64,000 nucleotides of DNA from Pseudomonas cavernicola (GTDB lineage: Bacteria > Pseudomonadota > Gammaproteobacteria > Pseudomonadales > Pseudomonadaceae). The position numbers were made by a program, and so were the translations under genes. Positions 1 through 64,000 of this stretch are shown here, in pieces (position 1 is the stretch's first letter; every line of letters starts with the position of its first letter). The stretch spans positions 5,001-69,000 of the forward strand of contig NZ_QYUR01000001.1 in NCBI RefSeq assembly GCF_003596405.1, in the 5' to 3' direction. Under the pieces are notes generated by a model. The model did no database searches, was not told the DNA's origin, and saw only the letters and a program-made list of their open reading frames with translations.

Positions 1-557
<557 letters not shown>

Positions 558-692
558 ATATAACACCCAAGCAATTTGCTTAACGGCGAATTGATGAGTG
601 TGAAGACGAGACCGAAAGTTCGTCAAACTCGCGCAAGACTGTCTATCACAGACCCAATTAGGAGTAGCGCGTCAGCGACACTCCAGCCGAAT

Positions 693-811
693 TGCTTGAC
701 GACCATAGAGCGTTGGAACCACCTGATCCCATCCCGAACTCAGTAGTGAAACGACGCATCGCCGATGGTAGTGTGGGGTCTCCCCATGTGAGAGTAGGTC
801 ATCGTCAAGCT
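693..811 (+). rRNA. rrf: 5S ribosomal RNA
   Basis: A 5S rRNA of about 119 bases beginning TGCTTGACGACCATAGAGCG and ending ATCGTCAAGC, so the two ends pair as the closing helix. The conserved CCTGATCCCATCCCGAACTC segment lies near 722. It follows the 23S gene after a spacer of about 135 bases with no tRNA, the usual arrangement at the distal end of a pseudomonad rrn operon. Confidence 0.96.
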
Positions 812-819
812 TAAATTCC

Positions 820-857
820 AAACCCCCCAGTCGCGCAAGCGAGTGGGGGGTTTGTCT
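820..857 (+). terminator. rrn operon terminator
   Basis: An AACCCCCCA stem, a short GC-rich centre and the matching TGGGGGGTTTG, just downstream of 5S. It is a rho-independent terminator with a modest T-rich tail. Confidence 0.85.
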
Positions 858-938
858 TTGTGCGCCGGAAAAGCAGCGCAGCGCTGCGTCAGGCCGGGCG
901 CCCCGTGGGGGTGGCCTGAACACGCGGAGGTCGATAGG

Positions 939-962
939 GTAAGCGCTCCATAAACCCCACCT
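939..962 (+). repeat. IS66 left terminal inverted repeat
   Basis: Begins GTAAGCGCTCCATAAACCCC. The outer seven bases are the IS66-family signature end. It matches the reverse complement of 5589-5612 at 23 of 24 positions. Confidence 0.88.
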
Positions 963-1021
963 ACAAAAAGTAGGCTCCACTGACGAAGCTATGCTCCCGA
1001 TTATTTTCAGGAGTAGCCGCC

Positions 1022-1381
1022 ATGATGCGTCCCGACGCCAAGGTCGAAAAAGTCTACCTCTACCCCAAGCCGGTGGATTTCCGAAAGTCCATCGACGGAC
1101 TGGCTGCTCTGGTTGAGTTGGATATCAAGGTGGCGGTGTTCGACCCGGTGCTATTTGTCTTCCTCAACAAAACTCGCAACCGAGTGAAGATATTGTATTG
1201 GGAACGCAACGGTTTCTGCCTGTGGCTCAAGCGCCTCGAGTCCGAACGCTTCAAAACTTCGCCCGAGCCCCGTGACGAAGCTATCGTGCTGACGGCTCAG
1301 GAGTTGAATTGGTTGCTGGACGGCTTTGATCTCTGGCGCAACCGTCCGCATCAGGTTCTGACGCCTAGATTTGTCGCGTAG
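1022..1381 (+). CDS. tnpB: IS66 family accessory protein TnpB (IS66 Orf2)
   Basis: A 119-residue protein of the IS66 Orf2-like family. Its hallmark N-terminal block LYPKPVDFRKSIDGLAALVE lies at residues 12-31, followed by the basic KILYWERNGFCLW segment near residues 57-69. In IS66 elements TnpB is needed for transposition together with the DDE transposase TnpC; its biochemical role is not settled. A GGAG ribosome site lies 9 bases before the ATG. tnpC starts 17 bases downstream, so the two are probably cotranscribed. The gene looks intact, but the element cannot move by itself because tnpC is interrupted. Confidence 0.93.
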   Translation: MMRPDAKVEKVYLYPKPVDFRKSIDGLAALVELDIKVAVFDPVLFVFLNKTRNRVKILYWERNGFCLWLKRLESERFKTSPEPRDEAIVLTAQELNWLLDGFDLWRNRPHQVLTPRFVA

Positions 1382-1464
1382 TTGGGTATAATCCGGGCAT
1401 GAATTTGATGCCCGAAAACCTCCCTGATGACCCCGTGCTGCTCAAGCAAATGCTGCTTGAAGCG

Positions 1465-1470
1465 CTTGGC
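1465..1470 (+). repeat. Target-site duplication of the IS21 element, left copy
   Basis: CTTGGC directly precedes the TG end of the inner element and is repeated at 4086-4091 directly after its CA end. Confidence 0.85.
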
Positions 1471-1563
1471 TGCGGATTTCGGTGAACGTGACCGCTCATT
1501 TCGCTAACTCGTGACCGGTGTTTTCACCCCGGTTGTGCGGGTTTTGGATTGTAGTCGCATCGG

Positions 1564-2313
1564 TCACGATGCGGCTTCTTCCTCCGTGTTTTTCCGCCGC
1601 AGTGACTCGCCTTTCATCACGATTCGATAGGCGTTGTGCACCAGGCGATCGAGCAAGGCGTCGGCCAGCGTGGGGTCATTGATCCAGCCATGCCAGTGCT
1701 CGACGGGAAGCTGGCTGGTCAGGATGGTGGAGCGGCTGCCGGCGCGGTCATCGATCACTTCCAGCAGGTCATGCCGGGCATTTTCCTCCAGCGGAGCAAG
1801 GCCCCAGTCGTCCAAAATCAGCACCTCGACCTTGGCCAGTTGTTGCAGGGTGCGCCCGAAGCTACCGTCGCCGTGGGCGATGCGCAGTTGTTCCAGCAGG
1901 CGCGGGGTGCGCAGGTACAGCGCGCTGTAGCCCTGGCGGCAGGCCTGGTAGCCCAGCGCGCAGGCGAGCCAGGTCTTGCCGACGCCGGTCGGGCCGGTCA
2001 GCAGCAGGTTGTGCTGTTGGCGGAGCCACTCGCCACTGGCCAGGGTCGCGATCAGGCGCTCGTCCAGCGTGCGGCCACGGCGGCGATCGAGGTCTTCCAG
2101 GCAGGCACTGCTGTACTTGAGCTTGGCCTGTTTGCGCAGCCGCTCCAGGCGCTTGTTGTCACGCCAGGCCAGTTCGCGGTCGAGCAGCAGGCCCAGGCGT
2201 TCATCGAAGCTCAAGCTGTGGCTGGCCGGCAGCGTCCACTGCTCTTCCAGCGCTCGGGCCATGCCGTTGAGCCGCAGGTGGTGCAACTGGCTCAGGGTGT
2301 GTTGGGTCATCAT
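1564..2313 (-). CDS. istB: IS21 family helper ATPase IstB
   Basis: A 249-residue AAA+ ATPase of the DnaC/IstB family. It assembles on DNA, selects the target and stimulates the IstA transposase. Walker A is GPTGVGKTW near residues 105-113 and Walker B is EVLILDDWG near 165. The start is the first of two ATGs at 2313, because GAGGAG lies seven bases upstream. It overlaps the 3' end of istA by 113 bases, an arrangement typical of IS21 and consistent with translational coupling. The length is normal for the family and no lesion is seen. Confidence 0.93.
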
Positions 2314-3880
2314 CGAACAACTCCTCTTGGGTGTAGTAATCGGCGCCACGGACGTTCTCGTGGCTGCTGGGCGGCGCTGCCGGCGTCGCGGGCTTGGGCA
2401 GTGGTTGCTGGTCGAGCCCTTGCTTGAGCAGGTTGCGCACGCTGCGGCCGTTGAGTGCCCGCAGTTGCACGGCGCGGCTGGCCGCCGCCTCCAGGCGCGC
2501 ATTACCGTACTGGCGCGCCAGCGAGAGCAGGCCCAGGCAGGCTCGGTAGCCCATCTCCGGGTGCGGTTTGTGGGTCAGTTGGTGCTCGACGATCTGCCGA
2601 GTGGACGGGCCGATCCGCTCGCCCCAGTCGAGCAGGCGCTGCGGCGTCCACTCGCGGTGCGCCTTGTGCGAGGCCGGCATGTGTTCGCTCTGGGTGCTGT
2701 AGGCGCCGCGCCGCGGAAGCCGCAGGTGGCTGGCGACCCGCCGGCTGCCGTGCAGGATCTCCACGCTATGCGCGCTCAGCCGCACGTCGACGCTCTGTCG
2801 GGCTAGGGCCGAGGGCACGCTGTAGAAGCCGCCGTTCACCTCGATGTGGTAGTCGATGTTGACCTTGCAGCGCTTGAAGGTCACCACCTCGTAGGGATGC
2901 AGCGGCAGCGGCCGCAGCACCGGCTGATCGAGCCGCTCGAACCACTCCCGGCGGCAGCCATCGAGCTTCTTGAACGGGCGCTGGTTCAAGTCCTCCAGCA
3001 ACTCGGCAATCGCCTGGTTAAGCGCGTGCAGGCTGAAGAACTGCTGGTGCCGCAGCCGCGCCATGATCCAGCGTTCGACGACCTGCACCGCCACCTCGGC
3101 CTTGGCTTTGTCCTGCGGCTTACGCGGCCGCGCCGGCAGCATCACGCTGTCGTAATGCCGGGCACACTCCAGCGCGGCGCGGTTCAAGCCCGGCTCGTAG
3201 CGATCGGGATGGGCGATCAGGGCTCGAGGGTTGTCGGGCACGATCATCTCGGTGACGCCGCCAAAGTAGCCGAACGCCTGGCCCAGCGCGGTCAGCCAGT
3301 CCACCTGGGTTTCACCGGGCGTGGCGCAGGCATAGGTGTAGTTCGAGGCCCCCAGCGCCGCGACGAAGATATGCGCCCGGCTGATCTCGCCGGTGGCCGG
3401 GTCGATCACCGGCAGCGTCGGGCCGGCGTAGTCGATGAACAGCTTCTCGCCGGCCCGGTGCTGTTGACGCATCGAGCGTTTGAGGGTGCTGGCGTAGCGG
3501 CGGTAGTGCTCGACGAACTGGGTATAGCGGTAGGTCGGCTGCTCGGGATGGGCGGCGACGTACTCCTCCCACAGCAGTTGCAGGGTGACGCCCTTGCGGC
3601 GGAGTTCGCGGTGGATAGTGATCAGATCCGGCAGCACCCGCTCGCCGCGAGTCTGGCGCACTTTGGCAGCTGGCAACAGTGCTGCCGCCAGAGCGATCTC
3701 ATCCAGCGCGGCCAGCGCCGGCCACTCCAGGCCTGTCTCGCTGGCCGCCGTGACGTACTTGCTGACGACGCCCTTGGACAGTTGCAAGGCCCGGGCGATC
3801 TTCTCGTGAGAGAGGCCTCCCTCAAACTTGAGGCGCAGACATTCTTTGATATTACGCATGGCTACTCGCTGCGCCGCCAT
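2201..3880 (-). CDS. istA: IS21 family transposase IstA
   Basis: A 559-residue transposase. The N-terminus has helix-turn-helix DNA-binding segments ([20 protein letters not shown], then [14 protein letters not shown]) that recognise the terminal repeats. The integrase-like core follows, with [10 protein letters not shown] (first Asp), [10 protein letters not shown] (second Asp) and [14 protein letters not shown] (Glu), making the DDE triad. A Mu-transposase-like C-terminal domain follows, with the family pattern [20 protein letters not shown]. The start at 3880 is chosen because GGGGAG lies seven bases upstream; an internal ATG at 3859 is the alternative. Its ORF runs into istB, as usual for IS21. 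Confidence 0.92.
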
Positions 3881-4085
3881 TCCTCCACTCCCCAAAATCG
3901 GGCGAGGGTGACGGTCGCGTCAGGTCATGCGCAACGGGGTGGAAGGATTTCGCTAAGCCGTGACCGACGGTTTCGCTAAGTCGTGACCGCCTGTTTCGGA
4001 ACAGGCTGGAAATCGGTCACGTTGATAGCGAAATGAGCGGTCACGCGTTAGCGAAATGGCCGGTCACGGTGGGCCGAAATACGCA

Positions 4086-4091
4086 CTTGGC
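4086..4091 (+). repeat. Target-site duplication of the IS21 element, right copy
   Basis: CTTGGC follows the CA end of the element and matches 1465-1470. The tnpC frame continues from 4092. Confidence 0.85.
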
Positions 4092-5588
4092 CGTCAGGCA
4101 GAAGTTGCTCAGGCTTTTCAAGTTCAGATAGTCGATCTGAAAGAGCAGATCAAGTTGCTTCGCCAACGCTTGTTCGGACGTAAATCCGAGCAGTCAGTTG
4201 ACTCAGCCACTCCACAGTTGGCCCTTTTCAACGAAGCGGAAAGTGTCGCCATGCCGGTCACCGACGAGACTGGTGAAGAGGAAGTCGTTACTCCAGCCAC
4301 ACGCCGTGGCAAGCGCAAGCCGTTACCTGCCGATCTGCCGCGCGTCGAAGTCGTCCACGAACTGCCCGAGCATGAACTGACCTGTGCCTGCGGTTGCCGC
4401 AAGCACAGCATCGGCGAAGAAGTCAGCGAACAGCTGGAGATCGTGCCGATGCAGATCCGCGTGATCAAACACATCCGCAAGGTTTACGCTTGCCGCGACT
4501 GCGAAGCTGCACCGGTCACCGCTGACAAACCGGCACAGCTGATCGAAAAAAGCCTGGCCAGCCCCAGCGTGTTGGCGATGCTGCTGACCACCAAATACGT
4601 CGACGGCTTGCCGCTGCACCGGTTCGAAAAAGTCCTGGGCCGTCACGGTGTCGATATCCCGCGGCACACCCTGGCGCGCTGGGTTATCCAGTGCGGTGAG
4701 CACCTGCAACCGCTGCTCAACCTGATGCGCGATCGGTTGCTGGCAAGCCCTGTCATCCACTGCGATGAAACGCGGGTGCAGGTGCTGAAAGAACCTGATC
4801 GAGACCCGACTAGCCAATCCTGGATGTGGGTGCAAACCGGTGGACCGCCAGATAAACCGGTGATCCTGTTTGACTACTCGACCAGCCGAGCGCAGGAGGT
4901 GCCGTCGCGCCTGCTCGAAGGTTATCGCGGCTACCTGATGAGCGATGACTACGCCGGGTATAACGCTTTGGGTGCGCAACCGGGTGTCGAGCGTTTGGGC
5001 TGCTGGGCCCATGCACGGCGCAAGTTCGTCGAGGCGCAAAAAGTACAACCCAAAGGCAAGACCGGTCGGGCCGATATCGCGCTGAACCTGATCAACCAGC
5101 TGTACAGCATCGAACGCGACCTCAAAGAGGTCGGTGATGACCAGCGACTGGCTGGTCGTCAGCAACACAGCCTGCCAGTACTGGAGCAACTCAAAAGCTG
5201 GCTGGAGAAAACCCAGCCGCAGGTCACCGCGCACAATGCCTTGGGCAAAGCGGTCAACTACTTGGCCAGCAACTGGAGCAAGCTCGAACGCTACGTCGAA
5301 GCCGGACATCTGCCCATCGATAATAACGCCGCCGAGCGCGCCATCCGGCCCTTCGTCATCGGCCGCAAGAACTGGTTGTTCAGTGACACCCCCAGGGGTG
5401 CGACCGCCAGCGCCCAACTCTACAGCCTGGTGGAAACCGCCAAAGCCAACGGCCAAGAGCCTTATACGTGGCTGCGCCACGTACTCGAGCGCTTGCCACA
5501 GGCCACCTCGGTAGAGCATTACGAAACCTTACTCCCGTGGAACTGCACGCCAGAAATGCCACGGTAAATAGAAAGCCCATCCCTTAAA

Positions 5589-5612
5589 AGGTGGGGTTTA
5601 TGGATCGCTTAC
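5589..5612 (-). repeat. IS66 right terminal inverted repeat
   Basis: Reads GTAAGCGATCCATAAACCCC on the minus strand. It differs from the left end only at the eighth base. Confidence 0.88.
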
Positions 5613-5649
5613 GCTTAAGGTGCCAGTCCATGCGATAAATTGCATGCAA

Positions 5650-5676
5650 TAAAAAGCCACCTTCCGGTGGCTTTTT
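5650..5676 (-). terminator. Terminator of queD
   Basis: AAAAAGCCACC-TTCC-GGTGGCTTTTT is a perfect stem with A and T runs on both sides, 17 bases beyond the queD stop. It could also stop transcription leaving the IS66 element from the other side. Confidence 0.88.
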
Positions 5677-5692
5677 CATATCGGCTGACAGG

Positions 5693-6049
5693 TCAGTCGC
5701 CGCGGTATTCGCAGCCGCTGGTACAGGTCTCATGTATGCGGACACGCGAGAGCTCTGGTAGCAAGGGCTTGAGCTGTTGCCAAATCCACTTGGAGAGGAC
5801 TTCGCTGGTGGGGTTTTCCAGGCCGGGGATATCGTTCAGGTAGTTGTGGTCAAGCTGCTCGTAAAGCGGCTTGAAGATCGCTTTGATCTCGGAGAAGTCA
5901 CGAATCCAGCCGGTATAGGGATCGACTTCGCCCTCAATGTAAATGGCTACACGAAACGAATGGCCGTGTAGGCGGCCACATTTATGGCCTTCCGGCACAT
6001 GGGGGAGGCGATGAGCCGCTTCGAACATGAATTCTTTAAACAGTTCCAC
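5693..6049 (-). CDS. queD: 6-carboxytetrahydropterin synthase QueD
   Basis: A 118-residue PTPS-family enzyme that turns 7,8-dihydroneopterin triphosphate into 6-carboxy-5,6,7,8-tetrahydropterin, the second step of queuosine (preQ0) synthesis from GTP. Zinc ligands are visible as FEAAHRL (first His) and GRLHGHSF (two His). The HKCGRLHGH block contains the catalytic Cys, and [13 protein letters not shown] closes the protein. The start is a GTG at 6049: the conserved [14 protein letters not shown]-terminus begins there, and a longer open frame upstream has no family similarity. It lies 131 bases after the fhpR stop, same strand. In PAO1 this gene (PA2666) also sits beside fhpR. Confidence 0.93.
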
Positions 6050-6180
6050 GGTGTTGCGCTCTGCAAAGGTACGAAAAATAGGAGGCAAGTTTAACAGTTC
6101 TACCGCGGCTTTACCCGCTGCAGAGCTGTCCTTGAAGTCAGCAAGGAGGAAGGGGGGTCTGGTTGGCCGCGGCCAGCGAG

Positions 6181-7740
6181 TTACTTGAGCGCTAACCGCC
6201 TGGCGAGCCGGTTCAGATTCGCGCGATCCAGCCCCAGTTCGCGGGCTGCAGCGGCCCAGCTGCCTTGGTGGCGCGCTAGGCAATCGCTAATTAAGAGACG
6301 CTGATAATTGTCTAGCGCTTGGCGCAGGTCGCCCGTGTCTAGCTGGCTTGGAGTCTGGTGCTGTTCAGTTATGACCTCGGCGCTCGTTTGGATGCTCTGC
6401 GGCAGCTCTAGGTCGATTGCATGAAGACTGAGGATTCGTGGGCGTTCGGGGCACGCTGCTAATGCCTTGAGGGAGGCTCGGCCGATCAAATGTTCAAGCT
6501 CGCGTACGTTCCCTGGCCACTGGTAGCCTACTAGGGCTGCCAGTGCGTCTGGCGCTAGGCGAAGGCTGCGCAGGCCCAGACGTGGACGGTTCTCTTCGAG
6601 AAAATAGCCCGCTAGTAAAATAACGTCGCGCCCACGCTCGCGCAGCGGTGGGACTCGAAGCGGATAAACGCTGAGTCGGTGATAGAGATCGGCGCGGAAG
6701 CGCCCGACTCTTACCTCTTCCGCGAGATCACGGTTAGTGGCGGCGAGCACGCGGACATTCACTTGGTGCTCACGATCCGAGCCAACCCGCTGCAAGTGCC
6801 CGCTTTGCAGGACGCGCAGTAGTTTGGCTTGTATGGGCAACGGTAGCTCGCCTAGCTCATCGAGAAATAGAGTGCCGCCATCAGCAAGTTCGAACTTGCC
6901 GCGTCGTTCACTGACAGCGCCGGAAAACGCGCCGCGGACATGGCCGAACAGCTCACTCTCCACCAGGGTTTCCGGCAAGGCTGCACAGTTGAGGCTGATC
7001 AGTGGTGACTGCGCGCGGGCAGACTGAGCATGAATGGCTTGAGCGACCAACTCCTTGCCGACACCGGTTTCTCCGCTAATCAGTACGCTCAGTTCACTGT
7101 TGCCGACCAGTGCGATTTCTTCAAGTAAGCGCTTATGCGCGAGGCTCTGGCCAATCATCTCGCGTGGGCGTAGCTGACCGGCAGCCTGTTTATAGGCCTC
7201 GGCTAACTGATGTTGATCTTCGGCTCGGCGGGTCAAGGTGTGTATGCGTTCGCTCGCTTTGACTGTAGCGGCGGCGAGGCTGGCGAAAGCCTCGAGGGTA
7301 TCCAGATCGGCGGGGCCGAAGCGCTCCGGGTTGAGCGCATCAAGGGTCAATACTCCCCAAGGCCGCTCGTCGAGATAGAGCGGGCAACCGAGACAATCAT
7401 GGACTTCAAGATGGCCATGATGCCCCTCGACTAGGCCGTCGTAAGGGTCGGGTAGCACGCAGTCGGCGGCAAAGTGGGTTGGGCGGGGATTATCCAACAA
7501 AGCCTGCAAGCGCGGGTGTTCTGCCACTTTGAAGCGCCGGCCAAGGGTATCTGCACTTAGTCCGTCTACTGCCAGCGGTACTAATTGCTCGCCATCCAAC
7601 CGCAGCAATGCCGTCGCGTCGCAGGGCAGTAACTCACGCAAGGAGCCGAGCAGACGGCGGTAGCGCTCGCCTTCGGGCAGTTCGCGCGAGAGGTCGGCAA
7701 CCAAAGGAAGTAGGGTAATAAGCAATGGATTTGTGGTCAT
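6181..7740 (-). CDS. fhpR: Nitric-oxide-responsive sigma-54 activator FhpR (NorR type)
   Basis: A 519-residue bacterial enhancer-binding protein. Residues about 20-180 form the GAF domain, which in NorR binds NO through a non-haem iron. The AAA+ domain has Walker A (GETGVGKE, near 228), the sigma-54-contacting GAFSGA loop ([13 protein letters not shown], near 280; a variant of GAFTGA) and Walker B ([11 protein letters not shown]). A Fis-type helix-turn-helix closes the protein ([21 protein letters not shown]). The ATG at 7740 gives the normal length; a longer frame upstream runs into the promoter. It is divergent from fhp across 149 bases carrying three NorR-type sites, one over its own start codon, which suggests autorepression. 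Function is inferred from PAO1 PA2665. Confidence 0.92.
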
Positions 7741-7791
7741 TTTGACCCTTGTGGAGTCTGTTTGACTCTGATTGGCTGCTGTCTTTATGAC
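7736..7791. promoter_or_regulatory. Three NorR-type enhancer sites (GT-N7-AC)
   Basis: GTCATTTTGAC (7736-7746), GTCTGTTTGAC (7756-7766) and GTCTTTATGAC (7781-7791). Each is an 11-bp GT-N7-AC palindrome, the core established for NorR in E. coli, where three such sites precede norVW. Starts are 20 and 25 bases apart. They lie 99-154 bases upstream of the fhp start, and the first overlaps the fhpR start codon. Confidence 0.75.
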
Positions 7792-7833
7792 TCTTGTTAA
7801 AGTTAAGTCATTGAAAAACATAGGCTTAATATA

Positions 7834-7849
7834 TGGCATGAATACTGAT
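7834..7849 (+). promoter_or_regulatory. Candidate sigma-54 promoter of fhp
   Basis: TGGCAT-N5-CTGAT resembles the -24/-12 element TGGCAC-N5-TTGCA. The -24 half is good and the -12 half is weak. Position fits: downstream of the enhancer sites and 41 bases before the fhp ATG. Confidence 0.5.
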
Positions 7850-7889
7850 TGTAAGTGTAGAAACCCTAACACGATTCAGGAGAGAACTC

Positions 7890-9071
7890 ATGCTAAGCGC
7901 CGCGCAGACTGCTCTGATTAAAGCCACTGTCCCGTTGCTGGAGTCAGGTGGCGAAGCCCTGACCACACATTTCTACAAAATCATGCTGAGCGAATACCCA
8001 GAGGTGCGCCCGCTGTTCAACCAGGCTCACCAAGCTAGTGGTGCGCAGTCGCGGGCCTTGGCTAACGCAGTGCTGATGTATGCCAAACACATTGCTCGCT
8101 TGGAAGCACTGGGCCCATTAGTCGGTCAAATCGTGAGCAAGCATGTGTCTCTGCAGATATTGCCGGAGCACTACCCGATTGTTGGCGGTTGCCTGTTGCG
8201 TGCGATTCGCGAGGTGTTGGGCGCCGAGGTGGCAACCGATGAGGTAATTGATGCTTGGGCCGCGGCTTACCAACAGTTGGCAGGCTTGCTGATCGGCGCG
8301 GAGGAGCAAGTCTACGCCGATAATGCCAGCGCCGATGGAGGATGGCGTGGTGCGCGGCAATTCCGTGTGGCACGTAAGGTCGTAGAGAGTGAGGAGATAA
8401 CGTCCTTCTACATGGTGCCGGTGGATGGCGGCACGCTGCTGAGTTTTGAGCCAGGCCAATACATTGGCTTGCGCCTTGAACTAGACGGTGAAGAGGTGCG
8501 TCGCAATTACTCTTTGTCTGCGGCCGCGAATCAGCGTGAGTACCGGATCAGCGTCAAACGTGAGGTGGGTGGCCGGGTTTCGAATTTCCTGCACGATCGC
8601 CTGGCAGAGGGCGATACCCTTGATCTGTTCCCGCCGGCCGGTGCGTTCGTCTTGCGGCCTTCAGACAAACCGTTGGCGCTGATCACCGCTGGCGTCGGCA
8701 TCACGCCGGCACTGGCGATGTTAGAACAGGCGCTGGACAGTGGCCGTGAGATCCACTTCATCCACTGTGCACGACACAGCGGTGCCCACGCGTTTCGCGA
8801 TTGGCTGGAGACTAAGGTGGCGGCGCATCCACAGTTGAAGCGCTTTTACTGTTACAGCGAGCCGCGTGCAGAGGATCACCACGTGACCAGCGGCATCCTG
8901 ACCCCGCAGTTGCTTGATCAGTGGCTGCCGGCGCAACGCGACCTGGATGCTTACTTCCTGGGTCCTAAGCCTTTTATGACGCAGGTGAAGCGGCACTTGA
9001 GTGGGCTAGGGATACCGGATGCTCAGTGCCATTATGAGTTTTTTGGGCCGGCGGCGGAGTTGGAAGCCTAG
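7890..9071 (+). CDS. fhp: Flavohaemoprotein Fhp (nitric oxide dioxygenase)
   Basis: A 393-residue protein that oxidises NO to nitrate with O2 and NAD(P)H, a cytoplasmic NO detoxifier. Residues 1-140 are the globin domain, with the proximal haem His in SKHVSLQILPEHY near residue 84 and the distal pocket near TTHFYKIML. The FAD domain has RRNYSLS (about 205-211), and the NAD-binding domain has the glycine-rich ITAGVGITPALAML. The C-terminal CHYEFFGP is typical of the family. Length is standard. The ATG has AGGAGAG eight bases upstream. It is divergent from fhpR and presumably induced by it through sigma-54. A weak hairpin follows at 9098-9120. Confidence 0.95.
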   Translation: MLSAAQTALIKATVPLLESGGEALTTHFYKIMLSEYPEVRPLFNQAHQASGAQSRALANAVLMYAKHIARLEALGPLVGQIVSKHVSLQILPEHYPIVGGCLLRAIREVLGAEVATDEVIDAWAAAYQQLAGLLIGAEEQVYADNASADGGWRGARQFRVARKVVESEEITSFYMVPVDGGTLLSFEPGQYIGLRLELDGEEVRRNYSLSAAANQREYRISVKREVGGRVSNFLHDRLAEGDTLDLFPPAGAFVLRPSDKPLALITAGVGITPALAMLEQALDSGREIHFIHCARHSGAHAFRDWLETKVAAHPQLKRFYCYSEPRAEDHHVTSGILTPQLLDQWLPAQRDLDAYFLGPKPFMTQVKRHLSGLGIPDAQCHYEFFGPAAELEA

Positions 9072-9124
9072 GGCCCAAGCCATCGAGTAAAAAACGCCGG
9101 TCTGCACGCGCAGGCCGGAGCTAT

Positions 9125-9489
9125 TTAAGGCCGCGATTGCCGTAATCGCTGTCGTTCTTGCTTGAGCCAGGGGCTGACAGCTACGTTTTGCCGGCGCAAT
9201 TCACGCTTTAGGGCTGGCCGCTGAAGCTGCTTGCAGTAGCCGAACGGGCGATAAAGTCTTCTGCAGAGTCGACCAGATCTTTCTTTTCCAGATACTCCAA
9301 CTTCTTCTGCAAATGGGCGCGTGCTTCCTGCGGGCTGTGCTCGCTGCCGTTGCGGACAAAACTGCAGCCACTGTTTTCGACAAAGGCGAGAAGGGCACTC
9401 ACCTCCCTTTGAGCTTGTACATTCAGCGCAGCGTGTGTGGTGTCACTCAGCGCAAGCAGGTAGCAACTGACACAGATAATCCGCCACAT
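9125..9489 (-). pseudogene. DUF5329-family secreted protein with a decayed 3' end
   Basis: The open frame 9208-9489 encodes a signal peptide (WRIICVSCYLLALSDTTHAA) and the body of a DUF5329-like protein (FVENSGCSFVRNGSEHSP, then QEARAHLQKKLEYL). Function is unknown. It stops at FSGQP, where remembered relatives continue with a Cys-containing stretch and a WLxxELxR tail. Reading on in the same frame gives SVNCAGKT and a second stop; one base out of frame comes SPWLKQERQRLRQSRP ending at 9125. Two nonsense codons and one frameshift in about 60 bases suggest a truncated, decaying gene; sequencing error is possible but would need several events. The start at 9489 overlaps the upstream hydrolase gene by 47 bases. 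Confidence 0.65.
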
Positions 9490-10270
9490 AGGCATGAAAC
9501 CGGGCATCGTCCCAATACTCCAGATGGCTCAGCGGTGTGTGTCTTTTGTACCAGGGACCGACCGGCATGGCGCGGTCCTCCAGCACCACTTCGGCGTAGT
9601 TCGGTAGTGGGCGTAGCGGGTAGCCGAGGGGATCGGCCGGTGCATAGAGATTTAGCCAGCGAGCCTGTTCGCGCACTTGGCCCGTCAGGCAGTGACCGGG
9701 AAAACGGATCGGCACCACCGGGTCGTAGGCGAAGGTGAACAGTGGGATGTTGCAGCCGAAGGTGACCAGTCCAGCCAGTGTCTCAAGGGCTAGGAAGGGG
9801 TCGCGCGGGCAGCTCGGAGTGGCGTTGAGTTTCTGCTGGTCCCAGACAAAGTTGGAGAAAATATGCCCGCCGAGGGAGTGCGCGAGCACCACCAATGGCG
9901 TGCTTGGGCCAACCTTTGCCCGTAGCGCGTTAAGACCATGGCGAAGGCTCTGGTGCACTTCTTCGTAGGTGGTGTCGTAGGCCTGGCTGACTTTGCGGTA
10001 ACCGCTGGCATCACCGAGGAACAGGGTGACGATACGCCGCAACCAGCGCCAACTAACCGGTTCGTTGGCGAGCATGTCGAGGTAGGTCTGTTCGCGTTTA
10101 TCCAGCACGCTGGCCCAGTACAGGCTTTGGAACGCAACGTGCTCCGCCTCGGCGCCGAGACGCCGGCGCAGGCTGCCGATAAGGTTTTGGGCGAAGGTGT
10201 GTTGGCCTTCCGCATCGCGCAGATCAGGCTGCGTGCCAATGCCGTGGATTACCGCTACTGCAAGCTTCAT
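9443..10270 (-). CDS. Alpha/beta-hydrolase family protein
   Basis: A 275-residue cytoplasmic hydrolase with no signal peptide. VAVIHGIGTQ at residues 5-14 supplies the oxyanion-side HG motif, LAHSLGGHIFSNF carries the nucleophile elbow (A-H-S-L-G), and a late His lies in HTPLSHLEYW. The substrate cannot be told from sequence. It lies between the DUF5329 gene and the patatin-like gene on the same strand, 78 bases after the latter, so the three may form a transcription unit. Relatives in Pseudomonas lie in the PA2660-2663 neighbourhood by position (inference). Confidence 0.8.
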   Translation of the reverse strand: MKLAVAVIHGIGTQPDLRDAEGQHTFAQNLIGSLRRRLGAEAEHVAFQSLYWASVLDKREQTYLDMLANEPVSWRWLRRIVTLFLGDASGYRKVSQAYDTTYEEVHQSLRHGLNALRAKVGPSTPLVVLAHSLGGHIFSNFVWDQQKLNATPSCPRDPFLALETLAGLVTFGCNIPLFTFAYDPVVPIRFPGHCLTGQVREQARWLNLYAPADPLGYPLRPLPNYAEVVLEDRAMPVGPWYKRHTPLSHLEYWDDARFHAYVADYLCQLLPACAE

Positions 10271-10348
10271 GAGCCCCTCCCTGGTTGCGCACGCGGCAGC
10301 CTAGCGCGCGATTGTCGTCGCTTCAATCGGCTTGCGGGATACGCTCAA

Positions 10349-11428
10349 TTAGAGTGCTTGCAGCTGTGCGTCGAGGCGATCGTTATCCACCAGTTCGAGG
10401 AACTCATCGCCGAGCCGTCGGCTTTCATCCATCGCTTTGTGCCAGTAGCGTTCGCGACCGGCGTCGTCGCCCAGATAGCGGCTGAAATCCTTACGATCGG
10501 GCAGTTTGCCGTGGGGCAGACGTGCCAGGTATTCACGCGAGGGTGCGAGTAGCAGCACGTTCTGCAGGCGGGTGATATCGGCGCGGCGCCAAGGCAAGCC
10601 TTTGTCGAACCAACCGGGGATGACCTTGTCGGTGAAGTGCGGGTAGAGCACCACATCACTGCCGCTGTAAGGCAGGTCAAGGTGATAGTCGAGCAGGCCG
10701 CCGTCGCGATAAGTCCCGGCGCCAGCACCAGGGATGTCGCGCACACCTTCCATCACCATAGGGATGGAGCCGGAAGCCAGCAGGGCATGGCGCAGGTTAC
10801 TGGTGTCCAGATGCAGGTAGCGCGAGGGAAAGTCGTTGAGTGCTGCCAGCGGTGGTGGCAAGCGGGCATCGTGCAGAATCACCCGTTCGAAGTGCTTGGC
10901 TAGGCGCGGGCGCCCGAGCAGATTGTTGCCGATGACCGAGGACAACCCCAGGCCAAGTGCGCCACGCCGATCATGGGCAAGCAAGCCGAGGCTCTTCACC
11001 ACCATCACATTCAGGCGGTAGTGCGGGTTGCTGAGAATATGCGAGTCCTGACCATCGAGCAGTTCGTCGAGCATCCGGCTGCAGCTGCGTGACACCTCGG
11101 CCATGCTCACGCCCTTGGCGAAACGCTGCTCGGTGTACAGCTCACCGAGGCGGCGGATGCCCTGCGCGGCGTTCGGCAGGCAGGCGCTGGCGAAGCGCCA
11201 GGAACCGATCGAGGCGCCAATCAGTGCGCGCTCGCGGGGTGCCCGTGGCAGCCAGTCCCCGAACAGCGCCAAGTCCAGGCCTTGAATACCCAGCGCTTTC
11301 GGGCCGCCGGCCGCACCCGGCAAAATACCCACGTCTGCCGGGCGCAAACCTGTATCACGGATACGCGCAAAGGCCTGTGGGCCGGCTTTCAGGGTTAGGG
11401 CGGGAAACTTGATTTGAATAGCGCTCAT
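10349..11428 (-). CDS. Patatin-like phospholipase family protein
   Basis: A 359-residue protein with the patatin catalytic dyad. The nucleophile motif GASIGSW (G-x-S-x-G) is near residue 72 and the Asp is in YRDGGLLDYH near 240; an oxyanion glycine run (GILPGAAGGPKALG) lies near residue 35. Family members hydrolyse acyl esters of lipids; the substrate is unknown. No signal peptide. I chose the ATG at 11428 because GGAGG lies five bases upstream; an ATG at 11443 lacks a site. It is divergent from the PepSY/two-component operon across 226 bases. Confidence 0.85.
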   Translation of the reverse strand: MSAIQIKFPALTLKAGPQAFARIRDTGLRPADVGILPGAAGGPKALGIQGLDLALFGDWLPRAPRERALIGASIGSWRFASACLPNAAQGIRRLGELYTEQRFAKGVSMAEVSRSCSRMLDELLDGQDSHILSNPHYRLNVMVVKSLGLLAHDRRGALGLGLSSVIGNNLLGRPRLAKHFERVILHDARLPPPLAALNDFPSRYLHLDTSNLRHALLASGSIPMVMEGVRDIPGAGAGTYRDGGLLDYHLDLPYSGSDVVLYPHFTDKVIPGWFDKGLPWRRADITRLQNVLLLAPSREYLARLPHGKLPDRKDFSRYLGDDAGRERYWHKAMDESRRLGDEFLELVDNDRLDAQLQAL

Positions 11429-11581
11429 GCTGGCCTCCATCACGCAAGGCAGCGATTATAGAGGCCCGCGCGGTCAGACCAAGTCGCTTCAGTGCATGAA
11501 TCAGCACATGAATGATGTGCGCAGGGGTTGGGCAACACGCACAGGCTGGTCAGGAAGGCGCGCCACCAGGCTTCAGGTAAA

Positions 11582-11597
11582 TTCAGCTTGAGTTAAG
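11582..11597 (+). promoter_or_regulatory. Candidate BqsR box upstream of the PepSY/TCS operon
   Basis: TTCAG-N6-TTAAG matches the tandem TTAAG-N6-TTAAG motif reported for P. aeruginosa BqsR with one mismatch. AGGTAT, seven bases downstream (11605-11610), could be the -10. The box lies 58 bases before the first PepSY gene and suggests autoregulation. Confidence 0.55.
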
Positions 11598-11654
11598 CCA
11601 GGCTAGGTATCTTGGGCTCCATCGAAAGTAAACAATCGCTCAAGGAGATTCCCC

Positions 11655-11963
11655 ATGAATACATTTACCACCCTGTTCCTCGTTGCCGCCCTTGCCTTTG
11701 CTGCAGGTATCGCCCAAGCCCGTGACCTGGGCCCGGACGAGGCGCTGAAACTGCGTGACGCCGGCACCATCCTGTCCTTTGAAAAGCTCAATGCGGCAGC
11801 GATTGCCAAGCACCCAGGCGCCACAGTTGAAGAAACCGAGCTGGAACAGGAATACGGTAGCTACGTTTACCAAGCAGAACTGCGCGACGCCCAAGGTGTG
11901 CAATGGGATGTCGAGCTGGATGCTACTAACGGCCAAATCCTCAAGGATCATCAAGACAACTAA
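11655..11963 (+). CDS. PepSY-domain periplasmic protein, first of a tandem pair
   Basis: A 102-residue exported protein. A signal peptide (TTLFLVAALAFAAGIAQA) is followed by one PepSY-like domain ending in the typical WDVELDATNGQILKDHQDN strand-turn. The body is acidic (EETELEQEYGSY). PepSY proteins next to two-component systems are thought to modulate the sensor or bind metal; this is inference. An AGGAG site lies eight bases before the ATG. Its stop overlaps the next start (TAATG). It is about half identical to its downstream neighbour, so the pair is a tandem duplication. In PAO1 similar small genes precede bqsR. Confidence 0.87.
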   Translation: MNTFTTLFLVAALAFAAGIAQARDLGPDEALKLRDAGTILSFEKLNAAAIAKHPGATVEETELEQEYGSYVYQAELRDAQGVQWDVELDATNGQILKDHQDN

Positions 11964-12283
11964 TGAAATGGCTCACCCGCTATAGCGGCATCATCGTCCT
12001 GATCCCGGCGGTCTTGGCTCTGAGCCTTGAGGCACAAGCCCGTAATCTGGATCAGGACGAGGCCCTGCGCCTGCGGCAGGAGGGTGTCATCCAGCCGCTC
12101 GAACACTTGATGCAGCCAGCCTTGGGGCGCTATCCCGGGGCGACGCTGTTGGAGGCGGAGTTGGAGGAGGAAGACGAGGTCTTCGTTTATGAGATCGAAC
12201 TGTTGACCGCCGACGGTGTGGTTCGCGAGTTGGAGTTGGATGCCAGCGATGGGCGGATCCTGAAGGACGAGGAAGACGACTGA
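11963..12283 (+). CDS. PepSY-domain periplasmic protein, second of a tandem pair
   Basis: A 106-residue paralogue of the preceding gene. It has a signal peptide ([17 protein letters not shown]), then [15 protein letters not shown] and a PepSY end ([18 protein letters not shown]). A very acidic run ([13 protein letters not shown]) could bind cations, which fits an operon thought to sense ferrous iron; this is inference. It is translationally coupled at both ends, overlapping the first PepSY stop by one base and the response-regulator start by one base. Confidence 0.87.
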
Positions 12284-12951
12284 TGCGGCTGTTGTTAGTG
12301 GAGGACCATGTACCGCTGGCTGACGAGTTGCTCGCCGGCCTCGGCCGTCAGGGCTACGCCGTGGATTGGCTGGCGGATGGCCGCGACGCGGTCTATCAGG
12401 GCGCCAGCGAACCCTATGACCTGATCATTCTCGATCTTGGCCTACCAGGTAAACCAGGATTGGAAGTGCTGCGCGAGTGGCGCTTTGCCGGGCTGGCCAC
12501 CCCGGTGCTGATCCTCACCGCGCGGGGTTCCTGGGCCGAGCGCATCGAGGGACTCAAGGCTGGCGCCGACGATTATCTGACCAAGCCTTTCCACCCCGAG
12601 GAGTTGCAGCTGCGCATCCAGGCACTGTTGCGGCGTTCCCACGGTTTGGCCAATCAGCCGCAGTTGGAAGCCGCCGGCTTGCAACTGGATGAAGGCCGCC
12701 AGTGTGTCGTCCGTGATGGCGTGGAGGTTGAGCTGACCGCGGCGGAGTTCCGTTTGCTGCGTTATTTCATGCTGCATCCGCAGCAGATCCTGTCAAAGAG
12801 CCACCTGGCCGAACACCTCTATGACGGCGAAACCGAGCGTGACTCCAATGTGCTTGAAGTGCACGTCAATCACCTGCGGCGCAAGCTTGGCCGTGCGGTG
12901 ATTGAGACGCGCCGTGGCCAGGGTTACCGCTTCACCGGAGAAGCCGGATGA
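12283..12951 (+). CDS. bqsR: OmpR-family response regulator, BqsR-like
   Basis: A 222-residue response regulator. The receiver domain (1-115) has the acidic pocket (LLVEDH), the phospho-acceptor Asp in [12 protein letters not shown] near 51, Thr in ILTARGS near 79 and Lys in [12 protein letters not shown] near 101. The C-terminal winged helix (about 130-220) ends [20 protein letters not shown] and GQGYRF. Identity as BqsR rests on order: two PepSY genes, regulator, kinase, then a TlpQ-like receptor, as in PAO1 PA2659-PA2654. BqsRS responds to Fe(II) in P. aeruginosa. The kinase start overlaps its stop (ATGA). Confidence 0.8.
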
Positions 12952-14288
12952 GGTCGATCCAGCGGCGCTTGAGCCTGGGCTTGATCAGCGTCTTGCTGGT
13001 GGTCGTCCTGCTGCTGGCGCAAACCAGTTTATGGCTATTCGACCTGGGCCTGCGCCGTTATCTCGAGGCGGTCTTGCGCGTTGAAGCGGAGAGCTTGCTG
13101 ATCGCCCTGGTGCGTGGCCCGCAAGGCATCCAGTTAGATGAGCAGCGTCTGGCGCCGAGCTATCGGCGACCGTTTTCCGGGCACTATTTCCGCATCGACT
13201 TTGCTGAAGAGGTGTGGCGTTCCCGCTCCCTGTGGGATCTGGAACTGGCACGAGCGAATTCGCCAGGCTTGCAGGCCGATCTCGAAGATGGCCCGCGTGG
13301 CCAGTTGTTGCTGGTGTACCGCGGCGATTACCGGCGCTTCGGGCAGCAGTTGTCGATCAGCGTGGCCGAGGACTACAGCCCGGTGCTGGCGAGTTTTCGC
13401 CGTGCGCAATACCTCAGTCTGGGCCTAGGTTTGGGCGCGCTGGTGCTGATTCTGCTGTTACAACGGCTGACCGTACGCAACGCGTTGCGCCCGTTGGAGC
13501 AGGCGCGCCAGCAGATCGCCCAGCTCCAGCAAGGTCAGCGTGGTCAATTGGATAGCCAGGTACCGCAGGAGCTTGAACCGCTGGTGGCACAGATCAACCA
13601 CCTGTTAGCGCATACCGAGGACACCTTGACGCGCTCGCGCAATGCCCTTGGCAATCTCGGCCATGCACTGAAAACCCCGTTGGCGGTATTGCTCAGCCTG
13701 GCTTCCCGTGAGGAGTTGAACGCCTACCCCGAGTTGCAGGCGACCTTGCGCGAGCAGTTGGCGCAGATCGAGCAACGCTTGAGCCGAGAGTTAGGTCGGG
13801 CGCGGCTGGCGGGCGAAGCGTTACCTGGCGCGCAGTTCGATTGTGCCAAGGAGCTGCCGGGACTGTTCGCCACGCTGGCAATGATTCATGACCGCGACCT
13901 CAAGCTGGCTTGGGAGGCCGCGCCCGGCTTGCGTCTGCCGTGGGATCGCGAGGATTTGCTGGAGCTACTCGGCAACCTGTTGGACAACGCCTGCAAGTGG
14001 GCCGAGTCCGAGGTGAGCCTGAGTATCACGGTTGAGCCCTCGGGCTTTCGCCTTTGGGTGGATGACGATGGCCCCGGCATCCTGGCGGACAACCGTGAAG
14101 CAGTGCTTGGCCGTGGCGCGCGACTGGATGAACAGGTCGCCGGGCATGGCTTGGGCTTGGGTATCGTGCGCGATATCGTTGAGGCTTGGAACGGGCGCTT
14201 GCAGCTGCTGAGCAGCCCGTTAGGTGGTTTACGCGTCAGTATCGAACTGCCATCACGGCCCGCTCGTAGCCGAGAATCTGCGCTGTAG
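12948..14288 (+). CDS. bqsS: Sensor histidine kinase, BqsS-like
   Basis: A 446-residue inner-membrane kinase. TM1 is at about 9-30 ([20 protein letters not shown]), a periplasmic domain at about 31-155, and TM2 at about 156-173 ([17 protein letters not shown]), followed by a HAMP-like linker. The H-box His is in [12 protein letters not shown], the N-box is NLLDNACKW, and the G-boxes are DDDGPGI and GHGLGLGI. The BqsS of P. aeruginosa is described with a periplasmic RExxE motif for Fe(II); I see no exact RExxE in this periplasmic segment, only E-rich stretches (RVEAES, DFAEEVW), so the ligand is uncertain. Its TAG stop lies inside the left arm of the 14283-14443 inverted repeat. Confidence 0.8.
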
Positions 14289-14443
14289 GTTGGTGCGTAG
14301 GTTGGTGCTGAACGCAGTGATGCCCAACAAGGAGGCGCCTTGCGACTCCCAATGCTCGATCTCAATATTTAGAAGCCCGGCCTTGCAGGCCGGTTGTTGG
14401 GCATCGCCTTCGGTTCAGCACCAACCTACGCACCAACCTACAG
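14283..14443. repeat. 161-bp imperfect inverted repeat (REP/MITE-like)
   Basis: The left arm starts CTGTAGGTTGGTGCGTAGGT and continues to ...GATGCCCAACAA (14330). The right arm (14394-14443) is its near-perfect complement ending in ACCAACCTACAG. GTAGGTTGGTG occurs twice in tandem per arm. An inner GC-rich hairpin (CCGGCCTTGCAGGCCGG) sits near 14377-14393. No coding content. It lies between convergent genes and supplies the TAG stop of bqsS. Confidence 0.88.
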
Positions 14444-14467
14444 GGTGTTCCTTGCCTACGGGGCTTG

Positions 14468-15064
14468 TTACATACCGTTGGCGAATGCCGGGTTAGTCAT
14501 GTCGATGGCCTCACGCACAGGCTTTAGCGCCGCGCTGTACTTCGCCAAGACGTCCAACTCGTAATCGATCCGTGCGTGCAGGCGCTGCTCGTCTTCGCTG
14601 GCCGCTTCCGGGCTGTTCAGGACTTTCTCGACATGCCGCACGATCAGGTGTTCGGGGATGTAGCAGAGGCGGCAATTCTTGTAACTGGAAGAACGTAATT
14701 CGCTGATCGGGTATGCCCCGCCGACGGCGGCAGAAACACCGACCAGCAAACCTGGCTTGTGCGCCAGTTCGGCTTTGCTGGCGTAGATAAAGAAATTCTT
14801 GATCGCCGGGCAGGCCATGCCGTTCCACTCGGGGGCGATGATAATCACCGCGTCGGCAGCTTTCAGCTGCTGCGCGTATAGGCTCCAAGGGCCGCTATCT
14901 TCACTGGGCCATAGCGGCAGTGGGACGAGGCCGAGGTCGATCACGCTGCTAATGTCTTCAGTGGTCTGTTCCAGCCGGATCAAGCGCTGCTGGAGAAAGC
15001 GTGCGACTTTGCCGGACTGGCTATTGTTACGGCTGGAGCCAGCGACTATGGCGAAGTTGAGCAT
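14468..15064 (-). CDS. NADPH-dependent FMN reductase family protein
   Basis: A 198-residue flavodoxin-fold protein. The FMN-phosphate loop is VAGSSRNNSQSGKVARF at residues 6-22. IIIAPEWNGMACPAIKNFFI is the signature for the flavin-ring contact (usually PEYNGS; here PEWNGM), followed by LLVGVSAAVGGA. Members reduce FMN, quinones, azo compounds or metals; the substrate is not evident. The ATG at 15064 has GGAAG upstream; an in-frame TTG at 15088 is the alternative. It converges with bqsS across the inverted repeat. Confidence 0.83.
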   Translation of the reverse strand: MLNFAIVAGSSRNNSQSGKVARFLQQRLIRLEQTTEDISSVIDLGLVPLPLWPSEDSGPWSLYAQQLKAADAVIIIAPEWNGMACPAIKNFFIYASKAELAHKPGLLVGVSAAVGGAYPISELRSSSYKNCRLCYIPEHLIVRHVEKVLNSPEAASEDEQRLHARIDYELDVLAKYSAALKPVREAIDMTNPAFANGM

Positions 15065-15170
15065 TACGGACTTCCGTTTCGAGTTCAAAAAATAAGTCCG
15101 CGCAGGCTAGCGGGGGCCAGCCTGCGCGGCAAGGAGGGAGGCGCCAGTCTGGCGCTCGGATAGCGCCAGC

Positions 15171-17315
15171 TCAGACGCGAAACTGATCCATCAGACTCTG
15201 TTGATGGTTGGCCAGGCGGTTCAACGATTGGCTGACCTGTGCCGACTCATCGGCCTGCACGGAGATTGATTCCGTCACGTCGCGGATTGAGGCCACGTTG
15301 CGGTTGATCTCCTCGGCGACGGAGCTCTGCTCTTCGGCAGCGCTGGCGATTTGCAGGTTCATGTCGGTGATCACGCCTACCGCATCACTGATCCGCCGCA
15401 GAGCGGTAACGGCCAACTCGACCTGGGAAACGCTGCTTTGCGCCTGGCGGTGGCTACTGCCCATAGTGCTGACCACTTCACGCGTGCCATTTTGCAGGCC
15501 TTCGATGACCTGACGGATTTCCTCGACCGAATCCTGGGTGCGCTTGGCCAGGTTGCGAACTTCATCGGCCACCACGGCAAAGCCACGCCCGGCCTCACCG
15601 GCACGGGCGGCTTCGATAGCGGCATTGAGGGCCAGCAGGTTGGTTTGTTCGGCGATTGAGCGGATTACCTCCAGCACCGAACCGATCTGCTGGCTGCTGT
15701 TCGCCAAGCCTTCGACTTCCTGCATGGCGACGTTCATTTCGCTGGCCAGCAGTTCGATGGCCGAGGTGGTTTTGTCGATCACGCCAAGGCCTTCACGGCT
15801 GGCTTCGTCGGCGCTGCGTGCGGCCTCGGCGGCCTGGGCGGCGTTGTGCGCGACGTCTTGGGCGGTGGCGCTCATTTCTTGGAAGGCAGTGGCCACCTGA
15901 TCGACTTCGCGATACTGCTGCTGCATGCCAGCACTGGTTTGGCTGGCAATCGCGGCGGATTGGTCGGCTGTGCCGCGGGCGTCCTGCACCGAGCGTTTGA
16001 CGTCGGCAATGATCGGTTGCAGCTTGTCGAGAAAGCGGTTGAACCATCCCGCCAGTTCACCCAGTTCATCCTGCTTGGCATATTCCAGGCGGCGGGTCAG
16101 GTCGCCTTCGCCGGTGGCGATATTTTTCAGCATGGCGGCCACCCCGAGAATCGGCCTAATCACGCCACGAGCGGTCAACCACATCAGCAGCAGGCCGGCG
16201 ATCACCGCGAGCAGGCCGATGGCCAAGGCCATTGAGCTGTCTGCGGTGCGGCGGCTGTCCAATTCGCTTTCCAACTGACGTGCCGGGCCGACTAGTACTT
16301 GTTGCGGCACCTCGAGCAAAACGCTCCACGGTTTGGATTCAGGAATCGGCAGTAGCGGTTGCAGCACCCGCAACATCGCACCCTGGCGCAGCATCTCGGC
16401 TTGGCCGGTGCTGGTCAAACGAACCAGCTCGGCGCCTTGTTCGGGGTAGCCGGCAGTCAGCGGTTTACCGAGCAGTTTGCTGTCGCGGCTGTGGCCGGCG
16501 AGTAGCCCGGCAGGGCTGATGATGCTGACATGTCCCTGGCCGTCATAGAGTTCTTGATTGGCCTTGCTGCTGATCTGCTGCAGGCTCGCCAGGCTGATGT
16601 CGACGCCGAGTACACCGATCACCTTGCCATTCACTTCCAACGGAAAGGCGATGCTGGTCATCAGGGTCTGCTGGCCGTTGACCTCATCCAGATAGGGATC
16701 GAGTACGCAGGCCTGACGAGTATCGCGTGGGCAGGTGTACCAAGCGTTATAGGGGGCGCCGCTGGGGCCAGCGGTGGTGTCGCTGAGCATCTTCTCGTCC
16801 AGCACCTCGGGCTCCAGCTTGCCGGGCGTGCTCTGTGACCAATACAGCGCAAAGCGGCCTTTATCATTGCTGCCCAGCTCGGCTTGATTAGCGAAGAGTT
16901 CGTCTTTGCCATCCAGTGCGTTGGCTTCAAACACCACATACAGGCCAAGCAAGTCAGGGTTAGCCTCCAGCGCGCTGCGGATTTGCCGGGTCATGTCCTC
17001 GCGCATGTCGAAGGCATCCAGAAAGCGTTTCTCAGCCTGATCCTTCAGGAACAGCACCTGCCGGGAAAAACCTTTGCCGTATTGGTAAGAGTCCATGAAG
17101 TAACGCTGGATGCGTAAGGCCTGGGATTCCCCACGGGCAGCCATGCGTAATTGTGCGGACTCTTCGAGCATGCGCGAGCTGGATGCTTTGACCAACTCGG
17201 CACTGCGTTTGGATTGATACAGCGACGCGCCCACCAGCAGGGTCACGATAGCCAGCAAACAGAGACCGGCGAGCAAGGTGATTTTCCACTGGATGGAGAG
17301 GCGGTTGAGAAACAT
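15171..17315 (-). CDS. tlpQ: Methyl-accepting chemotaxis protein, TlpQ-like
   Basis: A 714-residue chemoreceptor. TM1 is at residues 11-32 ([18 protein letters not shown]). A large periplasmic dCache-type sensor (about 35-360) follows, with [18 protein letters not shown] and [16 protein letters not shown]2 is near 370-390 ([19 protein letters not shown]), then a HAMP domain, then a long signalling coiled coil with the hairpin tip [20 protein letters not shown]. No C-terminal CheR-tethering pentapeptide. Length and position after bqsS match PAO1 TlpQ (PA2654), which binds histamine and polyamines; the ligand here is inferred. The ATG at 17315 has GGAAC upstream. A sigma-28 promoter lies 40-66 bases upstream. 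Confidence 0.88.
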
Positions 17316-17354
17316 GCGGTGTTCCTTCTTATTATTCGTCGGACTACAAGACTC

Positions 17355-17381
17355 ATATCGGCGCATCGGAGCCTTTCTTGA
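17355..17381 (-). promoter_or_regulatory. Sigma-28 (FliA) promoter of the chemoreceptor gene
   Basis: On the minus strand TCAAG-N14-GCCGATAT, close to the pseudomonad FliA consensus TCAAG-N14/15-GCCGATAA, 40 bases before the tlpQ ATG. The rest of the gap 17316-17664 shows no gene; it holds this promoter, a 5' leader and an AT-rich stretch near 17415-17460. Confidence 0.75.
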
Positions 17382-17664
17382 CTCGATCTGGCGCAGCGAT
17401 AGAGCGCTACCTGGGTGTTTATTAGAGCGGCAGATATGCAGGCAATAATTATGCACAGTCTGCTCGAAATTTCGCACGGAGTATTTTGGACAGCCCGGAG
17501 CGCTCCCGGCTGAGTCTGCGTTCATTTTTCTGGGGTGCGGCTGGCTAGCCGTCACTAGCGCTTTGTTTGGAGATGGCCGTGAACGCCGTAATTGCCGGAG
17601 TCGGCATCATGCTGACCCTCAGCCTGTGCCGGGTGGCCGCCGTACCGATGTCATGTTGCCAAAC

Positions 17665-17692
17665 AAAAAACCCGGCACTTGGCCGGGTTTCT
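17665..17692 (-). terminator. Terminator of the nuo operon
   Basis: On the minus strand AAACCCGGC-CAAGT-GCCGGGTTTTTTG: an eight-pair GC stem followed by six T, just past the nuoN stop at 17709. Confidence 0.9.
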
Positions 17693-17708
17693 TGTGTCAC
17701 GCAAGGGG

Positions 17709-19178
17709 TTAGCCCGCGGCGATCAGGCCTGCTTGCTGCACCAGATCCAGCAATGGCTGGGGGTACAAGCCAAGGACGAATGCCAGCAGCGCGATAGCCA
17801 AGAGCATGATGCCGCCGGTGCGTTGACCCCAGTTGAAGGGCGCATCGTGGCGACGCAGGTTGGGCTCGATCAGGAACAGCGTGACCATCACCCGCAGGTA
17901 GTAGAAGACACCTATGGCGCTGCCGAGCACCAGAGAACCGAGCAGCCACCACTGCTGCGATTGCACGCCGACGGCGATCACGTAGAACTTGCCGATAAAG
18001 CCGGCAGTCAGCGGAATACCTGCCAATGACAGCATCATCACCGCCAGCACTGCGGTCAGGTACGGGCGACGCCAGAACAGCCCGCGGTACTCGTACAAGG
18101 CATCGCAATCGCGGCCCTTGAAAGGCGTGGACATCAGCGTGATAACACCAAAGGCGCCGAGGCTGGTCAGCACGTAGGTCACCAGGTAAACGCCAATCGC
18201 CTCGACGGCCAGGCCTTTGCTGGCGATCAGGGCGATCAGCAGGTAACCGAAGTGGGCGATGGAGGAGTAACCGAGCAGTCGTTTGAGGTTGTTCTGCATC
18301 AGGGCCAGCAGGTTGCCGATCAGGATCGAGGCTATGGCGATCACGCTCAGCGCATCGTTCAGCAGGCCGCCGCTAGCCGCCGGAGACAGTTGGAACAGCC
18401 GCAGCAGCACCGCGAATACCGCGATCTTGCTGGCGGTGGCAAGGAAGGCTGCCACCGGTGCCGGAGCCCCCTCATAGACGTCCGGTGTCCACAGGTGGAA
18501 CGGTACCAGCGAGAGCTTGAAGGCCAGGCCGACCAGCATCATGCCCAGGCCAATCTGGGCCAATGCGCTCTGCATACCAGTTGCCGCGAGCTTGGCGCCG
18601 ATCCCGGCGAAACTCAGGCTGCCGGCGTCGGCATACAACAGCGCCATGCCGAACAGCAGGAACGTGGAGCCGGCGGCTGAGAGCACCATGTACTTGATGC
18701 CGGCTTCCAGCGAGCGCTTGTCGAAGAAGGCGTAGGCGACCATGCCGTAGACGGGCACCGAGAGCAGTTCCAGGCCGATGAACAGGCCAGCCAGATGCTG
18801 CGCGCTGACCAGCACCATGCCGCCTGCCGCAGCCAGCAGAATCAGCAGGTAGAGTTCTTCGCGGTTACCTGGATAGCCAATCTTCGCATCACCCATATAG
18901 GCATGCGCCAGCGTCACACAGGCCAAGGTGGCGACCAGGGTCAGCGCCATGTAGAAGCAGGCGAAGTTATCCACCTGCATCAGGTCGGTGACTGCCAGCG
19001 GGGCCACTTTGAGTGCCGGGATGATCGACAGCAATGCCAGGTTGAGACCGACTACCGAGAGAATGAAGGTCTGCGAGTGGTTACGGCGCCAGGCAATCGC
19101 CAGCATTACGACGACGATGGTGGCGCTGACGACCAATAGTGGCAGAAGGGCGATGAAGTGTTGAGTGGTGAATTCCAT
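17709..19178 (-). CDS. nuoN: NADH-quinone oxidoreductase subunit N
   Basis: A 489-residue polytopic membrane subunit of Complex I, one of three antiporter-like proton channels. About 14 hydrophobic segments; Mrp-antiporter family motifs such as [20 protein letters not shown] and [20 protein letters not shown] near the middle, with charged residues (Lys, Glu) inside membrane segments as expected for proton transfer. It is the last gene of the operon. The ATG at 19178 gives the conserved [15 protein letters not shown] start, seven bases after the nuoM stop; a longer frame to 19241 overlaps nuoM and lacks family similarity. Confidence 0.96.
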
Positions 19179-19185
19179 AGCGCAA

Positions 19186-20718
19186 CTACCGGGCCGAAGC
19201 GAGTTGAGTGAAAGCGGCGCCGAGCCACTGCTGAACGCCATGCATGGTGGCGGCGGAGGTATCGAGCACCGGCTGCGGGTAAACCCCGAGCAGGATCAGC
19301 AACACGGCCAAGCCAATCACCATGAGCAACTCGCGAGCGTTCAGGCCACGCAGTACCTGCTCGGACTTGCTCGGGCCGAAGTAGGCACGGTGGATCATGA
19401 TCAGCGAGTAAACCGAAGCGAACACCAGACCAGGGGCGGCGATAACGGTGATCCACGGCACGCTCTTGAAGATACCGAGCAGGATCAGGAATTCGCCAAG
19501 GAAGTTACCGGTTGCCGGCAGTCCCAATGACGCGGCAGCGAAGAACAGACTGACCCCTGGCAAGTAGGCGATGCGTGACCACAGGCCGCCCATCTCACGC
19601 ATGTCACGGGTGTGGGTACGCTCATAGAGCTGGCCGCAGATAATGAACAGTGCTGCCGCGGACAGGCCGTGGGCGAGCATCTGCAGCACCACACCTTGCA
19701 GGGCCAACTGGCTGCCGGAGTAGATGCCGATCAGCACAAAGCCCATGTGTGCGACGCTGGAATAGGCGACCAGGCGCTTGATGTCGGTTTGCGCGAACGC
19801 CAGGATGGCGCCGTAGAAAACCCCGATCAGCCCCAGGGTCATGGCAAACGGGGCAAACTCGGCCGAGGCATTCGGGAACAGTGGCAGGGCGAAGCGCAGC
19901 ATGCCGTAGGCCGCGGTTTTCAGCAGAATACCGGCGAGGTCGACAGAGCCGGCAGTCGGCGCCTGCGCATGCGCATCCGGCAGCCAGGAGTGGAAGGGCA
20001 CCACTGGCAGCTTGACGGCGAAGGCGATAAAGAAGCCGAGCATCAGGATGTATTCGCTCGTCGGCGGCAGTTCAGCTTTGAGCAACTGGGTGTAATCGAA
20101 GGTGATCACGCCACTCTGACTGTAATTGACGAAGACCAGGCCGAGAATCGCCACCAACATGATCAGGCCGCTGGCCTGGGTGTAGATGAAGAACTTGGTC
20201 GCGGCGTAAATCCGCGACTTCTTGCCATCCGTTGCACTGTGACCCCAGAGCGCGATGAGGAAGTACATCGGCACCAGCATCATTTCCCAGAAGAAGAAGA
20301 ACAGGAACAGATCGAGCGCGAGGAACACGCCGACCACGCCGCCGAGAATCCACATCAGGTTGAGGTGGAAGAAGCCAACGTGGCGCTGGATTTCCTTCCA
20401 GGAACACATGACCGAGAGCACACCGAGCAGGCCGGTGAGCAGGATCATCAGCAGCGACAGGCCATCCAGCGCCAGGTGCACGTTGATGCCGAAACGCTCG
20501 ATCCACTGGAGCTTGAACTCAAGGGCCCAGGTCGGGTCGGCGCCAGGGGCGGGGGCCAGGTTGTAGTCGCCGGTGAACCAGAGCCAGAGGCCGAGTCCCA
20601 GCAATAGAACCATGGTCAACATGGCGATCCAGCGTGGTGCGGTGGTGCCGAAGCGCTCCGCTTGCCAGCACAACAGGCCGCCGATAAAGGGGATCAGGAT
20701 TAGCCAAGGCAGAATCAT
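19186..20718 (-). CDS. nuoM: NADH-quinone oxidoreductase subunit M
   Basis: A 510-residue antiporter-like membrane subunit of Complex I. Landmarks: [20 protein letters not shown] with the conserved TM Glu near residue 145, [19 protein letters not shown] with the TM Lys, and [20 protein letters not shown]. It pumps protons together with NuoL and NuoN. Length is normal. It follows nuoL after 38 bases and precedes nuoN by seven. Confidence 0.97.
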
Positions 20719-20756
20719 GACGGGCTCAATTCCTTTCGCAAATGCGCAAATTCATT

Positions 20757-22610
20757 TCAGACAGTGACCAGCAGTACGGCGCCCAGCACCAGTACTGCAC
20801 CGCCAGCGATGGAGGCCGCATACCAGCGCAGATTGCCGGTTTCGGTACGACTCATGAGCTTGTGCCCACCCCGCGTCAGGCGCGGAATCAAGCCAATGCT
20901 GTGGTCGATAGGGTCATGGGCGAATAACTGGGTCAGCCACATATAGGGTTTGACGAACAGCTTGTCGTATAGCCAATCGAAGCCCCAGGCGGCGAACCAC
21001 CAGGCCGAGAGAAAGCGTCCCGGTGCACTGGCGGCTAGTGCGCTGGCGAAACGGCGCTTGCCGAGGAACAGCAGCGCAGCCAGCAGAATACCGGCCAGCG
21101 CGATGGCGCCCGAGGCGATTTCCAGGCTGTGTTTGGCTTCGCCACCGGCATGCCCGACGCTCTGCGGCAGTACGCCGGCGAGTGGCGGGGTGATCAGCGC
21201 GCCGACGAAAGTCGAGAGTACGATCAGCAAAGTCAGCGGTAACCAATGGCTGATCCCTTGGCCTGCGTGCGCTTCGGTCTTCACTTCACCGTGGAAGGTG
21301 ATGAAGATCAGCCGGAAGGTGTACAGCGAGGTCATGAAGGCCCCGGCCAGACCGGCATACAGCAGCGGCTCATGGCCACTGGCGAACGCCTCCCAGAGGA
21401 TTTCATCCTTCGAGTAGAAGCCCGCGGTCAGCAGCGGTAGAGCCGCCAGTGCGGCGCCACCGACGATAAAGCTCGCATAGGCCAGCGGCAGTTTCTTCCA
21501 CAACCCGCCCATCTTGAAGATGTTCTGCTCGTGGTGGCAGGCGACGATCACCGCACCGGAGCCGAGGAACAGCAGCGCTTTGAAGAAGGCGTGAGTCATC
21601 AGGTGGAAGATCGCCGCGTCCCAGGCACCGACACCCAAAGCCAGGAACATGTAGCCGATCTGGCTCATGGTCGAGTAGGCGAGGATACGTTTGATGTCGG
21701 TCTGTACCAGTGCGGCAAACCCGGCGAGCACCAGGGTGATGCCGCCGACTATGCCGACCAGTTCGAGAATGCTCGGTGCCAGGGCGAACAGACCGTGGGT
21801 CCGGGCAATCAGGTAGACGCCGGCGGTAACCATGGTCGCCGCGTGGATCAAGGCGGAGACCGGCGTCGGGCCGGCCATCGCATCGGCCAGCCAGGTCTGC
21901 AACGGTAGCTGAGCGGATTTACCGACTGCGCCACCAAGCAGCATCAGCGTCGCCAGGACCATCCAGGTATCGCCGGCAACGAACTTCTGTGGTGCCAGGA
22001 TCAGCAGCTCCTGAATATTCAGAGTACCGAGCTGGACGAACAGAATGAACAAGCCGATGGCCATGAACACGTCGCCGATCCGGGTGACGATGAAAGCCTT
22101 GAGCGCTGCGTTACCGTTGGGCACGTGCTTGTAGTAGAAGCCGATCAGCAGGTAGCTGCACAGACCCACGCCTTCCCAACCGAAGTAGAGGAACAGCAGG
22201 TTATCGCCGAGCACCAGGAACAGCATGCTGGCGATGAACAGGTTCATGTAGGCGAAGAAGCGCGAGTAGCCCTCTTCCCCGCGCATATACCAGGAGGCGA
22301 ACAGGTGGATCAGGAAGCCAACGCCAGTGACCACGCCGAGCATGGTCAGCGAAAGGCCGTCCAGGTAGAGGGTGAAGTTCGGTGCGAAGCCATCCACCGA
22401 CATCCACTGCCAGAGCAGTTGGGTGTACACGCCACCTTCAGGCGGGGCGACGTTGAATTGCCAGATGATCCAGACCGTGGTCAGCGCGGAGAGTCCGACC
22501 GAACCCACGCCGATCAGCGCCGAGAGGTTTTCCGACCATCTGCCACGCGAGAACGAGAGCAGCAGGAAGCCGAGCAGGGGGAATAGGCAGGTTAGAAATA
22601 GAAGGTTCAT
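20757..22610 (-). CDS. nuoL: NADH-quinone oxidoreductase subunit L
   Basis: A 617-residue membrane subunit, the distal antiporter-like pump of Complex I. Landmarks: [20 protein letters not shown] with the TM Glu near 145, [20 protein letters not shown], and [20 protein letters not shown]. The long C-terminal part (after about 500) is the lateral helix that clamps the membrane arm, with the final [21 protein letters not shown]. The start codon overlaps the nuoK stop (ATGA). Confidence 0.97.
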
Positions 22611-22915
22611 CCGCGCATCTCGCTGGCAGCGTCGATATCGAGGGTGTGGAAGCGGCGGTACAGCTGCATCAGGACCGCCAGACCGATACTGGCTTCGGCG
22701 GCAGCCAAGCTCAGTACCAGAATGAACATGACCTGACCGTCAGGCTGTGCCCAGCGGCTGCCGGCGACGATAAAGGCCAGGCCGGTGGCGTTCATCATGA
22801 TCTCCAGGCTCATCAGCACGAAGAGGATGTTGCGGCGCACCATCAGGCCAACCAGACCAAGGCAGAACAGCACGCCCGCGACAGCCAGGCCATGCTCCAG
22901 GGGAATTGAGTTCAT
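22607..22915 (-). CDS. nuoK: NADH-quinone oxidoreductase subunit K
   Basis: A 102-residue subunit with three transmembrane helices. Helix 2 carries the conserved Glu ([17 protein letters not shown]) and helix 3 the second ([15 protein letters not shown]), both needed for proton transfer. Two ATGs stand in tandem; the second (22915) has the better spacing from AAGGAA, so it is chosen. The nuoJ stop overlaps this start and the nuoL start overlaps its stop. Confidence 0.95.
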
Positions 22916-23418
22916 CATTGTTCCTTCGCCTCGTGACGGCCGAGGTGGAAAGCCGCCACTATTGCGGCCAGCAGCAGCATGGACGCGAGTTCGACGACCA
23001 GCAGATAGGGGCCGAACAGGCTGATACCGACAACCCTGGCGTCCACGGTAGTCTGGCCGATCGCGCCAGCACTCGGGTTACCGAACAGCACATACAGCAG
23101 TTCAGCCAGCAGCAGCGCCGAGAGCAGCGCGGGGCCGCCCCAGATACCGGGCTTGAGCCAGGCGCGTTCCTGTTCGGCCGCGACTGGGCCGAGGTTGAGC
23201 ATCATCACCACGAAGACGAACAACACCATGATTGCGCCAGCGTAGACGATGATCTCCAACGCACCGGCGAATGGCGCGCCGAGGGCGAAGAAGGTCATCG
23301 ATACCGCCATCAGCGAGATGATCAGGTAGAGCAGGGCGTGTACCGGATTGGTATTGGTGATCACCCGCAAGGTGGACACCACGGCGACGCCTGAAGCGAA
23401 GTAGAAAGCGAATTCCAT
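22915..23418 (-). CDS. nuoJ: NADH-quinone oxidoreductase subunit J
   Basis: A 167-residue membrane subunit with five predicted helices. The third ([20 protein letters not shown]) is the helix with the pi-bulge that links quinone chemistry to the proton channels in known Complex I structures. It is tightly packed in the operon: nine bases after nuoI, and its stop overlaps the nuoK start region. Confidence 0.95.
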
Positions 23419-23427
23419 CGTTCGTCC

Positions 23428-23976
23428 TTAAGGCAGCAAGCTTTTCACGTTGATGGGCTCGGCTTCATTCTGCGCGGCGCCTTTCGGCTTACCGGCGATG
23501 GCCATACCGGCAACGCGATAGAAGTTGTAATCCGGATTCTTGCCTGGGCCGGAGATCAGCAGATCTTCCTTCTCGTACACCAGCTCCTGACGATTGAACT
23601 CAGCCATCTCGAAATCTGGAGTGAGCTGAATTGCAGTGGTCGGACAGGCTTCCTCGCACAGGCCACAGAAAATACAGCGTGAGAAGTTGATCCGGAAGAA
23701 CTCGGGATACCAGCGGCCATCCTCGGTTTCGGCTTTCTGCAACGAGATGCAGCCAACCGGGCAGGCGACGGCGCAGAGGTTGCAGGCTACGCAGCGCTCT
23801 TCACCGTCGGGGTCGCGGGTCAGGACGATACGGCCACGATAGCGCGGCGGCAGATACACCGGCTCTTCCGGGTATTGCAGGGTGTCACGCTTGCGAAACG
23901 CATGGGAGAAGATCATTACCAGGCTGCGAACCTGGGTATAGGTGCCATGCACTATGTGAAGGATTTCTTTGATCAT
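23428..23976 (-). CDS. nuoI: NADH-quinone oxidoreductase subunit I (two 4Fe-4S clusters)
   Basis: A 182-residue ferredoxin-like subunit linking the hydrophilic and membrane arms. Two 4Fe-4S motifs, [15 protein letters not shown] near residues 62-76 and [15 protein letters not shown] near 101-115, bind clusters N6a and N6b that pass electrons to N2 in NuoB. Ten bases separate it from nuoH. Length is normal for pseudomonads. Confidence 0.97.
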
Positions 23977-23986
23977 CTTCGTCTCC

Positions 23987-24997
23987 TCACTGAGCCACGC
24001 CGGACGGGCTGTTGGACAACACCAGCGCCGCGGTCACCAGCAGGTTGATCAAGGTCAGTGGTAGGCAGAACTTCCAGCTGAAGGCCATCACCTGGTCATA
24101 CCGTGGGCGCGGAATAGAGGCGCGCAACAGGATGAACAGCATGATGAAAAAGCCGGTTTTGAGTGCGAACCAGAAGAACGGAATCGATGGCAGGAGACCG
24201 AACGGGCCATGCCAGCCACCGAAGAACAGGGTCACCAGCAGCGCCGAGATCAGCACGATGCCGATGTACTCGCCAACGAAGAACATGCCCCATTTCATCC
24301 CGGCATATTCGATGTGATAGCCGTCGGCCAGTTCTTGCTCTGCTTCCGGTTGGTCGAACGGGTGACGGTGAGTCACCGCGACGCCAGCGATAAAGAAGGT
24401 ACAGAAGCCGAAGAACTGCGGAATGATGAACCACAGGTTCTGCGCCTGGTAGTCGACGATGTCGCGCATATTGAACGAGCCAGCCTGCGCCACGATGCCC
24501 ATCAGCGCCAGGCCCATAAAGACCTCGTACGACAGAGTCTGAGCCGAGGCGCGTAGGGCGCCGAGCAGGGCGAACTTGTTGTTGCTCGACCAGCCGGCGA
24601 ACAGCACGGCGTACACCGACAGGCCGGCCATGGCGAAGAAGAACAACAAGCCGATGTTCAGATCCGCGACGCCCCAGGTCGGGGTGATCGGGATGATCGA
24701 AAAGGAGATCAACAAGGCGCTCATGGCCACCACCGGCGCCAGGGTGAAGATCACCTTGTCGGCGAACGGTGGTGTCCAGTCTTCCTTGAAGAACATCTTG
24801 ACCATGTCGGCGGCGATCTGAAACATGCCGAACGGCCCGACCCGGTTCGGGCCGTAGCGATCCTGCCAGAGTGCCAGCAAACGGCGTTCGACCCAGCTCA
24901 ACAGCGCGCCACAGATCACCACCGCGAGCAAAATCACGATGGCCCGGATCACGGCCAGGATCACGTCAAACACTTCAGGAGTCAGCCAATTCATCAT
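23987..24997 (-). CDS. nuoH: NADH-quinone oxidoreductase subunit H
   Basis: A 336-residue membrane subunit with about eight helices that forms much of the quinone chamber. Conserved blocks: [20 protein letters not shown] and the [20 protein letters not shown] loop, whose acidic residues shape the E-channel. The first of two tandem ATGs (24997) is chosen because GGAGG lies seven bases upstream; it overlaps the nuoG stop by four bases. Confidence 0.96.
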
Positions 24998-27711
24998 TGC
25001 GCGGCCTCCTGCAGGGAGTCGGCGGATTTGCCGGCGAGTGCCGGTGGAATTCCAGCCAGGCCAACCGGCAAGGCCACCAGGCCGGCGCACAGCTCTTCGC
25101 TAATGCGTAGCGGCAAGCGCAGCGCCTGCCCGGCCACGTTCAGGCTGAGCATGGCACCGTCATTCACACCCAGACGATCCGCCTCGGATTTAGCCAGGGC
25201 GACATACGGCTGCGGAATGCGCTCTTGTACCGGCGCGGCGCGGGAAGAGTTCTCTTCGCTGCCGAACAGGTGATAGAACGGCACCACTTGCCAGGTACCC
25301 GGAGCTGGATTGAAAGGCTGCGGAGCGCTGGCAAACCAGGATAGGCCGTCGCCTTTCGGCTCGATCAGGCGTGCGCCCGGATCACCGGCGCGCAGATGAC
25401 CACCGACTTCGGCCTGGAATTTGTTCCAGGCTTGCGGCGAGTTCCAGCCCGGCGACCAGGCAAAAGGAATCTGCTGACGCGGCTCGGCGGAACCCGAATA
25501 GCCTTCCATGGAGAAGGCGAACGCGGTGTCTTTGTCCTGCGAGGCACGCGGCTCATGCACGTTGATGTCGGCCCGCATGGCGGTACGACCGCTATAGCGC
25601 AGTGGCTCACGCGCGAGTTTCATGCCCTTGATGCGGAACGAAGCACTAGGGGCCGCATTGCGGATACCGGCCAGGAGCGCTGTGCTTGCCGCGGTGGCTT
25701 CCGTCACGTGGTCAAGCAACGTCCAGTCCACCGGCTGATCCAGCAAGGTGCTGCGCAGGGCGTGCAGCCAGCGCCAGCCTTCGTGAACCATGACATTGTC
25801 GTTGTAGTAGGCCGGATCGTAGACCTGGAAGAAACGCTGAGCGCGGCCTTCCTGGCTGACCAGGGTGCCGTCGCCTTCGGCGAAACTAGCGGCTGGCAGA
25901 ACCAGATGGGCGCGGGCAGTGGTGGCGGTTTGCTGATGGTCAGCCACGATCACGACTTTGGCGGCCTGCAAGGCAGCATCGACCACAGCAGCATCGGCGC
26001 GGGTGTAGAGGTCATTTTCCAGAACCACCACGGCATCGGCCTTGCCGGCGATCAGCGCTTGCAGCGCAACGTCAGCCGACTCTCCACCCAGCATGGCCAG
26101 GCCGAGGCTGTTGGCTTCGGACACCACCAGGCTCAGCGAGCCATTCTTCTCACGCAGCTTGAGCGCTTTAGCGATGTTCGCCGCCGCCTCGATCAAACCT
26201 TTATTGCCCAGCGAGGTGCCGGCGATGATCAGCGGACGCTTGGCCGCGAGCAGGGTCGCAGCAATACGTTGAGCCAGTTCGGCCGCTTCAGGATCGAGGT
26301 TAGCCACGGCCGGCGCGCTGGCATCCAGCGCGTGAGCTACGGCGAAACCGATGCGGGCCAGATCGTCCGGCGCGGAATGCACGCACTCTTCGGCCACGTC
26401 GTCGAGGCGGGTAGCGTCCAGGCTGGCTATGAACAGTGGGTTCAGCGCGTGCTGGCCAATGTTCTGCACCGCAGCATTGAGCCAGGGCTGAATCTTCATG
26501 GCGTCGGCCATGTCCTCGGCTTTGCCTTTGACCGACTGGCGCAAGGCCAGGGCCATACGCGCGGCGGTCTGGGTCAAGTCTTCACCGAGCACGAATACCG
26601 CATCGTGCTCTTCGATTTCGCGCATCGTCGGAATCGGCAGCGGGCTGTTTTGCAGTACTTGCAGCACTAGGCGCAGGTTTTCCAGCTCATTGGCGCTAAT
26701 GCCGGAGTAAAAGTGCTCGGCGCCGACCAGTTCGCGCAGGGCGAAGTTGCTTTCCAGGCTGGCGCGCGGCGAGCCAATACCGACGATGTTGCGCCCGCGC
26801 AGCAGTTCGGCGGCCTTGTCCAGGGCGCCATCCAGGCTCAGTTGGACGTTACTGCCAACCAGTTGCGGCTGGCGTGGGCGGTCTTCGCGGTTGACGTAGC
26901 CATAACCAAAACGACCACGGTCGCAGAGGAAGTAGTGGTTCACCGAGCCGTTGTAGCGGTTCTCGATACGGCGGATCTCGCCGTAGCGCTCACCGGGGCT
27001 GATGTTGCAGCCGCTCGAGCAGCCATGGCAGATGCTCGGGGCGAACTGCATGTCCCACTTGCGGTTGTAGCGCTCGGAGTGGGTTTTGTCGGTGAACACA
27101 CCGGTCGGGCAAACCTCGGTGAGGTTGCCGGAGAATTCGCTTTCCAGGGTGCCGTCTTCGACGCGGCCGAAGTAGACGTTATCGTGGGCGCCAAATACAC
27201 CGAGGTCGGTACCGCCGGCGTAGTCCTTGTAGAAACGTACGCAACGGTAGCAGGCGATGCAGCGGTTCATCTCGTGGCCGATGAACGGGCCGAGCTCCTG
27301 GTTCTGGTGGGTGCGTTTGCTGAAGCGATAACGGCGCTCGTTGTGGCCGGTCATTACCGTCATATCTTGCAGGTGGCAGTGACCGCCTTCCTCGCACACC
27401 GGGCAGTCGTGTGGGTGGTTGGTCATCAGCCATTCGACGACGCTGGCGCGAAACTGCTTGGCTTCCTCGTCGTCGATGGAAATCCAGCTGTTATCGGTGG
27501 CCGGAGTCATGCAGGACATGACCAGACGGCCGCGTTTATCGTTCTCGTCGCTGTACTGCTTCACCGCGCACTGGCGACAGGCGCCGACGCTACCGAGCGC
27601 CGGATGCCAGCAGAAGTAGGGGATGTCGAGGCCGAGCGAGAGACAAGCCTGTAACAGGTTGTCCGCACCGTCGACTTCGAGCGCTTTGCCGTCTACGTGG
27701 ATAGTGGCCAT
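24994..27711 (-). CDS. nuoG: NADH-quinone oxidoreductase subunit G
   Basis: A 905-residue peripheral subunit. The N-terminal 2Fe-2S ferredoxin domain has CFWHPALG-type Cys ([20 protein letters not shown], then MSCMTP). The His-Cys 4Fe-4S motif is [14 protein letters not shown] near 98-111, the 4Fe-4S pair begins [14 protein letters not shown] near 150, and CHGCSSGCN lies near 230 (cluster N7 type). The remainder is a molybdopterin-oxidoreductase-like fold that no longer binds molybdenum. It conducts electrons from NuoE/F toward NuoI. Its start is 160 bases from nuoF, an unusually wide gap for this operon, filled by a GC-rich repeat. Confidence 0.96.
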
Positions 27712-27770
27712 GGTTCAGGTTTCTTCTTTAATCCGCCCGAAGGTGGACTTGGCTAATGGAATGCTTTTTC

Positions 27771-27868
27771 TCCCCTCTCCCCTTGGGAGAGGGGGCGGGG
27801 GTGAGGGGTAATGGCGCGCAATCGGCCAACTTCCCTCACCCCAGCCCTCTCCCGGAGGGAGGGGGGGT
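27771..27868. repeat. GC-rich inverted repeat between nuoF and nuoG
   Basis: CCCTCTCCC-CTT-GGGAGAGGG, then GGGTGAGGG, then after about 30 bases the complement CCCTCACCCCAGCCCTCTCCC in part with GGAGGGAGGG. This is the dispersed CCCTCACCCC/CCCTCTCCC repeat common in pseudomonads and relatives. It begins about four bases after the nuoF stop and can fold into strong hairpins in the nuo mRNA. No T-run follows, so full termination is unlikely. Confidence 0.82.
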
Positions 27869-27871
27869 TCT

Positions 27872-29236
27872 TTACGCGCTGACCACTTCGGCCCGCACGG
27901 CCGGACTGCTCTGACGGGCGATACCCGCTTCGAACTCCGGACGGAAGTATTTGATGGCGCTGCCCAGCGGCTCCACGGCACCCGGCGCGTGCGCACAGAA
28001 GGTCTTGCCTGGGCCGAGGAAGTTGACCAGTTGCTCGAGGGTTTCGATGTCGCCGGGTTGCCCTTGGCCGCTCTCCAGCGCTCGCAGCACCTTGACGCTC
28101 CACGGCAAACCGTCGCGGCAAGGGGTGCAGAAACCACAGGATTCGCGGGAGAAGAACTCCTCCATGTTGCGCAGCAACGAAACCATGTTGACGCTTTCGT
28201 CCACCGCCATGGCCAGGCCGGTGCCCATACGGGTGCCGACTTTGGCAATCCCCGCGGCATACATCGGTGCGTCCAAATGTTCCGGCAACAGGAAGCCGGT
28301 ACCGGCGCCGCCTGGCTGCCAGGCTTTCAGCTTGAAACCATCGCGCATGCCACCGGCGTAGTCCTCGAACAGTTCGCGAGCCGGCACGCCAAACGGCAGT
28401 TCCCACAGGCCAGGGTTCGTCACCTTGCCGGAGAAGCCCATCAGCTTGGTGCCCATGTCTTCACTGCCTGGGCGAGCCAGGGACTTGTACCAGTCGACGC
28501 CGTTGCCGACGATCGCCGGCACGTTGCACAGGGTCTCGACGTTGTTCACGCAGGTCGGCTTGCCCCATACGCCAACGGCGGCCGGGAAGGGCGGCTTGGA
28601 GCGCGGGTTGGCGCGGCGGCCTTCGAGGGAGTTGATCAGTGCGGTTTCTTCGCCACAAATATAACGCCCGGCGCCGGTGTGGACGAATAGCTCGAAATCG
28701 AAACCGCTCCCGAGAATGTTCTTGCCTAGCAGGCCGGCGGCCTTGGCTTCCTCGACGGCGCGATTGAGGTTGGTCGCCGCGTCGACGTACTCACCACGCA
28801 GAAAGATGTAGCCGCGATAGGCTTTCAGCGCGCGAGCACTGATCAGCATTCCTTCAATCAGCAGGTGCGGCAGCTGCTCCATCAGCATGCGGTCTTTCCA
28901 GGTGTTCGGTTCCATCTCATCCGCGTTGCACAGCAGGTAGCGGATGTTCAGCGATTCGTCCTTGGGCATCAGCCCCCACTTCACACCAGTGGGGAAGCCG
29001 GCGCCGCCACGACCTTTGAGGCCAGAGTCTTTGACGGTCTGGACGATGTCGTCCTGGGACATCTGGGCGAAGGCTTTACGTGCAGCGGCGTAGCCATATT
29101 TGGCCTGATACTCGTCGAGCCAGACCGGCTCGCCGTCGTCACGCAGGCGCCAGGTCAGCGGATGGGTTTCTGCCGTGCGGGCGATCAGGTTGGCGGGGCC
29201 GAAGGAGGTCAGGCGCTTGGCTGAGGTGGATGTCAT
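27872..29236 (-). CDS. nuoF: NADH-quinone oxidoreductase subunit F (NADH-binding)
   Basis: A 454-residue subunit that oxidises NADH. The NADH-binding glycine-rich segment is [16 protein letters not shown] near 72-87, and the FMN region includes [14 protein letters not shown] and [19 protein letters not shown]. The 4Fe-4S (N3) ligands are in [12 protein letters not shown] near 360 with a later Cys (TFCAHAPGA). Its ATG overlaps the nuoE stop by four bases. Confidence 0.97.
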
Positions 29237-29730
29237 GCGTAGGCCTCCAGCAGTTGGGCCACGTCGTCCGGCTGTACGTCGCCGAAGGTGTGGTCGTCGA
29301 TCATCAGTGCCGGCGCCTTGTCGCAGTTGCCCAGGCAGCAGACTGGCAGCAGGGTGAAGCGGCCATCTTCGGTGGTCTGGCCGAGGCCGATACCGAGTTG
29401 CTGCTGGATGCTGCTGACTACGGACTCATGGCCACCGATGTAGCAGACCATGCTGTCGCAGACGCGAATGATGTGGCGGCCGACGGGCTGACGGAAGATC
29501 TGACTATAGAAGGTCGCAACACCTTCGACGTCGCTGGCCGGGATACCGATGATTTCGCCGATGGCGGCAAGGGCGCCATCCGGTACCCAGCCACGGGCGT
29601 TCTGCACGATTTTCAGCGCTTCGATGGACGCCGCGCGCGAGTCTTCGTAGTGGTGCAGCTCGTGCTCGATGGCCGAGCGCTCGGCATCACTGAGGATAAA
29701 ACGGTCGGTTTGAATCAGCGTGCTGTTCAT
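29233..29730 (-). CDS. nuoE: NADH-quinone oxidoreductase subunit E
   Basis: A 165-residue thioredoxin-like subunit binding a 2Fe-2S cluster (N1a) through Cys in [10 protein letters not shown] and [10 protein letters not shown]. It pairs with NuoF. The start at 29730 ([11 protein letters not shown]) is chosen because remembered pseudomonad NuoE proteins begin there; an ATG at 29742, immediately after the nuoCD stop, adds four residues and is a real alternative since neither has a strong ribosome site. Confidence 0.95.
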
Positions 29731-29743
29731 GGTCTGGGGCATA

Positions 29744-31543
<1,800 letters not shown>

Positions 31544-31587
31544 TCAACGTAAAGAGTGAATCTGGCTTTCTTTTGGAAAGGGCTAGA

Positions 31588-32262
31588 TCACACTTCGTCG
31601 GGGCTGCGCAGGTTGGTAACCTGAATACGCTGTTCGCGGCGCGCATCCTTTTGCGACGGCATGTCGGCGCGATAAACGCCTTGATCACCGACGACCCAGG
31701 AAAGTGGGCGGCGCTCCTGGCCAATCGATTCCTGCAACAGCATCAAGGCTTGCAGAAAGGCTTCGGGGCGTGGAGGGCAGCCAGGTACATAGACGTCCAC
31801 TGGGAGGAATTTATCGACCCCCTGGACTACCGAGTAAATGTCGTACATGCCGCCTGAGTTGGCGCACGAACCCATGGAAATCACCCACTTGGGTTCGAGC
31901 ATCTGCTCATAGAGACGCTGGATGATCGGCGCCATTTTGATGAAGCAGGTACCGGCGATCACCATGAAGTCAGCCTGACGTGGTGATGCACGAATCACTT
32001 CGGCACCAAAGCGGGCGATGTCATGGGGGGCGGTGAAGGCGGTGGTCATCTCCACGTAGCAGCAGGACAGGCCGAAGTTGTACGGCCATAGAGAGTTTTT
32101 ACGCCCCCAGTTGACCGTCGAATTCAGCACGTCCTGCAGTTTGCCCATATAGATGTTGCGGTGGACCTGGCCTTCTAGCGGATCGGGAACTGTCTCCCGC
32201 TCGCCGATCGGATACTGCTCATTAGGCGCATCCGGGTCGATCCTGGTGAGTTTGTATTGCAT
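31588..32262 (-). CDS. nuoB: NADH-quinone oxidoreductase subunit B
   Basis: A 224-residue subunit carrying cluster N2, the last electron donor to quinone. The tandem Cys lie in [14 protein letters not shown] near residues 62-75; the others are in [18 protein letters not shown] and [10 protein letters not shown]. The ATG at 32262 gives the conserved [12 protein letters not shown] start; a TTG six bases upstream is less likely. It follows nuoA after ten bases. Confidence 0.97.
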
Positions 32263-32272
32263 CGCCAAAGCC

Positions 32273-32689
32273 TCATTGTTTTAGCTTCGCCTGCCGCTTG
32301 CGGCGACCTTCGGGAGCCCAATCGAGCGCCCCGATCCGCCAAAGGTAGACAAGACCTGCCAACAGAATTGCTATAAAAATTGCAGCTTCGATAAAGCCGG
32401 CCCAACCGCTTTCGCGAACGGACACCGACCAGGCGAAGAGAAAGAGGGCTTCAACATCGAAGATCACGAAGAGCATCGCGACCAGATAGAATTTTGCCGA
32501 CAAGCGCAGACGAGCACTGCCAGTAGGGAGCATCCCGGATTCGAAGGGCTCGTTTTTGCTGCGCCCCCAAGCCTTGCTACCAAGCAGGCTGGATACGCCG
32601 AGCATGAAGGCGCACAGGCCTACGACACCCAACAGGAAAATAGCGAAGCCCCAGTTGTGGGACATAGTGACGACAGCTTCAGCAGGCAT
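32273..32689 (-). CDS. nuoA: NADH-quinone oxidoreductase subunit A
   Basis: A 138-residue membrane subunit with three helices. [13 protein letters not shown] is the conserved loop between TM1 and TM2 that lies near the quinone site; [14 protein letters not shown] holds conserved acidic residues within TM2. It is the first gene of the nuo operon and has GGAG upstream of its ATG. Together the 13 genes encode the complete 14-subunit-equivalent Complex I, with NuoC and NuoD fused. Confidence 0.96.
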
Positions 32690-32778
32690 GCCGGTACTCC
32701 TTAGACAAGGAACGGCGATTTCATTTAAAAAGTGGAAGTTGCCGGTAGCTAATGCTTAGCCTGCAATCTATCCCTCTA

Positions 32779-32808
32779 ATTTTATGCGTGTCTGCCTTAG
32801 TAAGTAAA
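32779..32808 (-). promoter_or_regulatory. Candidate sigma-70 promoter of the nuo operon
   Basis: TTTACT-N18-TAAAAT on the minus strand, 90 bases upstream of nuoA. The non-coding gap 32690-33194 is AT-richer than its surroundings. Beyond this promoter I see only a purine-rich stretch near 32930-32970 and no convincing gene; a 68-codon open frame at 32931-33137 has no protein-like features. Confidence 0.5.
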
Positions 32809-33194
32809 TTTTTCCTTAAAAAAAATTAACTTAGCGGCCAGGTTATGGTCTTTTTGCTCGGCTATAGCCCAGAGATGGCGGGCTTCTGCGGCGGTCTACG
32901 GCCTTAGTCGTACATTCACGAGCTATGGGCTTATGAGGAGGAGATTTCATGAGGATGATATTCATTATTATTTATAGGCTTCCGGTCTTGCTGCAAATCT
33001 CGAGTTACCGACTTGTATCCGCGTTGCAAATAGATGTTCCGGCTCGGTGCTGAGCCTCTACCCCTAATCAATGTTGCGGTAAAACTACCGTGTGGCCAGC
33101 CATCCGGGGGATGGTGTGACGTTTCCTTCTGTCGCATTCAAAGGAATGGCTGGGCTGCATAGTTGCTGCCTTCCGTGTGAGTGAGAGGTGCGAC

Positions 33195-33687
33195 TTAGCG
33201 TTTCTTGCTCACCCAGGCCCAGACCATTTCACACTGGATAGGTTGGATACCAGTTTCGTCGGTAACGCTGACGGCTACCGTCACTTCGCCTTTGTCCTGG
33301 GTGCGGATAGCCTGGATTTGCTCCGAACTAAGACTGGCAATGGCCTGCAGGGCACCGCTGGCGCGCTTTTGGTAGTCGACCTCTGTAGGAGCGGATTTAT
33401 CCGCGAACAAGAGCGACTCGGTGCTGCCCCATCGCGAATAAATTCGCTCCTACACTCAGTAATGCCATAGCCGCCGCGTGCACGCCTTTGATGTGGTTTT
33501 GTACCTTGCGCTGGTTGGTGATGCTCATGACTGCGCGAGTCTGAGTCAGTTCATGTACACGTATCTTGGCGGTGCCGGCGAATTTCACTTGCGAGCCGAA
33601 CACCAAGGACAGTGCTGGACTGTGCAGGATCTTGGGGAGCTTGTAGATGGTTGCGACGACGCGACTCAACCGGTTGGTGGCGGGCAT
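33195..33687 (-). pseudogene. DUF4442-like hot-dog thioesterase gene interrupted by a REP-like repeat
   Basis: The 5' part (33687 to about 33457) encodes 77 residues of a YiiD/DUF4442-like hot-dog protein (MPATNRLSRVVATIYKLPKI ... NHIKGVHAAAMALL). The 3' part (about 33377-33195) encodes its final 61 residues (VDYQKRASGALQAIASLSSE ... PIQCEMVWAWVSKKR). Between them lies the 71-bp inverted repeat 33384-33454. It puts the two parts in different frames and seems to have replaced about 25 codons, judged from remembered relatives. Function before disruption is probably acyl-CoA thioesterase or an uncharacterised relative. The lesion makes a full product impossible unless this is an assembly fault. 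Confidence 0.8.
33384..33454. repeat. REP-like inverted repeat inside the thioesterase gene
   Basis: TGTAGGAGCGGATTTATCCG at one end and CGAATAAATTCGCTCCTACA at the other. The form (GTAGGAGCGNATTTATTCGCG pairs) is a familiar Pseudomonas REP/BIME-type sequence. Length 71 bp. Confidence 0.9.
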
Positions 33688-33797
33688 TGCGGGCTCTGTT
33701 GAGATGGTCGAAGTGTAACTGGCGGCGAATCTGTCACAGGAAAAAGTGACCGGCCAGGGCTGGCCGGTCACGCGTATTTGGCATTTCGGCCAGTCTG

Positions 33798-35798
33798 TTA
33801 GAGCAGGCGGCGATTGTCCTCGCGGGTGATGATTACCGTCGCAGAACGTGGTCGTTTGCCTGGGCCGTCCGGCCAGGTGCCGAGCAAGTTGCTGGCGGTC
33901 GAGCCTTCACCTGGGTGCTGGATGTTGATGAACAGCGTGCGAAAGTCCGGAGTGGCGGCGATGCCGGTCACCTCGGCGCCCTGCGGGCCGACCAGAAAGC
34001 GTTTCATCTCCCCGGTTTTTGGGTCGGCCACCAGCATCTGGTTGTTGCCGAACGGTCCGGTGCTCAACTGGCTGCCGCTCATATCGGTCTGAATCCACAA
34101 CCGGCCTTCGTCGTCAAACCAGAGTCCGTCCGGGCTGGCGAGGATGTTCGAGGCATCCAGCGGCGCGCCGTTCGGAGCGCGGCTGTTCGTTTCCGGGCCA
34201 GCGAGGAGGAACAGGCTCCAGGTGAAGCGGGTGCCGGCGTGGCCGCGGCCTTGTTCGTTCCAGCGGATGATATGGCCGTAGGCGTTGGCGGGGCGCGGGT
34301 TGGCGGCGTCGGGGGTGGTGCGCGAGCTGTTGTTGGTCAGGGTGAAGTAGACCTCGCCGGTATCCGGATGCACGGCACCCCATTCCGGGCGGTCCATCTT
34401 GGTAGCGCCGACGATATCGGCGGCCAGACGGGTGTTGATCAAGACTTCTCCCTGGTCGGCGAAACTCACGCCGGCGCTGGCGCAGGCGGCCTGGAAGGAG
34501 GCATCGGCGATATCCAACGGCAGCCATTCGCCGCTGCTATCGGCGTTGAAGCGCGCCACATAGAGCGTGCCCTCATCCAGCAGGCGGCCATCGCTGCGGC
34601 CGGGGCGGTATTTGTCGCGGCTGACGTACTTGTAGATGTATTCGTTCTGCGAGTCGTCGCCGGAATAGCAGACCACGCGTTTACCGGGTTTTACCGGTGC
34701 GAAGATCAGGCCTTCGTGGGCGAAACGGCCAAGGGCGGTGCGTTTGACGGGCACGGAGTCCGGGTCGAAGGGGTCTATCTCGACGATCCAGCCGAAGTGA
34801 TTGGGCTCATTGCGATAATCGCCACTGGCATCGGCGGCCTTGCGGGTCGCATCGAAGCGCTCGAACTCATCACCTGGCAAGGTATCCCAGCCGAAGCGGC
34901 TGGTACTGCGCAGGCCATAGCGCTTCAGCTCGCGGGGTAGTTCGGCATCGCGGGTGGCGAAGTAGCCGGCCCAGTTCTCCTCGCAGGTCAGGTAGGTGCC
35001 CCATGGCGTGAAGCCATTCGAACAGTTGTTCTGGGTGCCGCGGGTGGCTTTGCCTTCGGGGCTGTAGCGGGTGCGCAGCAGGGCATGGCCGCCAGCAGGG
35101 CCGCGGATCTGCATCGGCGTGGCGGCGGTAATGCGGCGGTTGCGCGCGCTGGGCAGGACTTCCCAGTCGCCGCGTACATTGCGCCGAATTTCTACGACCG
35201 AAACGCCATGGGCGTTGATTTCCTTGCGAACTTCCTCGGCGCTGACCCGCTTGCCGTTCACGCTGGTTGGGCCATTGGGGTGCAGCAGCGGCGCGTCGAT
35301 GTATTCGTGGTTGAGGACCAACAGACCGTGGTCGCTCTTGTGACCGCTGCCGCGCTGAGCGTCTATCGGGAAGAAGTGCATGCCGTCGTGGTGCATGCCG
35401 ATTTGTTCCGCCTGGTCTTGGGCGCTGTTACTGGCGTCATCGAGAAACGCTGGGTAGCGGCCGGTAATTGGCGTGCCCCAGGGGATAAAAGGGGTGGCCC
35501 TGTAACCCGCGGGCACCGTGATGCTGTCGGCGCGGCTAATGGCCACGGGGGTAAAGGGCAGGCGCGTGCGCGGCTTGAAGGGAAAACCTAAAGCTTTGCT
35601 GGATTGTTCGGCAGCCTGCGTGGTGCCGGGAAGGCTGACTCCGAGGAAAGCTAGAGCGCCGAGCGCTGCGCCGCCTGCGAGCACCTGGCGACGGCCGAGG
35701 TCTGCGATCAGCTCGTTGATATGTGGGTTGCTGGAGTGGTTGCTGGGTAGCTCATCACCGCTACCAAACAGCGCGGTGTCTTTGTTGTCAGGGTTCAA
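33798..35798 (-). CDS. phoX: PhoX-family (DUF839) secreted alkaline phosphatase
   Basis: A 666-residue exported protein. A twin-arginine signal (LGRRQVLAGGAALGALAFLG) starts near residue 35, so it is predicted to leave the cytoplasm folded through Tat. The body matches PhoX/DUF839: NNCSNGFTPWGTYLTCEENW with the Cys and Glu ligands of the Fe-Ca centre, and late blocks SPDGLWFDDEGRLWIQTD and TPDFRTLFINIQHPGE. PhoX enzymes release phosphate from phosphoesters. The start is taken as TTG at 35798, because GAGGAG lies seven bases upstream and family members begin NxDNKD; the open frame extends 32 codons further without support. A Pho-box-like site lies upstream. Confidence 0.86.
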   Translation of the reverse strand: MNPDNKDTALFGSGDELPSNHSSNPHINELIADLGRRQVLAGGAALGALAFLGVSLPGTTQAAEQSSKALGFPFKPRTRLPFTPVAISRADSITVPAGYRATPFIPWGTPITGRYPAFLDDASNSAQDQAEQIGMHHDGMHFFPIDAQRGSGHKSDHGLLVLNHEYIDAPLLHPNGPTSVNGKRVSAEEVRKEINAHGVSVVEIRRNVRGDWEVLPSARNRRITAATPMQIRGPAGGHALLRTRYSPEGKATRGTQNNCSNGFTPWGTYLTCEENWAGYFATRDAELPRELKRYGLRSTSRFGWDTLPGDEFERFDATRKAADASGDYRNEPNHFGWIVEIDPFDPDSVPVKRTALGRFAHEGLIFAPVKPGKRVVCYSGDDSQNEYIYKYVSRDKYRPGRSDGRLLDEGTLYVARFNADSSGEWLPLDIADASFQAACASAGVSFADQGEVLINTRLAADIVGATKMDRPEWGAVHPDTGEVYFTLTNNSSRTTPDAANPRPANAYGHIIRWNEQGRGHAGTRFTWSLFLLAGPETNSRAPNGAPLDASNILASPDGLWFDDEGRLWIQTDMSGSQLSTGPFGNNQMLVADPKTGEMKRFLVGPQGAEVTGIAATPDFRTLFINIQHPGEGSTASNLLGTWPDGPGKRPRSATVIITREDNRRLL

Positions 35799-35833
35799 GA
35801 TTGGGCTCCTCAGGGCAAGTTGACGGAGCCTTG

Positions 35834-35867
35834 ACACTAACGAGGTAAAACGACGAAGTAATGACAG
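35834..35867 (-). promoter_or_regulatory. Pho-box-like promoter of phoX
   Basis: On the minus strand CTGTCAT-TACT-TCGTCGT (35850-35867): a perfect Pho half-site and a 4/7 second half. TAGTGT follows ten bases downstream (35834-35839) as a -10, the spacing seen at PhoB-activated promoters. The rest of the gap 35868-36041 shows nothing recognisable. Confidence 0.5.
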
Positions 35868-36041
35868 TGGTTGTGCGGTTTTGCACAAAAACAAAAAGCC
35901 GCGCGAAGGCAGGGTTTCTGATCAGGCTGGTAACTATTTCTGAGTCAAGCCGATTAGCGTGGCCGCTCATGGTGAATCAGTCGTCCTGGCAGGCCTCCAC
36001 AAACAAGCCTCTAAGTCGTGGTCATGAGTCATCAGGCACAA

Positions 36042-36070
36042 AAAAGGCGAGCCGAAGCTCGCCTTTTTCT
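36042..36070 (-). terminator. Terminator of aceA
   Basis: AAAAAAGGCGAGC-CGAA-GCTCGCCTTTTT: a stable stem with a CGAA loop and A/T tails on both strands, 53 bases past the aceA stop. It may act in both directions. Confidence 0.9.
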
Positions 36071-36122
36071 AACACCTTAAGCCGAAGCCTAATGAATCAA
36101 TCCAAGCCAACTCTAAGAAGAA

Positions 36123-37718
36123 TTAGTGGAATTGGTTCATGGTGTTGTCTTTACCGCTGGCCTTCAGGGCAGCTTCGCCGGCGAAGTACTCTTTGTGGTT
36201 GTCGCCCAGGTCGGAACCAGCCATGTTCTGGTGCTTCACGCAAGCGATGCCCTGACGCAGTTCTTGACGTTGAACGCCTTTCACGTAGGCCAGCATGCCC
36301 TGGTCTGCGAAATACCCTTTGGCCAGGTTGTCGGTGGACAGCGCGGCGGTGTGGTAGGTCGGCAGAGTGATCAGGTGGTGGAAGATGCCCGCTTCGCGGG
36401 AACCATCACGCTGGAAGGTACGGATCTTCTCGTCAGCCACTTGAGCCAGTTCGGTTTCGTCGTAGTCGACGCTCATCAGCTTGGCGCGGTCGTAGGCGGA
36501 AACGTCTTTGCCTTCGGCTGCGAACGCATCGAACACTTGCTGACGGAAGTTCAGGGTCCAGTTGAAGGACGGGCTGTTGTTGTAAACCAGCTTGGCGTTC
36601 GGAATGACTTCGCGGATGCGGTTAACCATGGCGGCGATCTGGCCAACGTGCGGCTTCTCGGTTTCGATCCACAGCAGGTCGGCACCGTTCTGCAGCGAGG
36701 TGATGCAGTCCAGTACGCAGCGGTCTTCGCCAGTGCCAGCGCGGAACTGGAACAGGTTGGAAGGCAGACGCTTCGGACGCAGCAGCTTGCCGCCACGGTT
36801 GATCACCACGTCGCCGTTGCCCAGGTCGGCAGCGGAAACTTCTTCGCAATCCAGGAAGGAGTTGTACTGGTCGCCCAGGTCGCCCGGTTGCTTGGTCACA
36901 GCGATTTGCTTGGTCAGACCGGCGCCCAGGGAATCGGTACGAGCAACGATTACGCCGTCGTCAACACCCAGTTCCAGGAACGCGTAGCGAACAGCGTTGA
37001 TCTTGGCCAGGAAGTCTTCGTGCGGAACGGTTACTTTGCCGTCTTGGTGGCCGCACTGCTTCTCGTCGGAAACCTGGTTTTCGATCTGGATGCAGCAAGC
37101 ACCGGCTTCGATCATTTTCTTGGCCAGCAGATAGGTGGCTTCCGGGTTACCGAAGCCAGCGTCGATGTCGGCGATGATCGGTACTACGTGAGTTTCGTAG
37201 TTGTCGACTTTGGCCTGGATCTCAGCGGCTTTGGCGGCGTCGCCAGCAGCGCGGGCTGCGTCCAGATCGGTGAACAGCAGGTCCAGCTCGCGAGCGTCTG
37301 CTTGACGCAGGAAGGTGTACAGCTCTTCGATCAGGCCGGAAACGGCTGTTTTCTCGTGCATGGACTGGTCGGGCAGCGGGCCGAAGTCGGAACGCAGCGC
37401 GGCAACCATCCAGCCGGACAGGTAGAGGTAGCGCTTGTCGGTGGTCTTCAGGTGCTTCTTGATGGAGATCATCTTCTGCTGACCGATGAAACCATGCCAG
37501 CAGCCCAGGGACTGGGTGTACACAGACGTGTCGGCATCGTACTCAGCCATGTCTTTGCGCATGATGGCTGCAGTGTACTTGGCGATATCCAGACCGGTTT
37601 TGAAGCGGTTCTGAGCGCGCATACGGGCGACAGACTCAGGGTTGATAGCGCTCCAGCTGCTGCCTGCGACTTCTTTCAGGGCGGCAACTGCTTTGATGTC
37701 GTTTTGATAAGCTGACAT
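36123..37718 (-). CDS. aceA: Isocitrate lyase
   Basis: A 531-residue enzyme that cleaves isocitrate to glyoxylate and succinate, the first step of the glyoxylate shunt used on acetate and fatty acids. The catalytic Cys lies in EKQCGHQDGKV (KQCGH in place of the usual KKCGH, as in the long Pseudomonas isoform) near residue 222. Mg/substrate residues occur in IADIDAGFGN, and NSPSFNWTLNF lies near 395. The ATG at 37718 gives MSAYQNDIKAVAALKE; a 17-codon upstream extension is unsupported. It is monocistronic, with its own terminator and a leader region of more than 440 bases. Confidence 0.96.
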   Translation of the reverse strand: MSAYQNDIKAVAALKEVAGSSWSAINPESVARMRAQNRFKTGLDIAKYTAAIMRKDMAEYDADTSVYTQSLGCWHGFIGQQKMISIKKHLKTTDKRYLYLSGWMVAALRSDFGPLPDQSMHEKTAVSGLIEELYTFLRQADARELDLLFTDLDAARAAGDAAKAAEIQAKVDNYETHVVPIIADIDAGFGNPEATYLLAKKMIEAGACCIQIENQVSDEKQCGHQDGKVTVPHEDFLAKINAVRYAFLELGVDDGVIVARTDSLGAGLTKQIAVTKQPGDLGDQYNSFLDCEEVSAADLGNGDVVINRGGKLLRPKRLPSNLFQFRAGTGEDRCVLDCITSLQNGADLLWIETEKPHVGQIAAMVNRIREVIPNAKLVYNNSPSFNWTLNFRQQVFDAFAAEGKDVSAYDRAKLMSVDYDETELAQVADEKIRTFQRDGSREAGIFHHLITLPTYHTAALSTDNLAKGYFADQGMLAYVKGVQRQELRQGIACVKHQNMAGSDLGDNHKEYFAGEAALKASGKDNTMNQFH

Positions 37719-38167
37719 GGTCAATCCTTCAAAGTTGATGATTGCTTGAGCACGAAACTTCCCGTCCAAAACCTAACTGCAGAAAAGTTTTGTCGCGGGC
37801 GGTATAACCGCAGGCGCCGAAATGTCGACGGAGACGAGATTGAAACCAAGGAGGGGGATGAAGAGACGAACAGTTCGATGACGACAGCTGCTGTGGATGA
37901 CCGAAGTCACTTGACGCTTACCGGCTCGTGGATGCCGTTGGGCGACTCAGTAGGCTGAATCTGTCTATCTGGCTGATACGCTAAAACGCTTCCCCGTCCC
38001 TCAGGACAACTTCGTTCCAGTCGCAATCTCGTCGAACTGCCTTGTGAGCGGTAAAACACGGATCGGATCTACGGTAAGTAGAGCTCGGTCCGGAGGCCCA
38101 TGCCAGGGCCCCTGATTAGCGGGAGCAGGGCAATAATGCCCTCCGCAAACAGCTTCGTCAAACGTTT

Positions 38168-38193
38168 TGTAGTGGTTTTTTTTCACTACTACA
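38168..38193. promoter_or_regulatory. TGTAGT...ACTACA palindromic site upstream of aceA
   Basis: TGTAGTGG, a run of eight T, then CACTACTACA: an imperfect palindrome whose half-sites equal those at the icd promoter, but with a wider spacer. A TGTAGT/ACTACA operator is, as I recall it, bound by RccR, which controls aceA in pseudomonads. It is about 450 bases upstream of aceA. The remaining gap 37719-38167 has no gene I can support. Confidence 0.45.
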
Positions 38194-38235
38194 TAATTGC
38201 CAAAGGGTGACTGTGCAGTCAGGCGCAGGGCATCA

Positions 38236-39045
38236 CTAATCCATCGTCTCGACCTTCAGCCGTAGCGTCATGTCTTCGCGACCCTGGGTCGAGCGATGTT
38301 GTAGAAACTCGCGTTGATCAGCCTGTGAGTCCTCGTTGACGCCGCCAATGGTTATCCATTCGCCGAGGCGGCCGGTGACCCGGGTATCGGTGCTTTGCAC
38401 GTTGATCGCGCCAGGCTGGGTTTGGCTGAGGCGGTCATTGTTGTTGCTGATGCTGACATGCACCAGATCACCGGTAAGGCTGGCGGTGACGTAAAAGCCA
38501 CGGGTGACATCGCGGTATTCGGTGTTGTTGTAGACGCCCCCGTAAGGGTCGGTAGTGGTGGTGGTCAGCGGTACGCTTTGGCCGACCTGAATCAGCGCCG
38601 GATAGCCCTCGGTGGTCTGTACCTGCTGGGTGCCGCCGCCACGGCTCGCGGTGCTGCGGCGAATGATGCGCACCTGGTCGCGGCCGTTGATTTCGCCTTC
38701 GCCGGCCTGGATGTCCACACCGCCGGCGCTGGCTGAGCCATTTACGGAGTATCCGCGGTCATTCTGGTAGTTCGACTCGCTGGTATCGACGCTGATAAGC
38801 AGCCGTCTGGGCTGGGTGTCCAATTGCTCGAGCAGGTCACGCACCTCCTGGATCTTCGTCGCTGGCGCGTTGACAACTAATTGGTTGCCATAGGTGCTGA
38901 CCCGGCCCTCATTGCCGAGTACCGACTGCACTACGGACAAAACCTCTTCGGCGGTGCGGTAGTTCAGCGCAATGACCTCGGTCGCGGCCAGCAGCGGCAG
39001 GCTGAAGACAAGCAGCAGGGCGGCGAGTAGGGTGCGTGGGGTCAT
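38236..39045 (-). CDS. Secretin N-domain-like exported protein
   Basis: A 269-residue protein. A signal peptide (TLLAALLLVFSLPLLAATEV) is followed by a secretin N-type (NolW/N0-like) domain: IALNYRTAEEVLSVVQSVLG and LVVNAPATKIQEVRDLLEQL. Then comes a Ser/Gly/Asn-rich middle and a beta-rich C-terminus (GEWITIGGVNEDSQADQ, ending MTLRLKVETMD) like the start of a secretin barrel, but far too short for a pore. It does not look truncated by mutation. Function unknown; PAO1 PA2633 is the positional counterpart. Its ATG overlaps the stop of the next upstream gene by four bases, so the two are coupled. Confidence 0.75.
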   Translation of the reverse strand: MTPRTLLAALLLVFSLPLLAATEVIALNYRTAEEVLSVVQSVLGNEGRVSTYGNQLVVNAPATKIQEVRDLLEQLDTQPRRLLISVDTSESNYQNDRGYSVNGSASAGGVDIQAGEGEINGRDQVRIIRRSTASRGGGTQQVQTTEGYPALIQVGQSVPLTTTTTDPYGGVYNNTEYRDVTRGFYVTASLTGDLVHVSISNNNDRLSQTQPGAINVQSTDTRVTGRLGEWITIGGVNEDSQADQREFLQHRSTQGREDMTLRLKVETMD

Positions 39046-39680
39046 AACAGAAAGCTCCGCAGATCGGGGTCGGTGATGCTGGTGTCCCAGGCTTGGTCGA
39101 ACTGCGTTTGGCGCAAGCGGACGCGAGCAGGGTCATGGTAGAGAGCGTAGCCAGCGTATTGGTCGAGTTCCGGGCGCAGTAGCAGGCCGTTGCCGTCAGC
39201 CAGCAGGAAGGCGATCTCTTCGCTTGGGTAGCTCGGGTGTAGCTTGCGGATCTGCAGGTTGCTGGGTAACCGACGCGCAAGTTGCAGCAAGCGGTGGCCT
39301 TCTTTCACTGCGCGAGTAGGGTCGCGCAAAAGGATGCGCAGACGGTTTTTCGGATGAGCCAGGAGGAAGTGTGTGCAGGCTTCCTGAACGCTGCTGTGGT
39401 GATAGAGCCAGGGTTCGAGATCAGCACTGTAGAGGCACAGCCTGCGCTGGGCCTGCTGTAATAGCGCCAGGGCATGGGCGCGGGCATCTGCCGGCTGGCT
39501 AAAACGCTCCATTGGCTGGTGGCTGCCAAGGATGAAGGGGGCAGGCTCCCTGCGTTCGGCTTCAGGCAGCGCTGTTTGCGGGTTATGCACAGTAAAACGC
39601 CCCGGTGACTGGAATTCGATGGCCGGCAGCTCTACTGGTTCGGCGTCGTTTTCAAGTGACGGGGCGTTTTCGTCGTTCAT
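39042..39680 (-). CDS. PLD-like (DUF7931-type) cytoplasmic protein
   Basis: A 212-residue protein with no signal peptide. The N-terminal 45 residues are acidic and low-complexity. From about 65 it resembles half of a phospholipase-D fold (ALALLQQAQRRLCLYSADLE ... NRLRILLRDPTRAVKEGHRL ... EEIAFLLADGNGLLLRPE) but has no HKD catalytic motif, so catalysis is unlikely. Function unknown; PA2632 is the positional equivalent. Coupled to the downstream secretin-like gene through a four-base overlap. Confidence 0.7.
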   Translation of the reverse strand: MNDENAPSLENDAEPVELPAIEFQSPGRFTVHNPQTALPEAERREPAPFILGSHQPMERFSQPADARAHALALLQQAQRRLCLYSADLEPWLYHHSSVQEACTHFLLAHPKNRLRILLRDPTRAVKEGHRLLQLARRLPSNLQIRKLHPSYPSEEIAFLLADGNGLLLRPELDQYAGYALYHDPARVRLRQTQFDQAWDTSITDPDLRSFLL

Positions 39681-39840
39681 CGTGACCTCTAGGAGCCTGT
39701 CTGGCTTAGGGCTACCCTACTGCGAAAGCCTGGATATTGGCTGTTTTTCCCACTCAAGCTCGTTAAATAGAATGACTATTCGCCTCACCTGAGTGAAACA
39801 AACATCTCAATCCCAGACTTTCTCGCTACGGGCGCCAAAG

Positions 39841-40281
39841 TCAGACAGGCTCCTGGCTGCTGTGGCGCACCATGTCCACATGGGGAATGCCGGCGTCGAG
39901 AAATTCGCCGCTGACAATGGTAAAGCCTAGGCGTTCATAGAAGGGTGAGGCATGTACTTGGGCGCTGAGCATTTGCTGTTTCAAGCCGCAGCGCTCGGCT
40001 TCGGCAATCACTGCATTCATCAACGCATCGCCAACCTTCAAGCCGCGCCAGTCTTTCAGGACTGAAACTCGGCCGATGTGGCCGTCCGGTAGCAAGCGGG
40101 CCGCGCCTATTGCATAGTCGCCATCCAGTGCCAGAAAGTGCACGGCGCTGGCGTCTTCGGCATCCCATTCGAGTTCCGGTGGTACGGCTTGTTCAGCGAT
40201 AAACACCGTTTCACGAATACGGCGTAAATCGGCTTTGTCCTTCTGCCAGTCGGCAATACGCACGTGGATTTGGCTACTCAT
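39841..40281 (-). CDS. GNAT-family N-acetyltransferase
   Basis: A 146-residue acetyltransferase. The acetyl-CoA binding motif (IGRVSVLKDWRGLKVGDALM) lies near residues 75-94, and the C-terminal SPFYERLGFTIVSGEFLDAG with IPHVDM is typical of the ElaA-like branch. Substrate unknown. The ATG at 40281 overlaps the end of roxA by eight bases. A 160-base non-coding gap follows, up to 39840, without a clear terminator. Confidence 0.88.
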   Translation of the reverse strand: MSSQIHVRIADWQKDKADLRRIRETVFIAEQAVPPELEWDAEDASAVHFLALDGDYAIGAARLLPDGHIGRVSVLKDWRGLKVGDALMNAVIAEAERCGLKQQMLSAQVHASPFYERLGFTIVSGEFLDAGIPHVDMVRHSSQEPV

Positions 40282-41440
40282 CGGCAAACTCCAGGCTTCC
40301 CTGTTTGACTAATTCCAGCAACAGATTACGCCCCTCGTCGTCGGCCAGCCATTGGCCGAGGTTGTCGATATGCAGCGCTTCGGCGGCGCAGATCAGCTTG
40401 AGCAGTTCGCGCAGGCTGGCCGATAAGAGGCGGCTCTGGCCGCTGGCGAACAGCACCAGGTCCTCGCCCACCTCGGACCAGGCTAGGCGAGCGCTGGGGT
40501 TGCGCACTAGGACGGCGCCATCTTCCAGGCTACCGAGCAGTTCTTCTTCGCTCAGCTCAGTGCCAGCGACCAGCTCGGGGTAGCGCGGTTCGGTCATGAA
40601 CTGGCCAAACCAGGTCATCAGCAGGCGCTCATCGCCCATGTGTTCGGCGAGCAGGGCCTTCAGGCGATCCAGCGAGTCACGTTGAATCTGGTGTGGGTCG
40701 CTAGCTGGCGCGGTACCAGCGTCGCTGTAGCGTTCTTCATCGGGCAAGAACTGGCCGAGGAAGTCGGTGAAATGGGTCAGTACTTCGGCGGCGCTGGGTG
40801 CGCGGAAGCCCACGGAATAAGTCATGCAGTCGTCCTCGGCAATGCCGTAGTGAGCCAAACGTGGCGGCAGATAGAGCATGTCGCCGGGCTCCAACACCCA
40901 TTCGTCGGTCTGTTCAAAGTTAGCCAGGATGCGCAGATCGGCGTGCGCCAGCAGCGGACTGTCGGCATCGCACATCTGGCCGATTTTCCAGCGCCGTTGT
41001 CCTTGGCCCTGAAGAAGAAATACATCGTAGTTGTCGAAATGCGGGCCGACACCGCCGCCAGGCGTGGCAAAACTGATCATCACATCGTCGATGCGCCAGC
41101 TCGGCAGAAAGCGAAAATGCTGCAGCAGTTCGGCAACGTCCGGCACAAACTGGTCGACCGCTTGCACCAGCAAGGTCCAGTCGCGCTCGGGGAGGTTTTT
41201 GAAGTCGTCTTCACCGAAGGGGCCGCGACGCAACTCCCAGGGGCGCTCGCCGTGTTCGATGACCAGGCGCGCTTCGACTTCCTCTTCCAGGGACAGGCCG
41301 GCCAGTTCGTCTGCGGAAATCGGGCTTTCAAAGTCCGGCAGTGCTTGGCGAATCAGCAGCGGCTTCTTCTGCCAGTAGTCGCGCAGGAACTCGCGCGCCG
41401 TGATGCCGCCTAGAAGTTGCAGAGGAATATCAGGATTCAT
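40274..41440 (-). CDS. roxA: Cupin/JmjC ribosomal oxygenase (uL16 arginine hydroxylase type)
   Basis: A 388-residue 2-oxoglutarate/Fe(II) oxygenase of the YcfD/RoxA family, which hydroxylates an Arg of ribosomal protein L16. The Fe ligands are the HFDNYD His and Asp near residue 134 and the His in PPRLAHYGIAEDD near 196. The GGGVGPHFDNYDVFLLQGQG block is diagnostic. A C-terminal winged-helix part (after about 300) is typical of ribosomal oxygenases. The gene is coupled to the GNAT gene downstream and is separated from purB by a terminator. Confidence 0.9.
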   Translation of the reverse strand: MNPDIPLQLLGGITAREFLRDYWQKKPLLIRQALPDFESPISADELAGLSLEEEVEARLVIEHGERPWELRRGPFGEDDFKNLPERDWTLLVQAVDQFVPDVAELLQHFRFLPSWRIDDVMISFATPGGGVGPHFDNYDVFLLQGQGQRRWKIGQMCDADSPLLAHADLRILANFEQTDEWVLEPGDMLYLPPRLAHYGIAEDDCMTYSVGFRAPSAAEVLTHFTDFLGQFLPDEERYSDAGTAPASDPHQIQRDSLDRLKALLAEHMGDERLLMTWFGQFMTEPRYPELVAGTELSEEELLGSLEDGAVLVRNPSARLAWSEVGEDLVLFASGQSRLLSASLRELLKLICAAEALHIDNLGQWLADDEGRNLLLELVKQGSLEFADE

Positions 41441-41473
41441 GTCTAAGCCCTTGAAATAGATCTAAGCCCTTAA

Positions 41474-41500
41474 ATAAAAACGCCCGGCACAGCCGGGCGT
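41474..41500 (-). terminator. Terminator of purB
   Basis: On the minus strand CGCCCGGC-TGT-GCCGGGCG followed by TTTTTATTTA, 18 bases past the purB stop. Confidence 0.9.
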
Positions 41501-41518
41501 GCACAAGGGCGGTAGCGG

Positions 41519-42967
<1,449 letters not shown>

Positions 42968-42973
42968 TCAGCG

Positions 42974-43843
42974 TCAGGCGCGCCGCCGAGGGATCGCTAG
43001 CAGGCTAGCGGTAAATATCAGGCTCGCACCGAGCAATGAGGTCAGATCCGGCGCTTCGCCCCAGCGTAGCCAGGCGATGATTCCGGCGAAGACGATGGCC
43101 AGGTAGGCAAAGGGTCCTATCAGGCCTGGTGGCGCCAGGCTGTAGGCTTTCGACATGATGATCTGGCTGGTGGTGGCGAGTAGGCCGATGATCAGAAGCA
43201 ACCCCAGGTCATGGGGCTGCAGGGGCTGCCAGGACCAGGTCAGCGGTAGCGCGGAGATCAGGGCGCTGAACAGCGAAAAATAGAACACGATGCGAAAGGC
43301 GGGTTCGGTGTCGCTCATCTCGCGGATCGAGACAAAGGCGAACGCGGCCAAGATGCTCGCGGCAACACCTATCAGTACCTGGCTGTCGAGCAGTGCTGCG
43401 GAGGGTTTTGCCACCAGCAGGACGCCGATCAAACCGACGCTGGTGGTCAGTAGCATGCGTTTGGTTAGTGGTTCTTTCAGCCACCACCAGGCGATCAACG
43501 GGGTGAATACCGGGGCCGAGTAGGTGAAGAGCATGGCGTCCGCCAGCGGTAGATGGGCGATGGCGTAGAAGAAGCAATACATCGCCGCGAGGCCGTAGGT
43601 GGTGCGCCACAGGTGCGACTTCAGGCATTGGGTTTTCAGCGGGCGAATTCCGCGAAACAGGATCAGCGGCAGGAAGAGCAGCACGCCAATCAGGTTGCGG
43701 AAGAACACCACGGACTCGTTGTTGACGCTGCTGGAAACTTCACGGATGCCGACACCCATCAACGAAAATAACAGCGCCGACAGCGCCAGTAGCGCAGCGC
43801 CCTGTACGAGCTTGACCGCGCGGCTGGCGATTGGGGTGGTCAT
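42974..43843 (-). CDS. EamA-family (DMT superfamily) transporter
   Basis: A 289-residue inner-membrane protein with ten predicted helices in two EamA repeats (first ends YSAPVFTPLIAWWWLKEPL; second FAYLAIVFAGIIAWLRWGEAP). Such proteins export metabolites or amino acids; the substrate is unknown. It lies three bases after hflD on the same strand, so it is probably the last gene of the Nudix-mnmA-hflD group. No clear terminator follows. Confidence 0.87.
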   Translation of the reverse strand: MTTPIASRAVKLVQGAALLALSALLFSLMGVGIREVSSSVNNESVVFFRNLIGVLLFLPLILFRGIRPLKTQCLKSHLWRTTYGLAAMYCFFYAIAHLPLADAMLFTYSAPVFTPLIAWWWLKEPLTKRMLLTTSVGLIGVLLVAKPSAALLDSQVLIGVAASILAAFAFVSIREMSDTEPAFRIVFYFSLFSALISALPLTWSWQPLQPHDLGLLLIIGLLATTSQIIMSKAYSLAPPGLIGPFAYLAIVFAGIIAWLRWGEAPDLTSLLGASLIFTASLLAIPRRRA

Positions 43844-43846
43844 GCC

Positions 43847-44467
43847 TTAGCCGCGTAGCAGTGGATAGAGGTCTTTGAGCAGCTTGCGCCGGCTGAATAC
43901 CAACTGCCAGCGATGGCCGCCGAGTTGGCGCCACAGGCGTGCGGAGCGGATGCCGGCGAGCAGCAACGCGCGAATTTTCGAGGCGTTGCTCGGTTGCTGC
44001 AGGTTGCGCATGTCGCCATGTACCTGAATGCGCTGACGGAAGGTGCTTAATGTGTCTTGGTAGAGGCTGCCGCTAGCGGCAATGACGTTCTCGTGCACCA
44101 GGCCGAAATGCTGCACCTGTTGTTGGATCTGATCGAGACGGCTGCCGATAATCTGTAGCAGGTCATCGCGCTTGGCTAATTGTCGCTCGAGGCCGAGCAG
44201 GGCCAGGGCGTAACGAAGTGGCCCGCGCTGCAGGCTGGCGGGGTCACGTTCCAAAGCGCTGATTAGTGCGCGGTAGCCATTGCGTAGGTTGAGATCGTCG
44301 CCACCATAGACATCCAGGGTGTTCTTTGGGTCGCGCACCATCAGGCTGCCCAGCATGCAGGCGAGCGAGGCCTCACTGATCTGGCCAGTGCGAGCGATCT
44401 GGTCCACCAGGAAGGCGGCTTCGAACACGCCCCCGAGGGCGATCAGTTGTTCCTGTGTCGGCGTCAT
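43847..44467 (-). CDS. hflD: High-frequency lysogenization protein HflD homologue
   Basis: A 206-residue HflD-family protein, all-helical and membrane-associated. In E. coli HflD affects lambda CII stability; the gene is almost always next to mnmA and its housekeeping role is unclear. Visible family blocks: [20 protein letters not shown] at the N-terminus, [13 protein letters not shown], and the basic C-terminus [13 protein letters not shown]. The ATG at 44467 overlaps the mnmA stop by four bases; longer frames upstream are inside mnmA. Confidence 0.93.
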
Positions 44468-45582
44468 ACGCGTTTTTCCTTGCTGCTCCAGGGCTCGGCT
44501 GTTTCGATCACGCCGCCACCGAGGCAGACTTCGCCGTCGTAGAACACCACGGACTGGCCGGGCGTAACCGCGCGCTGGGGCATGGCAAATACGGTGCGAT
44601 AGCCGTTCGCGGTTCTTTCCAGGGTGCAGGCCTGATCGCTCTGGCGGTAGCGCACTTTGGCCGTCAGTTGCCGCGGGCTGCTCAGGTCGACGGGGTTGAC
44701 CCAATAGATTTCCGAGCACAGCAGAGCGCTGGAGAACAGCCACGGATGCTCATTGCCTTGACCGACGACCAGCACATTGCGTTCGAGATCCTTGATCAGT
44801 ACATACCAGGGCTCTTCGCCGGCGTCCTTGAGGCCGCCGATACCGAGGCCCTGGCGCTGGCCAATGGTGTGGTACATCAAACCGTGGTGGCGACCGATGA
44901 CTTCGCCTTCGGTAGTCTCGATGTTGCCGGGCTGGGCCGGTAGATATTGCTTGAGGAAGTCGCTGAAGCGGCGCTCACCGATAAAACAGATGCCGGTGGA
45001 GTCCTTCTTCTTTGCGGTGGCCAGGTCGTGCCTCTCTGCGATGGCTCGAACGGCGGGCTTCTCCAATTCGCCGACCGGGAACAGGGTCTTGGCGAGCTGC
45101 TCGCCACCGACCGCGTGCAGGAAGTAACTTTGGTCCTTGTTCGGATCGAGCCCTTTGAGAAGCTCGGTGCGGCCGTCGATATCGCGGTGACGCACATAGT
45201 GACCAGTGGCGATCAGGTCGGCGCCGAGCATCAGGGCGTAATCGAGGAAGGCTTTGAACTTGATCTCACGGTTACACAGGATGTCCGGGTTCGGCGTGCG
45301 TCCGGCCTTGTATTCGGCGAGGAAGTGCTCGAATACGTTGTCCCAGTATTCGGCGGCGAAGTTGGCGGTGTGCAGCTTGATACCAATCTTGTCGCAGACG
45401 GCCTGAGCGTCGGCCATGTCGTCCATGGCGGTGCAGTATTCGGTGCCGTCGTCCTCTTCCCAGTTCTTCATGAACAGGCCTTCCACCTGATAACCCTGCT
45501 CCAGGAGCAGAAGAGCGGAAACGGAAGAGTCGACGCCGCCGGACATGCCGACGATCACACGCTTTTGAGTTGAATCACGCAT
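44464..45582 (-). CDS. mnmA: tRNA-specific 2-thiouridylase MnmA
   Basis: A 372-residue enzyme that adds sulfur to U34 of tRNA-Lys, -Glu and -Gln. The PP-loop [15 protein letters not shown] at residues 13-27 adenylates the uridine. The catalytic Cys are in [13 protein letters not shown] near 102 and GICFIGER near 199. The acidic insertion [11 protein letters not shown] contacts tRNA. It lies 64 bases after the Nudix gene and is coupled to hflD. Confidence 0.96.
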
Positions 45583-45646
45583 AGGGATTTAGACGAGTGA
45601 CTTCGAAAAAACGCAATTCTATCAGGCGAGGTTGCCAAACGGCGAT

Positions 45647-46093
45647 TTAAGCCGAGCCGCGCAGCAGGGTGAGCGGGAAGCGCTCGCCAGCCAGATAATC
45701 GTCAATGCAGCGCAACACCAGCTCGCTGCGCCAGCGTTCCGGCTGGGTGGCCAGTTCAGCGCGAGTCAACCACCGTGGGCCGATGATGCCGTCATCCAGA
45801 GGATGCTCGGGACGCTGCTGCAGTGGCCGCCCGGCAAAGCAAATGCGCTGGTAGGTCACGCCATTGCTCGGGGCGGTGTACAGGTAGATGCCAGTCACCG
45901 CGGTTAGCTCTATGTCCCAGCCGGTTTCTTCGAGGGTTTCACGCAAAGCAGCTTGCATCAGACTTTCGTCGGCTTCCAAGTGGCCGGCAGGCTGATTAAA
46001 TACGGCGCGGCCGTTAGCCATTTCCTCGACCAGCAGAAAGCGTCCTTGATCTTCGACTACTGTGGCGACAGTGACGTGGGGAGTGAAGCGCAT
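45647..46093 (-). CDS. Nudix hydrolase (NudJ-like)
   Basis: A 148-residue phosphohydrolase. The Nudix box GHLEADESLMQAALRETLEETGW (residues about 37-59) is complete, with the Mg-binding REtLEE core. Position before mnmA matches NudJ-type enzymes, which act on thiamine or nucleotide pyrophosphates; the substrate here is inferred only from context. It is divergent from icd. Confidence 0.9.
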   Translation of the reverse strand: MRFTPHVTVATVVEDQGRFLLVEEMANGRAVFNQPAGHLEADESLMQAALRETLEETGWDIELTAVTGIYLYTAPSNGVTYQRICFAGRPLQQRPEHPLDDGIIGPRWLTRAELATQPERWRSELVLRCIDDYLAGERFPLTLLRGSA

Positions 46094-46219
46094 GCGAAGC
46101 TCCTTAAAAATTGGCGCGCAATGTTAGCGAGAGCGCTGGCAAACGGCGAGAAAAAGGCAATCCGAAACTGAGCTGCTAGGATAAATTGCGCCTTACTCGA
46201 AGGGGGTGTGTAGCGCTTT

Positions 46220-46234
46220 TGTAGTTTGACTACA
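46220..46234. promoter_or_regulatory. Palindromic operator 1 upstream of icd (TGTAGT-N3-ACTACA)
   Basis: TGTAGT-TTG-ACTACA, extended to eight-base perfect arms (TTTGTAGT/ACTACAAA). It is 187 bases before icd. From memory it agrees with the RccR operator form; the name is inference. Confidence 0.6.
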
Positions 46235-46313
46235 AAGCTGCGCTGGGGGCTGGCTTGACGCGGCCTACGGCGGGTATTCACTCCGCCAAATGATGGAAAA
46301 GTGCGTGACTTTC

Positions 46314-46328
46314 TGTAGAAAAACTACA
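46314..46328. promoter_or_regulatory. Palindromic operator 2 upstream of icd (TGTAGA-N3-ACTACA)
   Basis: A second 15-base copy with one mismatch, 94 bases from the first and 93 bases before the icd ATG. The gap 46094-46420 holds these two sites and the divergent promoters of the Nudix gene and icd, but no gene; the monomeric idh found here in PAO1 is absent. Confidence 0.6.
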
Positions 46329-46420
46329 AGAATGATCCGCCTTTCCGAGACCCATAAAGATCGATCCGGCGCGCCATCCGCGCGGCGGGATGTCAGACCA
46401 CGAGAGCAACGGAGTCCAGC

Positions 46421-47677
46421 ATGGGATACCAAAAGATCCAGGTGCCAGCAACCGGTGACAAAATCACCGTTAATGCCGATATGTCCCTGAACGTACCGAA
46501 CAATCCGATCATCCCTTACATCGAGGGTGACGGCATTGGCGTTGATATCAGCCCAGTCATGATCAAAGTGGTAGATGCTGCTGTGAGCAAGGCTTACGGC
46601 GGCAAGCGCAAGATCTCCTGGATGGAAGTCTACGCCGGTGAGAAGGCTACCCAGGTTTACGATCAAGACACCTGGTTGCCGAAGGAAACTCTGGAGGCCG
46701 TGCGCGATTACGTGGTGTCCATCAAGGGCCCGCTGACCACGCCTGTTGGCGGTGGCATCCGTTCGCTGAACGTAGCGCTACGTCAAGAGCTCGACCTGTA
46801 CGTCTGCCTACGTCCGGTGCGTTGGTTCACCGGTGTGCCCAGCCCGGTCAAGAAGCCGCAAGACGTCGACATGACCATCTTCCGCGAAAACTCTGAAGAT
46901 ATTTACGCCGGCATCGAGTGGAAAGCCGGTTCGCCGGAAGCGGAAAAGGTCATCAAGTTCCTCAAAGAGGAAATGGGCGTCAAGAAAATCCGCTTCGATA
47001 CCGATTGCGGTATCGGCATCAAGCCGGTCTCCAAGCAGGGCACCCAGCGTCTGGTGCGCAAGGCGCTGCAGTACGTGGTCGACAACAATCGCGACTCGCT
47101 GACCATTGTGCACAAAGGCAACATCATGAAGTTCACCGAAGGTGCCTTCAAGGATTGGGGCTACGAAATCGCCAAGAACGAATTTGGCGCGGAACTGCTG
47201 GATGGCGGTCCTTGGATGCAGTTCAAGAACCCGAACACCGGCAAGAACATCGTCGTCAAGGATGCCATCGCCGATGCCATGCTGCAGCAGATCCTTCTGC
47301 GCCCGGCTGAATACGATGTGATCGCGACCCTGAACCTCAACGGTGACTACCTCTCCGACGCCCTGGCGGCCGAAGTTGGCGGTATCGGCATCGCTCCGGG
47401 TGCCAACTTGTCCGACAACATCGCGATGTTCGAAGCCACCCACGGTACCGCACCGAAATACGCCGGCAAAGACCAGGTGAACCCGGGTTCGCTGATCCTT
47501 TCCGCGGAAATGATGCTGCGCCACATGGGCTGGCTCGAAGCTGCCGACCTGATCATCAAGGGCGTCAATGGCGCGATCTCGGCCAAGACCGTGACCTACG
47601 ACTTCGAGCGCTTGATGGAAGGCGCCAAGCTGCAGTCTTGCTCGCAGTTCGGCGATGCCATGATCACTCACATGTGA
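46421..47677 (+). CDS. icd: NADP-dependent isocitrate dehydrogenase (homodimeric)
   Basis: A 418-residue TCA-cycle enzyme that oxidises isocitrate to 2-oxoglutarate with NADP. Substrate-loop Ser lies in [20 protein letters not shown] near residue 113, the residue that AceK phosphorylates in E. coli; Arg ligands are in the same block. Metal Asp lie in [11 protein letters not shown]. The family signature [17 protein letters not shown] occurs near 305 and [13 protein letters not shown], for NADP binding, near 337. The ATG has GGAG ten bases upstream. It competes with AceA for isocitrate, and both genes have TGTAGT/ACTACA sites upstream. Confidence 0.97.
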
Positions 47678-47693
47678 GCTGATTGGCGGTAAC

Positions 47694-47725
47694 AAAAGAA
47701 GCCGGTCATTTGACCGGCTTTTTTA
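47694..47725 (+). terminator. Terminator of icd (probably bidirectional with cspD)
   Basis: AAAAGAAGCCGGTCA-TT-TGACCGGCTTTTTT: a ten-pair stem and T-run between the convergent icd and cspD. Confidence 0.92.
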
Positions 47726-47747
47726 TGCTTTTGAACTTTACCTGAAG

Positions 47748-48011
47748 TCAGGCTTCAGTCGTGGCGCCTTGCGACTGGCTGACAGTGCTGGGCGTTTCAG
47801 TCGATAGCGAGATTGAACTGATATTGACGGCGTGTAGCCCCTTGGGGCCCTGAATAATATCGAAGCTTACCGGTTGGCCAGCTTTAAGCGTCTTATAGCC
47901 GTCCATCTGGATAGCCGAGTAGTGGGCGAACAGGTCCTCATCTCGGCCGTCAGCCAGGATAAACCCATAGCCCTTGGCGTTGTTGAACCACTTGACCTTA
48001 CCGCTAAGCAT
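47748..48011 (-). CDS. cspD: Cold-shock-domain protein CspD
   Basis: An 87-residue single-domain cold-shock protein. RNP1 is KGYGFI (residues 12-17) and RNP2 is DLFAHYS (near 26-32); LSGKVKWFNNAKGYGFI is the conserved first block. The C-terminal tail (STETPSTVSQSQGATTEA) is Ser/Thr-rich and variable. In E. coli CspD binds single-stranded DNA and inhibits replication in starvation. The ATG at 48011 has GAGGGA upstream; a six-codon extension lacks the motif. It is divergent from clpS, the usual order. Confidence 0.93.
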   Translation of the reverse strand: MLSGKVKWFNNAKGYGFILADGRDEDLFAHYSAIQMDGYKTLKAGQPVSFDIIQGPKGLHAVNISSISLSTETPSTVSQSQGATTEA

Positions 48012-48240
48012 GCTGATATCCCTCTGCAAAGAACCCCATCACTGGGGTATCATCCACTTCGACTCCGCGCGCGAATCAACCAGTTTTGGCGAGGGCGCGG
48101 AACCCCTTTTACCCCGAAGGGGTATCTTCTGTTTGTAACACCGTTTTGCTGATAGTCAAGGCAATGCTGTGACCGCCTGAGAAGTCGGTCAAAATCTGTC
48201 TAGCATCCCAGTCATTCAACTACGAACCTTTTATTCCAGC

Positions 48241-48603
48241 ATGCGTGTAAGTAGCCAGATTCGACTAACATTCAATCAGGATCATCCTGCATCACATGAG
48301 GATGACTCTACGGGTTTGGCTGTGCAGGAAGCCAAGCCGGCGCTGCAGGCGCCACCTATGTATAAGGTGGTTTTGTTTAATGATGATTACACGCCGATGG
48401 ATTTCGTGGTCGAAGTGCTCGAGGTGTTTTTTAACCTGAATCGGGAGCTGGCGACCAAGATCATGCTGACCGTCCACACAGAGGGGCGCGCAGTATGCGG
48501 AGTGTTTACCCGCGATATCGCCGAGACCAAGGCTATGCAGGTCAACCAATACGCGAGAGAAAGCCAGCATCCACTACTCTGTGAGATCGAGAAGGACGGT
48601 TAA
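48241..48603 (+). CDS. clpS: ClpS adaptor for N-degron substrates
   Basis: A 120-residue adaptor that binds N-terminal Leu, Phe, Tyr and Trp and delivers substrates to ClpAP. The core starts at [20 protein letters not shown] (residues 41-60), which contains the pocket Asn/Asp, and the helix pair with [15 protein letters not shown] supplies the conserved His. The N-terminal 40 residues are the flexible extension that engages the ClpA pore. clpA follows after 29 bases. The 229-base gap to cspD is a divergent promoter region in which I see no specific site. Confidence 0.96.
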
Positions 48604-48632
48604 TTCCGACTGCTTGGGTATGAGGTGAAGCT

Positions 48633-50903
48633 ATGTTAAATCGAGAGCTCGAAGTCACCCTCAATCTGGCCTTCAAGGAGGCCCGCACCAAGCGCCATGA
48701 GTTCATGACGGTTGAGCACCTCCTGTTGGCGCTATTGGACAACGAAGCCGCTGCCAGTGTCCTGCGCGCTTGCGGCGCCAACCTAGATAAGCTGCGGCAT
48801 GATCTGCAGGAATTCATCGACTCCACCACGCCGTTGATTCCTCAGCATGATGAGGAGCGTGAAACTCAGCCAACACTGGGCTTCCAGCGTGTACTGCAGC
48901 GCGCGGTTTTCCATGTGCAGAGTTCAGGTAAGCGTGAAGTAACCGGTGCCAATGTGTTGGTGGCGATCTTTAGCGAGCAAGAGAGTCAGGCCGTATTCCT
49001 GCTCAAGCAGCAAAGTGTTGCCCGTATCGATGTGGTCAACTTCATTGCTCACGGTATCTCCAAGGTTCCAGGGCATGCCGATCATTCGGAAAGTGACCAG
49101 GAAATGCAGGATGACGAGGGTGGTGAGTCTTCCTCCTCGGGCAATCCGCTGGATGCCTATGCCAGCAACCTGAATGAGTTGGCGCGCCTGGGTCGTATTG
49201 ATCCTCTGGTCGGGCGTGAGTTGGAGGTCGAGCGCGTTGCGCAGATCCTCGCGCGGCGGCGTAAGAATAATCCACTGTTGGTGGGTGAGGCTGGTGTTGG
49301 CAAGACGGCCATCGCCGAAGGTCTGGCTAAGCGTATCGTCGATAATCAGGTGCCGGATTTGCTCGCGGATAGCGTGGTGTATTCCCTTGATCTCGGCGCT
49401 TTATTGGCCGGCACTAAGTACCGTGGCGACTTCGAGAAGCGTTTCAAGGCCTTGCTCAACGAATTGCGCAAGCGGCCGCATGCGATCCTGTTCATCGATG
49501 AGATTCACACCATCATCGGTGCTGGCGCGGCGTCTGGGGGCGTGATGGATGCGTCCAATCTGCTCAAGCCGATGTTGTCTTCCGGGGAAATCCGTTGCAT
49601 CGGCTCGACTACGTTCCAAGAGTTTCGCGGAATCTTTGAGAAGGATCGCGCGCTGGCGCGGCGCTTCCAGAAAGTGGATGTGAGTGAGCCATCGGTGGAA
49701 GACACCATTGGCATCCTTCGCGGTCTCAAGGCGCGTTTCGAGCAGCATCACAGTATCGAGTACAGCGATGAATCGCTGCGAGCTGCGGCCGAACTGGCGT
49801 CGCGCTATATCAACGATCGTCATATGCCGGACAAGGCTATCGACGTGATCGATGAGGCTGGCGCTTACCAGCGTCTACAGCCGTTAGACAAGCGTGTTAA
49901 GCGCATAGAAGTGGTGCATGTTGAGGACATCGTCGCGAAAATCGCGCGTATTCCGCCTAAGCATGTCAACACTTCGGATAAGGAGTTGCTGCGTAATCTG
50001 GAGCGCGACCTCAAGTTGACGGTGTTTGGCCAGGATGCTGCGATCGACTCTCTATCCACGGCTATCAAGTTGTCCCGCGCTGGGTTGAAGTCACCGGATA
50101 AGCCGGTGGGTTCCTTTCTTTTCGCCGGGCCTACGGGCGTCGGCAAGACTGAAGCTGCACGGCAGTTGGCCAAGGCGATGGGTATCGAGTTGGTGCGTTT
50201 CGACATGTCCGAGTACATGGAGCGCCATACGGTTTCGCGGCTGATCGGTGCGCCGCCGGGCTATGTCGGTTTCGATCAAGGCGGCTTGCTGACCGAAGCC
50301 ATCACCAAGATGCCGCATTGCGTGCTGCTCTTGGATGAAATCGAGAAGGCGCATCCGGAGGTCTTTAACCTGCTGTTGCAAGTGATGGATCACGGCACTC
50401 TGACCGACAACAACGGACGCAAGGCGGATTTCCGCAACGTCATCCTGATCATGACTACCAATGCTGGCGCGGAAACCGCGGCGCGGGCTTCTATCGGCTT
50501 CACCCATCAGGATCACTCCACGGATGCCATGGAAGTGATCAAGAAGAGCTTTTCGCCAGAGTTCCGTAACCGTCTGGACACCATTATCCAGTTTGGTCGC
50601 CTGAGTCACGAAGTGATTAAGAGCGTGGTGGACAAGTTCCTCACCGAGTTGCAGGCGCAACTGGAGGATAAGCACGTCACGCTTGAAGTTAGTGACGCGG
50701 CGCGCGGTTGGCTGGCTGCTGGTGGCTATGATTCACAGATGGGTGCTCGACCAATGGCTCGCCTGATTCAGGATAAGATCAAGCGCCCACTAGCTGAGGA
50801 AATTCTCTTCGGCGAATTGGCTGAGCATGGCGGTGTCGTGCACATCGATGTGAAGGATGGTGAGCTGAGCTTTGACTTCGAGACCACGGCTGAAATGGCG
50901 TAG
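48633..50903 (+). CDS. clpA: ATP-dependent Clp protease ATPase subunit ClpA
   Basis: A 756-residue AAA+ unfoldase that works with ClpP. The N-domain (1-145) binds ClpS. D1 has Walker [14 protein letters not shown] near 217 and Walker [16 protein letters not shown]2 has Walker [14 protein letters not shown] near 498, the pore loop with [13 protein letters not shown], and [14 protein letters not shown]. An acidic linker ([20 protein letters not shown]) follows the N-domain. Length is standard. Cotranscribed with clpS; a terminator follows 20 bases after the stop. Confidence 0.97.
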
Positions 50904-50922
50904 TCATCAACTGTCGAGAAAT

Positions 50923-50952
50923 GAAAACGCCCGGCAATTGCCGGGCGTTTTC
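50923..50952. terminator. Bidirectional terminator between clpA and infA
   Basis: GAAAACGCCCGGCA-AT-TGCCGGGCGTTTTC: a perfect palindrome between the convergent clpA and infA, with a T-rich end on each strand. Confidence 0.93.
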
Positions 50953-50964
50953 ATTGGGACTGGC

Positions 50965-51183
50965 TTAGCGCGCGCGGTAAGTAATGCGGCCCTTGCTCAA
51001 GTCGTAGGGCGTCAATTCAACACGTACTTTGTCACCGGTCAGGATGCGAATGTAGTTCTTGCGCATCTTGCCGGAAATGTGCGCGGTTACGACGTGCCCA
51101 TTTTCCAACTCCACACGGAACATGGTGTTGGGCAGGGTGTCGACGACAGTGCCTTCCATTTCGAAGCTGTCTTCTTTCGACAT
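50965..51183 (-). CDS. infA: Translation initiation factor IF-1
   Basis: A 72-residue S1/OB-fold factor that occupies the ribosomal A site during initiation. The sequence is almost invariant: [40 protein letters not shown] and the RITYRAR end. The start is the ATG at 51183, which gives the standard length. It sits between clpSA and ate/aat, the same order as PAO1 PA2621-PA2617. Confidence 0.98.
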
Positions 51184-51284
51184 GCAGTAAAGCCCTCGGT
51201 ATCCAATGAATGGCCCGGTGCAACTGGCGCCAGGCAAAAGCGGCGTGCATTGTGCCCGAAAATAGGTCTGCCCGCCAAGGTAAT

Positions 51285-51458
51285 TAGGCTCTGTCGAAGT
51301 TTAATGACGAGCCGCGTTGTCGCCTGAAAGCGCGCCAGGCAAGGCGCAGGCCGCAGGCAATGGTTATTCCCTTGCCAAGGACTGCAACACAGCATGGCAC
51401 GTTTTCAGGCACAACCCGAAGGGTCCGCGCGGCCGTCATTAAACATCAACAGAGCCTA
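51285..51458. repeat. 174-bp MITE-like inverted repeat between infA and ate
   Basis: The ends are TAGGCTCTGTCGAAGTTTAA (left) and, on the other strand, TAGGCTCTGTTGATGTTTAA, both followed by TGACG. The similarity extends inward (CGCCTGAAAGCGCGCCA against TGCCTGAAAACGTGCCA), so most of the unit can fold. No reading frame inside. The outer TAG of the right end is the stop codon of ate. Confidence 0.82.
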
Positions 51459-52163
51459 GGAGAGGGTTATCCAGCGCTGATTGACGAACAGCTCAATGGG
51501 GCGGTATTGGGTCTTGTAGTTCATCTTCCGGCAGCTCTTGATCCAGTAACCAAGATAGACAGCTTCTAAGCCTAGGCGAACGGTTTCGCCAATCTGCCAG
51601 AGGATGGCATAACGGCCCAAGCTGCGGCGCTCCTCGTCAGGATCGTAGAAGGTGTAAACCGCGGAAAGACCATTGGGCAGTACGTCGGTAACTGCGACGG
51701 CGAGCAAGCGACCGGACAGCCGGAACTCGTAAAAGCGGGAAAAAGGCAGGTCACGCACCAAAAAGGTGGCGAATTGATCGCGATTGGGTGGATACATGTC
51801 GCCATCGGCGTGGCGCTGTTCGATATAGCGCGCGTAGAGAGCGTAATACTCTTCACTGAAGGTTGGGCGTACGGCGTGAACCTGAAGCTCTTCGTTGCGT
51901 TTGAGGATTCGTCGTTGCTGGCGGTTGGGTGTGAATTGCGCCGCAGGAATGCGCGCCGGCACGCAGGCTGTGCAGCGCTGGCAATGTGGGCGATATAGGT
52001 GATCACCGCTGCGGCGAAAACCCATTTCCGAAAGCTCGGCGTAGACCTCCATATCCATTGGCTGGCTGGGGTCAAGAAACAGCGTCGTGGCCTGTTCCTC
52101 GGGCAGATAGCTGCAGGGATGCGGCTGAGTGGCGTAGAACTTAAGGCGAGCCAGCTCGGTCAT
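51456..52163 (-). CDS. ate: Aspartate/glutamate leucyltransferase (Bpt)
   Basis: A 235-residue transferase that adds Leu from Leu-tRNA to proteins starting with Asp or Glu, creating a ClpS-recognised N-degron. The N-terminal Cys cluster ([14 protein letters not shown] near 12-25 and [15 protein letters not shown] near 58-72) and the C-terminal [20 protein letters not shown] block are diagnostic. Its TAG stop is provided by the adjacent inverted repeat, so the last residues (WITLS) may differ from relatives. Downstream of aat in the same direction, 54 bases apart. Confidence 0.94.
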
Positions 52164-52217
52164 GATTAACCCTCAAGAGAGGCTTAGAGTAAGTGTATGC
52201 CAGCCTGCCGAACTCGC

Positions 52218-52898
52218 CTAGGCAAGCCAGTCCGCCGTATTTGCTTGATTCAGGTGACGAGCCAGGTAGCCTGCGAACTCCGTGCGAGGAATGGCGCGGG
52301 CGCCAAAGCTCTGCAGGTGCGGAGTGGGCATTTGGCAGTCGACCAGCACGAAGCCCCAGGCCTTGAGGTGTTCGACCAGCGTGATAAATCCCACTTTGGA
52401 GGCGTTATCGGTTCGACTGAACATGGACTCACCGAAAAACAGCTGCCCCATCGCCAGCCCATAAAGCCCGCCAACTAGCTCCCCGTTGAGCCAGACTTCG
52501 ACCGAGTGGGCAATGCCGCGCCGATGCAATTCCAGATACGCGGCTTGCATGCTGGAGGTGATCCAGGTGCCCTCGGAATAAGTGCGCGGAGCAGCGCAGG
52601 CGTGGATTACGGCAGCGAAATCCCGATCAAAGGTTACCTGGTAGCGGGCTTGACGCAGGGTCTTGTTCAGGCTGCGTGAGATGTGAATTTCGCCCGGAAA
52701 TAGCACGGTGCGTGGATCCGGTGACCACCAGAGAATCGGCTGGTCGTCCTGATACCAGGGAAAGCAACCGTGACGGTAAGCCTGGATCAGGCGGTCAGCG
52801 CTCAGGTCGCCGCCGGCCGCGAGCAGGCCGTTAGGTTCGCGCAAGGCTTTCTCGAGAGAGGGGAAGTCCAGGGAGTCGCGCTGTAGCCAGGTCAGCAT
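52218..52898 (-). CDS. aat: Leucyl/phenylalanyl-tRNA-protein transferase
   Basis: A 226-residue enzyme that adds Leu or Phe to N-terminal Lys or Arg, marking proteins for ClpS-ClpAP. Conserved blocks: [59 protein letters not shown], and [20 protein letters not shown] with MFSR. Length is normal. Part of the minus-strand run trxB-aat-ate-infA; the gap to trxB is 59 bases. Confidence 0.96.
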
Positions 52899-52957
52899 GA
52901 TGGGCTATGACCGAGAGGGTAGGGCGAAGGTGGGCGCTGGGCGCCCACCTGTAGGGC

Positions 52958-53920
<963 letters not shown>

Positions 53921-54133
53921 TCATAAGCCTTTGTCACAAAAGAGAATGCGTGCTCCAATTGAGCCGCACGGAAGATGCTGTTGGCTATGCTACACCGAAG
54001 CGGGAGAGGCCGGCAAAACGCGCCATAGGCATGTCGCGTGACGTGGCATCAGGCAGGCAAACCCGTACAATAGGCCAAGTTTTCGCCGTCAATCGATTGT
54101 TGGGCGCGCCGTAGGCGCAGGAAAAGACGCGTT

Positions 54134-56539
54134 TTGAAGAACTCCACCACTACCGCTCAAGCACCAGTTTGGCGTCAGCAATTGCACTACCGGCTCAAGG
54201 AAGGTGCGCTGATCGCGCTGGGTGCGCTTTGCCTTTATCTTTGGATGGCGCTGCTGACCTATGATCAGAATGATCCGGGTTGGACCCATACCAGCAATGT
54301 CGTGCAGGTTCAGAATGCCGCTGGCCGTGCCGGTGCGTGGTTTGCCGATATCTTATTCATGGCCCTCGGTTATTTCGCCTACCTGTTTCCACTGCTTTTG
54401 GCGGTGAAGACATTCCAGGTCTTCCGCGGCCGTCACCAGCCCTGGCAGTGGAGCGGCTGGTTGTTTTCCTGGCGGCTGATTGGTTTGGTGTTTCTGGTGT
54501 TGTCCGGCGCGGCCTTGGCCTATATCCATTTCCATTCCGGTTCCAGCTTGCCCGCTTCGGCTGGCGGTGCGCTAGGTGAAAGCCTGGGGCAGTTGGCCGT
54601 TGCTGCGCTGAATGTGCAGGGCAGCACGTTGCTGTTTATCGCGTTGTTCCTGTTTGGCCTGACGGTGTTTAGCGACCTGTCCTGGTTCAAGGTCATGGAT
54701 TTGACCGGCAAGATCACCCTAGACCTGTTCGAGCTGATCCAAAACGCCACCAACAATTGGTGGAGTGCGCGGGTCGAGCGCAAGCAATTGGTAGCCCAGT
54801 TGCGCGAAGTCGATGATCGCGTCAACGAAGTAGCCGCACCGATGGTGCATGACCGGCGTGAGCAGGCGAAGGTCAAAGAGCGCCTGATCGAGCGTGAAGA
54901 AGCCCTGAGCAAGCACATGAGCGAGCGCGAGAAGCGCCCCGCACCGGTGATTACTCCGCCTGCTGCACCTAAAGCCGTTGAGCCGAGCAAGCGCGTACAG
55001 AAAGAGAAGCAAGCGCCGCTGTTCGTCGATAGCGCGGTCGAGGGCACCTTGCCACCGATTTCCATCCTCGATGCGGCCGAGAAGAAGCAGAAGAAATATT
55101 CCCCTGAGTCCCTAGAGGCCATGTCGCGTCTGCTGGAGATCAAGCTCAAAGAGTTCGGTGTCGAGGTCATCGTCGAGTCCGTGCATCCGGGGCCGGTGAT
55201 TACCCGTTTCGAAATCCAGCCAGCTGCCGGGATCAAAGTCAGCCGCATCTCAGGTTTGGCCAAGGACTTGGCGCGCTCGTTGGCGGTGATCAGCGTGCGC
55301 GTGGTGGAAGTTATCCCAGGCAAGACCACTGTGGGTATTGAGATACCTAACGAGGACCGCCAGATCGTGCGCTTCTCTGAAGTGTTGTCCTCGCCCGAGT
55401 ACGACGAGGCCAAGTCGCCGGTAACCCTGGCGCTGGGGCATGACATCGGTGGCCGTCCGGTGATTACCGACCTGGCGCGGATGCCACACCTGCTGGTCGC
55501 CGGTACCACCGGTTCGGGTAAGTCGGTGGGCGTGAATGCCATGATCCTGTCGATTCTGTTCAAGTCCGGACCAGAAGATGCCCGGCTGATCATGATCGAC
55601 CCCAAAATGCTTGAGCTATCGATCTACGAAGGTATTCCGCACTTGCTCTGCCCAGTCGTGACCGACATGAAAGAGGCTGCCAACGCCCTGCGTTGGAGCG
55701 TTGCCGAAATGGAGCGGCGCTATAAGCTGATGTCGAAAATGGGGGTGCGAAACCTTGCCGGCTTCAATCGCAAGGTGAAGGATGCAGAAGAGGCGGGAGA
55801 GCCGCTGGTCGATCCGCTGTATAAGCGCGAAAGCATCCACGACGAAGCGCCACTGCTGAAGACCCTGCCAACCATCGTGGTGGTGGTCGACGAATTCGCC
55901 GACATGATGATGATCGTCGGCAAGAAGGTTGAGGAGCTGATCGCGCGTATCGCACAGAAGGCGCGGGCTGCGGGTATTCACTTGATCCTTGCCACTCAGC
56001 GGCCGTCGGTGGATGTAATCACCGGCTTGATCAAGGCCAACATCCCAACGCGTATGGCGTTCCAGGTCTCCAGCAAGATCGACTCGCGGACCATCCTCGA
56101 CCAGGGCGGCGCGGAGCAACTGCTCGGCCACGGTGACATGCTTTATCTGCCGCCGGGCACTGGCCTGCCGATCCGCGTTCACGGCGCCTTCGTTTCCGAC
56201 GAAGAGGTTCATCGTGTAGTCGAAGCCTGGAAACTGCGTGGTGCGCCCGACTACATCGAGGACATTCTCGCCGGCGTGGAAGAGGCTGGCAGCGGCTTCG
56301 ACGGTGGCAGTGGCGAAGGTGGCGGCGAAGGCAGTGAGGACGATCCGTTGTACGACGAAGCCGTGCGTTTCGTTACCGAGAGCCGCCGCGCTTCGATTTC
56401 CGCTGTACAGCGCAAGCTGAAAATTGGCTACAACCGCGCCGCGCGGATGGTCGAAGCCATGGAAATGGCCGGCGTAGTGACGTCTATGAACACCAACGGC
56501 TCCCGTGAAGTGATTGCGCCGGGCCCGATTCGCGATTAA
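54134..56539 (+). CDS. ftsK: DNA translocase FtsK
   Basis: An 801-residue septal DNA pump that clears chromosome dimers by activating XerCD. Four N-terminal membrane helices (about 28-180) anchor it at the septum, followed by a short charged linker with a coiled coil (about 210-310). The motor has Walker [16 protein letters not shown] near 456 and Walker [17 protein letters not shown] near 580. A Gly/Glu-rich spacer leads to the gamma winged helix (about 735-800; [20 protein letters not shown]), which reads KOPS. The start is TTG at 54134, supported by the conserved [20 protein letters not shown] that follows and GGAAAAG upstream. Bases from 55771 are duplicated in inverted form at the window end. 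Confidence 0.95.
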
Positions 56540-56569
56540 CGCCTACCCATGGATTCAATGAGGATTTAC

Positions 56570-57196
56570 ATGCGCCTGATCCGCATGCTGTTGCTGGCAG
56601 CTATGGCTTTTGCCGTCATCCCAGCCCAGGCCGACGACGAGGCCGCCGTTCAGCGCCTGACCCAACTGCTCAGCCAGGCGCAGACCATCACTGCGCGTTT
56701 CTCCCAGCTGACCCTGGACGGTACTGGCACGCAGTTGCAGGAAACGGCTGGTGAGCTGTCCTTGAAGCGTCCGGGTTTGTTCCGCTGGCATACCGACGCG
56801 CCACAAGAGCAGTTACTGGTCTCCAATGGCCAGAAAGTTTGGTTGTACGACCCGGATCTGCAACAAGTGACGATTCAGAAGCTCGACCAGCGTTTGACTC
56901 ATACGCCGGCTTTGCTGCTTTCCGGGGATGTTTCGCAGATTCGCCAGAACTTCGACATCACCTTCAAAGAAGCTGGCGATGTGGTGGACTTCACCCTCAA
57001 GCCGAAAGCCAAGGACACGCTGTTCGATAACCTGCGTCTGTCCTTCCGCAAAGGGGTGATCAACGACATGCAGTTGATCGACAGTGTCGGCCAGCGCACC
57101 AACATTCTGTTCCTCGGAGTGAAGATGAACGCGGCGCTGGACGCCGGCCAGTTCACTTTCGATATCCCGGCCGGCGCTGACGTGATTCAAGAGTAA
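56570..57196 (+). CDS. lolA: Outer-membrane lipoprotein carrier LolA
   Basis: A 208-residue periplasmic chaperone that carries lipoproteins from LolCDE to LolB. The signal peptide [20 protein letters not shown] is cleaved before [10 protein letters not shown]. The mature protein has [20 protein letters not shown], with the Arg/Trp that close the hydrophobic cavity, and [17 protein letters not shown]. The ATG at 56570 is chosen because AGGA lies five bases upstream; ATGs at 56549 and 56558 are less likely. It lies 30 bases after ftsK. An identical second copy is at 62575-63201. Confidence 0.95.
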
Positions 57197-57229
57197 ATGC
57201 TCAAGTGTAAGAGGTGCTGACCCCAGCCC

Positions 57230-58555
57230 ATGGACCTGTTCCGTAACACCCCCGTCGCTCAACCCCTGGCCGCCCGCCTGCGTGCAGCCAGCTTGGACGA
57301 GTACGTCGGTCAGGAACACCTGCTGGCCCGTGGCAAGCCGCTACGCGAGGCGCTGGAGCAGGGCGCGCTGCACTCGATGATCTTCTGGGGCCCGCCGGGT
57401 GTCGGCAAAACCACCCTGGCGAGGCTGCTGGCGCAGGTTTCCGATGCACATTTCGAAACGCTCTCGGCGGTGTTGTCCGGGGTGAAGGAGATTCGCCAGG
57501 CGGTGGAGATTGCCCAGCAGCATGCTGCGCAGTACGGCCGGCGAACGATTCTCTTCGTCGATGAAGTGCATCGTTTCAACAAGTCGCAGCAGGATGCCTT
57601 TCTGCCTTACGTGGAAGACGGCACGCTGATCTTCATCGGTGCGACCACCGAGAACCCCTCGTTCGAGCTGAACAACGCGCTGCTTTCCCGTGCCCGCGTC
57701 TATGTGCTGAAAAGCCTGGATGAGTCGGCGTTACGCAAACTGGTAGCGCGCGCCCTGAATGAGCCGAAAGGCTTGGGCGATCGTCACTTAAGCTTGCCGG
57801 AAGACAGTTTCAAGATTCTCCTGGCGGCCGCCGATGGTGATGGTCGGCGGTTGCTGAACTTCCTTGAGAACGCCGCCGATCTGGCCGAAGACGATAGTGA
57901 GATCAGTGTCGGGCTGTTGCAAAACCTGCTGGGTGACAGCCGTCGTCGTTTCGATAAGGGCGGCGAAGCGTTCTATGACCAGATTTCTGCACTGCATAAG
58001 TCAGTCCGCGGCTCCAGCCCGGACGGCGCGTTGTATTGGTTCGCGCGCATGCTCGACGGTGGCTGCGATCCGCTGTATATCGCCCGCCGTGTGGTGCGTA
58101 TGGCCAGTGAAGACATTGGCAACGCCGATCCGCGCGCGCTGAGCTTATGCCTGTCCGCCTGGGACGTGCAGGAGCGCCTGGGTAGTCCAGAAGGTGAGTT
58201 GGCGGTGGCGCAAGCCATCGTGTATTTGGCTTGCGCACCAAAGAGCAACGCGGTCTACAACGCATTCAACGCCGCGATGCGGGATGCCGCGGAGCATGGC
58301 TCGCTGGAAGTGCCGCTGCATCTGCGTAATGCCCCGACCAAATTGATGAAAGAGCTGGGCTATGGCGACGAATACCGCTATGCCCACGATGAGCCGGAAG
58401 CCTATGCCGCTGGCGAGGATTACTTCCCGGACAGCCTCGAACCGCGCAACTACTACCAGCCGGTGCCGCGCGGCCTAGAGTTGAAAATCCGTGACAAGCT
58501 GAATCATCTCGCGGCGCAGGATCGCGCTAGCCCTAGGCAACGGAGAAAACCATGA
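57230..58555 (+). CDS. rarA: Replication-associated recombination protein A
   Basis: A 441-residue AAA+ clamp-loader-like ATPase (MgsA/RarA/WRNIP1 family) acting at stalled forks. N-terminal [20 protein letters not shown] is conserved. Walker A is [14 protein letters not shown] near 52, Walker B and sensor [20 protein letters not shown], then [20 protein letters not shown]. The C-terminal tetramerisation domain includes [20 protein letters not shown]. This copy is full length; the inverted copy carries three deletions. Its stop overlaps the crcB start (ATGA). Confidence 0.96.
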
Positions 58556-58924
58556 TTCGAGTGGTTCTTGCGGTTGCTGTGGCGGTACAGCGGGCACCTT
58601 ATTGCGCTTTGCGACCACCAACTGGATCAGTGCCCATTGGCCGCAGCACTTCAATGTCGGTACGCTGCTGGTCAATATTGTTGGCTGCCTGCTGATTGGC
58701 TATCTCTACGGCCTATTCTTGCTTCGCCCGGAGATACCGCTGGAGTTGCGCGCCGGTTTGGTGGTTGGCTTTCTCGGTGGGCTGACGACCTTTTCCTCCT
58801 TTACCCTCGACACGCTGCGCTTGCTGGAAAGCGGGCAGTTGCCGCTAGCTCTCGCTATGTGGCACTCAGCGTGCTCGGCGGCCTGCTCGCCACTTGGGTG
58901 GGCTTGTCCCTGACCAAACTCTGA
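58552..58924 (+). pseudogene. crcB: crcB, copy with two single-base deletions
   Basis: Fluoride channel Fluc/CrcB: small four-helix protein, dual-topology dimer exporting F-. This copy starts correctly ([10 protein letters not shown]) but lost one G near 58586 (GTGGCGG against GTGGGCGG in the other copy) and one G near 58855 (CTCTCGCTATG against CTCTCGGCTATG). The rest matches the intact copy at 60848-61222 base for base. Since both changes are in short homopolymers, they are more likely sequencing errors than mutations. Expected position in the operon between rarA and serS. Confidence 0.85.
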
Positions 58925-58931
58925 TGACTGA

Positions 58932-60840
<1,909 letters not shown>

Positions 60841-60847
60841 TCAGTCA

Positions 60848-61222
60848 TCAGAGTTTGGTCAGGGACAAGCCCACCCAAGTGGCGAGCAGGCCGCCGAGCA
60901 CGCTGAGTGCCACATAGCCGAGAGCTAGCGGCAACTGCCCGCTTTCCAGCAAGCGCAGCGTGTCGAGGGTAAAGGAGGAAAAGGTCGTCAGCCCACCGAG
61001 AAAGCCAACCACCAAACCGGCGCGCAACTCCAGCGGTATCTCCGGGCGAAGCAAGAATAGGCCGTAGAGATAGCCAATCAGCAGGCAGCCAACAATATTG
61101 ACCAGCAGCGTACCGACATTGAAGTGCTGCGGCCAATGGGCACTGATCCAGTTGGTGGTCGCAAAGCGCAATAAGGTGCCCGCTGTACCGCCCACAGCAA
61201 CCGCAAGAACCACTCGAATCAT
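60848..61222 (-). CDS. crcB: Fluoride channel CrcB (intact copy)
   Basis: A 124-residue, four-helix inner-membrane fluoride exporter. Motifs: [15 protein letters not shown] (residues 11-25) with the conserved Gly/Arg, [20 protein letters not shown] with the pore Asn, and [20 protein letters not shown] with the Phe box and the Na+-binding TTFSSF loop. It functions as a dual-topology dimer. This copy is complete and gives the true sequence of the frameshifted one at 58552. If the hairpin is an artefact, the genome has one crcB. Confidence 0.93.
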
Positions 61223-62541
61223 GGTTTTCTCCGTTGCCTAGGGCTAGCGCGATCCTGCGCCGCGAGATGATTCAGCTTGTCACGGATTTTCAACTCTAGG
61301 CCGCGCGGCACCGGCTGGTAGTAGTTGCGCGGTTCGAGGCTGTCGGGAAGTAATCCTCGCCAGCGGCATAGGCTTCCGGCTCATCGTGGGCATAGCGGTA
61401 TTCGTCGCCATAGCCCAGCTCTTTCATCAATTTGGTCGGGGCATTACGCAGATGCAGCGGCACTTCCAGCGAGCCATGCTCCGCGGCATCCCGCATCGCG
61501 GCGTTGAATGCGTTGTAGACCGCGTTGCTCTTTGGTGCGCAAGCCAAATACACGATGGCTTGCGCCACCGCCAACTCACCTTCTGGACTACCCAGGCGCT
61601 CCTGCACGTCCCAGGCGGACAGGCATAAGCTCAGCGCGCGCGGATCGGCGTTGCCAATGTCTTCACTGGCCATACGCACCACACGGCGGGCGATATACAG
61701 CGGATCGCAGCCACCGTCGAGCATGCGCGCGAACCAATACAACGCGCCGTCCGGGCTGGAGCCGCGGACTGACTTATGCAGTGCAGAAATCTGGTCATAG
61801 AACGCTTCGCCGCCCTTATCGAAACGACGACGGCTGTCACCCAGCAGGTTTTGCAACAGCCCGACACTGATCTCACTATCGTCTTCGGCCAGATCGGCGG
61901 CGTTCTCAAGGAAGTTCAGCAACCGCCGACCATCACCATCGGCGGCCGCCAGGAGAATCTTGAAACTGTCTTCCGGCAAGCTTAAGTGACGATCGCCCAA
62001 GCCTTTCGGCTCATTCAGGGCGCGCGCTACCAGTTTGCGTAACGCCGACTCATCCAGGCTTTTCAGCACATAGACGCGGGCACGGAAAGCAGCGCGTTGT
62101 TCAGCTCGAACGAGGGGTTCTCGGTGGTCGCACCGATGAAGATCAGCGTGCCGTCTTCCACGTAAGGCAGAAAGGCATCCTGCTGCGACTTGTTGAAACG
62201 ATGCACTTCATCGACGAAGAGAATCGTTCGCCGGCCGTACTGCGCAGCATGCTGCTGGGCAATCTCCACCGCCTGGCGAATCTCCTTCACCCCGGACAAC
62301 ACCGCCGAGAGCGTTTCGAAATGTGCATCGGAAACCTGCGCCAGCAGCCTCGCCAGGGTGGTTTTGCCGACACCCGGCGGGCCCCAGAAGATCATCGAGT
62401 GCAGCGCGCCCTGCTCCAGCGCCTCGCGTAGCGGCTTGCCACGGGCCAGCAGGTGTTCCTGACCGACGTACTCGTCCAAGCTGGCTGCACGCAGGCGGGC
62501 GGCCAGGGTTGAGCGACGGGGGTGTTACGGAACAGGTCCAT
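61219..62541 (-). pseudogene. rarA: rarA, right copy with three single-base deletions
   Basis: Mirror copy of the intact rarA at 57230. It has lost one C near 62508 (ACCCTGG against ACCCCTGG), one C near 62085 (TTTCCGTG against TTTCCCGTG) and one G near 61347 (CCCGACAG against CCCGGACAG). It therefore reads only in pieces, but the Walker A segment and C-terminal domain are otherwise unchanged. Its length is exactly three bases shorter than the intact copy (1323 against 1326). The losses are in homopolymers, as expected of raw long-read error. Confidence 0.9.
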
Positions 62542-62574
62542 GGGCTGGGGTCAGCACCTCTTACACTTGAGCAT

Positions 62575-63201
62575 TTACTCTTGAATCACGTCAGCGCCGG
62601 CCGGGATATCGAAAGTGAACTGGCCGGCGTCCAGCGCCGCGTTCATCTTCACTCCGAGGAACAGAATGTTGGTGCGCTGGCCGACACTGTCGATCAACTG
62701 CATGTCGTTGATCACCCCTTTGCGGAAGGACAGACGCAGGTTATCGAACAGCGTGTCCTTGGCTTTCGGCTTGAGGGTGAAGTCCACCACATCGCCAGCT
62801 TCTTTGAAGGTGATGTCGAAGTTCTGGCGAATCTGCGAAACATCCCCGGAAAGCAGCAAAGCCGGCGTATGAGTCAAACGCTGGTCGAGCTTCTGAATCG
62901 TCACTTGTTGCAGATCCGGGTCGTACAACCAAACTTTCTGGCCATTGGAGACCAGTAACTGCTCTTGTGGCGCGTCGGTATGCCAGCGGAACAAACCCGG
63001 ACGCTTCAAGGACAGCTCACCAGCCGTTTCCTGCAACTGCGTGCCAGTACCGTCCAGGGTCAGCTGGGAGAAACGCGCAGTGATGGTCTGCGCCTGGCTG
63101 AGCAGTTGGGTCAGGCGCTGAACGGCGGCCTCGTCGTCGGCCTGGGCTGGGATGACGGCAAAAGCCATAGCTGCCAGCAACAGCATGCGGATCAGGCGCA
63201 T
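62575..63201 (-). CDS. lolA: LolA, duplicate copy in the inverted arm
   Basis: Identical in length and translation to the copy at 56570-57196 (208 residues, signal peptide [20 protein letters not shown]). No independent information; probably not a second gene in the organism. Confidence 0.9.
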
Positions 63202-63231
63202 GTAAATCCTCATTGAATCCATGGGTAGGCG

Positions 63232-64000
63232 TTAATCGCGAATCGGGCCCGGCGCAATCACTTCACGGAGCCGTTGGTGTTCATAGACGTCACTACGCCG
63301 GCCATTTCCATGGCTTCGACCATCCGCGCGGCGCGGTTGTAGCCAATTTTCAGCTTGCGCTGTACAGCGGAAATCGAAGCGCGGCGGCTCTCGGTAACGA
63401 AACGCACGGCTTCGTCGTACAACGGATCGTCCTCACTGCCTTCGCCGCCACCTTCGCCACTGCCACCGTCGAAGCCGCTGCCAGCCTCTTCCACGCCGGC
63501 GAGAATGTCCTCGATGTAGTCGGGCGCACCACGCAGTTTCCAGGCTTCGACTACACGATGAACCTCTTCGTCGGAAACGAAGGCGCCGTGAACGCGGATC
63601 GGCAGGCCAGTGCCCGGCGGCAGATAAAGCATGTCACCGTGGCCGAGCAGTTGCTCCGCGCCGCCCTGGTCGAGGATGGTCCGCGAGTCGATCTTGCTGG
63701 AGACCTGGAACGCCATACGCGTTGGGATGTTGGCCTTGATCAAGCCGGTGATTACATCCACCGACGGCCGCTGAGTGGCAAGGATCAAGTGAATACCCGC
63801 AGCCCGCGCCTTCTGTGCGATACGCGCGATCAGCTCCTCAACCTTCTTGCCGACGATCATCATCATGTCGGCGAATTCGTCGACCACCACCACGATGGTT
63901 GGCAGGGTCTTCAGCAGTGGCGCTTCGTCGTGGGATGCTTTCGCGCTTATACAGCGGATCGACCAGCGGCTCTCCCGCCTCTTCTGCATCCTTCACCTTG
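63232..64000 (-). pseudogene. ftsK: ftsK 3' part, right copy (partial, two indels)
   Basis: The last third of FtsK (second half of the motor and the gamma domain), cut by the window end. One missing C near 63267 shifts the last codons (NTNGSVK instead of [12 protein letters not shown]), and one extra C near 63933 breaks the frame at [12 protein letters not shown]. Otherwise identical to 55771-56539. Confidence 0.9.

Follow-up and report, generated by a model that had tools for sequence, protein, structure and literature searches.

The window analyzed here, a stretch of 64,000 nucleotides, corresponds to positions 5001 to 69000 of contig C1 (NZ_QYUR01000001.1; 69,669 bases) of the Pseudomonas cavernicola assembly (8 contigs, 5,626,424 bases), and C1 coordinates are obtained by adding 5000 to those of the window. 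Toward its right-hand end lie ftsK, lolA, rarA, crcB, and serS, in this order, and then the same genes again in mirror image. Alignment of window positions 55771 to 64000 with their own reverse complement (99.35% identity over 8,251 columns, with 42 gap openings) confirmed the inverted repeat described there by the first-pass annotation, and in contig coordinates the self-match spans C1:60100-69669 at 99.3%. Such near identity across kilobases is far beyond chance, which was rejected as an origin of the mirror repeat. The arms are larger than the 4.08 kb first given, at ~4.75 kb each, as the end of the window truncates the second arm, 669 bases of which lie beyond it; the spacer is indeed short, although the loop measures 57 bases rather than 70, a close figure. 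The features of the region are as follows (window coordinates).

48918..59858, forward strand: shared with the terminal part of contig C3 (on its other strand, C3:329515-318588; 99.8% over 10.9 kb), a single-copy chromosome stretch up to the middle of serS
55100..59858, forward strand: first arm, judged real (C1:60100-64858), of which 55771-59851 is the part mirrored inside the window
58941..59858, forward strand: serS, 5' part, interrupted by the turn and with a broken frame (the C1 fragments do not reach the family cut-off; C3:318249-319505 is the full copy)
59853..59858, forward strand: ACCGGT, a self-complementary hexamer at the base of the turn, the same as C3:318588-318593
59859..59915, reverse strand: loop of 57 bases at the turn, consisting of serS sequence that adjoins the break in C3, with 2 indels
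59916..59921, reverse strand: second ACCGGT at the turn
59916..64000, reverse strand: second arm, judged false, which is reversed C3 sequence and continues to the end of C1, 669 bases beyond the window

All the genes listed in the first-pass annotation were found on both arms, in different states of integrity: lolA is intact on both, rarA is intact on the first and split on the second, crcB is broken on the first and intact on the second, and serS, cut at the turn, is frame-broken on both. In profile searches, LolA (TIGR00547) and CrcB (TIGR00494 and NF010830, tested on the mirror-arm copy, since that of the first arm is broken) scored above all the respective cut-offs. The best match of FtsK reached 789 bits, under the model's cut-off of 1566, and the RarA-type AAA ATPase matched several models, each of the listed ones scoring under its cut-off. 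The seryl-tRNA synthetase is represented by an N-terminal fragment, which obtained 91 bits against a cut-off of 302 (TIGR00414). A mobile-element inverted repeat was rejected because the arms carry housekeeping genes. Outside the arms, a perfect 36-base self-complementary sequence (50920-50955), present in C3 too, directly follows a gene that we take to be clpA-like; it may be a terminator or an interspersed palindrome.

Window positions 55700 to 59850, used as a query against the whole assembly, returned three places, the two arms of C1 and contig C3 (329,515 bases), which ends in the region that it has in common with C1. C1:53918-64858 matches C3:329515-318588 on the other strand at 99.8%, with indels and at most one mismatch, and C1:64838-69669 matches C3:318508-323347 at 99.67%, with indels and no mismatch. 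Judging from these alignments, C1 beyond the turn consists entirely of C3 sequence in reverse, and the two contigs, overlapping by 10.9 kb at their ends (window 48918-59858), should form a single one. C3 crosses the position of the turn straight and has an ordinary gene there, a full-length serS. Among the eight serS matches in the assembly, only this one (C3:318249-319505) exceeded the family cut-off, with full length, no internal stop, and a frame that spans 429 residues between stops (426 if counted from the first Met); five of the others were the C1 fragments and two were weak (C3:75684, 49 bits; C6:547168, 27 bits). Thus, serS has not been lost, as a full-length open copy runs through the turn on C3. 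At the level of contigs, this corresponds to the check proposed in the first-pass annotation, in which serS is followed directly into its 3' end: C3 leads from these genes into the whole of serS. A hairpin telomere or a real chromosome end was rejected because C3 continues through the turn. On C1, the self-match extends to the very last base (69669 of 69669), with no unique sequence past the mirror arm; no unique flank beyond the second arm was found in the whole assembly either, as C1 stops within the arm and no other place holds it.

The best named relative, selected through LolA, was Pseudomonas sp. 2FG (99% identity in LolA; 88 to 95% in DNA over the aligned pieces). As far as the turn its locus is collinear with C1, and across it with C3, with small gaps; it contains no inverted self-match. 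When a query made from the junction was compared with 38 genomes (the source genome included), 33 of the 37 others gave a match, and in the 24 of 24 that belong to the same genus the two halves of the query fell at one place on opposite strands, as read from the match table, indicating a single straight locus; one genome (G018) had two extra 28-base matches elsewhere. Among 80 related loci (of 354, from named genomes, some of them stopping short of serS), none had an inverted self-match of at least 500 bp, the longest being of 431 bp and only three reaching 300. Taken at face value, C1 describes a chromosome in which the locus is fixed in two copies, the second of them inverted. We consider this exceedingly improbable, given that C3 leads directly from these genes into a full serS, that nothing in the assembly flanks the mirror arm on its far side, and that none of the 80 related loci has an inverted self-match of 500 bp or more.

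The differences between C1 and C3, nearly all single-base indels, are clustered at the end of each contig: 14 in C1:53918-56400 (5.64 per kb), 1 in C1:56400-63500 (0.14 per kb), and 8 in C1:63500-64858 (5.89 per kb). We used the close relative Pseudomonas sp. 2FG (L057) as a referee for these differences, omitting the turn (C1:64831-64914), where the alignment is ambiguous, which drops two events of the first arm and five of the second. Before C1:58000, 13 of 14 differences favored C1, pointing to errors near C3's own end, and after it, on the first arm, seven of eight favored C3, pointing to errors near C1's own end, although one of these seven votes (C1 64831) stems from the edge created by cutting out the excluded region. 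On the mirror arm, where indel density is raised, the 10 scored differences all favored C3. The event at C1 56369 votes for C3 but means little, since it falls in a stretch absent from 2FG, and the one at C1 60189 votes for C1, contrary to the trend. Consensus quality in the C1/C3 overlap drops toward the contig ends, as expected for a fold-back artifact, a pattern suggesting that each contig rests on ever fewer reads toward its own end. The first C1 error of this end zone lies at window position ~58581, from where C1 should not be trusted; after 59858 it should be replaced by C3.

Scanning of 19.7 kb of the C1 end, at least 15 kb of both ends of C2, C3, C6, and C8, and the whole of C4, C5, and C7 revealed at least one fold-back or zigzag in eight of eight contigs, C1 included. 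Those outside C1 were the following.

C2 end: fold-back with 7.86-kb arms, 99.8%
C3 start: fold-back centered at 3890, with 3.9-kb arms
C4 (15.6-kb contig): fold-back, both halves matching C2:1910054-1917932
C5: fold-back, halves matching C6:753001-760876
C6 start: fold-back, each arm 7.1 kb or longer; the C8 start has part of the straight copy
C7 end: tiny fold-back (0.17 kb at 95%), straight copy at C8:889406-900212
C6:1186326-1216065 (L147, L145, L138): forward-reverse-forward zigzag, 9.2 to 9.9 kb per pass, 12 kb from the contig end
C8:944744-973046 (L141, L139): forward-reverse-forward zigzag, 9.2 to 9.9 kb per pass, 5 kb from the contig end

Both zigzags consist of three passes with other sequence beyond, and a search for a straight copy of the one on C8 elsewhere in the assembly found none. 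There was no fold-back in the stretches scanned at the C2 start, the C3 end, and the C8 start. This recurrence across contigs is explained by a property of the reads and not by a biological cause acting at one locus. It also bears on the idea that a small fraction of the culture carried a true inverted duplication (ftsK'-lolA-rarA-crcB-serS'), generated by snap-back at ACCGGT in serS and sampled by the contig end, beside the normal form seen in C3. The assembly alone is compatible with such a rare variant, the turn does have a hexamer inverted repeat, and snap-back at short inverted repeats is described in the available text of a study of repair-deficient yeast as yielding large palindromic duplications, with repeats of 5 to 9 bp and spacers of 3 to 12 bp (PMC7999016). 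However, here the loop has 57 bases, the mirror arm has a raised indel density and no unique far flank, and seven other contigs carry fold-backs or zigzags at other loci, so that the structure is found in every contig; we regard a duplication in a few cells as very improbable.

Some other peculiarities of the assembly were seen in passing. The end of C2 before its fold-back (L137, C2:2970904-2972270) overlaps the start of the same contig (L020, C2:1-1367) by 1,367 bases at 100%, as if C2 (2.97 Mb) were closed on itself, which would be unusual in a Pseudomonas of 5.6 Mb and may reflect a misjoin. A 1.3-kb element on C8 (about 973375-974720, L139) has 10 further near-identical copies (98 to 100%) in the assembly, and the short repeats on its borders are also found by themselves at many sites; the element looks like an insertion sequence targeting a small interspersed palindromic repeat. 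At the opposite end of the window, positions 1 to 898 match C6:1224807-1223910 on the other strand (99.7%, three mismatches, no gaps), as either a repeat or another contig-end overlap, and sequence taken from the left-hand end of C1 reads as N.

The sequences of 12 turns in the assembly were searched with what we take to be the letters of the SMRTbell adapter, and no clear adapter was found. The C1 turn scored 12 of 90, a value reached by 187 of 200 shuffles. The best score, 23 of 90 (reached by 2 of 200 shuffles), came from a turn on C8, and another C8 turn scored 19 of 90 (18 of 200); by eye, the weak match on C8 is a CAACAACAAA stretch that is found in the arms too. The turns at the C2 end, C4, the C6 start, and C7 have noisy sequence with missing bases nearby. 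Compared with the returning strand, the noisy bases gave a z of 4.0 for C4, beating all 300 shuffles, of 3.4 for C7, not above the best shuffle, and a weak 2.6 for the C2 end; those at the C6 start match the forward strand instead (z of 4.5), so that no general rule emerged by which the noisy bases of a turn represent the returning strand.

Taken together, these sequence comparisons make it very nearly certain that the mirror repeat is an artifact of assembly from a read that doubled back, whatever its origin in the laboratory. This agrees with the first-pass annotation, which invoked a chimeric fold-back read at the end of a contig, given that C1 ends in the mirror arm and C3 runs straight. 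A long read would have followed one strand, turned in the middle of serS, and returned along the other strand; it would have extended C1 beyond its well-covered end, its mirror half being retained as new sequence, and the chromosome would continue straight from window position 59858 into the rest of serS, as it does in C3. Presumably, one or a few such turned reads made the C1 end. Similar artifacts are known from long reads, and the accessible portions of three reports (PMC6218980, PMC12870357, PMC13141652) describe near-perfect self-complementary halves like those found here, at several unrelated loci per data set and with turns without a clear adapter. According to one of them, fold-backs make up ~0.55 to 0.6% of Nanopore genomic reads, are attributed to library preparation, typically have more than 11 bases at the turn in fewer than half of the cases, and are virtually absent from PacBio HiFi data (PMC12870357, available text). 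Another, as far as its available text goes, ranks inverted repeats first among false chimeras in prevalence, with the highest levels in ligation libraries (PMC13141652). Those observations were made in reads, whereas ours come from assembled contigs and therefore provide no per-read rate.

As to how the read turned, the annotation had offered a missed adapter, template switching, or an amplification chimera; no clear adapter remaining at the turn was found, and a missed turn without adapter, a snap-back, and an amplification chimera are all possible causes for C1. The probable one, in our view and with some reservation, is that a turn was missed on a template that was multi-pass or closed in some other way. 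Multi-pass reading of closed templates is favored because of the zigzags on C6 and C8, whose passes of 9.2 to 9.9 kb resemble SMRTbell-type reads with missed turns; unlike such reads, there is no clear adapter at the 12 turns, and C1 shows a single turn, not the three passes seen at C6:1186326-1216065 and C8:944744-973046. The absence of a clear adapter and the rarity of HiFi fold-backs speak against the simplest version of a missed adapter, although not against an artifact. A hairpin molecule formed during amplification or end repair, its 3' end snapping back at ACCGGT...ACCGGT with the 57-base loop, would equally be an artifact and is included in the near certainty expressed above; we hold it to be possible, if somewhat doubtful. 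The C1 turn lies exactly between the two self-complementary hexamers, no adapter is visible, and palindromic reads are, in the available text of one study, common after whole-genome amplification (PMC6218980). Nevertheless, as other turns are noisy and have missing bases, the loop and the hexamer of C1 could be a by-product of consensus building, in which the turn collapsed, and the forward-reverse-forward zigzags of C6 and C8 fit multi-pass reading more simply.

Whichever way the read turned, the mirror repeat is almost certainly absent from the bacterial chromosome and is not a biological feature of the organism. The assembly is rated as 100% complete with 1.3% contamination, and the presence of a mirror stretch in each of its eight contigs despite that rating is a warning about quality, without biological importance. 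False duplicate genes are the result, here a second lolA and extra pieces of ftsK, rarA, crcB, and serS, and such mirror stretches would mislead the mining of genomes for palindromes, duplications, or broken essential genes.
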